DNA from: an uncultured Caulobacterales bacterium
Lineage (GTDB): Bacteria; Pseudomonadota; Alphaproteobacteria; Caulobacterales; Maricaulaceae
DNA length: 49,286 bases
Assembly: GCA_937924355.1 (NCBI GenBank)
Contig: CALDSY010000083.1
Location: forward strand, 1-49,286
Direction of reading: 5' to 3'
Shown: positions 1 through 49,286 of the stretch, one piece after another
Layout of the letters: the number at the start of each line of letters is the position of its first letter
Position numbering within the stretch: position 1 is the stretch's first letter
Position numbers and translations under genes: made by a program
The notes under the pieces: model-generated
The model's input: the letters and a program-made list of their open reading frames with translations, nothing else
Databases searched by the model: none
What the model was told of the DNA's origin: nothing

Positions 1-696
1 GGCTCGCAAATCTTCGTCCACCTTGCCGTTAAATTCAATGGTCAGATAAGAAATACATTTCCTGGCATCCAGTTGATAAGGCGACGGAAAGGCGTCCGTC
101 GGACAAATGTCGAGACAGGCCCGGCAGCTACCGCAGTGATCCGTTTCGCCTTGGGTTGGTGCCAACTTCGCGTCGGTCAATATGCTCCCGATGAACAGCC
201 AGCTGCCAAAGTCGCGGCTCACCAAATTTGTGTGCTTGCCTTGCCAGCCAAGTCCGGCCATTTGGGCCATGGGCTTTTCCATCAACGGCGCCGTATCGAC
301 GAAGACCTTGACGTCACAATCCATATCGCGGGCCAATAGACCGGCCAATTCCTTGAGACGGCCTTTCATGATGTCGTGGTAATCACGGTTCCGGGCATAA
401 ACCGAAAGCGTCGCCTTTTCGCTTTGATCCAGCGTTAACAGGGGGTCTGTGTCCGGTCCGTAATTCATCCCGACCAGAACGGCCGCGCGCGCATCAGGCC
501 ACATATGCCGGGGGTCACTCCGGCGGGCTTGTGTTTCAGCCATCCAGCTCATTTCGCCGTGATAATTTTGGGCGATGAAATGTTTAAGCCGCTCTGGCGT
601 CCGCTCATCCCAAATGGCTAAGTCCGCCACATAGGGCGCTGTAAAACCAAGCTTGTGACAGCGAGTTTTGAAGCGTTTCGACAGAGTGCGTGTCAC
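1..696 (-). CDS. queG: Epoxyqueuosine reductase QueG (3' end outside window)
   Basis: Catalyses the last step of queuosine biosynthesis, reducing epoxyqueuosine in tRNA to queuosine with a cobalamin and two 4Fe-4S clusters. The minus-strand frame is open from a GTG at 694-696 to the window edge (232 codons seen of roughly 350-380 usual). The first cluster motif CGSCRACLDICPTDAF, followed by PSPYQLDARKC, is the QueG ferredoxin-type signature; upstream are the QueG-typical segments VGMNYGPDTDP and GLGWQGKHTNL. The GTG lies 4 bases after the stop of the GST gene, so the two are probably co-transcribed. The start is inferred, since the frame stays open back into the GST gene, but VTRTLSKRF fits the usual QueG N-terminus length. 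Confidence 0.93.
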   Translation of the reverse strand, partial: MTRTLSKRFKTRCHKLGFTAPYVADLAIWDERTPERLKHFIAQNYHGEMSWMAETQARRSDPRHMWPDARAAVLVGMNYGPDTDPLLTLDQSEKATLSVYARNRDYHDIMKGRLKELAGLLARDMDCDVKVFVDTAPLMEKPMAQMAGLGWQGKHTNLVSRDFGSWLFIGSILTDAKLAPTQGETDHCGSCRACLDICPTDAFPSPYQLDARKCISYLTIEFNGKVDEDLRA

Positions 697-700
697 GACT

Positions 701-1378
701 TTAAAAATCCAGATCCGAATAATGGCGGGGCGGGATTAAACCGGGCATATTATCGGCGAGAAGGGGCCGAAAACTAGGCCGCGATTTCAATTTTTGGTAC
801 CACTCTTTGATGGAGGCATGGTCTTTCCAATTGATCTCGCCGATAAAATCCAAACAAGATAAATGGGCGCCGGCCGCGATATCGGCCAAAGAGAAATCAT
901 GTCCGGCCAGCCAGCTGCGCTTTTGTAAAAGAAAATCTAGATAGTCCAGATGGAAGGCCAGGTTTTTACGGCCTTCGCGCAAGGTTTGCGGATCAGGTGC
1001 GCCGCCGCCCGTTAGGGTTTTTTCAAGGCGCTCAGCGAGAATAAAGGCATTGACCTCGTCAGCGAATTTCACGTCAAACCAATTGCAAATCCGGCGCGCC
1101 TCGGCCCGTTCGGCTGCGGACCCCGGGAGGAGAATAACCCGCCCGGCGCTATCTTCGGCGTATTCACATAGGGCGCGGGCACCGCTGATGACGACCTGAC
1201 CGCCCGGAACATTCTCAACTAATATGGGCGGACGACCTTCGGGTGACAAAGTGAGAAAACTCTCGTCGATCTCCCAGGGGTTAATCTGAACCATTTTAAA
1301 GCGCAGGCGTTTTTCCTCCAGGGCCAAGCGAGCCTGTCTGGACTGCGGATCAAGCGGCCAGTGGTAAAGTGTGCGCAT
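701..1378 (-). CDS. fzlA: GST-family protein, probable FtsZ-binding FzlA
   Basis: 225-residue cytosolic glutathione S-transferase-fold protein with an N-terminal thioredoxin-like domain (about 1-80) and an all-helical C-terminal domain. The N-terminus MRTLYHWPLDPQSRQARLAL and the C-terminal tail ending HYSDLDF match what I recall of alphaproteobacterial FzlA, a GST homologue that binds FtsZ, curves its filaments and is needed for constriction in Caulobacter. That family does not appear to work as a classical glutathione transferase. No clear ribosome-binding site precedes the ATG. It lies between a metal exporter and queG on the same strand. The alternative is a generic GST; the FzlA call rests on end-motif recognition, not alignment. 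Confidence 0.72.
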   Translation of the reverse strand: MRTLYHWPLDPQSRQARLALEEKRLRFKMVQINPWEIDESFLTLSPEGRPPILVENVPGGQVVISGARALCEYAEDSAGRVILLPGSAAERAEARRICNWFDVKFADEVNAFILAERLEKTLTGGGAPDPQTLREGRKNLAFHLDYLDFLLQKRSWLAGHDFSLADIAAGAHLSCLDFIGEINWKDHASIKEWYQKLKSRPSFRPLLADNMPGLIPPRHYSDLDF

Positions 1379-1413
1379 AAGGAGATATTAGCCTCTAAAG
1401 CGGTAATGAGTTG

Positions 1414-2397
1414 TTAATCATCCGGACGAAAACGTTCATTACCGTGCTGATCCTGACATCCGGTTGGATGGGGGTGAATAAGAATATCGGCCGCTTTGTA
1501 AACCTGCATCATGCGGGTCTCCGCCGCCAGTATGGTATCATGGGCATCGGACAAGGAGAGATGACGATCCAGGTCCAGCCGCATTTGAATATGTACATGG
1601 GGTCCGGACGCCCGAGTGCGCAGATCATGGACGGCTTTGACGGCTTTGTCTTCCATGGCCAGCTTAATGATGAGATCGCGTTCTTGGGGCGAAAGTTCTT
1701 TGTCCATGAGCTGTGCCCACGCGATCCGGGTGATGCGCGCGGCCGTCAGTAACAGCCAAACAGCCATGACAATACCGACGATCACATCCGCCCGTTTATA
1801 CGGCGTATAGGTCACGAAAAGAATACCGGCGATCACAAACAGGTTCGCGATCAGGTCCGCAAAATAGTGTGCGCGGTCACCTCTGACGGCAATGGATCCG
1901 GTTTCACGGATAGCCCAGCCCTGTGCCAGCAATAAAAATGTACTGACGACAATAAAAACAATGAGCGCAATAATGGCTAGCGCTGAACGCTCTACGACTT
2001 CCGGCTCATTAAAGGACTCTATGGAGTGCTCTAGCAAATGAAACGCGACAACAATAATCAAACAGACCTGTAAAACAGCGGCAAAGCTCTCGATTTTACC
2101 GCGACCATAACGGAATTCCCCGTCTGGTCGTTTCGCGGCGTATCTGACGGCCACAAAGGTTGTCAGCGCTGCAAACAAATCGAGGCTGGAATGGATGAGA
2201 GAGGCCAAAATGCCGACTGAATGGGTCTCTTCCAAAAGGAAAAACTTAGCGACCACAAAGAAAATCCCGACCGCCATCGAAAAAAGCGTGATCTTGCGGG
2301 TGATCGCAGCTGACTCTTCCGGCGGCATGCGACCGGGCCGTCCACGCATACGTGGCGCCTCGTAATCCTTAGCAGATTTCAATGTTTCTTCGGTCAT
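1414..2397 (-). CDS. Cation diffusion facilitator (CDF) metal exporter
   Basis: Inner-membrane proton-coupled divalent-metal exporter of the CDF/FieF type. About 327 residues: a cytoplasmic N-terminus, six membrane segments (first near VGIFFVVAKFFLL) and a cytoplasmic C-terminal ferredoxin-like domain with GPHVHIQMRLDLD and ADILIHPHP, the usual metal-binding dimer domain. The membrane metal site is visible as SSLDLFAAL in TM2 (S-x-x-D) and HYFADLIANL in TM5 (H-x-x-x-D). The metal (Zn, Fe, Mn) cannot be read from sequence. I chose the ATG at 2397 over a TTG at 2415. A dyad operator candidate sits just upstream at 2419-2441. Confidence 0.9.
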   Translation of the reverse strand: MTEETLKSAKDYEAPRMRGRPGRMPPEESAAITRKITLFSMAVGIFFVVAKFFLLEETHSVGILASLIHSSLDLFAALTTFVAVRYAAKRPDGEFRYGRGKIESFAAVLQVCLIIVVAFHLLEHSIESFNEPEVVERSALAIIALIVFIVVSTFLLLAQGWAIRETGSIAVRGDRAHYFADLIANLFVIAGILFVTYTPYKRADVIVGIVMAVWLLLTAARITRIAWAQLMDKELSPQERDLIIKLAMEDKAVKAVHDLRTRASGPHVHIQMRLDLDRHLSLSDAHDTILAAETRMMQVYKAADILIHPHPTGCQDQHGNERFRPDD

Positions 2398-2418
2398 AAA
2401 TGCTGATCTCGCCAACGA

Positions 2419-2441
2419 CCGTTATAGCATAACTATAACGG
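2419..2441. promoter_or_regulatory. Palindromic operator candidate, Zur-like, between CDF and M1 genes
   Basis: A perfect 9-base inverted repeat CCGTTATAG / CTATAACGG with spacer CATAA. Nested in it is GTTAT-AGC-ATAAC (2421-2433). It lies 22 bases upstream of the CDF start and 105 bases upstream of the divergent M1 aminopeptidase. GTTAT-N3-ATAAC resembles the core of Zur (zinc uptake regulator) boxes, which would suit a metal exporter and a zinc peptidase. The dyad is seen; the regulator is inferred. Confidence 0.5.
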
Positions 2442-2545
2442 CAGGATAGAGGAAATGTTATCTTATTAGTTGGCCTTTCGATCTTGGAGGGCTTTACCCG
2501 GATATTTAGGCCGGATAAGTTTGGATCCATAAGACGGAGACAATA

Positions 2546-5332
2546 ATGACACGCATGACAATCGGGTTCGCCGCAATATTGGCGGCGATCTTTATATTGG
2601 TGGGTTGCAAGCAAAACTCAGATATTTCCATAATGGATTCCAAGTCTGGCTCAGATGCGCTGTTTATTGAAAACGACGTTCCTCATGCTTTGCTAGGTGC
2701 CAATGTTACGCCTTTGGCTTACCGGATTGATATGGTCATGAATCCAGATGATCCCGGGTATACGGGGATAGTCGAAATTGATGTGGAGATCGCTAAGGCC
2801 ACGCGGCAGATTTGGCTCCATGGTAAAAATATGACCGTTCGCGGCGCTGTCGCCGTGAATGGTGTGACGACCATTCCTATGACCTTTGAAGAATTGCCGG
2901 CGAGCGAAGCGCCCTCTGGCATTGCCCGAATAACATCAGAAGAAACGCTGCCCGCCGGCCCGCTCACCCTGCGCCTGCCTTACGAGACGCCTTATAATCT
3001 CAACCTTAATTCCGCCTATAAAGTGGTCAAAGGTGATGACGCCTATGTCGTCACGCAGTTTGAGCCTCTGGGTGCGCGGGAGGCATTTCCAAGTTTTGAT
3101 GAGCCCCGTTTCAAAGTCCCGTTTACGCTGTCTATCACATCGCCGGAGGAGGATTTTGTCTACTCCAATACACCGGAGATTTCCGCAACCCCTTTGGACA
3201 ATGGCTGGATTAAGCACCAGTTCGCCCAGACTCTGCCGTTACCAACCTACCTGATTGCCTTTGGTGTTGGACCTTATGATGTGGTGGACTATGCGGATCT
3301 ACCGGTGACAGAGGTTCGGGACCGTCCCATCAAACTTCGAGGCATTGCCGCTAAAGGCAAGGGCGAGCAACTGGATTATGCGCTCAAGAATACGGCCGGA
3401 ATCATGGAAGCGATTGAAGGCTACTTCGCTGTGCCTTATCCTTATGAGAAACTCGATCTGATCGCTGCGCCGGATTATGCCTTTGGCGCTATGGAGAACC
3501 CCGGCGCTATTGTTTATCGGGAGTATCTGCTGCTGATGGATGACGATGCGCCCTTGTCCCAAAAACGCGCTTACGCATCTGTGCATTCCCATGAAATCGC
3601 GCACCAATGGTTTGGAAATCTGGTTACGCCGTATTGGTGGGAAGATATCTGGCTCAATGAAGCCTTTGCCACATGGATGGGTAATAAGGGTATAACGTTG
3701 TGGCAGCCCGATGGAAATTTTGACCGCAACAATCAACGCTCGGCGCTGGGGGCTATGAATATTGATAGTCTGGCATCGACCCGCAGTGTTCGAACGCCTT
3801 TAAATCGCTCTGAAAACGTCATGCAGCAATTTGACGGGATCACCTACCGAAAGGGCGGCGGTGTTCTATCCATGATCGAAAGCTATTTGGGCGAAGAGAA
3901 TTTCCGCAAAGGCGTGCAGCTCCATATGGAGCGGTTTGAGCATGGTGTTGCCAGCGCTGACGATTTTTTCCAAAGCCTGGCCGATGGCTCCGGCAATCCG
4001 GATGTTGTCGATGCGTTAAAATCATTTGTCGATCAACCGGGCGTGCCTTTGGTGCGGCTGGGATATTCGTGTGAGCAAACAACTCGAAATACCCCGATCG
4101 GAACTGTTCCAGCTGCGAAAAAGAGTTTAGCAATTTCCCAAAAGAGATACGCACCTCTTGGATCGAAAACGAATACGGCACAAAGCTGGGAGATACCGGT
4201 ATGTATCAGATCCTTCAATGAATTAGATTCTCAAGACCACAAAAACTGTACTGTACTGTCACACGCTTCTCAAACCTTTGACAAGGAAGCATCAATGGCT
4301 TTGATCGGCGGAACAATATGCCCGATCATCATGCCTAACGCCGATGGGGCCGGTTATTATCGTTTCACCATGCCGAGCGAAAACTGGGCGGACCTGCTAA
4401 ACAACATCGACAAGCTCAACACGCGCGAAGTTTTGGCCACCCAGGACAGCCTCCTCGCTGCCTACAGGGCCGGTGAAGTCGATAGCTCTGTCTATCTGCA
4501 AGGCGTGGAAAAATTTGCCAAACATCCTGAATATGATGTGGTCAATAAGGCCGGTGATCTCTTGGGCTTTATGGACAATCATCTGCCGGATACGGCGCGT
4601 CCAGATTATGAGCGATTTGTCCGCGATATCTACGAAGCCAAATATGAATCTGTCGTTGGCACAGATACAATAGAGGGTCAGCTACTGGCGCCGACGCTTT
4701 TGGGTAATCTGATTTATCGGGCCAATGATAAATCTCTGGTGACGGCGTATGCCAAAAAAGGCGCCGCCTATTTGGGTCTGGACGGTGAGGCGGATAAATC
4801 TGCCGTTCCGTCCAACCTCCTGAGTTATGCCTTGGACTCAGTTTTGATGGAACGCGAAGTAGAGGCCTTTGATGCGCTGCTCGCCCTTCACAAAGATGGA
4901 AGCCGAAGGGAAAAAAATAGCGCGCTTTCTGCTTTGGTTGAAGTTAAATCTCCGGACCGGGTAAAGCAGCTTCTCCATATGGCGCTGGATGGGAGCAGTC
5001 AGATGAACCAGAACGATGCGTCAAGCATTGTCTTTGCCCTTATGGGCAAGCCCGCGCATTCGGATATGACTTGGAATTGGTTCAAACGTAATTTTGATCG
5101 TTATGTCGAGTCGCGTATACCGGATGTCCGCAAGCCCGGCATGGCATCGTTTGGCGGGGGGTTTTGTTCGATCGAGAAAGCAAATGAGCTAGAAACGCTC
5201 ATAGAGAGCAAAGCCCATATGATTCCGGGATATGAGCGCCGATTGGCACAAACCCTCGAATCCATTGAGTTATGCGCCGCTCTTAAAGAGGCCAAGATTA
5301 AAGAATTGGGTCAGGCTTTGAAAAACAGATAG
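2546..5332 (+). CDS. M1-family zinc aminopeptidase lipoprotein
   Basis: Gluzincin aminopeptidase (APN/ERAP type) that removes N-terminal residues from peptides, probably tethered in the periplasm. 928 residues, normal for the family. The N-terminus is a lipoprotein signal with lipobox ILVGC (Cys21). The exopeptidase motif GAMEN is at 314-318 and the zinc site HEIAH at 349-353 with the third ligand Glu372 in WLNEAFA, which is the exact HEXXH-X18-E spacing. The C-terminal half (about 560-928) is the ERAP1-like helical repeat domain. The ATG is preceded by GGAG at 8 bases. It is divergent from the CDF exporter and followed by a PiT-like permease after 51 bases. Peptide scavenging is the likely role, inferred from the family. 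Confidence 0.93.
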   Translation: MTRMTIGFAAILAAIFILVGCKQNSDISIMDSKSGSDALFIENDVPHALLGANVTPLAYRIDMVMNPDDPGYTGIVEIDVEIAKATRQIWLHGKNMTVRGAVAVNGVTTIPMTFEELPASEAPSGIARITSEETLPAGPLTLRLPYETPYNLNLNSAYKVVKGDDAYVVTQFEPLGAREAFPSFDEPRFKVPFTLSITSPEEDFVYSNTPEISATPLDNGWIKHQFAQTLPLPTYLIAFGVGPYDVVDYADLPVTEVRDRPIKLRGIAAKGKGEQLDYALKNTAGIMEAIEGYFAVPYPYEKLDLIAAPDYAFGAMENPGAIVYREYLLLMDDDAPLSQKRAYASVHSHEIAHQWFGNLVTPYWWEDIWLNEAFATWMGNKGITLWQPDGNFDRNNQRSALGAMNIDSLASTRSVRTPLNRSENVMQQFDGITYRKGGGVLSMIESYLGEENFRKGVQLHMERFEHGVASADDFFQSLADGSGNPDVVDALKSFVDQPGVPLVRLGYSCEQTTRNTPIGTVPAAKKSLAISQKRYAPLGSKTNTAQSWEIPVCIRSFNELDSQDHKNCTVLSHASQTFDKEASMALIGGTICPIIMPNADGAGYYRFTMPSENWADLLNNIDKLNTREVLATQDSLLAAYRAGEVDSSVYLQGVEKFAKHPEYDVVNKAGDLLGFMDNHLPDTARPDYERFVRDIYEAKYESVVGTDTIEGQLLAPTLLGNLIYRANDKSLVTAYAKKGAAYLGLDGEADKSAVPSNLLSYALDSVLMEREVEAFDALLALHKDGSRREKNSALSALVEVKSPDRVKQLLHMALDGSSQMNQNDASSIVFALMGKPAHSDMTWNWFKRNFDRYVESRIPDVRKPGMASFGGGFCSIEKANELETLIESKAHMIPGYERRLAQTLESIELCAALKEAKIKELGQALKNR

Positions 5333-5383
5333 GCACGCCTGCCGAATCTGGTCACAAAACTCCTAAAAATAAGAGCGGGTAGA

Positions 5384-6760
5384 ATGTTTGAGATTTCCTT
5401 TTTTGCGTTGTTAGGCTTCTTTTTTGCGGCCTATGCGGTGGTCGGAAATGACGCCCTGCAGACCTTGGGGACGTTTATCAACTCCAATTCCAAATTACAC
5501 TGGGGTTGGTTATTTCTGTTCGCAGGATCAGTTCTCGTCGTAACTTTTACCTATGGCTGGATCATTTATGACGGCGATCCATCCTGGCAGCGTTTATCTA
5601 ATGTCAAAAAATATCCGCCCGTTGATATACAGTGGTATCACACGCTTCCGCCCCTCGCGCTTTTAGTTATAACCCGATTTGGGGTGCCGGTTTCGACATC
5701 GTTTATGGTGCTAACCGTGTTTGCTGCCGTAGACGGTTTCACATCTATGCTGGGCAAGTCTCTGACAGGCTACGGTCTGGCCTTTTTAGTTGGTCTTTTG
5801 GTCTTCCTCGTGGCGACCCGTTCGGTCGAAAAGTTCTTCGCTGAAAATGACGTATCGGCCAAAGCACCCTGGGGGCTGGCCAGTATAATGGGGCTAGTCA
5901 TAGCAGCGGTTGTCTATTTTATACCGGACCTTCTGATTAACTGCGATCCCACAGCATTGACAGACGCCGAAGAAATCAAGTCCTGTAATAAGTCACAGGG
6001 CATTGTCACCAAATACAAAGCCTACGCGCCTTATATCATAGCCAGCGGTGTGTTCATCGAAGGGATCATTTTTTTGGTTTCTCGCAAGTTCGGAAACGCT
6101 TCTTATTGGGTGATCCTGCAATGGGTAACGACCGCCTATCTCTGGGGAGTTTGGCTCATTCAGGATTTCGCCAACATTTTTGTTTTCCTGCCGCGAGAAT
6201 TGTCGGCGCTGGAATGTTTCACGGCCTTGTTCATTATTCTTGCGCTTCTGGGATATACCTTCTGGAATAAAGGCGGGCCGGTCCAGAAAATTCTTCGCGC
6301 GAAGACGGCGGTGACTGATATCCGATCGGCGACACTGATCGACTTTATTTACGCCAGTCTTTTGTTTTTCTTCAAAGAGGTATCTGCCATTCCCATGTCG
6401 ACAACCTTTGTCTTCCTCGGGTTAATTGCAGGCCGAGAATTTGGTTTCTCGCTCATGCGCAAGGATTTGTCCGTTGACAAAGCTTGGCGTTTGACTCTGT
6501 CGGATTTATCCAAAGCCTATGTGGGATTGGTGATTTCTATCAATATGGCGGTTGGACTACCGCGCCTCTCTCAAGCCCTGACAGGGGGGGCCGTGCCGCC
6601 TATTACGAACCAATTCCTGACCTTAGTGATCTGCGCTAATCTATTGCTGCTATCGGTCGCGTTTTATCTGCTCAAGCAGGATGATCGGGTCCGCAAGATT
6701 GTCACGACAATCGCCCTGGCATCCGCGGCGGCGGCCTTCTTTATGTTGCCGATAAGTTAG
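5384..6760 (+). CDS. PiT-like inorganic anion permease
   Basis: 458-residue polytopic inner-membrane protein with about ten to eleven hydrophobic segments. Two related half-motifs point to the inorganic phosphate transporter (PiT) superfamily fold: VVGNDALQTLGTFI at the N-terminus echoes the PiT GANDxANxxGT signature, and RFGVPVSTSFMVL in the first half and VSAIPMSTTFVFLGLIAG in the second echo the PiT PVSTTH repeats. The substrate is therefore probably phosphate or another oxyanion, but the canonical His and second Asn-Asp are altered, so ion specificity is open. It ends one base from the gltB stop on the opposite strand. I recognise the superfamily, not the exact subfamily. Confidence 0.6.
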   Translation: MFEISFFALLGFFFAAYAVVGNDALQTLGTFINSNSKLHWGWLFLFAGSVLVVTFTYGWIIYDGDPSWQRLSNVKKYPPVDIQWYHTLPPLALLVITRFGVPVSTSFMVLTVFAAVDGFTSMLGKSLTGYGLAFLVGLLVFLVATRSVEKFFAENDVSAKAPWGLASIMGLVIAAVVYFIPDLLINCDPTALTDAEEIKSCNKSQGIVTKYKAYAPYIIASGVFIEGIIFLVSRKFGNASYWVILQWVTTAYLWGVWLIQDFANIFVFLPRELSALECFTALFIILALLGYTFWNKGGPVQKILRAKTAVTDIRSATLIDFIYASLLFFFKEVSAIPMSTTFVFLGLIAGREFGFSLMRKDLSVDKAWRLTLSDLSKAYVGLVISINMAVGLPRLSQALTGGAVPPITNQFLTLVICANLLLLSVAFYLLKQDDRVRKIVTTIALASAAAAFFMLPIS

Positions 6761-6761
6761 G

Positions 6762-9700
6762 CTATTCCGCCGCCTCGGATAGGGGCTGCTCCAAACGGTT
6801 GAGCATTTCTTTCGGGATGATCTGCCAGAAATGACTGCGCTCCAGCTCCCACTCCAGTAAAAGCTTTTGCGAAAAGTCCGAGCCGGTCATGCGCGCATGT
6901 TCTTCGATGAGCGATTTGCATTCCAGCTCCCAATACTCTGTGCCGAAACGTTGCCAGACCACCATGTCCGGATTGACCGCCCGTTCAAACTTGGCATCCG
7001 GGTCATAGACATAGGCCATGCCGCCTGACATGCCCGCGCCGAAATTATCCCCAACAGCGCCGAGAATGACGACCGTACCGCCGGTCATATATTCGCAGCC
7101 ATTGGTGCCGCAGCCTTCGACTACGGCGCGGGCGCCTGAATTGCGAACCGCAAAGCGCTCACCGGCGCGTCCGGCCGCAAGCAGTGTTCCCGCAGTGGCT
7201 CCGTAGAGACAGGTGTTTCCGACAATGGCCGAAAGGTGCGCGTTAATGGGCGTACGTCCTTGCGGGGCGACAATGATCTCCGCGCCGGACAGGCCTTTGC
7301 CCACATAATCATTGGCATCACCGTCTACGAGCAGGCGCAGACCTTTCACCCCAAAAGCGCCAAGACTTTGCCCCGCAGATCCGCGCAAGCGAATGGTCAA
7401 ATGACCGGGCGGCAATTGGGCATCGCCGAAAGTCTGATAGATTTTTGACGATGTGCGTGTACCGACGGCCCGGTGCACATTTTGAACCGCGTAAGTCAGG
7501 GACGTCTTTTCATTGCGTTCAAAGAATTGCGCTGCGTCTTGAATGATTAAAGGGTCAATACCGTCCGGCACTTCGATACGTTTGTGACGGGTATCGACGA
7601 CAGGGCGGTTATCCACGCGGGCCAATATGGGGTTAAGGTCCAGATCGTCCAGATGCACGGCCCCGCGGGAAAACTGGGTGAGCAGATCCGCGCGCCCAAT
7701 AATATCCTCAAGGCGTTCGACGCCGAGCTCCGCGAGTATTTCGCGCACGTCCTCGGCAATAAAGCTCATCAAATTGATAACCTTGTCCGGTGTCCCGGTG
7801 AACTTCTCGCGCAGGCGCGGGTCCTGTACGCAGACGCCAACGGGGCAAGTATTGGAATGACACTGACGCACCATGATACAGCCCATAGCCACTAAGCTCA
7901 GCGTGCCAATGCCGTATTCTTCCGCGCCCAGCATGGCCGCGATGACGATATCCCGACCGGTCTTGAGCCCGCCATCGGTTCGCAAGGTCACCTGATCACG
8001 CAAATTATTGAGCGTCAGAATTTGGTGCGCTTCAGACAGGCCAAGCTCCCAAGGCATGCCCGCATATTTCAGGGACGTATTGGGCGACGCGCCCGTACCG
8101 CCATTATGGCCCGCAATTAAGATGGTGTCGGCCTTCGCCTTGGCAACACCGGCCGCGATCGTGCCGACACCGGTCGACGCCACGAGTTTCACGGCGACCC
8201 GCGCTGTGGGATTAATCTGTTTAAGATCGTAAATCAGCTGCGCCAGATCTTCGATGGAATAGATATCGTGGTGCGGCGGCGGCGAGATCAGTGTCACGCC
8301 AGGCGTCGCGTTCCGGAACCGGGCGATCATTTCCGTTACTTTAAAGCCGGGGAGCTGTCCGCCTTCGCCTGGCTTGGCGCCTTGCGCCACTTTAATTTCA
8401 ATTTCCCGGCATTGATTGAGATATTCTGCCGTGACGCCAAAGCGCCCGGACGCAATCTGCTTCACAGCCGAGTTAGGATTGTCGCCATTGGGCAGAGGTT
8501 TATAGCGGGAGCGGTCTTCGCCGCCTTCACCGGACACGGACTTGGCGCCGATGCGGTTCATGGCGATATTCAGCGTACCGTGGGCTTCCGGCGACAGGGC
8601 ACCTAATGACATGCCGGGCGTACAGAAACGGCGGCGGATTTCATTGACGCTCTGAACATTGCGCAGCGGCACGGGCTTATCCATGGGCTGAATGTCGAGC
8701 AGATCACGCACCTGAATAGGCGACTGATTATTCACTACTTCGGCATAGCGTTTGTAAAGTTCATAGTCGCCGCGGGTTACCGCTTCTTGCAACATATGGA
8801 TCATATCGGCCGTATAAGCGTGGCGCTCGGATTTAGCGCGCACCCGGTACAGCCCGCCAACCGGCAGGGTGATGACCGATGGATCATAAGCTTTTTCGTG
8901 GATCTCCAGCAGCTTCTTCTCAAGACCGGCCAGCCCGATACCGGAAATGCGGCTGGTCATACCCGGGAAGAACTCACCGACGAGGGAGCGCGAAAGACCC
9001 AGCGCTTCGAAATTATTGCCGCCTCGATAGGACGAGATGACAGAAATGCCGAGCTTGGAAATGATTTTTAACAGCCCAGCTTCGATAGCCTTTTTATATT
9101 GTTGGGCCGCTGTATCGGCGTCCATATCCAGCAGGCCGCGACCCACCCGGTCGGTCAGGCTGTCTTGCGCCATATAAGCGTTAATGGCTGTCGCGCCTGC
9201 TCCGATGAGTACCGCGTAGTAATGTGTGTCCAAACACTCCGCTGTTTGCACAATGATCGAGCAAGAAGAGCGCAGGCCGGTATTGACCAAATGAGAATGA
9301 ATGGCGCCCACACACAGAATGATGGGCATGGCCGGCTTGTCTGCAGAGACCGCCTTGTCGCTGATGACGATGTTTTCATTGCCGTCGCGGACGGCCTGTT
9401 CCGCATCTGCGCGGATCCGGTCCAAGGCGAGTTTCAATGTGCGGCCCGCGCGGATATCCTCAACGGGTTTTTCAAAGGAACAGTCTACCACATGGGAGCT
9501 TTTACCGAACATGTCCATGAAGCGGGCATACATGCCATTGGTCATGACTGGGCTGTCGAGCACCAGCATTTGCTTGGTCTGCACTTCACCATCGGAGAGG
9601 ATATTGCGAAGATTTCGGAAACGGGTTTTCAGGCCCATAACCCGCGTTTCACGAAGCGGGTCAATGGGCGGATTGGTTACCTGTGAAAACTTCTGACGGA

Positions 9701-11276
9701 AATAGTGAGACAAAGGCCTGTAGATATCTGATAAAACGGCAAGCGGTGTGTCATCCCCCATAGAGCCGACGGATTCTTTTCCGTTCTCGGCCATGGGTGT
9801 CAGGATCAGTTCCATGTCTTCCAGAGTCTGGCCGCAGGCAAATTGACGGCGGATCAAATCTTCGCCGGTCAGTTCCGGGGCCGGCTCGGGCCCGGCCAGT
9901 TTTTCGTCCAGATTGACTACCTTTTCAAGCCATTTGGCATAGGGGCGCTCGGACGCCATTTTGTCGAGAATTTCAGAAGAATGGTAGAACTTTCCTTCTT
10001 CCAGATCCACGGCAATCAGACGCCCGGGTTTGATAAAACCCTTTTTCTGAATCTTGGCTTCGGAAATCGGGCACATGCCTGTTTCACTCCCGACAGCCAA
10101 TATGCCGTCAGACGTAATGGCATAGCGCATAGGACGCAGACCGTTGCGATCGAGACCCGCCATACACCAGCGGCCATCATAGGCTGCCAGCGCTGCCGGG
10201 CCGTCCCAGGGTTCCATAACGCCGTTGCAATATTCGTAAAGCTTGCGCCAGTTGTCAGGCACGAGATCGCCACGTTTAGAATAAGCCTCGGGTATTAATA
10301 GTGTCTTGGCCAGAGGGGCGGTCCGTCCTGCCCGAACCAGGAGCTCAAAGACGGCGTCGAGCGCGGCTGAGTCGGAACTTCCTTTTTGAATAATGGGTTT
10401 TACATCACCGGCTCTGTCGCCAAAAGCGGAGCTCGCCATTTTGATCTCATGGTTCTTCATGAAATTCGTATTGGCCTTTACCGTATTGATCTCGCCGTTA
10501 TGGGCGAGCATGCGAAACGGTTGCGCCAGCCACCACTGCGGGAAGGTATTGGTAGAATACCGCTGGTGGTAAATGGCGGCGCGCGAGACAAAGCGTTCGT
10601 CTTTTAAGTCCGGATAAAAGGCGTCGATATCCTCGGCCAGGAACATGCCTTTATAAATGATGGTCTGCACCGAAAGCGAGCAGATGTAAAAGCTGGGAAT
10701 AGCCGCTGCGATAATGCGCTTCTCGATCCGGCGCCGGATGATGTAAAGCTCCCGTTCCAGCTTGTCGCCCTTTCGCCCCCGACTATCCCTGAACATGACC
10801 TGTTCAATTGCCGGCCGGGTCGCCTGGGCTTTTTCGCCGATCACACCAATATCAATGGGCACTTGCCGCCAGCCGTAAATATAAAAGCCTTCACGCAATA
10901 ATTCGGATTCAACAATGGTCCGGGCGTCTTCCTGGGCACCGAAATCTGTACGCGGCAGAAAGATCATGCCGACAGCGATTTTGGAATTGCCGGCCTTATG
11001 ACCCGTGCGCTCAACCTGGGCTTTGAAAAATTCCTGAGCAATATCCAGGCGAATGCCGGCCCCGTCGCCCGTCTTGCCGTCCGCATCTACAGCGCCTCTG
11101 TGCCAGACATTTTTGAGGGCTTGAATAGACATCTCAACCACATCTCGGCGGGGTGTGCCGTCAATTGAGGCCACCAGGCCCACACCACAGGCGTCATGCT
11201 CATCCGCCGGGTCATAGGCACCGGCCTCAATCAGCAAGTCCCGGTTTTTTTCGTAAGTGTCTTTCCAGTTACTCAT
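6762..11276 (-). CDS. gltB: Glutamate synthase (NADPH) large subunit
   Basis: The alpha subunit of bacterial GOGAT transfers the glutamine amide nitrogen to 2-oxoglutarate, giving two glutamates. 1504 residues, the standard length. Order: a short propeptide then the class II glutamine amidotransferase with catalytic Cys30 (DEHDACGVGL), a central domain, the FMN-binding synthase domain (EGGEDRSRYKPL, AKPGEGGQLPG, GHNGGTGASP), the 3Fe-4S cysteines in VRQCHSNTCPVGVC, and the C-terminal beta-helix with glycine-rich repeats (GNTCLYGATAG, GGTVVILGAVGDNFGAGMSGG). The ATG overlaps the GFA gene stop by 4 bases (ATGA), so it is the last gene of a gltD-GFA-gltB operon. Confidence 0.98.
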   Translation of the reverse strand: MSNWKDTYEKNRDLLIEAGAYDPADEHDACGVGLVASIDGTPRRDVVEMSIQALKNVWHRGAVDADGKTGDGAGIRLDIAQEFFKAQVERTGHKAGNSKIAVGMIFLPRTDFGAQEDARTIVESELLREGFYIYGWRQVPIDIGVIGEKAQATRPAIEQVMFRDSRGRKGDKLERELYIIRRRIEKRIIAAAIPSFYICSLSVQTIIYKGMFLAEDIDAFYPDLKDERFVSRAAIYHQRYSTNTFPQWWLAQPFRMLAHNGEINTVKANTNFMKNHEIKMASSAFGDRAGDVKPIIQKGSSDSAALDAVFELLVRAGRTAPLAKTLLIPEAYSKRGDLVPDNWRKLYEYCNGVMEPWDGPAALAAYDGRWCMAGLDRNGLRPMRYAITSDGILAVGSETGMCPISEAKIQKKGFIKPGRLIAVDLEEGKFYHSSEILDKMASERPYAKWLEKVVNLDEKLAGPEPAPELTGEDLIRRQFACGQTLEDMELILTPMAENGKESVGSMGDDTPLAVLSDIYRPLSHYFRQKFSQVTNPPIDPLRETRVMGLKTRFRNLRNILSDGEVQTKQMLVLDSPVMTNGMYARFMDMFGKSSHVVDCSFEKPVEDIRAGRTLKLALDRIRADAEQAVRDGNENIVISDKAVSADKPAMPIILCVGAIHSHLVNTGLRSSCSIIVQTAECLDTHYYAVLIGAGATAINAYMAQDSLTDRVGRGLLDMDADTAAQQYKKAIEAGLLKIISKLGISVISSYRGGNNFEALGLSRSLVGEFFPGMTSRISGIGLAGLEKKLLEIHEKAYDPSVITLPVGGLYRVRAKSERHAYTADMIHMLQEAVTRGDYELYKRYAEVVNNQSPIQVRDLLDIQPMDKPVPLRNVQSVNEIRRRFCTPGMSLGALSPEAHGTLNIAMNRIGAKSVSGEGGEDRSRYKPLPNGDNPNSAVKQIASGRFGVTAEYLNQCREIEIKVAQGAKPGEGGQLPGFKVTEMIARFRNATPGVTLISPPPHHDIYSIEDLAQLIYDLKQINPTARVAVKLVASTGVGTIAAGVAKAKADTILIAGHNGGTGASPNTSLKYAGMPWELGLSEAHQILTLNNLRDQVTLRTDGGLKTGRDIVIAAMLGAEEYGIGTLSLVAMGCIMVRQCHSNTCPVGVCVQDPRLREKFTGTPDKVINLMSFIAEDVREILAELGVERLEDIIGRADLLTQFSRGAVHLDDLDLNPILARVDNRPVVDTRHKRIEVPDGIDPLIIQDAAQFFERNEKTSLTYAVQNVHRAVGTRTSSKIYQTFGDAQLPPGHLTIRLRGSAGQSLGAFGVKGLRLLVDGDANDYVGKGLSGAEIIVAPQGRTPINAHLSAIVGNTCLYGATAGTLLAAGRAGERFAVRNSGARAVVEGCGTNGCEYMTGGTVVILGAVGDNFGAGMSGGMAYVYDPDAKFERAVNPDMVVWQRFGTEYWELECKSLIEEHARMTGSDFSQKLLLEWELERSHFWQIIPKEMLNRLEQPLSEAAE

Positions 11277-11707
11277 GAGTCCACTTCCAAATTTAAGGTT
11301 GCCAAAAATTCTGAGCCCGTCAGCTTAGGCTGGTCACCTGCAAGATCATAAAGGTCAGGTTTTTCATCAATGAAGATTTCCTGCCCCAGTTTTAGACCGT
11401 CAGGCAGGTCGAGACTGCCGGCGCAAACAGCCCAGAAATCGTCCTTGTCCTTTAAACGGTAAAAGAGGCTGGAGCCGCAAGTCCGGCAAAACCCCCGCTT
11501 CGCCCAGTCAGAACTGGCGTACCAGACGAGGGATGTGTCGTCGGTGATTTTGACATCATCGGACTTACGATAGTCGGCACCTATAAAAACAGCTCCGGCC
11601 CAGCGCTGGCACATTTTGCAATGGCAGGCGTCGATATGATGGGGGTCGCGAGTAACGAACTTCACCTCGCCGCATAAACATTGTCCTTGAATATTATGAT
11701 CACTCAT
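11273..11707 (-). CDS. GFA/CENP-V family zinc protein
   Basis: 144-residue protein of the glutathione-dependent formaldehyde-activating enzyme (GFA)/CENP-V fold, a small beta-tent domain binding zinc. The cysteine sets are all present: QCLCGEV near the start, CHCKMCQRWAGA (about 29-40) and RGFCRTCGSSLFYR. Family members have been linked to S-hydroxymethylglutathione formation, but most have no proven reaction. The gene overlaps gltD upstream and gltB downstream by 4 bases each, so its translation is coupled to the glutamate synthase subunits. That position is odd: gltB and gltD are usually adjacent. A role tied to glutamate synthase is inference only. Confidence 0.9.
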   Translation of the reverse strand: MSDHNIQGQCLCGEVKFVTRDPHHIDACHCKMCQRWAGAVFIGADYRKSDDVKITDDTSLVWYASSDWAKRGFCRTCGSSLFYRLKDKDDFWAVCAGSLDLPDGLKLGQEIFIDEKPDLYDLAGDQPKLTGSEFLATLNLEVDS

Positions 11708-13128
11708 TCCGCGGCCTCCAATTGAGCGCTTTCCAGGGACAACAAATATTTGTGCATATGGTCAGCCGCGTCCCGGCCTTCACGGATCGCCCAGACCACA
11801 AGCGATGCGCCGCGGACGATATCACCAGCGGCGTAAACACCGTCGAGATTGGTCTCGAATGTGACCGGATTGACTTTTATCGTGCCCCAGCGTGTAGTGG
11901 CCAGTTCCGGTTTCAGATTTTCCATATTCTCAGGCAGGAAGCCGAGGGCCTTGATCACCAGATCCGCTTTGACGTCAAAGTCGGCGCCCTTGATGGCTTC
12001 CGGGCTTTGCCGGCCTGATGCGTCTTTAATTCCAAGCCGCATTTTGTCGGCCCGTACAATAGAGATTTTCCCGTGCTCATCATGAATAGCTTTCGGCGCT
12101 GCGAGCCAGCGAAAATCTACACCTTCTTCTTTGGCGTTATAGGTTTCTCGGGCAGAGCCGGGCATATTAGCTTCGTCGCGGCGGTAAAGGCAGGTGACAG
12201 ATTTAGCCCCCTGACGCACGGCCGTGCGGACGCAGTCCATGGCCGTATCGCCGCCGCCAATGACAACCACGTCTTTTCCCTCAGCGGTTTCGCCTTGGAT
12301 GTCATCGCCTAGGCCGCGTTTGTTACTGTCGATCAGAAAAGACAGAGCCGGTCGGACATCATCCAGTCCTGCGCCGGGACATTCCAGGTCCCGAGCTTTA
12401 TAAACGCCGGTCGCGATGAGGACCGCGCTATGCTTTTCACGGAGCTTGTCGAAGCTGATATCTGCGCCTACATCTATGCCGAGTTCAAATGTGACGCCGC
12501 CGTCTTCCAGGCGTTTTGTCCGGCGTTCCACGATGGATTTTTCCAGTTTGAAGTTCGGAATGCCGTAGATCATTAAGCCGCCGGGACGGTCAGCTCGCTC
12601 ATAGACCGTGACCTGCCAGCCTTGCTCTCGCAACGCCTCAGCGGCGGCCAGACCTGCCGGACCGGACCCGATAATACCAACGGAAAGTTCGCGTTCGACC
12701 CGGGGTTTAATCGGGGCGACCCAGCCTTCTTTCCAAGCATTGTCAGTCAGGAAGCGCTCGACAGAGCCAATGGTGACTGTGCCGTGACCAGATTGCTCTA
12801 TGACACAATTGCCCTCACACAGGCGGTCTTGGGGGCAGATGCGTCCGCAAATTTCAGGCATAGAATTTGTGGCGGCCGAGATGGCATAAGCTTCTTTCAA
12901 ACGGCCTTCGGCTGTCAGGCGGAGCCAGTCTGGGATATTATTTTGGAGCGGACAGTGATTCTGGCAAAAAGGGACACCGCACTGCGAGCAGCGCGAGGCT
13001 TGTTCTTCGGCCTTCTCTAGGATGTAATCACCATAAATCTCGGCGAAATCCTCGGCGCGGGTATCGGCATCGCGCTTGTCGGGCATTTGCCGGTCAACAT
13101 CCACAAATTTAAGCATGCGCTGGGGCAT
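11704..13128 (-). CDS. gltD: Glutamate synthase (NADPH) small subunit
   Basis: The beta subunit of GOGAT takes electrons from NADPH through FAD and passes them via 4Fe-4S clusters to GltB. Cluster cysteines are in CSQCGVPFCQNHCPLQ and CGRICPQDRLCEGNC; the FAD fold is GSGPAGLAAAEALREQG and the NADPH fold GGGDTAMDCVRTAVRQG; the C-terminal FAD contact is YAAGDIVRGASLVVWAI. The start is set at the ATG giving MPQRMLKFVDVDR because TGGAG lies 6 bases before it; upstream ATG (13140) and TTG (13149) lack good sites. About 474 residues, normal for the family. It is first gene of the operon, with a good sigma70-like promoter at 13181-13210. Confidence 0.97.
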   Translation of the reverse strand: MPQRMLKFVDVDRQMPDKRDADTRAEDFAEIYGDYILEKAEEQASRCSQCGVPFCQNHCPLQNNIPDWLRLTAEGRLKEAYAISAATNSMPEICGRICPQDRLCEGNCVIEQSGHGTVTIGSVERFLTDNAWKEGWVAPIKPRVERELSVGIIGSGPAGLAAAEALREQGWQVTVYERADRPGGLMIYGIPNFKLEKSIVERRTKRLEDGGVTFELGIDVGADISFDKLREKHSAVLIATGVYKARDLECPGAGLDDVRPALSFLIDSNKRGLGDDIQGETAEGKDVVVIGGGDTAMDCVRTAVRQGAKSVTCLYRRDEANMPGSARETYNAKEEGVDFRWLAAPKAIHDEHGKISIVRADKMRLGIKDASGRQSPEAIKGADFDVKADLVIKALGFLPENMENLKPELATTRWGTIKVNPVTFETNLDGVYAAGDIVRGASLVVWAIREGRDAADHMHKYLLSLESAQLEAAE

Positions 13129-13180
13129 GGTCGGCTCCATTTGATTCAAGGAATGGGCATTGGGGGAACGCCCGGTGGTT

Positions 13181-13210
13181 TATATAGCAGAGGGGCAAAT
13201 GGAGCGTCAA
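13181..13210 (-). promoter_or_regulatory. gltD-GFA-gltB promoter, sigma70-like
   Basis: On the minus strand TTGACG (13210-13205), an 18-base spacer and TATATA (13186-13181). This would start RNA near 13174 and leave a short leader before the gltD start. Read directly from sequence; activity not known. Confidence 0.65.
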
Positions 13211-13277
13211 AAGACAGAAAGATTCTAACGATCCGCACTGTATTAGATAAATATTGCGCGAATCGGGAAAAAACCTA

Positions 13278-13292
13278 TTAAGAGATGGTTAA
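13278..13292. promoter_or_regulatory. CtrA-type box upstream of gltD
   Basis: TTAA-GAGATGG-TTAA matches the full CtrA consensus TTAA-N7-TTAA. It lies about 70 bases upstream of the gltD -35 hexamer and about 290 bases from uppP, so the target gene is uncertain. Confidence 0.5.
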
Positions 13293-13349
13293 TTTGGGCG
13301 TGTTTTTGAGAGTTCACCCCTGAATTTTGCCTGTGGAAGAAAATTGATG

Positions 13350-13463
13350 TGCGACAAAGTGTCGGGAGTGTCTGGGAGATCCTAAAATAAATATACATAA
13401 GCTTCTGTAATAAAATCAAAAATAGGATAATTTCACACCAATTTAGGCTGCGACAAACTGTCA
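13350..13463. repeat. Two GACA-N3-TGTC dyad repeats
   Basis: Near-identical copies of TGCGACAAA(G/C)TGTC begin at 13350 and 13449, 99 bases apart. The first is a perfect dyad CGACA-AAG-TGTCG, the second GACA-AAC-TGTC. A third partial TGCGACA follows at 13465. Such duplicated dyads usually mark a dimeric regulator, possibly looping. I do not recognise the regulator. Position favours uppP, 120-235 bases downstream. Confidence 0.5.
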
Positions 13464-13585
13464 ATGCGACATAAAAAACCTGAAATTTTGTGGATTTGCG
13501 CTGAGATTGTCACCTGACATCGCAGAAATGGTCCCATAAAGACTTCGCTAACTTTATCTAAACCCCCGAGCGGTAAAACGGCGCC

Positions 13586-14389
13586 ATGTCTATTCTTTAT
13601 CTGATCCTTTTGGCGATTATTCAGGGCGTAACAGAGTTTCTTCCTGTATCTAGCTCTGCGCATCTGATCCTCCCGGAGAAGATGGGGTTGGGTAAACAGG
13701 GGGCCATGATCGATGTTATGGCGCATTTCGGTTCTCTATTTGCCGTGCTGATTTATTTTCGCCAGGATGTGGGCTCGATATTGAAGGGGTTTTTCGACCT
13801 ATTGGGGCGTCAACTGAACAAGGACTCGGTTCTGGCATTAAATCTGATTGTTGCAACGCCTCCGGCTTTGTTTTTGGGTGGGGCGTTGGCATTTACAGGA
13901 CATGATGAGTTATTACGCAAGGCTTGGATCATCGCGGCGGCCTCGATCTTTTTTGGGATCGTGCTTTGGTGGGCTGACGTCAAATATCCTCGCGAAAAGT
14001 CCACCGAAGATCTGACTTGGCGCGGCGCGCTGACGATGGGCCTGGCGCAGGCCATTGCCTTTATTCCCGGGACATCGCGGTCCGGTATCACGATGACAGC
14101 TGCCCGGATGATGCATTTTACCCGTGTCGAGGCGGCCCGGTTTTCAATGCTCATGAGTTTGCCGCTTATCGGGGCAGGTGGCCTCTATGCCCTGCTGAAA
14201 TTGGCCAGAGCCGAAGAAACCGGGGGCGCGTCTTTGCAGTCCGGCCTGATCGTCGCTTTTCTGTCCTTTATTTCGGCTTATATCGCCATTTCCTTTTTCA
14301 TGAAGCTGGTGAGCAAGATCGGAATGTTTCCCTTCATGCTTTATCGGGTTTTACTTGGCGTGCTAATTCTGGTCTTCCTCGTTTTCTGA
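13586..14389 (+). CDS. uppP: Undecaprenyl-diphosphatase UppP (BacA)
   Basis: Integral inner-membrane phosphatase that recycles undecaprenyl pyrophosphate to the monophosphate carrier used for peptidoglycan and other envelope polymers. 267 residues, standard length, with about eight membrane helices. Diagnostic motifs: QGVTEFLPVSSSAHLIL near the N-terminus (catalytic Glu and Ser/His) and the second repeat FIPGTSRSGITM. The stop overlaps the next start by one base (TGATG), so the downstream serine hydrolase is translationally coupled. Two dyad repeats and a CtrA-type box lie upstream. Confidence 0.97.
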   Translation: MSILYLILLAIIQGVTEFLPVSSSAHLILPEKMGLGKQGAMIDVMAHFGSLFAVLIYFRQDVGSILKGFFDLLGRQLNKDSVLALNLIVATPPALFLGGALAFTGHDELLRKAWIIAAASIFFGIVLWWADVKYPREKSTEDLTWRGALTMGLAQAIAFIPGTSRSGITMTAARMMHFTRVEAARFSMLMSLPLIGAGGLYALLKLARAEETGGASLQSGLIVAFLSFISAYIAISFFMKLVSKIGMFPFMLYRVLLGVLILVFLVF

Positions 14390-15567
14390 TGCGTTTGTTT
14401 TTTGCCATATCGTCCGCTCTATTGATGAGCACGACTGCGCTAGCCGGTGATGTCGATATTATCGAGGTCGATAAGCGCGTGAAAAAACTCATGGAGAGAC
14501 CTGAAATGACAGGTCTAGCCGTGGCCATCGTCGAAGACGGTGAGATTATCTATGCCAAGGGATTTGGTCAGAAACAAAGGGGCCAATCCGGTAAAGTCAC
14601 CAAAGACACCGTTTTTCGCTGGGCCTCATTGTCCAAAGCCGTCGCAGCCACAGCCGTCATGCAGTTGGTCGAAGACGGGCAGTTAGAACTGCAAAAGCCC
14701 ATCGTAGATTATGCGCCGTCTATTGATCTGCCAACATCTCGCTTTGAGGTCACCCTCGAAGATGTCTTGTCCCAGCGCACGGGCATCGAGCACAATGCTT
14801 ATGATAAACGTATCGAAGATGGCCAGGGGGCCAAAAAGGTACGCGGCGCTCTACATGACGTGGACCGGTTATGTGAGCCGGGTCAATGCCATAGCTATCA
14901 GAACGTGGCTTTTGACGGGGCGGCCGAGGCCATCGAGTCAGTCACGGGCCTGCCTTATAAGGCTGTCGTTGCGGCGAACATATTCAAGCCGCTCAATATG
15001 CAGACGGCGACGACGACCTTGTCGGGTCTTGAGCAGTCAGAGGACTGGGCCAAACCTCATAATAGTCGCGGCAATCCTATATCCAGCGTGAAGCCGACTT
15101 ATTACCGCCTGCCGGCCGCCGCCGGCGTAAACTCTTCAATCACTGATCTGGCCAAGTGGATGCAGGCCCAGTTTTCTGAGGACTCACCTCTGACGGATTA
15201 TGTCTTACATGCAACGCAGACGCCTCGAATTGCTACGCCCTATGAAGACCGTAAAATGCGCCGCTTCTACGGGGCCCTGACGGAAGCCCGTTATAGTTTG
15301 GGGTGGCGGGTCTATGATATGGATGGTCATACGGTGATTGGGCACCGCGGAGCCGTGCAAGGTTATCGGGCTCATGTGCTGTTTGATCCGGCCGAGAAAA
15401 CCGGCGTGGCTGTTCTGTGGAACAGCTCACATTACCGCCCCTCGGGACTGGCATTAGAAGTGCTGGATCAGGTTTATGACAATCCCAAGCGCGACTGGAT
15501 GCGTTTGGGGCCAAGGTTTAACCGCTTTGCGCGCGAACCCGTAGGAACCGGGTCCGGCTCACGCTAG
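14389..15567 (+). CDS. Exported serine hydrolase, beta-lactamase/DD-peptidase fold
   Basis: 392-residue class C beta-lactamase-related hydrolase (PF00144 type), exported by a cleavable signal peptide (MRLFFAISSALLMSTTALA). Catalytic elements: SLSK at 80-83 (Ser80 nucleophile, Lys83), a YQN motif corresponding to Y-x-N, and GHRGAVQG corresponding to the H/K-x-G box. Family members include DD-carboxypeptidases, esterases and D-amino peptidases, so the substrate is open; coupling to uppP suggests cell-wall work. The start is the ATG overlapping the uppP stop, since it opens a good signal peptide; a longer frame from 14017 is only a shadow over uppP. The 3' end overlaps the DUF1993 gene on the other strand by 4 bases. 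Confidence 0.85.
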   Translation: MRLFFAISSALLMSTTALAGDVDIIEVDKRVKKLMERPEMTGLAVAIVEDGEIIYAKGFGQKQRGQSGKVTKDTVFRWASLSKAVAATAVMQLVEDGQLELQKPIVDYAPSIDLPTSRFEVTLEDVLSQRTGIEHNAYDKRIEDGQGAKKVRGALHDVDRLCEPGQCHSYQNVAFDGAAEAIESVTGLPYKAVVAANIFKPLNMQTATTTLSGLEQSEDWAKPHNSRGNPISSVKPTYYRLPAAAGVNSSITDLAKWMQAQFSEDSPLTDYVLHATQTPRIATPYEDRKMRRFYGALTEARYSLGWRVYDMDGHTVIGHRGAVQGYRAHVLFDPAEKTGVAVLWNSSHYRPSGLALEVLDQVYDNPKRDWMRLGPRFNRFAREPVGTGSGSR

Positions 15568-16082
15568 TCCATTTTCCCGCCAAAGAAATCCATCTTGCCA
15601 AGCGGCACACCATTATGGCGCAATATGTTATAAGCCGTGGTGATGTGGAAATAGACATTGGGCAGAGTAAATCCACTCAGATAAGATAGAGCGGTAAACT
15701 CTCGCTCCATCGGCCCGAGTTTGACCGAGAACGGACTATTCTCTCTTTCGTTGACAGTGTCTTCTTGACATTTCTGAACTTCGCCTCGGGCCCGTTCAAT
15801 GGTCCCATAGAGGTCATCGAATGTTTGCTCTGTTTCCTCAAACACGGGCGGCTGAGTTCCGGAAATCCGGTGCGCGCAATTTTTGATCAGAGACGTCACA
15901 AATTGAACCTGTTTGGTCAAAGTCGCCATATCCGGCGCGAGGCGGGCATTTAAAAACACAGACGTGTCTATATCACGTTCCTTGGCGTTGGCTTCGCCCA
16001 ATTTGAGAATGTGTTCGAGATTATCCAGCTGCCGGAGAAGGACCGGCACGCTGGCGTTATACATAGAATAATTTGTGATCAT
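15564..16082 (-). CDS. DUF1993 family protein
   Basis: 172-residue soluble protein of the DUF1993 family, helical-bundle proteins related in fold to DinB-like domains and of unknown function. The family look is seen in the N-terminal SVPVLLRQLDNLEHILKLGE, the central LTKQVQFVTSLIKNCAHR and the C-terminal LPNVYFHITTAYNILRHNGV; the His in YFHITTAYNILRHNG is characteristic. It follows the lipoprotein methyltransferase with a 4-base overlap, so the pair forms an operon. It ends over the last codons of the convergent serine hydrolase. Confidence 0.8.
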   Translation of the reverse strand: MITNYSMYNASVPVLLRQLDNLEHILKLGEANAKERDIDTSVFLNARLAPDMATLTKQVQFVTSLIKNCAHRISGTQPPVFEETEQTFDDLYGTIERARGEVQKCQEDTVNERENSPFSVKLGPMEREFTALSYLSGFTLPNVYFHITTAYNILRHNGVPLGKMDFFGGKMD

Positions 16083-17038
16083 GATTTTTTGAGCCGGAAT
16101 TTAAGGGTCATACGGTCGGTTTCGCCAATGGCCGCGATCCGGGCACGTTCTTCGGTCCCCTCTTTGGCCCCGCGAAAACTTGGTCCAAGGCGCCAAACAG
16201 CGTCGCCATTGGCAGCTTCGGCCTTATCTTTTGGGTTGGCGTTGATCTCGCTCGGCTCACCCGCCAGTTCAAATCCGGCTTTATCCATAAGCGCAATAAC
16301 CGTGCTTTGCTTCATATAGCCATTATCGCCATTGGCCCAGTCATCGGGCTGATCCTCTGCGGCGCGGTGGGCAACGACAGCGACAATTCCGTCAGGTTTC
16401 AAGATCATCTTCATGTCTTTCAAAGCCTGTCCAAGGTAGGCCTGATCAAATCTGTTGAGGTGGTGAATGGCGCGCGGCAAGAATACCACGTCGACTTTGT
16501 CTTTCAGGCTGGACGGTGCGCTGCCGAATGCAAAGGCTGAGATGTCGGCTTGGCTACCGTCACGCCAGTCATTGGCCTGCTCGGACCAGGTAGACGCCCA
16601 GCTTTTTCTTTTCTCCAAAAACTCTGGTCCGGCAAAGCCGCCAAACTTCCCCCACATGTCAACACTGTAGTCGATCCCGACCAGATGTCCTTCATCCCCC
16701 AGATAGGGTAAGAGTATTTTTGAATACCAGCCGCCGCCCGGTAGAACTTCAGCCACTGTCATGCCGGGCCTTACACCAAAATAATTCAGGGTTTTGGCCG
16801 GATGACGATATTGATAGCGGGCTTTATGAGCTGCGGGTTGAGCCCCTAAAACATCAGCGAGCGTTCGACTTTTTACGTTGGCGACAGCGTCCTTGGCCTT
16901 GGTCGCCGCAGACTCGGCGGCTTTGGCCGTGTCATTGGCCACGTTCTCTGCCTTATCGGCGGCCTGCTTGCAGCCCGCAAACGTGATTAACGCGGCCGAT
17001 GTTGCCAGGATAGATAGATGTTTTGCTGCAGTTCTCAT
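16079..17038 (-). CDS. Predicted SAM methyltransferase with lipoprotein signal
   Basis: 319-residue class I SAM-dependent methyltransferase-like protein (COG4798-type). The N-terminus is a lipoprotein signal ending TFAGC (Cys23), then an Ala/Lys/Glu-rich helical linker (about 24-57), then the Rossmann domain with motif I VAEVLPGGGWYSKIL (95-109) and VGIDYS (120-125). The start at 17038 is chosen because GGAGG lies 5 bases before it; an upstream frame start lacks this. Export is puzzling because SAM is cytosolic; the family commonly carries signal peptides, and whether it methylates anything is not established. It is the first gene of a two-gene unit with the DUF1993 gene. Confidence 0.82.
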   Translation of the reverse strand: MRTAAKHLSILATSAALITFAGCKQAADKAENVANDTAKAAESAATKAKDAVANVKSRTLADVLGAQPAAHKARYQYRHPAKTLNYFGVRPGMTVAEVLPGGGWYSKILLPYLGDEGHLVGIDYSVDMWGKFGGFAGPEFLEKRKSWASTWSEQANDWRDGSQADISAFAFGSAPSSLKDKVDVVFLPRAIHHLNRFDQAYLGQALKDMKMILKPDGIVAVVAHRAAEDQPDDWANGDNGYMKQSTVIALMDKAGFELAGEPSEINANPKDKAEAANGDAVWRLGPSFRGAKEGTEERARIAAIGETDRMTLKFRLKKS

Positions 17039-17131
17039 GGGGTCCTCCAAAATTCTTAGCGCGTTCAATAACAGAGAAAAACAAGGGGGTATATATTGAA
17101 AAAGATTTTCAGAACCTCATATAGACAAAGA

Positions 17132-17148
17132 GATATCAAAATGATATC
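17132..17148. promoter_or_regulatory. Dyad GATATCA-N3-TGATATC before the SPFH operon
   Basis: A perfect 7-base inverted repeat with AAA between the arms, 26 bases upstream of the SPFH start. It sits where an operator would overlap the promoter. The operon's second gene encodes an Arc-like DNA-binding protein, so autoregulation is a reasonable guess. Confidence 0.4.
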
Positions 17149-17174
17149 ATATTATTGTACATAAGGAGAGAATG

Positions 17175-18047
17175 ATGAGTGAAATCAGAGAGAAAAATGT
17201 CAAATCAATCAACGGAATTCCGTTTTTAATCTTGCTCTTAGGTCTATTAGCGCTTGCCGCATTCTTGTTTTTGACGGGGGTGCGCGGAGATGCAGCGCTC
17301 AGGATACTGGGAGGTGTAGGATTGTTCATAGCGAGTTTGTTCTGTTTCTCAGGCCTCTATAAAGTAGAGCCAAATCAGTCGGCGGTCTTATCTCTGTTTG
17401 GCAAGTATATCGGGACGGTCAGAACGCCGGGCCTACGCTTTAACAATCCCTTTTACTCCAAAAAGAAGGTTTCCCTGCGGGTGAGAAACTTTGAAAGCGG
17501 GCGTCTCAAGGTCAATGAACTGGACGGTTCGCCTATCGAAATTGCTGCCATCGTGGTTTGGGAGGTCTCAGATTCGGCTGAAGCGGTCTTCAATGTGGAT
17601 AGTTATGAGAGCTTTGTGCAAATCCAGTCTGAAGCGGCGATCCGGGCCATGGCTACGAGCTATCCCTATGATCAGCACGAAGAAGGTCAGATTTCACTGC
17701 GGTCTCACCCCACTGAAATCTCAGAGCGGCTCAAGGATGAAATCCAGGATCGTTTGGCGCAGGCCGGGATTAACGTGATCGAAGCGCGTATCTCTCATTT
17801 GGCTTATTCACCAGAAATCGCTCAGGCCATGCTGCAGCGTCAACAGGCCGGCGCGATCATCGCCGCCCGTCAGAAAATCGTCGAAGGCGCCGTAGGCATG
17901 GTGGAGCATGCGCTGGATGAGCTATCGGCCAAAGGTGTTGTTGAGCTGGATGATGAGCGCCGCGCCACCATGGTGTCTAATCTTTTGGTTGTTCTATGTT
18001 CGGACCGCGCCACACAACCGGTCGTGAATACCGGGACGATTTACTAG
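17175..18047 (+). CDS. SPFH/band-7 domain membrane protein
   Basis: 290-residue stomatin/prohibitin-type protein. Two hydrophobic segments near the N-terminus (ILLLGLLALAAFLFL and GGVGLFIASLFCF) anchor it, followed by the SPFH domain starting PNQSAVLSLFGKYIGTVRTPG, with RVRNFES and VDSYESFVQIQSEAAIR, and a helical end ARISHLAYSPEIAQAMLQRQQA. These proteins form membrane-scaffold oligomers; the client is unknown. The second of two adjacent ATGs is chosen, 6 bases after AAGGAG. Downstream lie a ribbon-helix-helix protein after 9 bases and a DUF4177-like protein, ending at a terminator: a tight three-gene operon. Confidence 0.92.
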   Translation: MSEIREKNVKSINGIPFLILLLGLLALAAFLFLTGVRGDAALRILGGVGLFIASLFCFSGLYKVEPNQSAVLSLFGKYIGTVRTPGLRFNNPFYSKKKVSLRVRNFESGRLKVNELDGSPIEIAAIVVWEVSDSAEAVFNVDSYESFVQIQSEAAIRAMATSYPYDQHEEGQISLRSHPTEISERLKDEIQDRLAQAGINVIEARISHLAYSPEIAQAMLQRQQAGAIIAARQKIVEGAVGMVEHALDELSAKGVVELDDERRATMVSNLLVVLCSDRATQPVVNTGTIY

Positions 18048-18056
18048 GCCGGAACT

Positions 18057-18248
18057 TTGCCCAGTAAAAAATCATATCCGCTGAGGATCAACGCTGATGT
18101 GCTCCATGCCATGAAACGTTGGTCCGATGATGAGCTTAGATCTTTGAACGCTCAGATCGAATATGTGCTCAGGGATGCGCTCAGACGCCAAGGCCGGCTC
18201 AAGGAACGCAAGGCAGAAACCGTCGAGACAGATAAACAGGAGACATAA
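18057..18248 (+). CDS. Arc-like ribbon-helix-helix DNA-binding protein
   Basis: 63-residue protein with the ribbon-helix-helix pattern: beta strand KSYPLRINADVLHAMKRW, then helices around DDELRSLNAQIEYVLRDALRR, and a charged tail. The strand YPLRI and SLNAQIEYVL are typical of the Arc/CopG group that binds palindromic DNA as dimers. It starts with TTG 9 bases after the SPFH stop and is followed directly by a DUF4177-like gene. It may regulate its own operon through the dyad at 17132-17148 (inference). Its fixed place behind an SPFH gene suggests it could also act with the membrane protein. Confidence 0.8.
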   Translation: MPSKKSYPLRINADVLHAMKRWSDDELRSLNAQIEYVLRDALRRQGRLKERKAETVETDKQET

Positions 18249-18428
18249 ATGAGACAGAATAGCTGGGAGTATAAAGTTGTAAAGTTAGAGCGAGAGGGCA
18301 TGGGCCTCAGTGTTGATAAGAACATTTCAAAATATGAAAATCAGCTTAATCAACTTGGCAAAATAGGGTGGGAGCTGATCGCGATTAATGATGGAAGTGG
18401 TTACGCCATCGCCTATCTAAGGCGATAA
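18249..18428 (+). CDS. Small DUF4177-like protein
   Basis: 59-residue protein starting ATG immediately after the stop of the RHH gene (TAA then ATG). The pattern WEYKVVKL at the N-terminus, then LNQLGKIGWELIAIND and IAYLRR at the end is that of DUF4177-type small domains: two strands around one helix ending in GWEL. Function unknown. No separate ribosome-binding site is obvious, so translation is probably coupled to the upstream gene. It closes the SPFH operon; a strong terminator lies 32 bases after its stop. Confidence 0.75.
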   Translation: MRQNSWEYKVVKLEREGMGLSVDKNISKYENQLNQLGKIGWELIAINDGSGYAIAYLRR

Positions 18429-18438
18429 CCTAAGCTAT

Positions 18439-19581
18439 TTAGCGAAATAATGTTTTTACGGCGCGGGAAGCTTTTCTCGCGCCTTTTTTAAAGATACGAA
18501 ATGGTGCGGCCCCGATCTTGCCCAGCCGTCGCACGCGTCGCCAACGCTTTCGCGCCACAGGTTCATAAACCGGTGTCAGAAGATCAAAAAACCTTTGTGA
18601 GACTGTGGCCCAGCTATAGTTTTGTGCATAACTGGCCGGATTGGCGCGGTCGATCTCTAGGCAATCCAAACAGGCCTGGCGAAGATCATCGGAAATAATC
18701 CCTGCGCCGCTGCCGGGAATAATATCAATAGGTCCGGAGACAGGAAATCCGGCGACAGGTGTTCCTGTTGCCATGGCCTCTATGATCACAAGGCCAAATG
18801 TATCTGTCAGGGACGGGAACACGAAGACATCGGCATCGGCGTAGTGGCGCGCTAGTTCGTCACCGAATTTGGGGCCAGCAAAATGCACATCCGGATATTT
18901 CTCTTTGAGTTCCTTTTCCTGAGGGCCTTTGCCAACCACGACTTTTGATCCCGGTAAATCCAGGTCCAGAAATGCCTCTATGTTTTTTTCAACGGCGATC
19001 CGTCCAACGTTTAAAAATATGGGGCGGGGGAGATCTTTATAGATGCTATCCGAGTCAGATCTTTTGTCAGGGCTAAACTGTTTGAGATCCACGCCCCGGG
19101 CCCAGGCGGCTAGCTTTTCAAAGCCGCGCTTTTCCAAAAACTCCACCATAGACGGGGTGGTGACCATGACTTGGCCGCCGCTATTGTGAAAGTTGCGGAC
19201 GAACCGATAAGGGATAGACAGAGGCACAAAGGGAAAGCGGGCCTTTATATATTCGGGGAATTTGGTGTGATAGCTGGTCGTAAAGGGCATGCCCCATTTT
19301 ATACAGAGGCTGCGGGCCGCCTGCCCAAGCGGGCCTTCTGTAGCGATGTGGATCGCTTCGGGACCGAATCGCACAATGCGGCGCTCGACATCATTTTTGG
19401 CAAAGGGCGCCAAGCGAATATCTGGGTAGGTTGGCAGGGGAAGGGTCCAGTAGCCGTCAGACGGCGCAATAACCTCAACTCTATGTCCAGCTTTGGTGAG
19501 TTCCTCAACCGTACGTGTTAAAGTTCGCACAACACCGTTCATCTGCGGCTTCCAGGCGTCTGTGACGAGCAGGATTTTCAA
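18439..19581 (-). CDS. Family 4 glycosyltransferase (GT-B fold)
   Basis: 380-residue cytoplasmic or membrane-associated retaining glycosyltransferase. The N-terminal Rossmann half begins MKILLVTDAWKPQMNGVVRT, with the glycine-rich acceptor loop; the C-terminal donor half has LNVGRIAVEKNIEAFL, VVGKGPQEKEL and the E-X7-E region FPSLTDTFGLVIIEAMATG. The C-terminus is a basic tail (RRVRRLGKIG... KKGARKASRAVKTLFR) suited to contact anionic membranes. Close relatives include alpha-mannosyl and glycolipid transferases; the sugar and acceptor are not readable. It is monocistronic as far as visible. The promoter side is shared with nrdA on the other strand. Confidence 0.88.
   Translation of the reverse strand: MKILLVTDAWKPQMNGVVRTLTRTVEELTKAGHRVEVIAPSDGYWTLPLPTYPDIRLAPFAKNDVERRIVRFGPEAIHIATEGPLGQAARSLCIKWGMPFTTSYHTKFPEYIKARFPFVPLSIPYRFVRNFHNSGGQVMVTTPSMVEFLEKRGFEKLAAWARGVDLKQFSPDKRSDSDSIYKDLPRPIFLNVGRIAVEKNIEAFLDLDLPGSKVVVGKGPQEKELKEKYPDVHFAGPKFGDELARHYADADVFVFPSLTDTFGLVIIEAMATGTPVAGFPVSGPIDIIPGSGAGIISDDLRQACLDCLEIDRANPASYAQNYSWATVSQRFFDLLTPVYEPVARKRWRRVRRLGKIGAAPFRIFKKGARKASRAVKTLFR
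18460..18489 (+). terminator. Terminator of the SPFH operon, inside the GT4 gene
   Basis: Stem GGCGCGGGA / TCTCGCGCC (one G-T pair) with loop AGCTTT, then six T on the plus strand. It lies within the last codons of the opposing glycosyltransferase gene. Confidence 0.8.
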
Positions 19582-19710
19582 AATCTGCCTCTCAAAATGT
19601 TATTTTCCCTTCTAAATGGGGAGAATCCCTTATGCTTCTAGGGGGGCAAAGCAAAAAAAACGATATGGAAAAATCCCGAAGGTAAAAAAATTCCTAAGTA
19701 ATCAAGGGAT

Positions 19711-19725
19711 TTAACGTCTCGTTAA
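19711..19725. promoter_or_regulatory. CtrA-type box upstream of nrdA
   Basis: TTAA-CGTCTCG-TTAA(C) is a perfect match to TTAA-N7-TTAA. It ends 21 bases before the first NrdR box and 31 bases before the putative -35 of nrdA. It could also act on the divergent GT4 gene. Confidence 0.6.
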
Positions 19726-19746
19726 CAAAAAATTTCCTTTTTTGGC

Positions 19747-19793
19747 ACACAAGGTGTTGACGAAAGAGAGCAAATCAACACTATATATAGTTC
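19747..19793 (+). promoter_or_regulatory. NrdR box pair and promoter of nrdA
   Basis: The second box, ACACTATATATAGTTC (19778-19793), is close to the NrdR consensus acaCwAtATaTwgtgt; a weaker box, ACACAAGGTGTTGACG, begins exactly 31 bases upstream (19747). NrdR binds such pairs spaced about three helical turns. A sigma70-like promoter TTGACG (19757-19762), 18 bases, CTATAT (19781-19786) lies under the boxes, so binding would block RNA polymerase. Confidence 0.75.
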
Positions 19794-19919
19794 GATTGTC
19801 CATTTGGGCATTCTCTTTCAAACATCTAGTAGTGGTCTCATGCCTTTTGGTGTGGCCGGGGATTTTTTGGGTTTAAAGGGTGCGATCAAAGTAAGCGCAC
19901 CGGTTCTGCGAGGGGAAAA

Positions 19920-21845
19920 ATGACAGAAAACGGGTTTGAAAACGTGGCAACTGAGATCATGCCAGAGGAAGAATTAGAACATAATAATCAAGAACGAAAA
20001 CCCGAGTCGCCAAAGACGAAAGCCGGTAAGCCTAAGCACATAAAAATTGTTGATTCGATCAAGGTCCGTCAGGACAGATCGCGCGACGCGCTTTTAACGG
20101 ATTTCGGAAAGAAAACCCTCGTTGATCGCTATTTGCTTCCGGGCGAAACTTATCAGGATATGTTTGCTCGGGTCGCCGAAGCCTATGGGGATGATCAGGA
20201 ACACGCCCAGCGCATCTATGATTATATGTCTCAGCTCTGGTTTATGCCGGCGACTCCGGTTCTGTCTAATGGCGGAGCGGAGCGGGGCTTACCCATATCC
20301 TGTTTCCTGAATTCTGTGGACGACAGCCTGGGATCCATTGTCGACATCTGGAATGAAAATGTCTGGCTGGCCTCTAATGGCGGCGGTATCGGGACTTATT
20401 GGGGTAATGTTCGCTCTATTGGTGAGAAAATCGGTAAAGCGGGTAAAACTTCCGGTATTATTCCTTTCATTCGTGTCATGGACTCCCTGACACTCGCCAT
20501 CTCACAAGGCTCTTTGCGCCGAGGATCGGCGGCTGTTTATCTGGATATCCACCATCCAGAAATTGAAGAGTTTCTGGAAATTAGAAAGCCGTCCGGCGAC
20601 TTTAACCGCAAGTCTTTGAATCTGCATCACGGCTTGAATGTTTCTGACGAATTCATGATGGCTGTGCGGGACGGCAAGGAGTTTGGTCTCCGCTCGCCCA
20701 AAACTAACGAGATCATCAAGACCATTGATGCCCGTTATTTATGGCAAAAAATTCTGGAAATGCGCCTGCAAACCGGTGAACCTTATTTGGTTTTCTCTGA
20801 CACGGTGAATGAGGCCCTGGCCAAGCACCAAAAAGATCAGGGACTGCGAGTGCGTCAGTCCAATTTGTGTTCCGAAATTATGCTCGCTACCGGTAAAGAC
20901 CGTTTCGGCAAAGAACGCACGGCGGTCTGCTGCCTATCGTCTGTTAACGCTGAAAAGTGGGATGATTGGAAAGACGAAGACGGCTTTATCGAAGACATCA
21001 TGCGTTTTCTCGATAATGTCCTTGAAGATTTCATTCAGCGCGCGCCCGACGAAATGAGTGACGCTGTATATTCTGCCATAAGAGAGCGCTCTGTTGGTTT
21101 GGGTCTGATGGGTTTTCATAGCATGCTGCAGGCGAAAAACCTGGCTTTTGAAAGCGCCATGGCGAAGTCTTATAACAATCGTATGTTCCTGCATATCCGC
21201 CGCGAAGCTGATGCGGCCTCGGTGAAACTGGCGGAAGAGCGCGGCGCTTGCCCGGATGCTGCAGACATGAACATTAAAGAGCGGTTTTCTCACAAAATGG
21301 CCGTTGCGCCAACGGCGTCGATTTCGATCATTTGCGGCGGGACATCTGCTGGTATTGAGCCCATTCCGGCCAATATTTATACCCATAAAACTTTGTCCGG
21401 ATCGTTCACTGTTAAGAACAGACATCTTGAAGCCGTTCTTGAGGAAAAGGGACTGAACACAAAAGTGATCTGGGGCACTATCCTGGAAAACGAAGGATCG
21501 GTTCAGCATCTCGACGAACTAGACGATCATGAAAAGGCGGTCTTCCGGACAGCCTTTGAAATTGATCAACGCTGGATTATTGAGCATGCTGCGGATCGTT
21601 CACCGCATATTTGTCAGGCCCAGTCTGTCAATATCTTTATCCCTGGTGACGTGGATAAATGGGACCTGCACATGCTGCATTGGTCAGCTTGGGAGAAGGG
21701 CGTGAAGTCGCTTTACTATTGCCGTTCTAAATCCATTCAGCGCGCATCTTTTGCGGGCGCAGAAGATAAGCCGGCTAATGAAATGGAGAAAGCCATGCAG
21801 GCCGCCGCACCGACAGATTATGAAGAGTGCCTCGCTTGCCAGTAG
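19920..21845 (+). CDS. nrdA: Ribonucleoside-diphosphate reductase, alpha subunit
   Basis: Class I ribonucleotide reductase large subunit, making deoxyribonucleotides for replication. 641 residues, short for NrdA (about 760 in E. coli) because the N-terminal ATP-cone is absent; the start region is a charged tail (1-50) leading straight into the barrel. Active-site cysteines are in LPISCFLNSVDDS, in SNLCSEIML (with the Asn and Glu of N-x-C-x-E) and in CCLSSVNA; the glycine-rich loops NGGGIGTYWG and SQGSLRRGSAAVYLD are present. The C-terminal redox pair is ECLACQ. The partner nrdB lies downstream, separated by an exported-protein gene. Regulated by NrdR boxes and possibly CtrA. Confidence 0.96.
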   Translation: MTENGFENVATEIMPEEELEHNNQERKPESPKTKAGKPKHIKIVDSIKVRQDRSRDALLTDFGKKTLVDRYLLPGETYQDMFARVAEAYGDDQEHAQRIYDYMSQLWFMPATPVLSNGGAERGLPISCFLNSVDDSLGSIVDIWNENVWLASNGGGIGTYWGNVRSIGEKIGKAGKTSGIIPFIRVMDSLTLAISQGSLRRGSAAVYLDIHHPEIEEFLEIRKPSGDFNRKSLNLHHGLNVSDEFMMAVRDGKEFGLRSPKTNEIIKTIDARYLWQKILEMRLQTGEPYLVFSDTVNEALAKHQKDQGLRVRQSNLCSEIMLATGKDRFGKERTAVCCLSSVNAEKWDDWKDEDGFIEDIMRFLDNVLEDFIQRAPDEMSDAVYSAIRERSVGLGLMGFHSMLQAKNLAFESAMAKSYNNRMFLHIRREADAASVKLAEERGACPDAADMNIKERFSHKMAVAPTASISIICGGTSAGIEPIPANIYTHKTLSGSFTVKNRHLEAVLEEKGLNTKVIWGTILENEGSVQHLDELDDHEKAVFRTAFEIDQRWIIEHAADRSPHICQAQSVNIFIPGDVDKWDLHMLHWSAWEKGVKSLYYCRSKSIQRASFAGAEDKPANEMEKAMQAAAPTDYEECLACQ

Positions 21846-21850
21846 TATTT

Positions 21851-21876
21851 TGACTTAAATCGTGTGATTTAAGTCA
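21851..21876. repeat. 11-base perfect inverted repeat after nrdA
   Basis: TGACTTAAATC / GATTTAAGTCA with loop GTGT, 5 bases after the nrdA stop. The stem is AT-rich and no T-run follows, so it is a weak terminator at best; it could be an RNA-stabilising hairpin or a protein-binding dyad. Confidence 0.5.
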
Positions 21877-21909
21877 CAGTAACTGATTAAATACAGCCAT
21901 ATAATGGCC

Positions 21910-21924
21910 TTAATCTTGTATTAA
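21910..21924. promoter_or_regulatory. CtrA-type box upstream of the exported-protein gene
   Basis: TTAA-TCTTGTA-TTAA(C), a perfect TTAA-N7-TTAA. A GAATC (CcrM methylation-type GANTC) follows at 21942-21946, within a small palindrome TTCCTA-TT-TAGGAA (21931-21944). A weak -10, TATTTA (21935-21940), is placed as in CtrA-activated promoters. Confidence 0.6.
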
Positions 21925-21956
21925 CGGTAGTTCCTATTTAGGAATCCGGTGAGATG

Positions 21957-22033
21957 TTTTTCGACACAGAGGTCGAAAAATGTGCTATTATAAAGGTAAT
22001 GATGTAGTTTTTCGACTACAGGCTGTAAAAATG
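21957..22033 (+). repeat. Duplicated start-codon leader with hairpin
   Basis: Two related 26-base units, 21957-21982 and 22008-22033, each begin TTTTTCGAC and end AAAAATG. They are 51 bases apart, so the two ATGs are in frame. The first unit is also a perfect hairpin, TTTTTCGAC / GTCGAAAAA with loop ACAGAG. Either ATG could begin the downstream protein. Confidence 0.55.
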
Positions 22034-22792
22034 ACGACTCGGACGAGAACATATCCTTGGTCTAGCTTGCAAACGCAATTTGCAAGGCTTTTGGCTTGTT
22101 TGTCTGTTTCGGTAATGTTTGTCGCTGGGCCTGCCATGGCTCAGGACGATAATGATAATAGCACTCCGGCTAATAGCTTTAAATTGGACGTGGAAACGCC
22201 TTTTTCAGATAATACCGACCTGACAGCCATAGGTCCGCAGCTGGAGATAGGTCCAGAGGCATTAGGGTCTCAGATTTTTGACCTGGATTTGCGAGATGTG
22301 AATTGTCGGTCCGGAGACGAGACCTGTCTGTCGCGCGATGAAAGTTTGGATATGCTCTATTCCAAGTCGTTGACAACGTCTATTTTGGATAAGCGCGGTA
22401 TCGATATTGAGCTGACGCCGCGGGCATCTGTCAGCTTTAATGATGGATCCTCTAGCGCTGTGGTCGGGGCGCTCGTTAAAATTGGCGATGACCTTAAAGC
22501 TGGTGATGCGATCAAATCCAATACTTGGTATGTCTTCGCGGGCGCCGATGCCGAGGCTTTATCCTATGCTCCTAATGATATGAACCGGGTGACCGTCGGA
22601 GATTTCAATCTGCAAGAACGGGTCATTGTTGGCGATGCACAAGCCGGTGTTGGATACAGATTAAATGACTCAACAGATATTTCTTTGGGATATTTCCGCC
22701 GTGAGGTGACTTCGTTTGGTGGTGAATCAGAGTTGCAAAGCTCTAGTTTCAGCGAAGATGCCGCGGCCATTTCATTTACCTGGCGCCGCTAG
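22031..22792 (+). CDS. Exported beta-rich protein between nrdA and nrdB
   Basis: 253 residues from the chosen ATG, with a signal peptide ending in GPAMA-QDD. The mature part is rich in alternating strands; the final third (VGDAQAGVGYRLNDSTDISLGYF, then AAISFTWRR) looks like closing strands of an outer-membrane barrel, though the last residue is Arg, not Phe. One cysteine pair is in CRSGDETC. I do not recognise a family. An in-frame ATG at 21980 would add 17 residues before the signal peptide. Its own CtrA-type box and duplicated leader suggest separate control from nrdA. Its position inside the ribonucleotide reductase locus has no obvious functional reason. Confidence 0.7.
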   Translation: MTTRTRTYPWSSLQTQFARLLACLSVSVMFVAGPAMAQDDNDNSTPANSFKLDVETPFSDNTDLTAIGPQLEIGPEALGSQIFDLDLRDVNCRSGDETCLSRDESLDMLYSKSLTTSILDKRGIDIELTPRASVSFNDGSSSAVVGALVKIGDDLKAGDAIKSNTWYVFAGADAEALSYAPNDMNRVTVGDFNLQERVIVGDAQAGVGYRLNDSTDISLGYFRREVTSFGGESELQSSSFSEDAAAISFTWRR

Positions 22793-22866
22793 TCACTAAG
22801 CCTTTTAAGTCGCTTCCGGTACGGTTATCAACAACCCATCGCTGATGATCTCCGAAAAAATGACGT

Positions 22867-22913
22867 CATCTATATATTGAGGTCTTGGCATTTCCTTTGT
22901 CAATATATAGTGA
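22867..22913 (+). promoter_or_regulatory. NrdR box pair of nrdB
   Basis: CATCTATATATTGAGG (22867-22882) and TGTCAATATATAGTGA (22898-22913) both match the CwAtATaTwg core of the NrdR box and start exactly 31 bases apart. They flank a possible promoter TTGGCA (22885-22890) and TATAGT (22906-22911) with a short 15-base spacer. So nrdB has its own NrdR-controlled promoter. Confidence 0.75.
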
Positions 22914-22948
22914 TGTTCTTTCAACTGATTCATTCGCGAGGGAAAACG

Positions 22949-23995
22949 ATGGGACAACAGGGGCCAATCCAGACGGGAAAATCCGGACTTTTAATTCCAT
23001 CCCATAGCTATAAGCCTTTTCGCTATCCGTGGGCCTATGAATTTTGGAAAAAACAACAGCAAGTGCACTGGATGCCTGAAGAAGTCCCTCTGGGAGAGGA
23101 CTGCAAGGACTGGGCGACCAACCTCACGGACAATGAAAAGAACCTGCTGACGCAGATTTTCCGTTTTTTCACCCAAAGCGATGTAGAAGTGAACGACAAT
23201 TACATGGAGCGCTATGCCCGTGTCTTTAAGCCGACAGAAGTCAAGATGATGCTCTCGGCCTTTTCCAACATGGAAACCATTCATATTGCGGCCTATGCGC
23301 TTCTGCTTGAAACGATCGGTATGCCCGATACAGAGTTTTCCGCCTTTATGGACTACCAGGCCATGGCCGATAAGCACACCTATATGCAGGACTTCGGTGT
23401 TGAAACAGAAGCCGATATTGCGCGGACTGTGGCCATGTTTGGGGCCTTCACCGAAGGCCTTCAGCTCTTTGCTTCATTTGCTATGCTGATGAATTTCCCG
23501 CGTCTGAACAAGATGAAGGGTATGGGTCAGATTGTAACCTGGTCCATCCGCGATGAGAGCCTTCACTGCGAAGGCATGATCAAGCTTTATCATACGTTTG
23601 CCAAGGAAACCGGTTGTGTCACGCCGGCTGTGGCAGACGATATCATTGATTGCTGTAAAACGGTCGTGGGTCTGGAAGACAAATTTATTGATCTGGCGTT
23701 CGAAATGGGCCCTGTCGAAGGCATGACCAGTGAAGATATCAAACAATATATCCGTTATATCGCCGATTGGCGGCTGGGTCAGCTTGGCTTACCCAAAGTT
23801 TACGGCATCAAGCATCACCCGTTACCTTGGTTGACCGAAATCTTGAACGGTGTTGAGCACGCCAACTTCTTTGAAGCCAGAGCGACCGAATACTCGAAGG
23901 GTGCCACCACGGGCGCTTGGCACGGTGATGATGGCGTGTGGTCACAGTTCGAAAAGTTACGGTCTAAAAAGCTCACTGACATTGTTTCGGAATAG
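22949..23995 (+). CDS. nrdB: Ribonucleoside-diphosphate reductase, beta subunit
   Basis: The radical-generating small subunit of class I ribonucleotide reductase. 348 residues from the ATG preceded by GCGAGGG; a longer frame from a TTG at 22877 would run through the NrdR boxes and is rejected. Metal ligands are seen in PEEVPLGEDCKDW, in METIHIAAY (E-x-x-H with Tyr four residues on, the radical Tyr position), in TEGLQLFASF and in RDESLHCEG. No ATP-cone is present at either end. Together with the alpha subunit it would form a class Ia-like enzyme without the classical dATP activity switch. Confidence 0.96.
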   Translation: MGQQGPIQTGKSGLLIPSHSYKPFRYPWAYEFWKKQQQVHWMPEEVPLGEDCKDWATNLTDNEKNLLTQIFRFFTQSDVEVNDNYMERYARVFKPTEVKMMLSAFSNMETIHIAAYALLLETIGMPDTEFSAFMDYQAMADKHTYMQDFGVETEADIARTVAMFGAFTEGLQLFASFAMLMNFPRLNKMKGMGQIVTWSIRDESLHCEGMIKLYHTFAKETGCVTPAVADDIIDCCKTVVGLEDKFIDLAFEMGPVEGMTSEDIKQYIRYIADWRLGQLGLPKVYGIKHHPLPWLTEILNGVEHANFFEARATEYSKGATTGAWHGDDGVWSQFEKLRSKKLTDIVSE

Positions 23996-24003
23996 ACGGC
24001 CCT

Positions 24004-24774
24004 GTGCCTAAAATACATTCTCTAAACAGCGTTCGAAACTTTCGTGATTTCGGCAGCTATCCGGCCATAGGTGGCCAAGAATTGGTTTCAGGAAAACTAT
24101 TCCGTGCCGCGCATTTCAATGAGACTGATACAGATGACCGTGCCTTTATCGCTAACCTGAATCTAGGTCTTGTTGTCGACTTGCGCCATGCACCCGAGCG
24201 TAAACGGCAACCCAATACGTTTCCGTCTGTCGACGATGTCCAGACCTTGTTTATGGCTGAACCTGGCAAGGCTCCCGAATTTGCCCCTCATGAAATGTTC
24301 TTGAAAGAGAAATTGGAAACAGCGGATGATGCCCGAAACTATATGATCGGATCTTACACCGCCCGGCCTGATAACCCGGCATTTCAAAAGATCTTTGGAG
24401 ACACGTTGCGTTTTATGGCCAAGGAAGGGGCGCCCTTGGTTGTTCACTGTACAGCTGGAAAAGACCGGACCGGGACCTTGGTTGCGATTATTCAAAAAAT
24501 TCTCGGCGTCAATGATCAGGATATCATGGACGATTATATGCTGACGATGGAAGCTGTTGACATTGAAATGTTTTTGGAACCTGCGTCCAAATTTATGAGT
24601 GAGCGTTTTGATCGCGTTATTAAACCCGATGCTCTACGGCCTATGTTTGGAGTCGAGCCCGCTTATTTACAAGCTGCGCTACAAACCATGGGTGACGTAG
24701 ATAACTATGTAGAGAATGTTCTTGGCATTGCGTCAGAAACGCGAGACAGCATCCGGAGCAATTATCTAAGCTGA
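24004..24774 (+). CDS. IphP-type tyrosine phosphatase-like protein
   Basis: 256-residue protein of the bacterial tyrosine phosphatase group (PF13350 type). N-terminal NFRDFGSYPA and GKLFRAAHF are typical, and the P-loop HCTAGKDRTG gives Cys149 as nucleophile and Arg155 as phosphate ligand. Substrates of this family include phosphotyrosine and in some cases phosphoinositides; none can be named here. It starts with GTG 8 bases after nrdB, so probably in the same transcript. Its 3' end overlaps the convergent TadE-like gene by 9 bases. Confidence 0.87.
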   Translation: MPKIHSLNSVRNFRDFGSYPAIGGQELVSGKLFRAAHFNETDTDDRAFIANLNLGLVVDLRHAPERKRQPNTFPSVDDVQTLFMAEPGKAPEFAPHEMFLKEKLETADDARNYMIGSYTARPDNPAFQKIFGDTLRFMAKEGAPLVVHCTAGKDRTGTLVAIIQKILGVNDQDIMDDYMLTMEAVDIEMFLEPASKFMSERFDRVIKPDALRPMFGVEPAYLQAALQTMGDVDNYVENVLGIASETRDSIRSNYLS

Positions 24775-25416
24775 TACCGTACAGCTGACAAGTTTGTCGG
24801 TCCCAACCGAACAGGTAAACCGGTTGGCCCCGCCTTCGTCAAAAGGCACATTGATGGATTTCCGTGGTTTCATCACCAGAGTTTCTGACATCGTAAACGC
24901 GTTTAAGAAAAATAGCGTGACGGGCTTATAGTTATAATTAAGCCGCGCTACAACAACACCTGACTGGTCATTGAACATTTGACTGTTCAGTGTGGATGGA
25001 TCGTAATTGGCGGGACCACCCGTGGTAATCTGCGGACCTAATCGGGCATATCCAATTTCATTGACTGTGCCATCGGTCATCATCTGAAAACTGCTGACCT
25101 CAATCGTCACGTCATTTAGTTCGTTGGCACTAAGGTCCAACACCGCGATAGTGGCCGTCATAACATCAGATAGCTCCACCGAATTCAACAAGGGCAATTG
25201 GGTCGCTAGGTCGGCTGTAACCGCCGTCGCATGCGAAACGTTTCTATCAGCCATAATGCCCATTGCGAGTTCCGACATCCCGAAATAGAAGGCGATCATG
25301 ATCGGCGCTACCAAGGCAAATTCGATTGCTGCGACGCCTTTGTTATCTTGGCGCAACTTGCCGAGCGTTGGAAATTTTGCTGCAACACTGTTCAATAGTT
25401 TTCTACGAATTGTCAT
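24766..25416 (-). CDS. TadE-like pseudopilin of the Tad pilus
   Basis: 216-residue TadE/TadG-like minor pilin or assembly factor. The N-terminus has the prepilin-like segment KGVAAIEFALVAPIMIAFYFG, with the Glu five residues after Gly expected for TadV/CpaA processing, then a long beta-rich periplasmic part with a terminal Cys pair (FTCSVGTDKLVSC). The ATG at 25416 is chosen: it overlaps the preceding stop as ATGA and GGAGG lies 9 bases upstream. It is the second gene of the minus-strand pair facing the phosphatase gene. Confidence 0.85.
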   Translation of the reverse strand: MTIRRKLLNSVAAKFPTLGKLRQDNKGVAAIEFALVAPIMIAFYFGMSELAMGIMADRNVSHATAVTADLATQLPLLNSVELSDVMTATIAVLDLSANELNDVTIEVSSFQMMTDGTVNEIGYARLGPQITTGGPANYDPSTLNSQMFNDQSGVVVARLNYNYKPVTLFFLNAFTMSETLVMKPRKSINVPFDEGGANRFTCSVGTDKLVSCTVSA

Positions 25417-25979
25417 GGTGCGCATCCTCCGGCCGGGAAGGGCTCGTTACGAAAAGCTGTCGACGCTGTAATGACCCGGTGATTGCCCGGTTGGTTTGCC
25501 AAGCGGGTAAACTCACCTGGAAAGGCTAAGTCGTGAAAATATTGGGCGCGAACCACCACAACGGACCGTGCAGCAGTTTGCATGTAATTGTCCGGCAATG
25601 GTGCAGGATTATTTGGATCACTTGGATCAGCCGTCATCGGCGTCGCGGGCAAAAGATTAGGTTGGAAACGACCGCTCGGAGAGGACACAACGTCAATCCT
25701 GAGATTTTCGCAGGATCCAATCGACATACGTCCACAAATAGCTGTCTTGAACTCAGCAGCGCCCCCGCAAGTTCCCTGGAACTCGCCGGTCCGTACATCG
25801 CGGGCTGCCTCGTTCATGGAATGCGTCAGTGACGAGTTTAAAAAGAAAACGATCGCCAGTTCCACGATTGAGAAAAGCAGTGCAAAGAATGGAACCGCTA
25901 GGATAGCGAATTCTAGCGCAGTCGCGCCGTCTTCATTCTTTTTATATTTACGCAGCCAGTTTCTGTAGGTCCGTATCAT
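25413..25979 (-). CDS. TadE-like pseudopilin of the Tad pilus
   Basis: 188-residue TadE-domain protein: EDGATALEFAILAVPFFALLF is the prepilin-type helix, followed by a periplasmic domain with cysteines in TCGGAAEFKTAICGRM and GSCENL, and a Pro-rich loop (DPSDPNNPAPLPD). The ATG at 25979 after GGGGAATGGG is preferred over a TTG at 26000. Translation of the next TadE gene is coupled by a 4-base overlap. A perfect CtrA-type box lies 68-82 bases upstream. Confidence 0.85.
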   Translation of the reverse strand: MIRTYRNWLRKYKKNEDGATALEFAILAVPFFALLFSIVELAIVFFLNSSLTHSMNEAARDVRTGEFQGTCGGAAEFKTAICGRMSIGSCENLRIDVVSSPSGRFQPNLLPATPMTADPSDPNNPAPLPDNYMQTAARSVVVVRAQYFHDLAFPGEFTRLANQPGNHRVITASTAFRNEPFPAGGCAP

Positions 25980-26046
25980 CCCATTCCCCGAAGAATTCAA
26001 AGAGTTTTATAGGAAAGAATGATTTAAGTTCCGCAAAGGAACAGCG

Positions 26047-26061
26047 TTAACGGACCGTTAA
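26047..26061. promoter_or_regulatory. CtrA-type box upstream of the TadE pair
   Basis: TTAA-CGGACCG-TTAA, a perfect match, in the 93-base gap between the two minus-strand pilus transcripts. A pilus gene is a known type of CtrA target in Caulobacter (pilA). Confidence 0.6.
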
Positions 26062-26072
26062 TCGACGGAAAC

Positions 26073-26636
26073 TTACTCGCCTGATGGGTAGTAAGGCTTT
26101 CTTGGATCGTCGTCAGCGAGCTCCGATTCTCCTTCGACCGCCATCCCCACAAAGTTGGGTTGACGCGATATACTTGGAGAAATAGCGGGTGTGTTTATCT
26201 CCCGAGTCTCTGGTGTATTGACGACGACAAAGTCGACCGAGTCCCCTAAAACAGGGGACGGCAGGCAATAAGGCGCGCAAGAGTAAGTTTCTCGGTCCCG
26301 CCCGGAATAGAGCCTGACGTTACCAACGGATACAGGCGCGACAACCTGGATATCGGCATCCATAATTGTTTGTCCGGCCATATTTAGAATGATCAGGTTT
26401 GTCTGACCGTAACCTCGGCCCAAAACAAAGACTGTATCGGATGAATGCACGGAAACATCTGCAATTTTGGGATTGCCAATGATAACAGCAGAGGCTGGTT
26501 CGCTCAGTCTAACGACTTCGGTTTTATTTAGCTCAACGCTATAGGTGCCGAAAGCATCCCCGGCAAAAGACGGGGTTACAAACGCCATAGACGCCACGAG
26601 AACGGTAGACAACGCCAATTTATTTCTAACGGACAT
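26073..26636 (-). CDS. Free-standing secretin N-domain (CpaC-N-like) protein
   Basis: 187-residue exported protein. The signal peptide ends TPSFA-GDA. Residues about 28-100 match the pilus/secretin N-terminal domain (PF13629 type): VVRLSEPASAVIIGNPKIAD, VFVLGRGYGQTNLIIL. The same domain opens CpaC in this window (VIVSNPDIVEAM, VLIGKKTGQTNVYFY), so it is a domain paralogue without the secretin channel. The C-terminal part has a Cys pair (SCAPYCLPSP) and an acidic Pro-rich tail. Start ATG at 26636 follows AAGGA at 7 bases. It probably assists or regulates outer-membrane secretin assembly; this is inference from domain and location. Confidence 0.78.
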   Translation of the reverse strand: MSVRNKLALSTVLVASMAFVTPSFAGDAFGTYSVELNKTEVVRLSEPASAVIIGNPKIADVSVHSSDTVFVLGRGYGQTNLIILNMAGQTIMDADIQVVAPVSVGNVRLYSGRDRETYSCAPYCLPSPVLGDSVDFVVVNTPETREINTPAISPSISRQPNFVGMAVEGESELADDDPRKPYYPSGE

Positions 26637-26831
26637 TCCAAATCCTTTTGATACAACGCTGTAAAGATAGTGAATGAAGCGTTTACAAATCGTTGATAGA
26701 ACTGGACGCAAAGGTGCTTTTTTCCGCCTTTGAGAGGCTTTTCTTTATAATATAGAGAAATAGGCCGTTTTCACACCCTCATGAACTCAGGATAAACGTC
26801 TAAAAAATAAGGAAAATCTTTACTATATCGC

Positions 26832-26863
26832 TTAAACGGATCGTAACCCGCGTCACCTATAAA
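26832..26863 (+). promoter_or_regulatory. pilA promoter with near-consensus CtrA box
   Basis: TTAA-ACGGATC-GTAA(C) (26832-26846), one base off the CtrA consensus, overlaps the -35 position of a promoter whose -10 is TATAAA (26858-26863). This is the usual layout of CtrA-activated promoters; pilA of Caulobacter is CtrA-activated. Confidence 0.55.
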
Positions 26864-26928
26864 CGGTCTTAACAGGGACTGGCCCTGTGAGGAATATTTC
26901 CTCTTAAATGCATACGTGGGAGTTAGTT

Positions 26929-27099
26929 ATGCAAAAATTGGTTACTCGTTATATTAAAGACGAATCTGGTGCGACTGCTATTGAGTACGGCCTTATCGCC
27001 GCTCTGATCGCTGTTGCTTGTATCGCCGGTGCTCGTGCACTGGGTACAAACGTTGGCGGACGTTTCCAAGAAGTCGCCGACGCTGTTGGTGCTCCATAA
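26929..27099 (+). CDS. pilA: Flp/Fap-type major pilin PilA
   Basis: 56-residue precursor of the Tad pilus subunit. The leader MQKLVTRYIKDESG is cut after Gly14, leaving ATAIEYGLIAALIAVACIAG with Glu5 and Tyr6 of the mature Flp motif. Start ATG follows GGGAG at 6 bases; an upstream ATG (26908) lacks a site. It is followed by a strong terminator, so pilin mRNA is largely made apart from the cpa assembly genes, which fits a highly expressed subunit. Confidence 0.95.
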   Translation: MQKLVTRYIKDESGATAIEYGLIAALIAVACIAGARALGTNVGGRFQEVADAVGAP

Positions 27100-27125
27100 G
27101 CGACGCTTAAAAAAATAGCTTTTTT

Positions 27126-27152
27126 GCTGCCCTTCGGGGCAGCTTTTTTTTT
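27126..27152 (+). terminator. Terminator after pilA
   Basis: Perfect stem GCTGCCC / GGGCAGC closed by a TTCG tetraloop, followed by nine T. A stable classical intrinsic terminator, 27 bases after the pilA stop. Confidence 0.93.
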
Positions 27153-27169
27153 GTCTGATTTTGGCAATC

Positions 27170-27185
27170 TCAACACGATATTAAC
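27170..27185. promoter_or_regulatory. Near-consensus CtrA box upstream of cpaA
   Basis: TCAA-CACGATA-TTAAC, one base off TTAA-N7-TTAA, 55 bases before cpaA and just after the pilA terminator, where a cpa operon promoter would be expected. Confidence 0.4.
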
Positions 27186-27239
27186 GGTGTTCATCTAGAT
27201 AATAGGGAACAAAAACTAAAAAGAATACGGAGTTAGGGA

Positions 27240-27758
27240 ATGTCGATTGCGTTTGTAATGTTCGCAGTATTTATCTTTGGTATGCTTTATACAGCCTACA
27301 AAGATGCGACAACTATGACTATCCCAAACTGGGTTAGCCTCATGATTTTATTAGCCTTTTTTGCTGTCACACCATTTGTGTGGCAGGGCTGGGAAGTCTT
27401 TGGAGTGCACCTCCTGGTTGGCTGTTCGGTTTTTCTCTTTGGTTTTGCAGTTTTCGCTTTTGGCTGGCTCGGAGGCGGAGACGCCAAGCTTATGGCAGCC
27501 ACGGCCTTTTGGTGGCAGTGGACTGATCTGCTGCAATATGTGATCCTCACAACGCTTGCGGGTGGATTTATTGCCATTTTCATTCTTTCGGGACGGAAAT
27601 TTGTCCCCGCATCGGTCCTCTATTCTGATTGGCTACATAAATTGATCAAAGACGAAACCCGCATGCCCTATGGGTTGGCGCTCTCGTTTGGCGGCATTGT
27701 TACGCTGCTAAATAGTCAGATTTTTGAGGCCGCAGCCAAATCTGGTCTGCTTTTTTAA
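27240..27758 (+). CDS. cpaA: Prepilin peptidase CpaA/TadV
   Basis: 172-residue inner-membrane aspartic peptidase (A24 family, short TadV form) that cleaves PilA and TadE-like prepilins. Catalytic Asp22 is in KDATTMTIPN and Asp81 in GGGDAKLMAA (the G-x-G-D motif). About five to six membrane segments. First gene of the cpa-tad operon after the pilA terminator; cpaB begins 133 bases later. Confidence 0.93.
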   Translation: MSIAFVMFAVFIFGMLYTAYKDATTMTIPNWVSLMILLAFFAVTPFVWQGWEVFGVHLLVGCSVFLFGFAVFAFGWLGGGDAKLMAATAFWWQWTDLLQYVILTTLAGGFIAIFILSGRKFVPASVLYSDWLHKLIKDETRMPYGLALSFGGIVTLLNSQIFEAAAKSGLLF

Positions 27759-27891
27759 TAAATCTGCTGAATTTGACAGTTCTGTTAACTATTTCTTTGC
27801 CCAAGATTCCTAAAAATTAACCATGCTTTATGAAATCGCGTTCTAGATAGGACCGATCATAAACGGTTATTTGGAGGGAAAGGGCGAAATC

Positions 27892-28722
27892 ATGGACAGA
27901 AAAAAGATATTGCTTGTAGTTCTTGTTGTCTGCGCATTTCTATTCTTCTTCCCTTGGCTAAAGTCCTTGGGAAAGGTGAGTGAGCCGACCAACCAATTGC
28001 CGCAACTGCCGTCACAGCCCATTGCGCCAGCCGTTGAATATACGGACGTACTGATCGCAGCGAGCGATATCAGCTATGGAACGCGGCTTAATGAAAGCCA
28101 TTTCAGCTGGAAACAGTGGCCAGCGGATGCTGTATCGCCCAATCATATCACGCGTGATATCAAGCCGCGCGCTATATCAGAGTTTGCCAATGGGGTCGCC
28201 AAATCGGAGTTTTACGCCGAAGACCCAATCGTTTCTCGCAAAATTATTATGTCAGGAGAGAAAAGTGTCATGGCGGCCTTGCTCAATCCAGGCATGCGCG
28301 CTGTTACGACCCGGATCTCCGTTGATACGGCGGCCGGTGGTTTTATCAAGCCGGGCGATAATGTTGATATTATCCTGACCTCGTCAGTGCCCAACACGCA
28401 AGGTAGCGGTAATTCGAAACGCTATGTCGCGCAGACTATTTTTGAAAACGTTCGCGTCATGGCCATCGACCAAAACTTTGATCCCGACGGAGATGCAACG
28501 GTCATCGGTTCAACGGCGACATTTGAAATGACGCAAGATGATGCTGAGCTTCTCAATCAATCCGTTGCGCAAGGTGATCTAAGCTTAACCCTCCGCCCAC
28601 TCGGGAGAGGATCCGTTCCTGGAAAAAGCCATGCCAAAGTCACTCGCAGCACGAACGAAGTGACTCATATGACCATTTATCGCGATGGACAGCCTAGCCA
28701 GGTTGCCATCAGAGGACAGTAG
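27892..28722 (+). CDS. cpaB: Pilus assembly protein CpaB/RcpC
   Basis: 276-residue periplasmic, membrane-anchored assembly factor. The N-terminal helix KILLVVLVVCAFLFFFPWL is a single anchor; then a Pro-rich linker and the SAF domain (DVLIAASDISYGTRLNESHFSW) and RcpC/CpaB domain (GMRAVTTRISVDTAAGGFIKPGDNVDIIL). It is thought to work with the CpaC secretin at the outer membrane. ATG follows GGAGGGAAAGGG. cpaC starts one base after its stop. Confidence 0.92.
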   Translation: MDRKKILLVVLVVCAFLFFFPWLKSLGKVSEPTNQLPQLPSQPIAPAVEYTDVLIAASDISYGTRLNESHFSWKQWPADAVSPNHITRDIKPRAISEFANGVAKSEFYAEDPIVSRKIIMSGEKSVMAALLNPGMRAVTTRISVDTAAGGFIKPGDNVDIILTSSVPNTQGSGNSKRYVAQTIFENVRVMAIDQNFDPDGDATVIGSTATFEMTQDDAELLNQSVAQGDLSLTLRPLGRGSVPGKSHAKVTRSTNEVTHMTIYRDGQPSQVAIRGQ

Positions 28723-28723
28723 A

Positions 28724-30196
28724 ATGAAAAGAGCAAAGCTAAATAAACTTGTTTTGGGCTCTGCGCTAGCCCTTACCGGGGCAGCCTTGGTCGCGTCCAG
28801 CGCTCAAGCTGGGGACCGATCATACGCTTATATTCAGTCGCAAGCCAATCATGCAAATGGCGTGAATATTGAACTGCCGGGACAAAGTCCAGTGAGCCGT
28901 TCGATCATCTTGCCTTACAGTAAGTCGACGGAAATTGAACTACCTGTCCCGATGATGGATGTCATTGTTTCCAATCCAGATATTGTTGAGGCGATGGTTC
29001 ATACGCAGCATCGTACGGTTCTTATCGGTAAGAAAACCGGGCAAACCAATGTCTATTTTTACGGCACTAATAATGAGAAAATTCTGTCCCTCGAAATCCG
29101 GGTGGAACGGGACATCGGTGGACTGAACTCACTCATTTCTCAACATGCCGAAGGCGCGAATGTTCAAATCCAAGCCGTCAACAACAACCTTCTACTGACC
29201 GGTAACGTCCCTAATGCTGCCGTGGCAGATAAAGTCGCGGCCATTGCTCAAATGTGGTTGGATGAGAACACCTCATCTGAGGTTCCGGGCAAAATTGTCA
29301 ACATGCTAACGGTAGACGGTAAAGACCAGGTCTTGCTCAAGGTACGCATGGTCGAAATGCAGCGCAGTGTTTCGAAACAAATCGGGATTAATCTCAACGC
29401 CATAGGCGACCTGGGTGGCGGATCGACCGTTTCATTGCTGTCTAACAATGCCCTTCAATCGGGTGCCGGATTATCCGGTATTTTTGACGTGAATATTGGC
29501 GGCGCTCTTGACCGGATTACAGGTGCCTTTGATGCCTTGGAGCGGGTCGGCCTCATTCGAACATTAGCGGAGCCGACTTTGGCGGCGATCTCTGGGGAAA
29601 CCGCGAACTTTCTTGTCGGCGGTGAATTCCCTCTTTTGACAAATGTGTTTGTTGATGATGCTGGACGTGTTCAGCGGGAATTTGAGTTTAAACCCTATGG
29701 TGTCGCCCTGGGCTTTACACCTGTTGTGTTGAGCGAAGGCCGGATTTCTCTAAATATTTCAACAGAAGTTTCTGAGCCGACAACTGAAGGCTCTTTTGAA
29801 ACAGGTGGTATTTCCTCCGATATTCTGGGTCTTCGTATTCGCCGTGCGAACACGGTCGTAGAATTGCCGGCCGGCGGTAGTTTAGTTATCGCAGGTCTGA
29901 TCCGCGAGGAGTCGCGTCAAAGTGTAGACGGCGTACCGGGACTCAAAGATGTTCCAGGTATTGGCGCCGCGTTTAGAAGTCGCGATGATCTGACCACCCA
30001 AACTGAATTGGTTATAATTGTGACACCTTATCTGGTGGACCCAACTCATCCTGACAAATTACAGACGCCGCTAGATACATTTGTACCAGCAAACGACAAA
30101 AATGCGCTCTTACTTGGTCGCATCAACCAAGTTTACGGCAATCAGGCGCCGTCAGCCGGTAGTTTGAGTGGTCCATTTGGACATGTGGTGGACTGA
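28724..30196 (+). CDS. cpaC: Tad pilus secretin CpaC/RcpA
   Basis: 490-residue outer-membrane secretin through which the pilus leaves the cell. Signal peptide ends SSAQA-GDR. Residues about 55-130 are the pilus N-terminal domain (VIVSNPDIVEAMVH, KTGQTNVYFYG), followed by a BON-like segment, and the secretin core with VQRSVSKQIGINLN-like VEMQRSVSKQIGIN, EPTLAAISGETANFLVGGEFP and the family signature VVELPAGGSLVIAGLI ... GVPGLKDVPGIGAAFRS. Co-transcribed with cpaB and cpaD. Confidence 0.95.
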   Translation: MKRAKLNKLVLGSALALTGAALVASSAQAGDRSYAYIQSQANHANGVNIELPGQSPVSRSIILPYSKSTEIELPVPMMDVIVSNPDIVEAMVHTQHRTVLIGKKTGQTNVYFYGTNNEKILSLEIRVERDIGGLNSLISQHAEGANVQIQAVNNNLLLTGNVPNAAVADKVAAIAQMWLDENTSSEVPGKIVNMLTVDGKDQVLLKVRMVEMQRSVSKQIGINLNAIGDLGGGSTVSLLSNNALQSGAGLSGIFDVNIGGALDRITGAFDALERVGLIRTLAEPTLAAISGETANFLVGGEFPLLTNVFVDDAGRVQREFEFKPYGVALGFTPVVLSEGRISLNISTEVSEPTTEGSFETGGISSDILGLRIRRANTVVELPAGGSLVIAGLIREESRQSVDGVPGLKDVPGIGAAFRSRDDLTTQTELVIIVTPYLVDPTHPDKLQTPLDTFVPANDKNALLLGRINQVYGNQAPSAGSLSGPFGHVVD

Positions 30197-30209
30197 TAGG
30201 GGAATATTC

Positions 30210-30881
30210 ATGTTACGATCAAGCAAAGCTCTGAAAATCAGTATTCTAGGTGGGGCCTTATTGGCCTTAGCCGGGTGCGCGACGCCGATGGATAGTCAGC
30301 CGCCTCTCTATATGAAAAATCCGATTCAAATTTCTGAATCAATAGAACGATTGGAATTATACTCCCGTCCAGACGGCATGAGCCTCTCGGCCCGTGATAG
30401 CGAAGCTGTTGCCGGGTTCCTTGGCGGCTACGCCAAGTTTGGGGATGGTCCAATCTATATGAATTACCCAGCGCATGCGAATCCTGGCGTGATGCAAACC
30501 CGTAGCGTGGTTCAAAACATCATGGGCCGTATCGGCATGGGCGGTGCGCCCATTCAAGAAGGGCAATATCAATCAATGCCAAACTCTCCATCGCCCGTCG
30601 TGATTTCCTATCGCCGTTTAAAGGCATTGCCCAAAGATTGTAGCCTTTCATCAAATCTAGCTAGGACTTACAACAATCAGCCGTGGCAGGAATTTGGATG
30701 TAGTCAAAATGCCAATCTTGCAGCAATGGTACAAGACTACCGACAGTTTCTTGAACCCTATCCAATGGCCTCTCCGGATATGCGACGTCGCATGACGGTG
30801 TATGATAAGTATATCAAAGGCGAAAGCCCGGCTTCACAATTACCACCAAATCAGTCCATTTCATCGACCGAAGACCAATAG
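30210..30881 (+). CDS. cpaD: Pilus assembly lipoprotein CpaD
   Basis: 223-residue lipoprotein of the CpaD family. Lipobox LALAGC (Cys23). The conserved C-terminal part has LPKDCSLSSNLA and FGCSQNANLAAMVQD, the two Cys likely paired, followed by DLRRP-like PMASPDMRRR. CpaD is thought to act as a pilotin-like partner of the secretin. ATG follows GGGGA. Gap of 13 bases to cpaC and cpaE on either side. Confidence 0.9.
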   Translation: MLRSSKALKISILGGALLALAGCATPMDSQPPLYMKNPIQISESIERLELYSRPDGMSLSARDSEAVAGFLGGYAKFGDGPIYMNYPAHANPGVMQTRSVVQNIMGRIGMGGAPIQEGQYQSMPNSPSPVVISYRRLKALPKDCSLSSNLARTYNNQPWQEFGCSQNANLAAMVQDYRQFLEPYPMASPDMRRRMTVYDKYIKGESPASQLPPNQSISSTEDQ

Positions 30882-30894
30882 GCTGGATATAAGA

Positions 30895-32484
30895 ATGTCA
30901 AACCCATCCCAACTACCGCCGCCTAACATGCAACCGCTCCCAGCGCCCCAGTCTATGCCGGCTCCACCTATGCCGGGCACGCCCATGGCCGCGCCAGGAC
31001 CGTCACCTTATGGTCAACCTGGACATCTGCCAGGGCCTGCAGCTGTCCCCGGGGCTGTACAACACCCCCAAATGCAACCGCCTGTTCATCATCCTCAGCA
31101 ACAGCCGCAATACCAGCAGCCATTGCCGCAACATAGTATGCCGGCCCAAATGGGAGCGGTGACAATGCCATCGGGTGCAGCACCTGGTTTTCATGCCCCA
31201 AATCCGGAGCCTTACGGCGAAGGCGGGGAACTCGCATTACCGAATATCTCGATTCAAGCGTTCTGCGAACGTTCGGAAACAGCGGGATCTATTCATGAAA
31301 TGTCTCGTGACTGGCGCATGAAACGGACCAATCTGAAGATATTTATGGGCGGATTACCGGCCGCTTTGGATTATTATCACAAAGAAAGCACTCCGGCCCT
31401 CATTTTGATCGAGTCGGGTATGCGCGGAAACGAGCTTTTCGCACAATTGGAACAACTGGCTTCTGTGTGCGATGAAGGTACGCGGCTCATCATGATTGGT
31501 GCGGCGAATGATATTAAGCTTTACCGACAGCTTCTAGATAAAGGTGTCAGTGACTATATTGTTCCACCATTCCATCCCTTAAGTCTAATACGGACGATTT
31601 CCGAACATTTCGTCGATCCTGAAAAGCCGTTTACCGGCCGGGTCTCAGCCTTCTACGGTGCGAAAGGCGGAGTAGGCTCGTCCACGCTGGCCCACAACGT
31701 TGCCTGGTGTCTGGCCGAACGCATTCAGCAGGAAACGGCGCTGGTTGATTTGGACTCATCTTGGGGTACGACTGGACTGGATTTTGCCTATGATGCAACG
31801 CAGGGGCTGGAAGAGGCGTTAAGTCAACCTGATCGTCTTGACGATACCTTGCTTGATCGGATTATGCTTCGTCATACGGCCAAACTTTCTATACTTCCGG
31901 CGGCGGGTACGCTGGATATGAACCCCATAATGAATTCGGAAGCTTTTGAAACCGTCGTCAACGGGGTTCGAAAAATTAGTCCTATATCTATTTTGGATAT
32001 GCCACATATTTGGTGCGATTGGACGCGGAATATCCTGACCTCGGTGGACGATGTTATCATCACCGCGACGAGTGATTTGGCCAATCTAAGAAATACGAAA
32101 AACTTGATCGATTTCCTCAAGGCGGAACGCCCCAATGACTCGGCTCCTATCCTTATCCTGAACCAAATCGGACGGTCCAAAAACGAGATTTCAGTTAAAG
32201 ACTTCAGCGCCGCTATCGATATGGAACCTGCTCTGGTTGTCGGGTTTGATCCTGACTCATTCTTTGAAGCGGCCAATGATGGCAAAATGCTGACAGACGT
32301 AAAAGCCGCGGGTTCTACTGTAACGGGTCTCACGCATATTGCGAACCGGATCAAATCCGGATCTTTCCATGGAACTATGGAAGTGACAGGAAAGCGCAAA
32401 GGCCTAAAGCTTGGACGCGGAAAGTCCGGAGCCGGTGATGGCGGCAAGTCGTCATTGTTCTCTGTGCTTAAAAGGAATAAGTAA
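30895..32484 (+). CDS. cpaE: Pilus localisation ATPase-like protein CpaE/TadZ
   Basis: 529-residue MinD/ParA-superfamily protein which places the Tad machine at the pole in Caulobacter. Order: a Pro/Gln/Met-rich low-complexity tail (1 to about 108), a response-regulator-like domain (about 115-240; PALILIESGM, LIMIGAANDIKLYRQLLDKG), and an ATPase domain with deviant Walker A AKGGVGSSTLAHNVAW (about 253-268) and DLDSSWGTTGLDF. The extended tail is longer than I would expect for the family and may be a flexible interaction region. Confidence 0.93.
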   Translation: MSNPSQLPPPNMQPLPAPQSMPAPPMPGTPMAAPGPSPYGQPGHLPGPAAVPGAVQHPQMQPPVHHPQQQPQYQQPLPQHSMPAQMGAVTMPSGAAPGFHAPNPEPYGEGGELALPNISIQAFCERSETAGSIHEMSRDWRMKRTNLKIFMGGLPAALDYYHKESTPALILIESGMRGNELFAQLEQLASVCDEGTRLIMIGAANDIKLYRQLLDKGVSDYIVPPFHPLSLIRTISEHFVDPEKPFTGRVSAFYGAKGGVGSSTLAHNVAWCLAERIQQETALVDLDSSWGTTGLDFAYDATQGLEEALSQPDRLDDTLLDRIMLRHTAKLSILPAAGTLDMNPIMNSEAFETVVNGVRKISPISILDMPHIWCDWTRNILTSVDDVIITATSDLANLRNTKNLIDFLKAERPNDSAPILILNQIGRSKNEISVKDFSAAIDMEPALVVGFDPDSFFEAANDGKMLTDVKAAGSTVTGLTHIANRIKSGSFHGTMEVTGKRKGLKLGRGKSGAGDGGKSSLFSVLKRNK

Positions 32485-32487
32485 TCC

Positions 32488-33906
32488 ATGTTCGGTAAGC
32501 GACATTCCAATAATGCAGCGCTGAGCGCCCCTGAGCAAGCTGCGCCGGTCGAAGCGCCCAAACCTGAGCCAACTCAGTCCAATCCTGCGCCTGTCCAAAA
32601 TACTGGCGGAGGCGGTAATACGTCTGAGCGTTCTGAGGAATATTACGAGACAAAAGCGACCATTTTTAATGCCCTGTTTGAGACTATTGATGTTTCAGCG
32701 CTTGCGGGCATGCAGCCGGATAGAGCGCGCAACGAAATTCGAACCATTGTCGATGAAATCATTGCGATCCGAAATGTTCGTCTATCGGTCGCTGAACAAA
32801 ATCAGCTGATCGGTGAAATCTGCGACGATATTTTGGGTTATGGCCCGCTTGAGCCGCTTTTAGCTCGGGACGACATTGCCGATATTATGGTCAATGGCGC
32901 GAAACATGTTTTCATTGAAGCCAACGGTAAAATGCAGAAAACGAATATCCGGTTTCGCGACAACCAGCAATTGATGAATATCTGTCAGCGGATTGTGTCC
33001 CAGGTTGGCCGACGGGTCGATGAATCCAGCCCCATTTGTGACGCGCGTCTCTTGGATGGCTCCCGGGTCAATGTTATTGCGCCGCCGCTTTCGATTGACG
33101 GCCCCGCCCTCACAATTCGTAAGTTTAAGAAAGACAAGCTGAAACTGGATGACCTGGTTAAGTTTGGTTCAATCTCACCAGCCGGTTCCAAGGTTTTGCA
33201 AATTATTGGAGCCTGTCAATGTAACGTGGTTATCTCCGGCGGTACAGGTTCTGGTAAAACAACGCTCTTGAACTGTTTGACCGGTTTTATTCACCCGGAC
33301 GAACGGATTATTACCTGCGAAGATGCTGCAGAACTACAATTGCAACAGCCCCATGTTGTCCGGCTGGAAACCCGCCCGCCTAATTTGGAAGGCAAGGGTA
33401 AGATCTCGATGGCTGATCTGGTCAAAAACTGTCTGCGGATGCGTCCGGAACGGATCATCGTGGGTGAGGTGCGTGGACCTGAAGCTTTTGACCTTTTGCA
33501 GGCCATGAACACGGGCCATGATGGCTCAATGGGTACACTTCACGCCAACTCACCGCGCGAAGCTTTGTCTCGTCTTGAATCCATGATTACAATGGGCGGT
33601 TTTAGTCTCCCAGCGAAAACCATCCGCGAAATGATCGTCGGCTCGGTGGACGTGATTGTTCAAGCGGCCCGGCTCCGCGATGGTTCACGCCGCATCACCA
33701 AAATTACCGAAGTCATCGGGATGGAAGGGGATGTCATCGTTACGCAGGATCTGCTTGTCTATGAAATGGACGGTGAAGACGCACAGGGCAAAATCATCGG
33801 TGAACACAAATCAACCGGCATTGCGCGGCCAGCTTTCTGGGATCGCGCCCGTTACTTCAATCTTGAAAAAGAGCTGGCAGAAGCTCTTGATTCAGCCGGT
33901 AGCTAA
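32488..33906 (+). CDS. cpaF: Pilus assembly ATPase CpaF/TadA
   Basis: 472-residue hexameric secretion ATPase that powers Tad pilus extension (and probably retraction). A Pro/Glu-rich start, an N-terminal helical domain (about 50-130; [15 protein letters not shown]), then the RecA-like core with Walker [10 protein letters not shown] (251-259), Asp box [20 protein letters not shown], Walker [16 protein letters not shown] and the His box [14 protein letters not shown]. Four bases follow the cpaE stop. Confidence 0.97.
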
Positions 33907-33911
33907 TACCG

Positions 33912-34901
33912 ATGGATCCGACAACTCTCAGAGCTCTGGCAGGTACACTGTTTATTGTCGTGCTGTTATTCCTAATTCTAGGTGAGAGTACGTCCAAAGC
34001 CGAACAACGCGCAAAAACCATCGGAGCGCAAGGTCGTTCATCTCAGAAGAAAACCCGTCTTGGCTTCATGCGTGTTGAGGATACGAGTAAACGACGTCGA
34101 CAAATTGAAGAATCCCTGTCCAAATTGGAAGCCGATCAAAAAAATCGGAAAAAGCAACGCAAGTCTCTCAAGGCCAAACTCGTGCAGGCCGACTGGAAAA
34201 CGTCCGCTCAGCGCTTCACGATCATTTCAGTTATACTCGGCACGATTTCAGGCGCAGCCGCCTTTTTTGTTACGAAAAATCCACTCATGTCAGCGGGTGT
34301 GGGGTTCGCCTTGGGTTTCGGTTTACCGCGTATCTTTCTAAACTCCGCGATTAAACGCCGTCAGAAAAAATTCACAAAACACTTTGCGGATGCCATGGAT
34401 ATTATCGTCCGGGGTGTTCGAACCGGATTGCCTTTGGGTGATTGCCTAAAGATTATTGCCCATGAAAGCCCCCAGCCGGTATCCGGTGAGTTCTTGCGGG
34501 TCGTCGAAGGGGAAGCCGTCGGTGTGCCATTAGAAGTGTGCTTGGAGCGAATGTTTGAGCGCATGCCGGTCCCAGAAGTCAACTTTTTCGCGACAGTTTT
34601 AAATATTCAGCGGACAACCGGTGGTAACCTCGGTGAGTCACTCGCGAATTTGTCGGGCGTACTACGCGGACGGAAACTGCTACGCGAAAAGATCAAGGCA
34701 CTATCTGCGGAAGCTAAGATGTCAGCTATGATTATTGGCTCATTGCCGATTGTCGTCATGGTCCTGATTTCCATTATTTCGCCGGATTACATGGCAGAAC
34801 TTTACACCACGCCAACGGGTCACCGAAATTTGGCCATTGGCGCGGGTATGATGGTGGTCGGTACGCTGATCATGAGAAAAATGATTAACTTCAAGATCTG
34901 A
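33912..34901 (+). CDS. tadB: Pilus platform protein TadB
   Basis: 329-residue inner-membrane platform protein with a T2SS-F domain. An N-terminal anchor (LFIVVLLFLILG), a highly charged cytoplasmic helix (about 30-95), two central membrane segments, the T2SF domain (FADAMDIIVRGVRTGLPLGD, GESLANLSGVLRGRK) and a C-terminal membrane pair. Pairs with TadC, which begins 2 bases after its stop. Confidence 0.94.
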   Translation: MDPTTLRALAGTLFIVVLLFLILGESTSKAEQRAKTIGAQGRSSQKKTRLGFMRVEDTSKRRRQIEESLSKLEADQKNRKKQRKSLKAKLVQADWKTSAQRFTIISVILGTISGAAAFFVTKNPLMSAGVGFALGFGLPRIFLNSAIKRRQKKFTKHFADAMDIIVRGVRTGLPLGDCLKIIAHESPQPVSGEFLRVVEGEAVGVPLEVCLERMFERMPVPEVNFFATVLNIQRTTGGNLGESLANLSGVLRGRKLLREKIKALSAEAKMSAMIIGSLPIVVMVLISIISPDYMAELYTTPTGHRNLAIGAGMMVVGTLIMRKMINFKI

Positions 34902-34903
34902 TT

Positions 34904-35869
34904 ATGGGCAGTGAATACGTATATATCCAAAATATAGGCTACCTTGCACTAACTCTGTTGGTGACTTGGACCGCCTATCAGCTTTTGGCGCCATTACTCG
35001 AAGGTGACAAAGTTCGAAAGCGGATGAAATCCGTTTCGTCGGCCCGGGACGCTATGAGGGATCAGCGTTTAAAAGAACTCAATCGTCAGCAAAACACGCT
35101 CCGAGGAAACAATCGAGGCGGCGTTAAGGATTTTGTTGACCGGTTTAGTCTTCAGAAATTGCTTGAGGCGGCTAATCTTAAAGACAAGCTTGCGCAAGCC
35201 GGTTTGCGGGGTCAACGGCCCATATATATCTTCTATATGTTCCGTTTTGTGGCACCGTTGGTTCTGGGTTTCCTCGGTTTGTTTTTTATGGTTTTCCTGA
35301 ACTATTTTGATCTCAATTTGTCCCAGAATGTATTGGCGACGCTTTCCCTGGTTCTGGCGGGTTACTATCTCCCGGCGATTTATGTTAAAAACATGGCCAA
35401 TAAGCGGGCAACCAAAATTGCGGGTGTCTTCCCTGATGCGCTAGACCTTCTTCTGATTTGCGTTGAATCTGGCATGTCGGTTGAACTGGCCTTTGCGCGG
35501 GTTTCGCAGGAAATGGCGGAAAACTCCGTAGAATTGGCCGAAGAGTTTTCTCTGACGACGGCCGAGCTTTCCTATCTTCAAAGTCGCCGACAAGCTTATG
35601 AAAACCTTGCGCGGCGCAATGATAACTCAGGGATCAAATCTGTTTCCACAGCCCTTGTTCAGTCCGAACGCTATGGTACTCCGCTGGGGGATACGCTTCG
35701 AACATTAGCAACAGAAAACCGGCAAATGCGGGTTATGGCTGCGGAGAAAAAGGCGGCAGCTCTGCCTGCAAAACTCACCGTTCCGATGATCCTGTTCTTC
35801 CTGCCCGTCCTCTTCATCGTTATCCTGACACCAGCTGCGATGAGAATTGGCGGTGCCTTCGCGGGTTAA
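34904..35869 (+). CDS. tadC: Pilus platform protein TadC
   Basis: 321-residue second platform protein. T2SF domain is FPDALDLLLICVESGMSVELAFARV and RYGTPLGDTLRTLATENRQMR; membrane segments are at the N-terminus, about 105-165 and the C-terminus (LTVPMILFFLPVLFIVIL). Last gene of the plus-strand cpa-tad operon. The following 150 bases hold only a weak 6-base dyad (CTAGAT / ATCTAG) on this strand, so the operon's own terminator is unclear. Confidence 0.94.
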   Translation: MGSEYVYIQNIGYLALTLLVTWTAYQLLAPLLEGDKVRKRMKSVSSARDAMRDQRLKELNRQQNTLRGNNRGGVKDFVDRFSLQKLLEAANLKDKLAQAGLRGQRPIYIFYMFRFVAPLVLGFLGLFFMVFLNYFDLNLSQNVLATLSLVLAGYYLPAIYVKNMANKRATKIAGVFPDALDLLLICVESGMSVELAFARVSQEMAENSVELAEEFSLTTAELSYLQSRRQAYENLARRNDNSGIKSVSTALVQSERYGTPLGDTLRTLATENRQMRVMAAEKKAAALPAKLTVPMILFFLPVLFIVILTPAAMRIGGAFAG

Positions 35870-35953
35870 TCCAGAAGACCTTTCATCCTCTAAAGTTCCT
35901 AGATTCCACTTTGTTATCTAGACCTAACGAAGTTGGCGCTCGAAATTCCGATC

Positions 35954-35989
35954 AAAAAAAAGCGGCCCCAAAAACCTTTGGGTCCGCTT
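35954..35989 (-). terminator. Terminator of the TadD-like gene
   Basis: On the minus strand a 13-base stem AAGCGGACCCAAA / TTTGGGGCCGCTT (one mismatch) with a 4-base loop, followed by a run of eight T. It lies between the convergent tadC and TadD-like genes and ends the minus-strand transcript. Confidence 0.88.
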
Positions 35990-36022
35990 GAGTCTTGGAT
36001 GACGTAAATAAGTTTGTGGTCG

Positions 36023-37240
36023 TTAGCGGCGTCTCAATGCTCGCCGGCTTCTTTGCGGAACCGTTTCATAGGGAGAATAGGCCGGCTGCTGTTGCTGCTG
36101 TGGATACGGCATGCCCTGTTGCTGCATGGGTTGTTGCGGCATTGGTTGCCCCTGTTGAGGGTAGCCTTGCGGTGGATAACCCTGAGCCTGCCGCGAATTT
36201 ACCGACTGGCTTATGCGGTCCAGAATATTTCCCTGGGGTTGAACATTGGGTTGATGAGGAACTGTTACTCGGTTCTGTGATGATTTTGCCGCTGCTTGCC
36301 GGGCCATTTCCGCTGCGGTTCGGGGGGCGCCGGGTTGTTGGCCTACAACAGTCATAGAAGATCTATGTCCAATATGAGAAGGTTGGCTCATGGGCGAATT
36401 ATACGGTCGAGCGTAAGTCTGGGTCATGGCCGGAGAGGGCGCTGTTCTTCGGGGAGGCGCTGCCGGCATAGGTCGTGATGTCGGCTGCGGTGCGCCGCGT
36501 AATACAGGTGCCGAGGACGGCGCAGATTTTTGCATTTGAGTGTATTGAGCTGGCTTGCCTTGTAGTTGCAAAACCAGATCCAAATTTTGGCGAATACCAT
36601 CGCCGGATTCAGGATGGCTGGCCGCTTGTCGCAACCATTGTTCGGCCGTGCGGGGATCTCCGGCTAGGGCAAAACTTAGTCCCATATTGGCCATGATATT
36701 CGGATCATTAGGTGTGATTTGCATAGCGCGGTTATAATGTTGTCGCGCAAGATCATAATTGCCAGTCTGGTCTAGGGCAGCCCCTTTAAGCGACCAAAGA
36801 CGGGCATATCCCGGAGCCCCGTGCAGGGCTTTATCCAAAGGTTTCAAAGCTTCGCGGCCCCGCTCAAGCGCAATCAGCGCCGCAGCATGTTCCGCGATCA
36901 AATAGGGATCATCCGGATACATGGCCCGGGTGGTCTGTGTAATCTCAGCGGCTTTGGAGGCATTTCCCATTTTACGCACAGAGGCGGCAAGCTTAACGGC
37001 GGCTTCGAGATCTGCTGGATTAAGCTGATACTCCCGCGACCAGAACGCCGCCTGAGCCAGAACATCCTGGGTTTCGATACTCGACCGCATTTGCCTTGTT
37101 GCAGGTTGATATTTCGACGGCGTCATCGTGTTGACCATCTCTTGCTCGGTTTCCGAGTATTTTTGAGCGATTGAACAGGCCGAGAGGGCCGTTGCTGACG
37201 CGCCTGCCACAAGTAAAATGAGCCAATTTCGATATCTCAT
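36023..37240 (-). CDS. TadD-like TPR lipoprotein with P/Q-rich tail
   Basis: 405-residue lipoprotein; lipobox ALSAC (Cys22). Residues about 60-235 carry four or five tetratricopeptide repeats (for example ARLWSLKGAALDQTGNYDLARQ and PNIMANMGLSFALAGDPRTAEQ), as in TadD, the lipoprotein needed for Tad secretin assembly. From about 239 the chain is low complexity, rich in Pro, Gln, Ser and Met, ending in a basic RRALRRR. ATG at 37240 is chosen over an in-frame TTG 12 bases upstream. Opposite strand to the cpa operon, with its own terminator. Confidence 0.85.
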   Translation of the reverse strand: MRYRNWLILLVAGASATALSACSIAQKYSETEQEMVNTMTPSKYQPATRQMRSSIETQDVLAQAAFWSREYQLNPADLEAAVKLAASVRKMGNASKAAEITQTTRAMYPDDPYLIAEHAAALIALERGREALKPLDKALHGAPGYARLWSLKGAALDQTGNYDLARQHYNRAMQITPNDPNIMANMGLSFALAGDPRTAEQWLRQAASHPESGDGIRQNLDLVLQLQGKPAQYTQMQKSAPSSAPVLRGAPQPTSRPMPAAPPRRTAPSPAMTQTYARPYNSPMSQPSHIGHRSSMTVVGQQPGAPRTAAEMARQAAAKSSQNRVTVPHQPNVQPQGNILDRISQSVNSRQAQGYPPQGYPQQGQPMPQQPMQQQGMPYPQQQQQPAYSPYETVPQRSRRALRRR

Positions 37241-37318
37241 AGTCAATTCCAAAGCGAATGAGCGGGCAAAGAGGTTGCACGCTGCACCTAATTCGTTAAC
37301 AAACGTAAACAGCTGCGG

Positions 37319-37333
37319 TTAACGAGTGGTTAC
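37319..37333. promoter_or_regulatory. Near-consensus CtrA box between TadD-like and M17 genes
   Basis: TTAA-CGAGTGG-TTAC, one base off the consensus. It lies 79 bases upstream of the TadD-like start and 14 bases before the M17 start, so the TadD-like gene is the more natural target for activation. Confidence 0.35.
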
Positions 37334-37346
37334 TTTGAAAGGTGAT

Positions 37347-38741
37347 ATGACTTCTTTTTTCACATCTGACGGCAAGAATGACAGCAATGGATCAGTGGTT
37401 CCGATTTATATTTTAAGGCCGTCAAGTCTGGATGACGGGTTTGGACAATTAACTGAGTTCCAAACTAATTTCGCCCGGTCGAATGGGTTCAAAGGTGAAA
37501 ATCTCCAACTTGCCAGGATCCCCGGAGAAAACGGTGAAACGGTCGCCATACTATTTGGCGCCGGATCGAACGTGGCAGATCGTTTAGGCCCGATTGCCAT
37601 TGGAAAGCTGGCAGCTTCGCTTAAACCCGGCAAATTCAAGATCGCCATGGCGCCCGTTGAGTGGGACAGGGCTCTCATAGCCGTTGGCTGGGGTATGGGG
37701 ACATATAAATTTGACCAATATCTCAAGGATAAAAAGGATCCGCCCCGCCTGGATCTTTCGAACCTTGGCAATGTGGATGAGATCAAATCCATAGTTGATG
37801 CCACCTTTTTAGGCCGGGATCTGATTAATATTCCGCCCAATGATATGGGTCCGGTTGCCCTTGAAAAGGCAAGTCGGGATTTGGCCAGCCAACATAGTGC
37901 AGACATCACGGTGACAACCGGTACGGAATTACTGGAGAACAACTATCCTATGATCCATGCCGTAGGTCGAGCCGCTCACGAAGACCCCAGACTTGTCGAA
38001 ATTATTTGGGGGGATCCAAAAAATCCACGCTTGGCTGTCCTTGGAAAAGGGATCACCTTTGATACGGGAGGCGTTAACATAAAATCTGCAAGCAGTGCTC
38101 GGCTCATGAAGAAAGATATGGGCGGCGCAGCTCACGCCTTGGCATTGGCGCATATGATCATGGCCAATAATCTACCTTACAGGTTACATGTACTGCTCGC
38201 GATCGCCGAAAATGCAGTGTCGTCGGGCGCATATCGTCCGGGTGACATACTGCAATCCCGGATTGGAAAAACGGTCGAGATCGACAATACAGATGCCGAA
38301 GGCCGATTGGTCCTAGGCGACGCATTGACCAAAGCAAGCGAGGATAAGCCCGCTCTTATGATTGATTTCGCCACACTCACAGGCGCGGCGCGCGTCGCAC
38401 TCGGTCCGTCTCTGCCGCCATTTTTCTGTAATCACGACGATTTCGTCGCTCCCGTTGTTGAACAGTGCAATTTAGCGCATGATCCAATCTGGCCGATGCC
38501 CCTATGGGACCCATATTTTAAAATGCTAAGCTCCCCAATTGCCGATATGAAAAATGCAGGCGGCGGATTTGCGGGAAGTGTGACGGCAGCGCTTTTCCTA
38601 AAGCAGTTCATCGGCAATACGCGCTGGATGCATTTCGATGTATATGGATGGAACCCGTCCACATCGGCCGGCCGGCCGGCCGGCGGCGAAGTCTTTGCCG
38701 TCAGGGGACTCTACAATTGGCTCAAAACGTCGCCGCTTTAA
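37347..38741 (+). CDS. M17 leucyl aminopeptidase family protein
   Basis: 464-residue cytosolic dinuclear zinc aminopeptidase. The N-terminal macrodomain-like part (1 to about 160) is followed by the catalytic domain with KGITFDTGGVNIKSA (metal-binding Lys and Asp), MKKDMGGAAHAL and the signature NTDAEGRLVLGDAL. ATG at 37347 after AAAGG is preferred to a GTG at 37326. Downstream on the same strand are a MarR regulator and an NlpC/P60 peptidase, with an opposing acyltransferase gene between. Role in peptide turnover is inferred from family. Confidence 0.93.
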   Translation: MTSFFTSDGKNDSNGSVVPIYILRPSSLDDGFGQLTEFQTNFARSNGFKGENLQLARIPGENGETVAILFGAGSNVADRLGPIAIGKLAASLKPGKFKIAMAPVEWDRALIAVGWGMGTYKFDQYLKDKKDPPRLDLSNLGNVDEIKSIVDATFLGRDLINIPPNDMGPVALEKASRDLASQHSADITVTTGTELLENNYPMIHAVGRAAHEDPRLVEIIWGDPKNPRLAVLGKGITFDTGGVNIKSASSARLMKKDMGGAAHALALAHMIMANNLPYRLHVLLAIAENAVSSGAYRPGDILQSRIGKTVEIDNTDAEGRLVLGDALTKASEDKPALMIDFATLTGAARVALGPSLPPFFCNHDDFVAPVVEQCNLAHDPIWPMPLWDPYFKMLSSPIADMKNAGGGFAGSVTAALFLKQFIGNTRWMHFDVYGWNPSTSAGRPAGGEVFAVRGLYNWLKTSPL

Positions 38742-38749
38742 AGGGCGGT

Positions 38750-38768
38750 CTAAGTATCACTTACTTAG
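38750..38768. terminator. Weak dyad between convergent M17 and acyltransferase genes
   Basis: Perfect 7-base inverted repeat CTAAGTA / TACTTAG with a 5-base loop, placed 9 bases after the M17 stop and 11 before the end of the opposing gene. The stem is AT-rich and only three T follow, so it is at best a weak shared terminator. Confidence 0.35.
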
Positions 38769-38778
38769 TTTACGATGC

Positions 38779-39882
38779 TTAGGTTGAAATCATCCGGTTG
38801 CGGGCAAAGCCGAATGAGCGTTCTGAGATGAGTTTGTGTGCCACAAACGACAGCAATACGGTCACAGGCAATGAAACAGCAATGAGCTGACCTGATGACA
38901 AGTCCGGCAATTGCAATAACAAAATTTGAGAAACCGGCCAGTTGATTAGGTAAATTGCCAAGGCCAGAGCCGACCAGTTGTTCAGAAATGACAGTTTCTC
39001 GGTCGGCATTTTAAGCAGGGTGATACCCAACCAAGCCCATCCCATGATCAATGAGACAACAATCGCTTTTGTCCAAAGTATTGCCGGAACGAAATACATA
39101 AGACAGGCCAAGGCAACGAACCCGCCTGCTATACAAATATTAGTCGGAGTATCACCCGGAATTCGGTCCCAATAGGCATAGACAGCCATTCCTGTAAGAA
39201 AGGGCCAGGCTAACTGTGAAGCGAGCACAATATCGCCGGGAATTGGCCGCACGATTAGGTGGATCTGCAAGGCAATGATGTAAAACAGAATCGAACCGAG
39301 GGCGAGAGCCAGAACAGTAATCGGCTTTTTGAACAATTGAATGCTCTGACCCAGGGCGAATGCAATATGCGCGATAACACCCCATTTTAGAGTCCAAATA
39401 CTGCCTTGTATCAAGCACATATACTTTGCATTATCTAACAGACCCGGGAGGGGCTCGCCCGGTCGAATACAGGTTATCGTTCCAAGAAAATATTTGGTCA
39501 GCGTTTTGAATGTTTCAGCGGGAGGCCTGTTGTGAGAGCCAAATAAGGGATAGATCAATACAACAATAATAAGCGTTACAAAGAAGAGTAGAGGTGTATT
39601 TCTGATAACGCGGGATTCGAGATATTTCACAGGCGAATTGTGCCGGGTGACACTACGCATGGCTAATAGGCCGGAAAAGAAAAACAAAAGTGCGATCCCT
39701 ATCCAGCTGGGATCATAACCCAATTGTATAAACCATTCTGGATTTGGCTCTCCTGCCGCGTTTTCAGGCCCAAGGGGCATGGTCGACGCATAACCCACAG
39801 CAATCATAACGACGATGAATATGCGCAAAGCATTAAGCTTTGGCATAAATTTCTGCGTCTGGGATGTTGAAACACCCTTCAT
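38779..39882 (-). CDS. Acyltransferase-3 family membrane protein, His motif altered
   Basis: 367-residue polytopic protein, about ten membrane helices, with the acyltransferase-3 (OafA/OpgC-like) layout: a first helix starting LNALRIFIVVMIAVGYAS, then FFFSGLLAMRS and a SRVIRNTP region after the second helix as in O-acetyltransferases. In the usual R-X10-H motif the Arg is present (Arg20) but the His position is Tyr31. The expected Arg of the RxxR-like turn is present (ESRVIRNTP). It may be inactive, use another residue or do a different job. It is divergent from the MarR gene. Confidence 0.7.
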   Translation of the reverse strand: MKGVSTSQTQKFMPKLNALRIFIVVMIAVGYASTMPLGPENAAGEPNPEWFIQLGYDPSWIGIALLFFFSGLLAMRSVTRHNSPVKYLESRVIRNTPLLFFVTLIIVVLIYPLFGSHNRPPAETFKTLTKYFLGTITCIRPGEPLPGLLDNAKYMCLIQGSIWTLKWGVIAHIAFALGQSIQLFKKPITVLALALGSILFYIIALQIHLIVRPIPGDIVLASQLAWPFLTGMAVYAYWDRIPGDTPTNICIAGGFVALACLMYFVPAILWTKAIVVSLIMGWAWLGITLLKMPTEKLSFLNNWSALALAIYLINWPVSQILLLQLPDLSSGQLIAVSLPVTVLLSFVAHKLISERSFGFARNRMIST

Positions 39883-40077
39883 TACTTACCCGCTTTACCG
39901 TTCAAAGAAGACACATTGGCCTATAATGATTAAAATTTACTGGAAAAAAACATGAGTCTTTTTAAAGGGTTACGGACACCCGGACTCTCCCAATCAATAT
40001 TGCACTTGACCATAGAATCGGAGGCATGCGAATCCTTTCCCCCAAGAGGTGATTTGTTTTAGCATATGAGGGGAAAA

Positions 40078-40449
40078 ATGGCGGCGAATGTCATGCCGGT
40101 CAGGTTCAATCGAAAAGATGCTCTGGCGCTTTGGCACGACGTCACACTGAGTAGTGTGCGGGCTTCGGATCAGGCTTTATCGCCCCGTCAACTTGTTATA
40201 TTAACGAGCATCTATCTCGAAACAGGACCGCATACTGTTCGGTCTTTGGCACAGAAAATGGGCCTCACCAAATCTCCCGTGATCCGTGCGATTGACCAGT
40301 TAGAGGCGCGCAAACTTTTGCGTAGGTGCGCAGATCCGCGGGACAAAAGATCGATCATCATTGAACGGACGGCGCAGGGCACAAATTACCTTAGCCAGTT
40401 TGCCGATAATATCCGGAAAAACTTGAAAAACACCGGGCAGGTCGCCTAA
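40078..40449 (+). CDS. MarR-family transcriptional regulator
   Basis: 123-residue winged-helix regulator. The helix-turn-helix is HTVRSLAQKMGLTKSPVIRAIDQLEARKLL and the wing RRCADPRDKRSIIIERTAQG, both MarR signatures. ATG at 40078 follows GAGGGG at 5 bases; an ATG 12 bases upstream overlaps that site. It precedes the NlpC/P60 gene by 8 bases, so they are probably one transcript. Ligand and target are not visible. Confidence 0.85.
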   Translation: MAANVMPVRFNRKDALALWHDVTLSSVRASDQALSPRQLVILTSIYLETGPHTVRSLAQKMGLTKSPVIRAIDQLEARKLLRRCADPRDKRSIIIERTAQGTNYLSQFADNIRKNLKNTGQVA

Positions 40450-40457
40450 ACTTACCT

Positions 40458-41276
40458 GTGGATCAACGAAATTTCATAGATAAGAATAGTTACCCAAAAC
40501 GGGAAACACTTTGTGTTGCCGAACCGTCGACCTTTATGCGGCGCGGCCCTAGACCCTCGGCAGCGGCAGAAACGGAATTACTATACGGCACGCTGTTTCA
40601 TGTTCACAAGATCGGCCGGGGTTGGGTCTGGGGGCAGGCGGAAAGCCAAATTTCAGGACGAAAATATCCTGGATATGTAGGGTGGTGCCGGGCGAAAGAC
40701 TTGGCCGCCATAGACCAGTTGCATAAGGATCATATTACGGCGATAAGCGCCCCGGTTTTTACTAAAGCGGATATCAAAAGTCCCGTTCAATACCACCTCT
40801 CCATTGGGTCTACGATTGGGGTCAATAGCCGGGAAGATGATTTCCTGCAAACCGATGACGGGTTTATCCATACGGCCCACAGCGCAGGCATTGGCGCGCC
40901 ATCTGTTTATGCTGACTGGGTTCAAATTGCCGAGCGATTTACTGGGCGGCCTTACGTGTGGGGCGGCGTGAGTAGTTTCGGGCTCGATTGTTCCGGCCTT
41001 ATACAAACGGCGCTACGTATGTGGGGATCTGACGCGCCCCGTGATTCCGATCAACAGACTGAGCTGGGTCGCGCCGTGGCAATCAATCCTGCATTGTCCG
41101 GTTTAAGACGTGGAGATTTGATATTTTGGAAAGGCCATGTGGGCGTCATGACGTCACCGACCCGTCTCTTGCACGCCAATGCCTGGCATATGTGCGTGGC
41201 GAGCGAGCCTTTGAAAACAGCCGTTAAACGGATAAAGGGGCAGGCCGGCCCTATGACTGCGATCCGGCGACTATAG
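40458..41276 (+). CDS. NlpC/P60 cell-wall peptidase with SH3-like domain
   Basis: 272-residue peptidoglycan hydrolase-like protein. Residues about 15-75 and 85-145 look like two SH3-type beta domains (HKIGRGWVWGQAESQISG), then the NlpC/P60 domain: RPYVWGGVSSFGLDCSGLIQTAL with catalytic Cys, GDLIFWKGHVGVM with the His, and LLHANAWHM. No signal peptide is evident, so it may act on cytosolic muropeptides, as related proteins do together with M17 aminopeptidases in peptidoglycan recycling (inference). GTG start. Its end lies one base from the cytochrome gene stop. Confidence 0.9.
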   Translation: MDQRNFIDKNSYPKRETLCVAEPSTFMRRGPRPSAAAETELLYGTLFHVHKIGRGWVWGQAESQISGRKYPGYVGWCRAKDLAAIDQLHKDHITAISAPVFTKADIKSPVQYHLSIGSTIGVNSREDDFLQTDDGFIHTAHSAGIGAPSVYADWVQIAERFTGRPYVWGGVSSFGLDCSGLIQTALRMWGSDAPRDSDQQTELGRAVAINPALSGLRRGDLIFWKGHVGVMTSPTRLLHANAWHMCVASEPLKTAVKRIKGQAGPMTAIRRL

Positions 41277-41277
41277 T

Positions 41278-42168
41278 TTACTTGTCACCGTCGACAACGT
41301 CTTTGGCTTTACCCAAAAGATCTTTGGCGCCGTCTTTGACGGTTTCAGCGCCGTCCTTAACCACATCTGCCGCCTCGCCGGCACCTTCGACGACTTTGTC
41401 TGCTACAGCGCCAGCGCCGTCTTTGAGGTCACCGGCCATTTCGCCCGCTTTCTCCATGGTCGCTTCCGCGCCATCTGCAACTTTCTCGACAACAGTTTCA
41501 GCGCCGCTGGTCATCTTATCCGCTGCGCCGTCCATTTTGTCTTTGATCACTTCGATCGTTGTTGTGGACTCGCCGTCCGCCGGTGCAGAAATACCTTCGA
41601 CATCGTCGGCCGGCGCCGCTTCAGGTGCAGCTGCCGCGACGGGCATAGCGATAGGCGCATCAGATAAAGATCGTAGGTAAGCAATCAGAGCCGCGCGCTT
41701 GGCGGGCTTTTTCTCACCGCCATAACCCATTTTTGTGCCTTTGACATATTTTGCGGGGCGGGTCAGAAACTTGTCCAATTCCTCATAGCCCCAGTCAATG
41801 CCCATGCTGGCCATGCCGGAAGAATAGGAATAGTCGATAGACCCGGCTTTGCGGCCCACAACATTCCAAAGGTTTGGTCCCTGTAGGTTGTCGCCGCCTG
41901 AATTGACTGTGTGGCAGGTTGAGCAGGCTGCAAAATACTTCTTGCCCTTTTCTACATCCATGGCCGCGATCCAATCGGCTTGCGGGAAAGGCAGTTCTTT
42001 CTCTGTCGCTTTGCCCTCATCCTTGGGCTTGCAATCACCGCAATAGGCTAGGCTTTTCGGGGAATCCACATGCATCATGCCATGGGATATTTCCTTGATA
42101 ACCATAAAGCCCAGCGCTGTTGCCAGAATGGCAGCTGCGTATTTATTGAAGGTCAGATCACCGGCCAT
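41278..42168 (-). CDS. Membrane-anchored cytochrome c with repetitive C-tail
   Basis: 296-residue monohaem class I cytochrome c of the c552/CycM type. N-terminal anchor about 8-26; a Cys pair YCGDC (42-46); the haem site CSTCH (82-86) and axial Met147 in KGTKMGYGG. The segment 195-296 is unusual: after an Ala/Pro linker it is an Ala/Lys/Asp/Glu-rich amphipathic repeat (KVADGAEATMEKAGEM, DLKDGAGAVADKVVEG, VVKDGAETVKDGAKDLLGK), like LEA or apolipoprotein-type helices. Likely carries electrons to an oxidase; the tail's role is unknown. Divergent from kdsB. Confidence 0.9.
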   Translation of the reverse strand: MAGDLTFNKYAAAILATALGFMVIKEISHGMMHVDSPKSLAYCGDCKPKDEGKATEKELPFPQADWIAAMDVEKGKKYFAACSTCHTVNSGGDNLQGPNLWNVVGRKAGSIDYSYSSGMASMGIDWGYEELDKFLTRPAKYVKGTKMGYGGEKKPAKRAALIAYLRSLSDAPIAMPVAAAAPEAAPADDVEGISAPADGESTTTIEVIKDKMDGAADKMTSGAETVVEKVADGAEATMEKAGEMAGDLKDGAGAVADKVVEGAGEAADVVKDGAETVKDGAKDLLGKAKDVVDGDK

Positions 42169-42307
42169 AGTCTCGTCCTGTCAGCTTACGGGCTCGAATT
42201 TGTCGCTTTACTATTAAAATAAAGGTACCAAGCCAACCGAATTTCTGCGTTTTTACGAATACAGTCTTGCGGCGAAGGGTCGCAAAGGCTTTAAGGCGGG
42301 TTCGATT

Positions 42308-43033
42308 ATGCGCACACTGATTGTCATACCGGCTCGCATGGCGAGCACACGACTGCCGGATAAACCGCTGGCCGATATTCATGGAAAACCCATGATCGTC
42401 CATGTTTATGAGCGGTCAATCGCGGCTAATATAGGACCTGTCATTGTTGCCTGTGCAGAGCCCGAAATTGCTGAAGTTATTAAGAAAATCGGGGGCCAAG
42501 CCATTCTGACCAACCCCGCCTTACCATCAGGGACGGACCGGGTGAAAGCCGCCGTTGATGAGTTCGACCCAGATGGGGAATTTGATGTGATCGTCAATGT
42601 GCAAGGAGATATGCCGGCCATTGACCCAGATATTATCGCTCAAACAGTCAAGGTTCTGGCGCAGAATGAGACCGCGGACATGGCGACGGCCGTCGTTCAT
42701 ACAAATTCAGAGCGGGAAATATCAGATCCCAATGTGGTCAAGGCTATCTTGGCAAAAGACGGGCGGGCGCTTTATTTCACGCGGGCGGCAGCGCCCAGCG
42801 GAGATGGCGGTGTCTGGCATCATGTGGGTCTCTATGCCTATCGCCGGGCGGCGCTGGATAAATTCTGTCAGCTGGATCCATCTGCGCTTGAAATTCGAGA
42901 GCGTCTAGAGCAATTACGGGCTCTGGAAAATGGTATGACAATTTACGCAACAGAGCTGAAGACGGCGCCCGATGGTGTCGATACGCCAGAAGACCTGGCG
43001 CGGGCGCGGGCCATTTTGGGGGCAAAGACATGA
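42308..43033 (+). CDS. kdsB: CMP-KDO synthetase
   Basis: 3-deoxy-manno-octulosonate cytidylyltransferase activates KDO with CTP for lipopolysaccharide inner-core synthesis. 241 residues. N-terminal IPARMASTRLPDKPLADIHGKPM is the nucleotide-binding signature, with NVQGDMPAIDP and HVGLYAYRRAAL further on. The stop overlaps the pheA start by 4 bases. First of a three-gene operon kdsB-pheA-YHS. Confidence 0.96.
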   Translation: MRTLIVIPARMASTRLPDKPLADIHGKPMIVHVYERSIAANIGPVIVACAEPEIAEVIKKIGGQAILTNPALPSGTDRVKAAVDEFDPDGEFDVIVNVQGDMPAIDPDIIAQTVKVLAQNETADMATAVVHTNSEREISDPNVVKAILAKDGRALYFTRAAAPSGDGGVWHHVGLYAYRRAALDKFCQLDPSALEIRERLEQLRALENGMTIYATELKTAPDGVDTPEDLARARAILGAKT

Positions 43034-43869
43034 CAGGCCAAATCCATTATCAAGGCGAACCGGGCGCGTTCTCGCATCTGGCTTGTGCACGCTTCTTCCC
43101 GGAATTAACCCCGATGCCCTGCCCAAGTTTCGCCGCCGCCTTTGCCGCCGTTCGGGCCAATAAGGGTGATCTGGCTATGATTCCGGTGGATAATAGCGTG
43201 GCTGGTCGGGTCTCCGATATTTATCATCTTTTGCCAGAAGGCGGACTAAAGATCATCGCTGAGCACTATCTGCCGGTGCATCATAATTTATGGGGCGTGC
43301 CCGGCGCTAAACTTGCGGATATCAAGATTGCCCGGTCCCATCCTATGGCTTTGGGACAGGTTCGAAAACGCCTGGCGGGGTGGGATATCACCCCCAAGAC
43401 CGATACTGATACGGCGGGTGCGGCCCGGCGGGTGGCCGAAAAAGGCGATTCATCTGTCGCGTCCGTTTCGTCGGCGCTGGCTGGCGAAATATACGGGCTG
43501 AGCCTTCTGGCTGAAAACATTGAAGACGCAGCCCACAACACAACCCGGTTCCTGATCTTGTCAGAAAATGGATCCACCTTGCCCGCACCGGATAAACCGG
43601 TTGTGACCAGTTTTGTCTTTCGCGTTCGCAGCGTACCTTCGGCCCTCTACAAAGCGCTTGGCGGGTTCGCCACAAACGGGATCAATATTACCAAACTTGA
43701 GAGCTATATGGTGGGCGGGTCTTTTCAGGCGGCGCAGTTTTATATGGACGTCGAAGCCCATCCAGAAAACGACAACATGAAACTCGCTATGGAAGAGCTG
43801 GGCTTTTTCTCAGAAGAGATCATCATGTTGGGGACATATCCCGCGGACGCGCTCAGAGGTATGTCCTAA
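43030..43869 (+). CDS. pheA: Prephenate dehydratase
   Basis: 279-residue monofunctional prephenate dehydratase converts prephenate to phenylpyruvate for phenylalanine synthesis. Catalytic domain about 1-180 with GEPGAFSHLAC, IPVDNSVAGRVSD and NTTRFLIL (the TRF catalytic motif); ACT domain from about 195 (VFRVRSVPSALYKALGGFATNGINITKLESYM), for Phe feedback. No chorismate mutase domain. Overlaps kdsB by 4 bases and is followed after one base by the YHS gene. Confidence 0.96.
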   Translation: MTGQIHYQGEPGAFSHLACARFFPELTPMPCPSFAAAFAAVRANKGDLAMIPVDNSVAGRVSDIYHLLPEGGLKIIAEHYLPVHHNLWGVPGAKLADIKIARSHPMALGQVRKRLAGWDITPKTDTDTAGAARRVAEKGDSSVASVSSALAGEIYGLSLLAENIEDAAHNTTRFLILSENGSTLPAPDKPVVTSFVFRVRSVPSALYKALGGFATNGINITKLESYMVGGSFQAAQFYMDVEAHPENDNMKLAMEELGFFSEEIIMLGTYPADALRGMS

Positions 43870-43870
43870 A

Positions 43871-44317
43871 ATGCGGGTTTTATTCGCGGCTATCTTGTCG
43901 ATGATGATGCTCTCTTCTTGTTCCGATACGCCGGTCGGCGATTCAGTTTACACAGCCTGGCTCGATGATGATGCGCTGGGTGGATATGATGTGGTCACGT
44001 TTTACTCTGGCAAACCCCTCTTGGGAAAAGAAGACCATCAATTCAAATATATGGGCGTCGATTGGAGCTTTTCGACCCGGGCCAATATGGATCTTTTCAA
44101 AACAAATCCAGAGGCCTTTATCCCGCAATATAGCGGCTATTGCGCTTGGGCGGTTGCCAACGGAAAACTGGCCAAAGGTTCGCCAGACTACTGGCATGTG
44201 CGGGACGGACGACTTTATCTGAATTTTAATCGCCGCATCCAAGAACGCTGGGAGAGAGAAATCCCGTCATTTATCAAAAAAGCGGATGCCTTCTGGCCAG
44301 AGCTGAGCCAGCAATAA
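43871..44317 (+). CDS. YHS-domain lipoprotein
   Basis: 148-residue lipoprotein, lipobox LSSC (Cys17). The YHS-like domain spans about 34-105: GGYDVVTFYSGKPLLGKEDHQFKY, FSTRANMDLFKTNPEAFIPQYSGYCAWAVANGK. YHS domains are small, often metal-linked, and of mostly unknown role. It ends immediately before the nudC stop on the opposite strand, with no gap. Last gene of the kdsB operon. Confidence 0.88.
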   Translation: MRVLFAAILSMMMLSSCSDTPVGDSVYTAWLDDDALGGYDVVTFYSGKPLLGKEDHQFKYMGVDWSFSTRANMDLFKTNPEAFIPQYSGYCAWAVANGKLAKGSPDYWHVRDGRLYLNFNRRIQERWEREIPSFIKKADAFWPELSQQ

Positions 44318-45211
44318 TTACTCCGAGATCCAGTGCCTGAGCAATTGATGGGCAATGGTAAAGCGCGGGGGCCTCATAAAGACTTGGCTTTGCTTGGCAA
44401 ATACGGCTTTCACCTCATCCTTGCTGAACCACTGAGCTTTCTCCAGTTCGTTGGGATTTACAGTGAATTCCGTGGCGTCCGTTTCGCAGGTTAATCCAAT
44501 CATCAGCTGACTTGGAAAGGGCCAGGGCTGGCTGAAAAGATATTTAACATTGCGGACATCAATCCCAACTTCCTCTTGAGATTCCCGGATACAGGCTTCT
44601 TCTATGCTTTCACCTGGTGAAACAAACCCGGCCAGTGCGGAATAAGCACCTTCTGGCCATCCGGGAGAGCGTCCCAATAAGCAATGATCACCGCGCAGGA
44701 TTAGCATAATCGCGACAGGATTGACTCTGGGGAAATGGTCACGGTTGCAATTATCGCAATGGCTATAGAGCCCCCCATTCATCACAATGTTTTTGGTGCC
44801 GCAGGCGGAACAAAATGGATGATGATGAAACCACTGAAAGAGCGCGCGTCCCCGTCCGGCAATGGCCAGATCTTCGGGGGACATGCGGCCGGCGATCATA
44901 CGCATTTCCTGAAACGCATCTTTAGGGATGATCGCCTGATCATCGGCCAGACTAAAGGCAAAAACCGGTGTCTTGCCGTTGAGACCTAAAAATACGGGCG
45001 CCGGTTCAGCGACATTTGTTCCCTTGAGCTCATTTGGGTGTATTTTCCAGAGTTGCCCCTGCTCATTCACAGCTGGACGGCCATCCATAAACAGAACGGC
45101 CTGGCAGTCTTTGTTCTGAAGATGCCCGTTGAGGGCTTCCAAAGTTCGGCCTTCCTCATCATGATCCAGGGGTGCGCCGGCAAATGGCATTATAAAATTG
45201 TCAGTACTCAT
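44318..45211 (-). CDS. nudC: NAD+ diphosphatase NudC
   Basis: 297-residue Nudix hydrolase that cleaves NAD(H) and in E. coli removes NAD caps from RNA. Zinc ribbon CSACG ... CDNC (about 132-153); Nudix box GFVSPGESIEEACIRESQEEVG; and the NudC-specific SQPWPFPSQLM. The three are diagnostic. Convergent with the YHS gene; its 5' side faces the SRP RNA gene. Confidence 0.95.
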   Translation of the reverse strand: MSTDNFIMPFAGAPLDHDEEGRTLEALNGHLQNKDCQAVLFMDGRPAVNEQGQLWKIHPNELKGTNVAEPAPVFLGLNGKTPVFAFSLADDQAIIPKDAFQEMRMIAGRMSPEDLAIAGRGRALFQWFHHHPFCSACGTKNIVMNGGLYSHCDNCNRDHFPRVNPVAIMLILRGDHCLLGRSPGWPEGAYSALAGFVSPGESIEEACIRESQEEVGIDVRNVKYLFSQPWPFPSQLMIGLTCETDATEFTVNPNELEKAQWFSKDEVKAVFAKQSQVFMRPPRFTIAHQLLRHWISE

Positions 45212-45264
45212 GAGCGTCTAGCTATAGGCTTTTTCAAAGAGAGCAACCCGAAAACATTTTAGGA

Positions 45265-45293
45265 TTGATATTTAATCCCGCTTTCGCCATAAG
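45265..45293 (+). promoter_or_regulatory. Candidate promoter of the SRP RNA
   Basis: TTGATA (45265-45270), 17 bases, CATAAG (45288-45293). It would start RNA near 45300, which agrees with the end of the predicted terminal helix. Confidence 0.45.
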
Positions 45294-45299
45294 CCTGCG

Positions 45300-45395
45300 C
45301 GGAAGGCTGGCTTGGACGTAATCCTCGCCAATCCGGTCAGGTCGGGAACGAAGCAGCCGTAACGAGTCTTTTTCGGGTCAGGTTCAGTCTTCCAC
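45300..45395 (+). ncRNA. ffs: Signal recognition particle RNA (4.5S type)
   Basis: RNA of the SRP, which with Ffh targets nascent membrane proteins. The conserved hairpin is GGTCAGGTCG-GGAA-CGAAGCAGCC, with the GGAA tetraloop at 45345-45348; compared with E. coli the closing pairs are C-G/G-C rather than C-G/C-G, a paired change. Outer helices are CTCG/CGAG, CTGGCTTG (45307-45314) with CGGGTCAG (45374-45381), and GGAAG with CTTCC at the ends. A T-rich stretch follows. Position before dnaX is usual in alphaproteobacteria. The ends are approximate by a few bases. Confidence 0.88.
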
Positions 45396-45462
45396 CTTTT
45401 ATTGTTTTCTTTTCTCATTTCTGACCCTTTAATCTCACCCAACGACTCCGTATAAGGCTCCA

Positions 45463-47205
45463 ATGAGCGAGTCTCCCAATACGCAGACCTATCAGGTACT
45501 GGCCCGGAAATACCGGCCGACGACCTTTGAAGATATGATCGGACAGGAGTCCATGGTCACAACCTTGACCAATGCTTTCAAGGCCGGCCGGATTGCCCAT
45601 GCATTCATGCTGACCGGTGTGCGCGGGATTGGGAAAACAACAACAGCCAGATTGCTCGCCCGTGCGCTCAACTATCAAAGCGACGAAGTCGAAGGTCCGT
45701 CTACAGACCTCGCATCGCCGGGCATTCATTGCGAAGCCATCATGGCATCATCCCATATGGATGTGCTGGAAATGGATGCGGCGTCGCGCACAGGCGTCGA
45801 GAACATGCGCGAGCTCTTGGACGGTGTGCGTTATGCGCCCGTATCAGCCCGCTACAAGGTTTATATCATCGACGAAGTGCACATGCTCTCGACGGGCGCG
45901 TTTAATGCGCTCTTGAAAACCCTTGAGGAACCACCGGATCATGCGAAATTTATTTTCGCCACCACGGAAATTCGCAAAGTTCCCGTAACGGTCCTATCCC
46001 GCTGTCAGCGTTTTGATCTCCGTCGGGTCGAAGCAGCCCTGCTCAAAGACCATTTGAGCCGCATATGTGATTCCGAAAAGGTCAAAGTCGACGCAGCAGG
46101 CCTTGGCTTATTGTCCCGGGCAGCTGAAGGCTCGGTCAGAGACGCGCTCTCACTTCTAGATCAGGCCATTGTGCAAGGTGGTCTTGACGGGTCTGCGGTG
46201 ACCTTGGACGAGGTCCAATCCATGCTAGGTCTGGCCGACCGGGGCCGTGTCGTAAATTTGTTTGATAGCGCCGCCACTGGCGATGCCGCCGCCGCGCTGA
46301 CAGAAATGCGCGCCCAATATGATGATGGGGCCGACCCAATTGTTATTATGCGGGACCTTCTGGATATCTGCCACGAGGTCAGCCGAGCCAAAACCTTGGG
46401 TGACAATGCTGAATTTGACAGTTCTCCTGATCAGGCCAAACAGTTAAAGACATTGGCCGAGGGCCTAACCACCGGTCAGCTAACGCGTATTTGGCAGATG
46501 CTGCTGAAATCATACAGTGAGGTGCGGACCGCGCCGGTGCCTCTGGCTGCAGCGGAAATGGCCCTGCTGAAAATCTCTATTGCCGGAGAGATGCCGCCGC
46601 CAGAGCTGGCGGCGGAAATTCTCAAGGAAATCAAATCGGGAAATTTTAAAGCGCCAGTTATCTCTCCAGTCAAATCAGGTAGCGGGCGGCAGCCAGAGCC
46701 GGTCATGACCGACACAGGTGGTGGCCCCGCCGCAATGACTGTGCCGCAGCCCGTACCTGTTTCTGAACCCACATTGCAAATCAACAGCCTGGCGGAGTTC
46801 GCCGAGCATCTCCCTGACAGTCAGATCCAGCTAAAATATGATGTGGAGCGCTATGTCCGGGTGGTCCGGTTTAAACCGGGTTCCATCACCATTGCCAAAA
46901 TGGAACAGGCCCCGGTCACGCTCGTTGGACGTATGGTCGAAGTGTTAAGAGAAATGACGGGCGAGCTTTGGCTGGTTGATCAGGTTGACGGGGAGGGCGC
47001 GCCGACTTTGGCAGATGCCCGCAAAACGGCCATAGCCGAGCAAGACGCTCGGGATCGGTCCCATCCGGCCTTTGAACATTCACTGCTTAAAAAAGCCAAG
47101 CTCCTTGAAATTCGCGACGTCCCGACTACATCAGAAACAAATATCATCGCCGCCGATTTCGGCGCCAAACCCCAGGAATACAGTTCAGAGGAAGATGACG
47201 CATGA
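45463..47205 (+). CDS. dnaX: DNA polymerase III tau/gamma subunit
   Basis: 580-residue clamp-loader ATPase that joins the replicase and loads the sliding clamp. AAA+ core: RKYRPTTFEDMIGQE, Walker A TGVRGIGKTT (51-60), Walker B region YIIDEVHMLSTGAFNALLK, sensor/arginine-finger region ATTEIRKVPVTVLSRCQRF; then collar and polymerase-binding domains to the C-terminus. The four-Cys zinc module between Walker A and B is reduced to one Cys (Cys90), as I recall for other alphaproteobacterial DnaX. Ends in a 4-base overlap with ybaB. Confidence 0.97.
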   Translation: MSESPNTQTYQVLARKYRPTTFEDMIGQESMVTTLTNAFKAGRIAHAFMLTGVRGIGKTTTARLLARALNYQSDEVEGPSTDLASPGIHCEAIMASSHMDVLEMDAASRTGVENMRELLDGVRYAPVSARYKVYIIDEVHMLSTGAFNALLKTLEEPPDHAKFIFATTEIRKVPVTVLSRCQRFDLRRVEAALLKDHLSRICDSEKVKVDAAGLGLLSRAAEGSVRDALSLLDQAIVQGGLDGSAVTLDEVQSMLGLADRGRVVNLFDSAATGDAAAALTEMRAQYDDGADPIVIMRDLLDICHEVSRAKTLGDNAEFDSSPDQAKQLKTLAEGLTTGQLTRIWQMLLKSYSEVRTAPVPLAAAEMALLKISIAGEMPPPELAAEILKEIKSGNFKAPVISPVKSGSGRQPEPVMTDTGGGPAAMTVPQPVPVSEPTLQINSLAEFAEHLPDSQIQLKYDVERYVRVVRFKPGSITIAKMEQAPVTLVGRMVEVLREMTGELWLVDQVDGEGAPTLADARKTAIAEQDARDRSHPAFEHSLLKKAKLLEIRDVPTTSETNIIAADFGAKPQEYSSEEDDA

Positions 47206-47522
47206 AAGATCTAATGGGCCTGATGAAACAAGCCAAGGAAATGCAAGCCAAAATGCAAGAGGCGCAAAGCCAAGTTGCCGATATAGAGGCCACAGGCCGC
47301 TCAGGGGCTGGCATGGTAGAAATTACCATGACGGGCGAAGGCAATATGAAGGGCCTGAAAATTGATCCCAGCTTGATGAGCGAAGAGGCGGAAATCCTCG
47401 AAGATCTGATCGTGGCCGCGTTCCAGGACGCCAAAGTCAAACTGGACGAAGCCCGGGCCGAGACCATGAAATCAGCCTTTGGCGGTATGGAATTGCCGCC
47501 TGGTATGAAAATGCCGTTTTAG
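47202..47522 (+). CDS. ybaB: YbaB/EbfC nucleoid-associated protein
   Basis: 106-residue DNA-binding protein of the YbaB/EbfC family, dimers that coat or bend DNA. The look is MKDLMGLMKQAKEMQAKMQEAQ (long N-terminal helix), the beta sheet SGAGMVEITMTGEGNMKGLKID and the C-terminal helix. Translation coupled to dnaX. In many genomes recR follows; here a gamma-glutamyltransferase follows after a terminator. Confidence 0.94.
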   Translation: MKDLMGLMKQAKEMQAKMQEAQSQVADIEATGRSGAGMVEITMTGEGNMKGLKIDPSLMSEEAEILEDLIVAAFQDAKVKLDEARAETMKSAFGGMELPPGMKMPF

Positions 47523-47524
47523 AT

Positions 47525-47553
47525 TTGTAAAAATCGTCAGAACACATGATAAT
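47525..47553 (+). promoter_or_regulatory. Candidate ggt promoter overlapping the ybaB terminator
   Basis: TTGTAA (47525-47530), a 17-base spacer, GATAAT (47548-47553): 4/6 and 5/6 matches to sigma70 hexamers. Transcription would begin near 47560, inside the terminator loop. Confidence 0.5.
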
Positions 47554-47582
47554 CTCCGAATGAAAGCTTCGGGGATTTTTTT
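47551..47582 (+). terminator. dnaX-ybaB terminator abutting the ggt start
   Basis: Stem AATCTCCGAA / TTCGGGGATT (one G-T pair), 7-base loop, then a run of seven T that ends at the base before the ggt ATG. The 3' arm contains the GGGG likely used as the ggt ribosome-binding site. Confidence 0.8.
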
Positions 47583-49286
47583 ATGCGACTGATATTCGGA
47601 CTGACAGCCGCTTTTTTCTTGGCAGGGACGGCCTTTGCCAAAGAACCTTTGAAACCTCCGGCCGTCACATTTGACAGTCGCACATCTCCGCAGATTTCCG
47701 AGAACGGCATGGTCGCGGCGCAAGAAGCTATTGCGGCAGGTGTTGGTCGCGAGATTTTGCGTCGGGGCGGCAATGCGGTAGATGCGGCCGTCGCGACGGG
47801 GTTTGCTCTGGCGGTCACCCATCCACAGGCCGGTAATCTGGGCGGCGGTGGTTTCATGATGGCCTCTAAGGCTGATGGCGAGGTCCTTGCCATTGATTTT
47901 CGCGAAATGGCCCCCGCTGCCGCGACCGGGGATATGTTTTTGGGCGCTGATGGTGAGGTTGACCGGGACGTGTCCTGGTGGTCCCACAAAGCGGCCGGCG
48001 TTCCGGGCACAGTTATGGGCCTGCTGGATGCGCTGGACGCCCACGGCACCATGAGCCCGCGCGAGGTCATTGGGCCGGCAATCCGTCTTGCCGAACGCGG
48101 TTTTCCTATTTCTTATTCCCAGTCCGCGTCCTTCGCCAAGTACAAAGACTCGCTCTTCAAAGACTCGTCAACGGTTGACTATTTCTTCAAGCCCGGCGGG
48201 AAGGTGTATCAAAAAGGAGAGGTCCTCAAACAAAAGGACCTGGCAGGGACCTTGCGCCGGATTGTCGAAAAAGGACGTGATGGATTTTACAAAGGTAAGA
48301 CGGCTGATCTGATCGTCGCAGAGATGCAGGACGGCGGCGGCTTGATCACCCATGAAGACCTGACCAATTATCATTCCGTGTTTCGAAAACCAGTCTCCGG
48401 CACCTATCGGGGTTACGAAATTTTCTCCATGCCGCCGCCGTCCTCTGGCGGGGTGCATATCGTGCAAATGTTGGGCGTTTTGGCAGGCTATGATTTGAAA
48501 TCTGATGGCCATAACAGCGCCGCTTATCTGCATAAGCTGATTGAGGTCATGCGGAGGGCTTATGCGGACCGCTCTAAACATCTGGGCGATCCGGACTTTT
48601 ATGATGTGCCGATTGCGGCTCTGACGGGGAAAAAATACGCCGATCAGACACGCAAAACTATCGATCTAAAAAAGGCCAGTCGTTCCAGCGACATCGCGCC
48701 GACGACGATGTTTCCGGATGAAAGCCCGGCGACCACACATTATTCGGTCATGGATAAATGGGGCAATGCCGTGGCTGTGACATATACTTTGAACTTTTCT
48801 TACGGCAGCGGGCATACGGTAGACGGGGCAGGCTTCCTCTTGAATAATGAAATGGATGATTTCTCTTCCAAGCCCGGCGTACCGAATTATTACGGCCTCA
48901 TTGGCGCGGAGGCGAATGCGATCGAGCCGCGTAAACGCCCGCTCTCATCCATGAGCCCGTCCATCGTGCGCAAAAATGGCCGCAACGTTCTTGTGACGGG
49001 ATCTATTGGCGGCTCGACGATTATTACCCAGGCCTTGCAGGTCATTTTAAATGTCGTCGAATTTGATATGAATGTTCAGGCCGCGGTTCAGGCACCGCGC
49101 CTGCATCATCAATGGCTTCCCGATTTGGTCTTTGTTGAGCCCGGAATCTCGGTCGATACGGTCGGAATTCTTGAGGGTATGGGCCATATCATATCGCGGG
49201 AAGAAGACGGATCCCTCACCCAAGACATCAATGGCCGCGCCAATAGTGTGGCCTGGGACGGCACTTATTTCTACGGCGCTGCAGAT
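47583..49286 (+). CDS. ggt: Gamma-glutamyltransferase (3' end outside window)
   Basis: Periplasmic N-terminal nucleophile hydrolase that cleaves gamma-glutamyl bonds, as in glutathione. Signal peptide MRLIFGLTAAFFLAGTAFA-KEP. 568 codons are seen; the family usually has about 570-590, and the visible end (FYGAAD) is the usual near-terminal region. Autoprocessing at Thr384 in ATTHYSVMDKWGNAVAVTYT would give the large and small subunits. Substrate residues include RRGGNAVDAAVA and NLGGGGFMM at the start of the large subunit, and SSMSPSIV and GSIGGSTI in the small. The ATG directly follows a terminator T-run, so the ribosome site lies inside the terminator stem. Confidence 0.95.
   Translation, partial: MRLIFGLTAAFFLAGTAFAKEPLKPPAVTFDSRTSPQISENGMVAAQEAIAAGVGREILRRGGNAVDAAVATGFALAVTHPQAGNLGGGGFMMASKADGEVLAIDFREMAPAAATGDMFLGADGEVDRDVSWWSHKAAGVPGTVMGLLDALDAHGTMSPREVIGPAIRLAERGFPISYSQSASFAKYKDSLFKDSSTVDYFFKPGGKVYQKGEVLKQKDLAGTLRRIVEKGRDGFYKGKTADLIVAEMQDGGGLITHEDLTNYHSVFRKPVSGTYRGYEIFSMPPPSSGGVHIVQMLGVLAGYDLKSDGHNSAAYLHKLIEVMRRAYADRSKHLGDPDFYDVPIAALTGKKYADQTRKTIDLKKASRSSDIAPTTMFPDESPATTHYSVMDKWGNAVAVTYTLNFSYGSGHTVDGAGFLLNNEMDDFSSKPGVPNYYGLIGAEANAIEPRKRPLSSMSPSIVRKNGRNVLVTGSIGGSTIITQALQVILNVVEFDMNVQAAVQAPRLHHQWLPDLVFVEPGISVDTVGILEGMGHIISREEDGSLTQDINGRANSVAWDGTYFYGAAD

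Follow-up and report, generated by a model that had tools for sequence, protein, structure and literature searches.

The gene that lies between nrdA and nrdB in an uncultured Caulobacterales bacterium, here called X, is by homology a relative of LpxR. Our preferred reading, which we hold with reasonable rather than strong confidence, is that X encodes a secreted and most likely outer-membrane barrel derived from LpxR, that the catalytic half has been lost, and that the gene was ancestrally tied to nrdA and later gained a promoter of its own. Comparison of sequences gives this reading its footing, with homology to the end portion of LpxR, lack of the catalytic region, a single origin, order-wide linkage to nrdA and strong purifying selection. 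X would reside in the outer membrane and would be without deacylase activity.

Gene X and its reading frame

The window (49,286 nucleotides of contig CALDSY010000083.1, the whole stretch of DNA analysed) carries nrdA, X and nrdB in that order, all on the forward strand. The sequence-only reading had placed X between the two reductase genes, and this was borne out, both nrd genes being confirmed by Pfam.

19920 to 21845, + strand: nrdA, class I ribonucleotide reductase large subunit (Pfam PF02867, E 2.9e-116)
22031 to 22792, + strand: X, predicted exported half-LpxR protein, 253 aa
22031 to 22141, + strand: signal peptide of X, cleavage between AMA and Q, by sequence inspection
22349 to 22789, + strand: LpxR-derived C-terminal domain, X residues 107-253, about seven LpxR strands
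22949 to 23995, + strand: nrdB, ribonucleotide reductase small subunit (Pfam PF00268, E 7.8e-76)

The listed open reading frame of X opens at 21980. The start is most likely 22031 instead, because the ATG at 21980 falls inside an element (TGTGCTATtAT) conserved among eight promoters of the genus, and because the corresponding ATG of the sister genome G002 begins a reading frame that, read from the sequence, ends after 10 codons. Inspection agreed with the signal peptide described earlier, with a basic n-region, a hydrophobic core and an AMA-Q site (...VAGPAMA-QDD). A perfect hairpin (TTTTTCGAC-acagag-GTCGAAAAA) was also observed 5' of X at 21955-21980. An RNA switch or leader peptide, considered for the hairpins and the 10-codon frame 5' of X, was dropped since by eye this first hairpin was kept only in G002, the closest sister.

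Relationship of X to LpxR

X had been described as an unknown protein. By profile homology it does have a known relative, the conserved stretch of about 147 residues at its C-terminus being the last part of LpxR, a Ca2+-dependent 3'-O-deacylase of lipid A in the outer membrane. The window X had LpxR (PF09982) as its sole Pfam match, with an E-value of 0.0058 and 16 bits, below the 26-bit curated cut-off. Some of its relatives exceeded that cut-off (e.g. 44.6 and 39.6 bits), with profile positions 166-323 matched, and each of the 48 X homologues gathered from relatives hit the LpxR profile of Pfam with an E-value of 0.1 or lower (1.2e-11 for the strongest). The C-terminal LpxR part was the portion matched in X members and in the genome matches listed. 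An hhalign comparison of the 48 X proteins with 35 full LpxRs returned 99.6% and an E-value of 9e-24 over LpxR columns 178-340 of 343. Searches of other collections gave no coherent match for X in NCBIfam, no relative in viral contigs (query A2) or plasmids, and a single chance match in Rfam (E 0.73, far under the gathering score). Profile searches of solved structures returned nothing for query A1 or for a stronger X member, and only chance-like matches for query A2.

Among the residues that are invariant or almost so across the 35 full LpxRs are E57-N58-D59, D66, Y69, G72 and H177 (numbered on a 358-aa member), and E57-N58-D59, D66, G72 and H177 all lie N-terminal to the X-homologous region. 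The accessible text of PMC6260217 names N9, D10, T34, H122 and E128 as catalytic residues of LpxR, with H122 as the proposed catalytic base, and gives loop L3 as residues 110-139. In an LpxR of the order (L097), H187 aligned to H122 of Salmonella LpxR (3fid). X aligned to this protein only from residue 202 onward, past H187, so that, as aligned, it has no LpxR-type catalytic centre.

Full-length LpxR is a 12-strand barrel. Counting after loop L3, only about its last seven strands would be homologous to X, and an eighth strand may be formed by an amphipathic stretch near residues 79-93, non-homologous to LpxR. Hydropathy alternated in the X domain (0.50 vs 0.33 shuffled, p 0.022). The beta-rich character proposed earlier is consistent with the LpxR homology, but AlphaFold, run with three sequences each, gave no usable model (pLDDT 28.6 for full X, 31.0 for residues 84-253). 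Outer-membrane barrels usually end in an aromatic residue. X ends in ...TWRR, with no terminal aromatic residue, and the C-termini of the full LpxRs of the order are also variable.

Four positions of X (G146, G201, D202, G206) are invariant, and the last three of these align with a G-D-x-Q-x-G kept in most LpxRs. X is like LpxR (PF09982; Salmonella LpxR, PDB 3fid) in its predicted export, in its aligned columns and in having this motif with an R after it, whereas it differs in lacking the N-terminal half with the named catalytic residues, in its new and variable N-terminus, and in its locus at nrdA. The OmpA barrel, PagP and the OmpX type are small 8-stranded outer-membrane barrels. Compared with these, X is alike in predicted strand number and mature domain size, but no sequence relation between them and X was found, and X derives from LpxR.

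Linkage of X to the reductase genes

Whole-genome searches of 61 relatives, including the window's own genome, recovered nrdA from all 61, nrdB from 59 and X from 44. A weaker X (E 3e-4) in G054, found after its nrd region had been fetched, was left out of the 44. Absence of X from this position in relatives would have refuted the sequence-only reading, but the position proved to be conserved, with X 6 kb or less from nrdA or nrdB in 42 of the 44 genomes (from nrdA in 39, from nrdB in 26). The two exceptions were G059, with X 42 kb from nrdA, and G020, in which X is alone on a 3.4 kb contig and cannot be judged. In families f4 and f5 the place beside nrdA is taken by other genes, and X is never found there; G059, which has its X elsewhere, is an f4 genome.

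X might have no functional tie to its neighbours and simply be carried along, the surroundings of an essential and highly expressed gene being conserved as a whole. Other neighbours within family f1 do persist. The phosphatase gene 3' of nrdB, used as a control, lay no more than 6 kb from nrdB in 27 of 53 genomes, and a glycosyltransferase 5' of nrdA, present in 16 fetched loci at 61-87% identity, was often kept within f1. However, all of the phosphatase linkage fell within f1 (27/35) and none outside it (0/18), while X outside f1 was linked in 9 of 10. X also stays by nrdA or nrdB even where nrdA and nrdB have separated. General gene-order conservation therefore accounts for part of the linkage within f1 but not for the wider linkage of X, and we regard a passive association as possible but doubtful. 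Within f1 the tyrosine phosphatase-family gene (24004-24774 in the window) was itself observed to keep beside nrdB even where nrdB had left nrdA.

Full-length lpxR near X

Full-length LpxR (E<1e-70) was found in 15 of the 61 relatives. In eight of these (G019, G024, G026, G037, G041, G045, G049, G057) lpxR was directly 3' of X on the same strand, separated from it by 4-94 bp in the seven loci with clear starts; in G019 the chosen lpxR start overlaps X. Three more (G011, G029, G048) had full lpxR about 2.6 kb or less from nrdB. The window's genome is a MAG that is 82% complete, so its own lack of full LpxR is weak alone, but full LpxR was absent from all 10 genomes of the genus, this one included. 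Outside the order, lpxR was within 10 kb of nrd in none of 73 sampled LpxR genomes (by eye; split contigs may hide some); an nrdB match was present in 42 of the 73 and an nrdA match in 45. The simplest history would be an ancestral nrdA-X-lpxR-nrdB locus in which X arose from a partial lpxR copy, with full lpxR lost in the Hellea line.

The adjacency in eight genomes, with its short gaps, would also fit a role for X as a subunit accessory to full LpxR, or as its assembly factor or regulator, and a common C-terminal fold would permit strand-strand pairing between the two; X of Hellea would then be a relic or have a new barrel partner. We consider this unlikely, as 36 of the 44 X genomes have no adjacent full lpxR and 32 have none at all, and X is under strong purifying selection in a genus without LpxR.

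Putative regulatory sites of X and the nrd genes

The sites found 5' of nrdA, X and nrdB in the window were as follows.

19711 to 19725, + strand: CtrA box 5' of nrdA, TTAACGTCTCGTTAA, exact
19778 to 19793, + strand: NrdR-like box 5' of nrdA, ACACTATATATAGTTC, 14 of 16 positions of the consensus
21863 to 21878, + strand: CRP/FNR-type palindrome, TGTGATTTAAGTCACA, a conserved block of genus X promoters
21900 to 21905, + strand: TATAAT, candidate -10 for a distal promoter (P1), shared only with G002, weak
21910 to 21924, + strand: CtrA box of X, TTAATCTTGTATTAA then C, exact
21942 to 21946, + strand: GANTC (CcrM) site
21981 to 21991, + strand: TGTGCTATTAT, extended -10-like element, likely main promoter P2 of X
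22867 to 22882, + strand: NrdR-like box 1 of nrdB, CATCTATATATTGAGG, by eye, 31 bp from box 2
22898 to 22913, + strand: NrdR-like box 2 of nrdB, TGTCAATATATAGTGA, 12 of 16 positions

The CtrA box and the GANTC site noted earlier at the X promoter were both present, the box at 21910 (TTAATCTTGTATTAAC) being an exact TTAA-N7-TTAAC. This fits the CtrA ChIP-seq motif of Hyphomonas neptunium, given as TTAA-N7-TTAAC in the accessible part of PMC7200025; the terms nrd, ribonucleotide and LpxR do not occur in its main text. Compared with the CtrA regulon of dimorphic Caulobacterales, the motif is likewise found 5' of nrdA and X in this genus, where it is known from sequence. TTAA-N7-TTAA occurs four times in the window where 0.67 would be expected, and none of 100 shuffles reached four. 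One further exact CtrA box (26047-26061) lies between a TadE-like ORF (25413-26000) and a pilus-formation N-terminal ORF (26073-26711), with a Flp pilin gene nearby at 26908-27099, and the fourth exact box is at 13278-13292.

Exact CtrA boxes were observed 5' of 28 of 61 nrdA, 9 of 48 X (within 400 bp) and 4 of 37 nrdB. Within the genus, 9 of 10 nrdA loci and 5 of 10 X loci had one, and further X promoters carried one-mismatch versions. The nrdA boxes were also found in families f4 and f5, where X is not beside nrdA. The box of nrdA is thus more widely spread than that of X, and the latter looks like a later, lineage-level gain. In the nrdA promoters of the order (L033-L096), f4 and f5 included, the CtrA box was often roughly 55-70 bp 5' of the NrdR-like box.

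The earlier suggestion that shared cell-cycle timing brought X and nrdA together can be weighed against these counts. The CtrA boxes at both genes in the genus favour it, yet as a general cause of the linkage shared CtrA control was rejected, since 39 of the 48 X have no exact box within 400 bp although nearly all X genes are linked, and since f4 and f5 have the nrdA boxes with no X beside nrdA. With linkage kept in most X that have no exact box, CtrA would be at most a genus-level device, and we judge it decidedly unlikely that CtrA timing alone, both being cell-cycle genes, put X beside nrdA. The GANTC site is not conserved, only the window and G002 having one near the CtrA box among eight aligned genus promoters, and GANTC is depleted across the window (93 found vs 211 expected from shuffles).

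Alignment of the eight genus promoters gave three conserved blocks, namely the palindrome, a CtrA-like box (TTAATCTTGTRTTAA) and TGTGCTATAAT, the block that corresponds to the P2 element. Exact copies of the palindrome TGTGA-N6-TCACA, which the sequence-only reading had not picked out, were located 5' of 7 of the 48 X genes, each from the genus, but at none of 60 nrdA and 37 nrdB. Allowing up to two mismatches, it was present at all 10 genus X, with L037 and L040 placing it at another distance. The window's own genome (2.3 Mb, 82% complete) contained five exact TGTGA-N6-TCACA sites against three for a reversed control pattern; the five were at X, before a large exported protein, between divergent genes, and inside two ORFs. 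The two other intergenic sites (L142, site 2964; L144, site 1359) are those before the large exported protein and between the divergent genes, near a regulator of LuxR type and a histidine kinase-like ORF (names by eye).

At P1 the centre of the CRP box would fall at -41.5. This arrangement fits the window and G002 only, and for this reason the conserved TGTGCTATAAT element is preferred, P2 being the likely main promoter of X. The promoter scan did not list the P2 element at 21981-21991.

NrdR-like boxes were called at a threshold of at least 12 of 16 positions of the consensus. The box at nrdA was not above chance alone (0.18 expected; 17 of 100 shuffles reach one) but is recurrent 5' of the nrdA of relatives. 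According to the accessible text of PMC9110341, the NrdR pattern is two boxes about three helix turns apart. NrdR-like boxes recur at nrdA and nrdB, but were found 5' of just 1 of 48 X (L043), and no site reaching the threshold was found 5' of the window X.

Origin of the X family and selection on X

All 48 X proteins grouped as one clade (support 100/98) in a phylogeny of 83 C-terminal domains, and LpxRs from the order and the class fell outside it; the bootstrap of this tree was not fully settled (0.981). The X profile matched 69 of 240 sampled class-wide genomes. By eye, every match outside the order fell inside an LpxR match already found, so that in this sample X as a separate gene was observed in the order alone.

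Between the window and G002 the C-terminal domain of X had a dN of 0.04 with dS near saturation, and more distant pairs had dN of 0.10-0.20 with dS at or near saturation. The low dN against near-saturated dS argues that X is a real and constrained gene under strong purifying selection. That X is a decaying remnant of lpxR, as might be thought from the survival of the C-terminal part alone in a genus that has no full LpxR, is hardly credible and was rejected, given a single old clade with intact frames, low dN, a signal peptide and conserved promoter blocks.

Discussion

Under the preferred reading, a non-catalytic barrel derived from LpxR, X may bind or organise LPS, or assist another barrel, at the LPS-containing surface. 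With nrdA-X-lpxR-nrdB as the ancestral locus, X would probably have been produced together with the reductase. In the Hellea lineage full lpxR would be gone and X would stand under a promoter of its own carrying CRP-like and CtrA boxes, which would still plausibly tie its timing to the cell cycle. A more specific scenario, which we put forward as speculative and on balance improbable, is that a 12-strand deacylase was cut to an approximately 8-strand non-catalytic barrel at the nrd locus and acts as an envelope factor, with its supply tied to dNTP synthesis and with outer-membrane surface growth or LPS organisation starting with S phase.

LpxR itself is already known, and what appears to be new is a half-LpxR family fixed at the nrd locus. 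Neither a paper joining LpxR with nrdA nor a non-catalytic half-LpxR family at an nrd locus was found in the literature searched, most subscription papers being outside it. In the accessible part of PMC6237742, which concerns Caulobacter and LpxR, lpxR appears only as an example sRNA target.

If right, this reading names a hitherto unknown gene family retained next to an essential gene for DNA precursors in several families of the order, and provides an example of a catalytic outer-membrane barrel reduced to a non-catalytic one. It would also offer a testable case tying envelope genes to replication genes. The Caulobacterales are a model group for the bacterial cell cycle, and CtrA, nrdA and X could for that reason be tested together in culturable relatives. 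The interest would be greater if X proves to couple envelope growth with the supply of DNA precursors.
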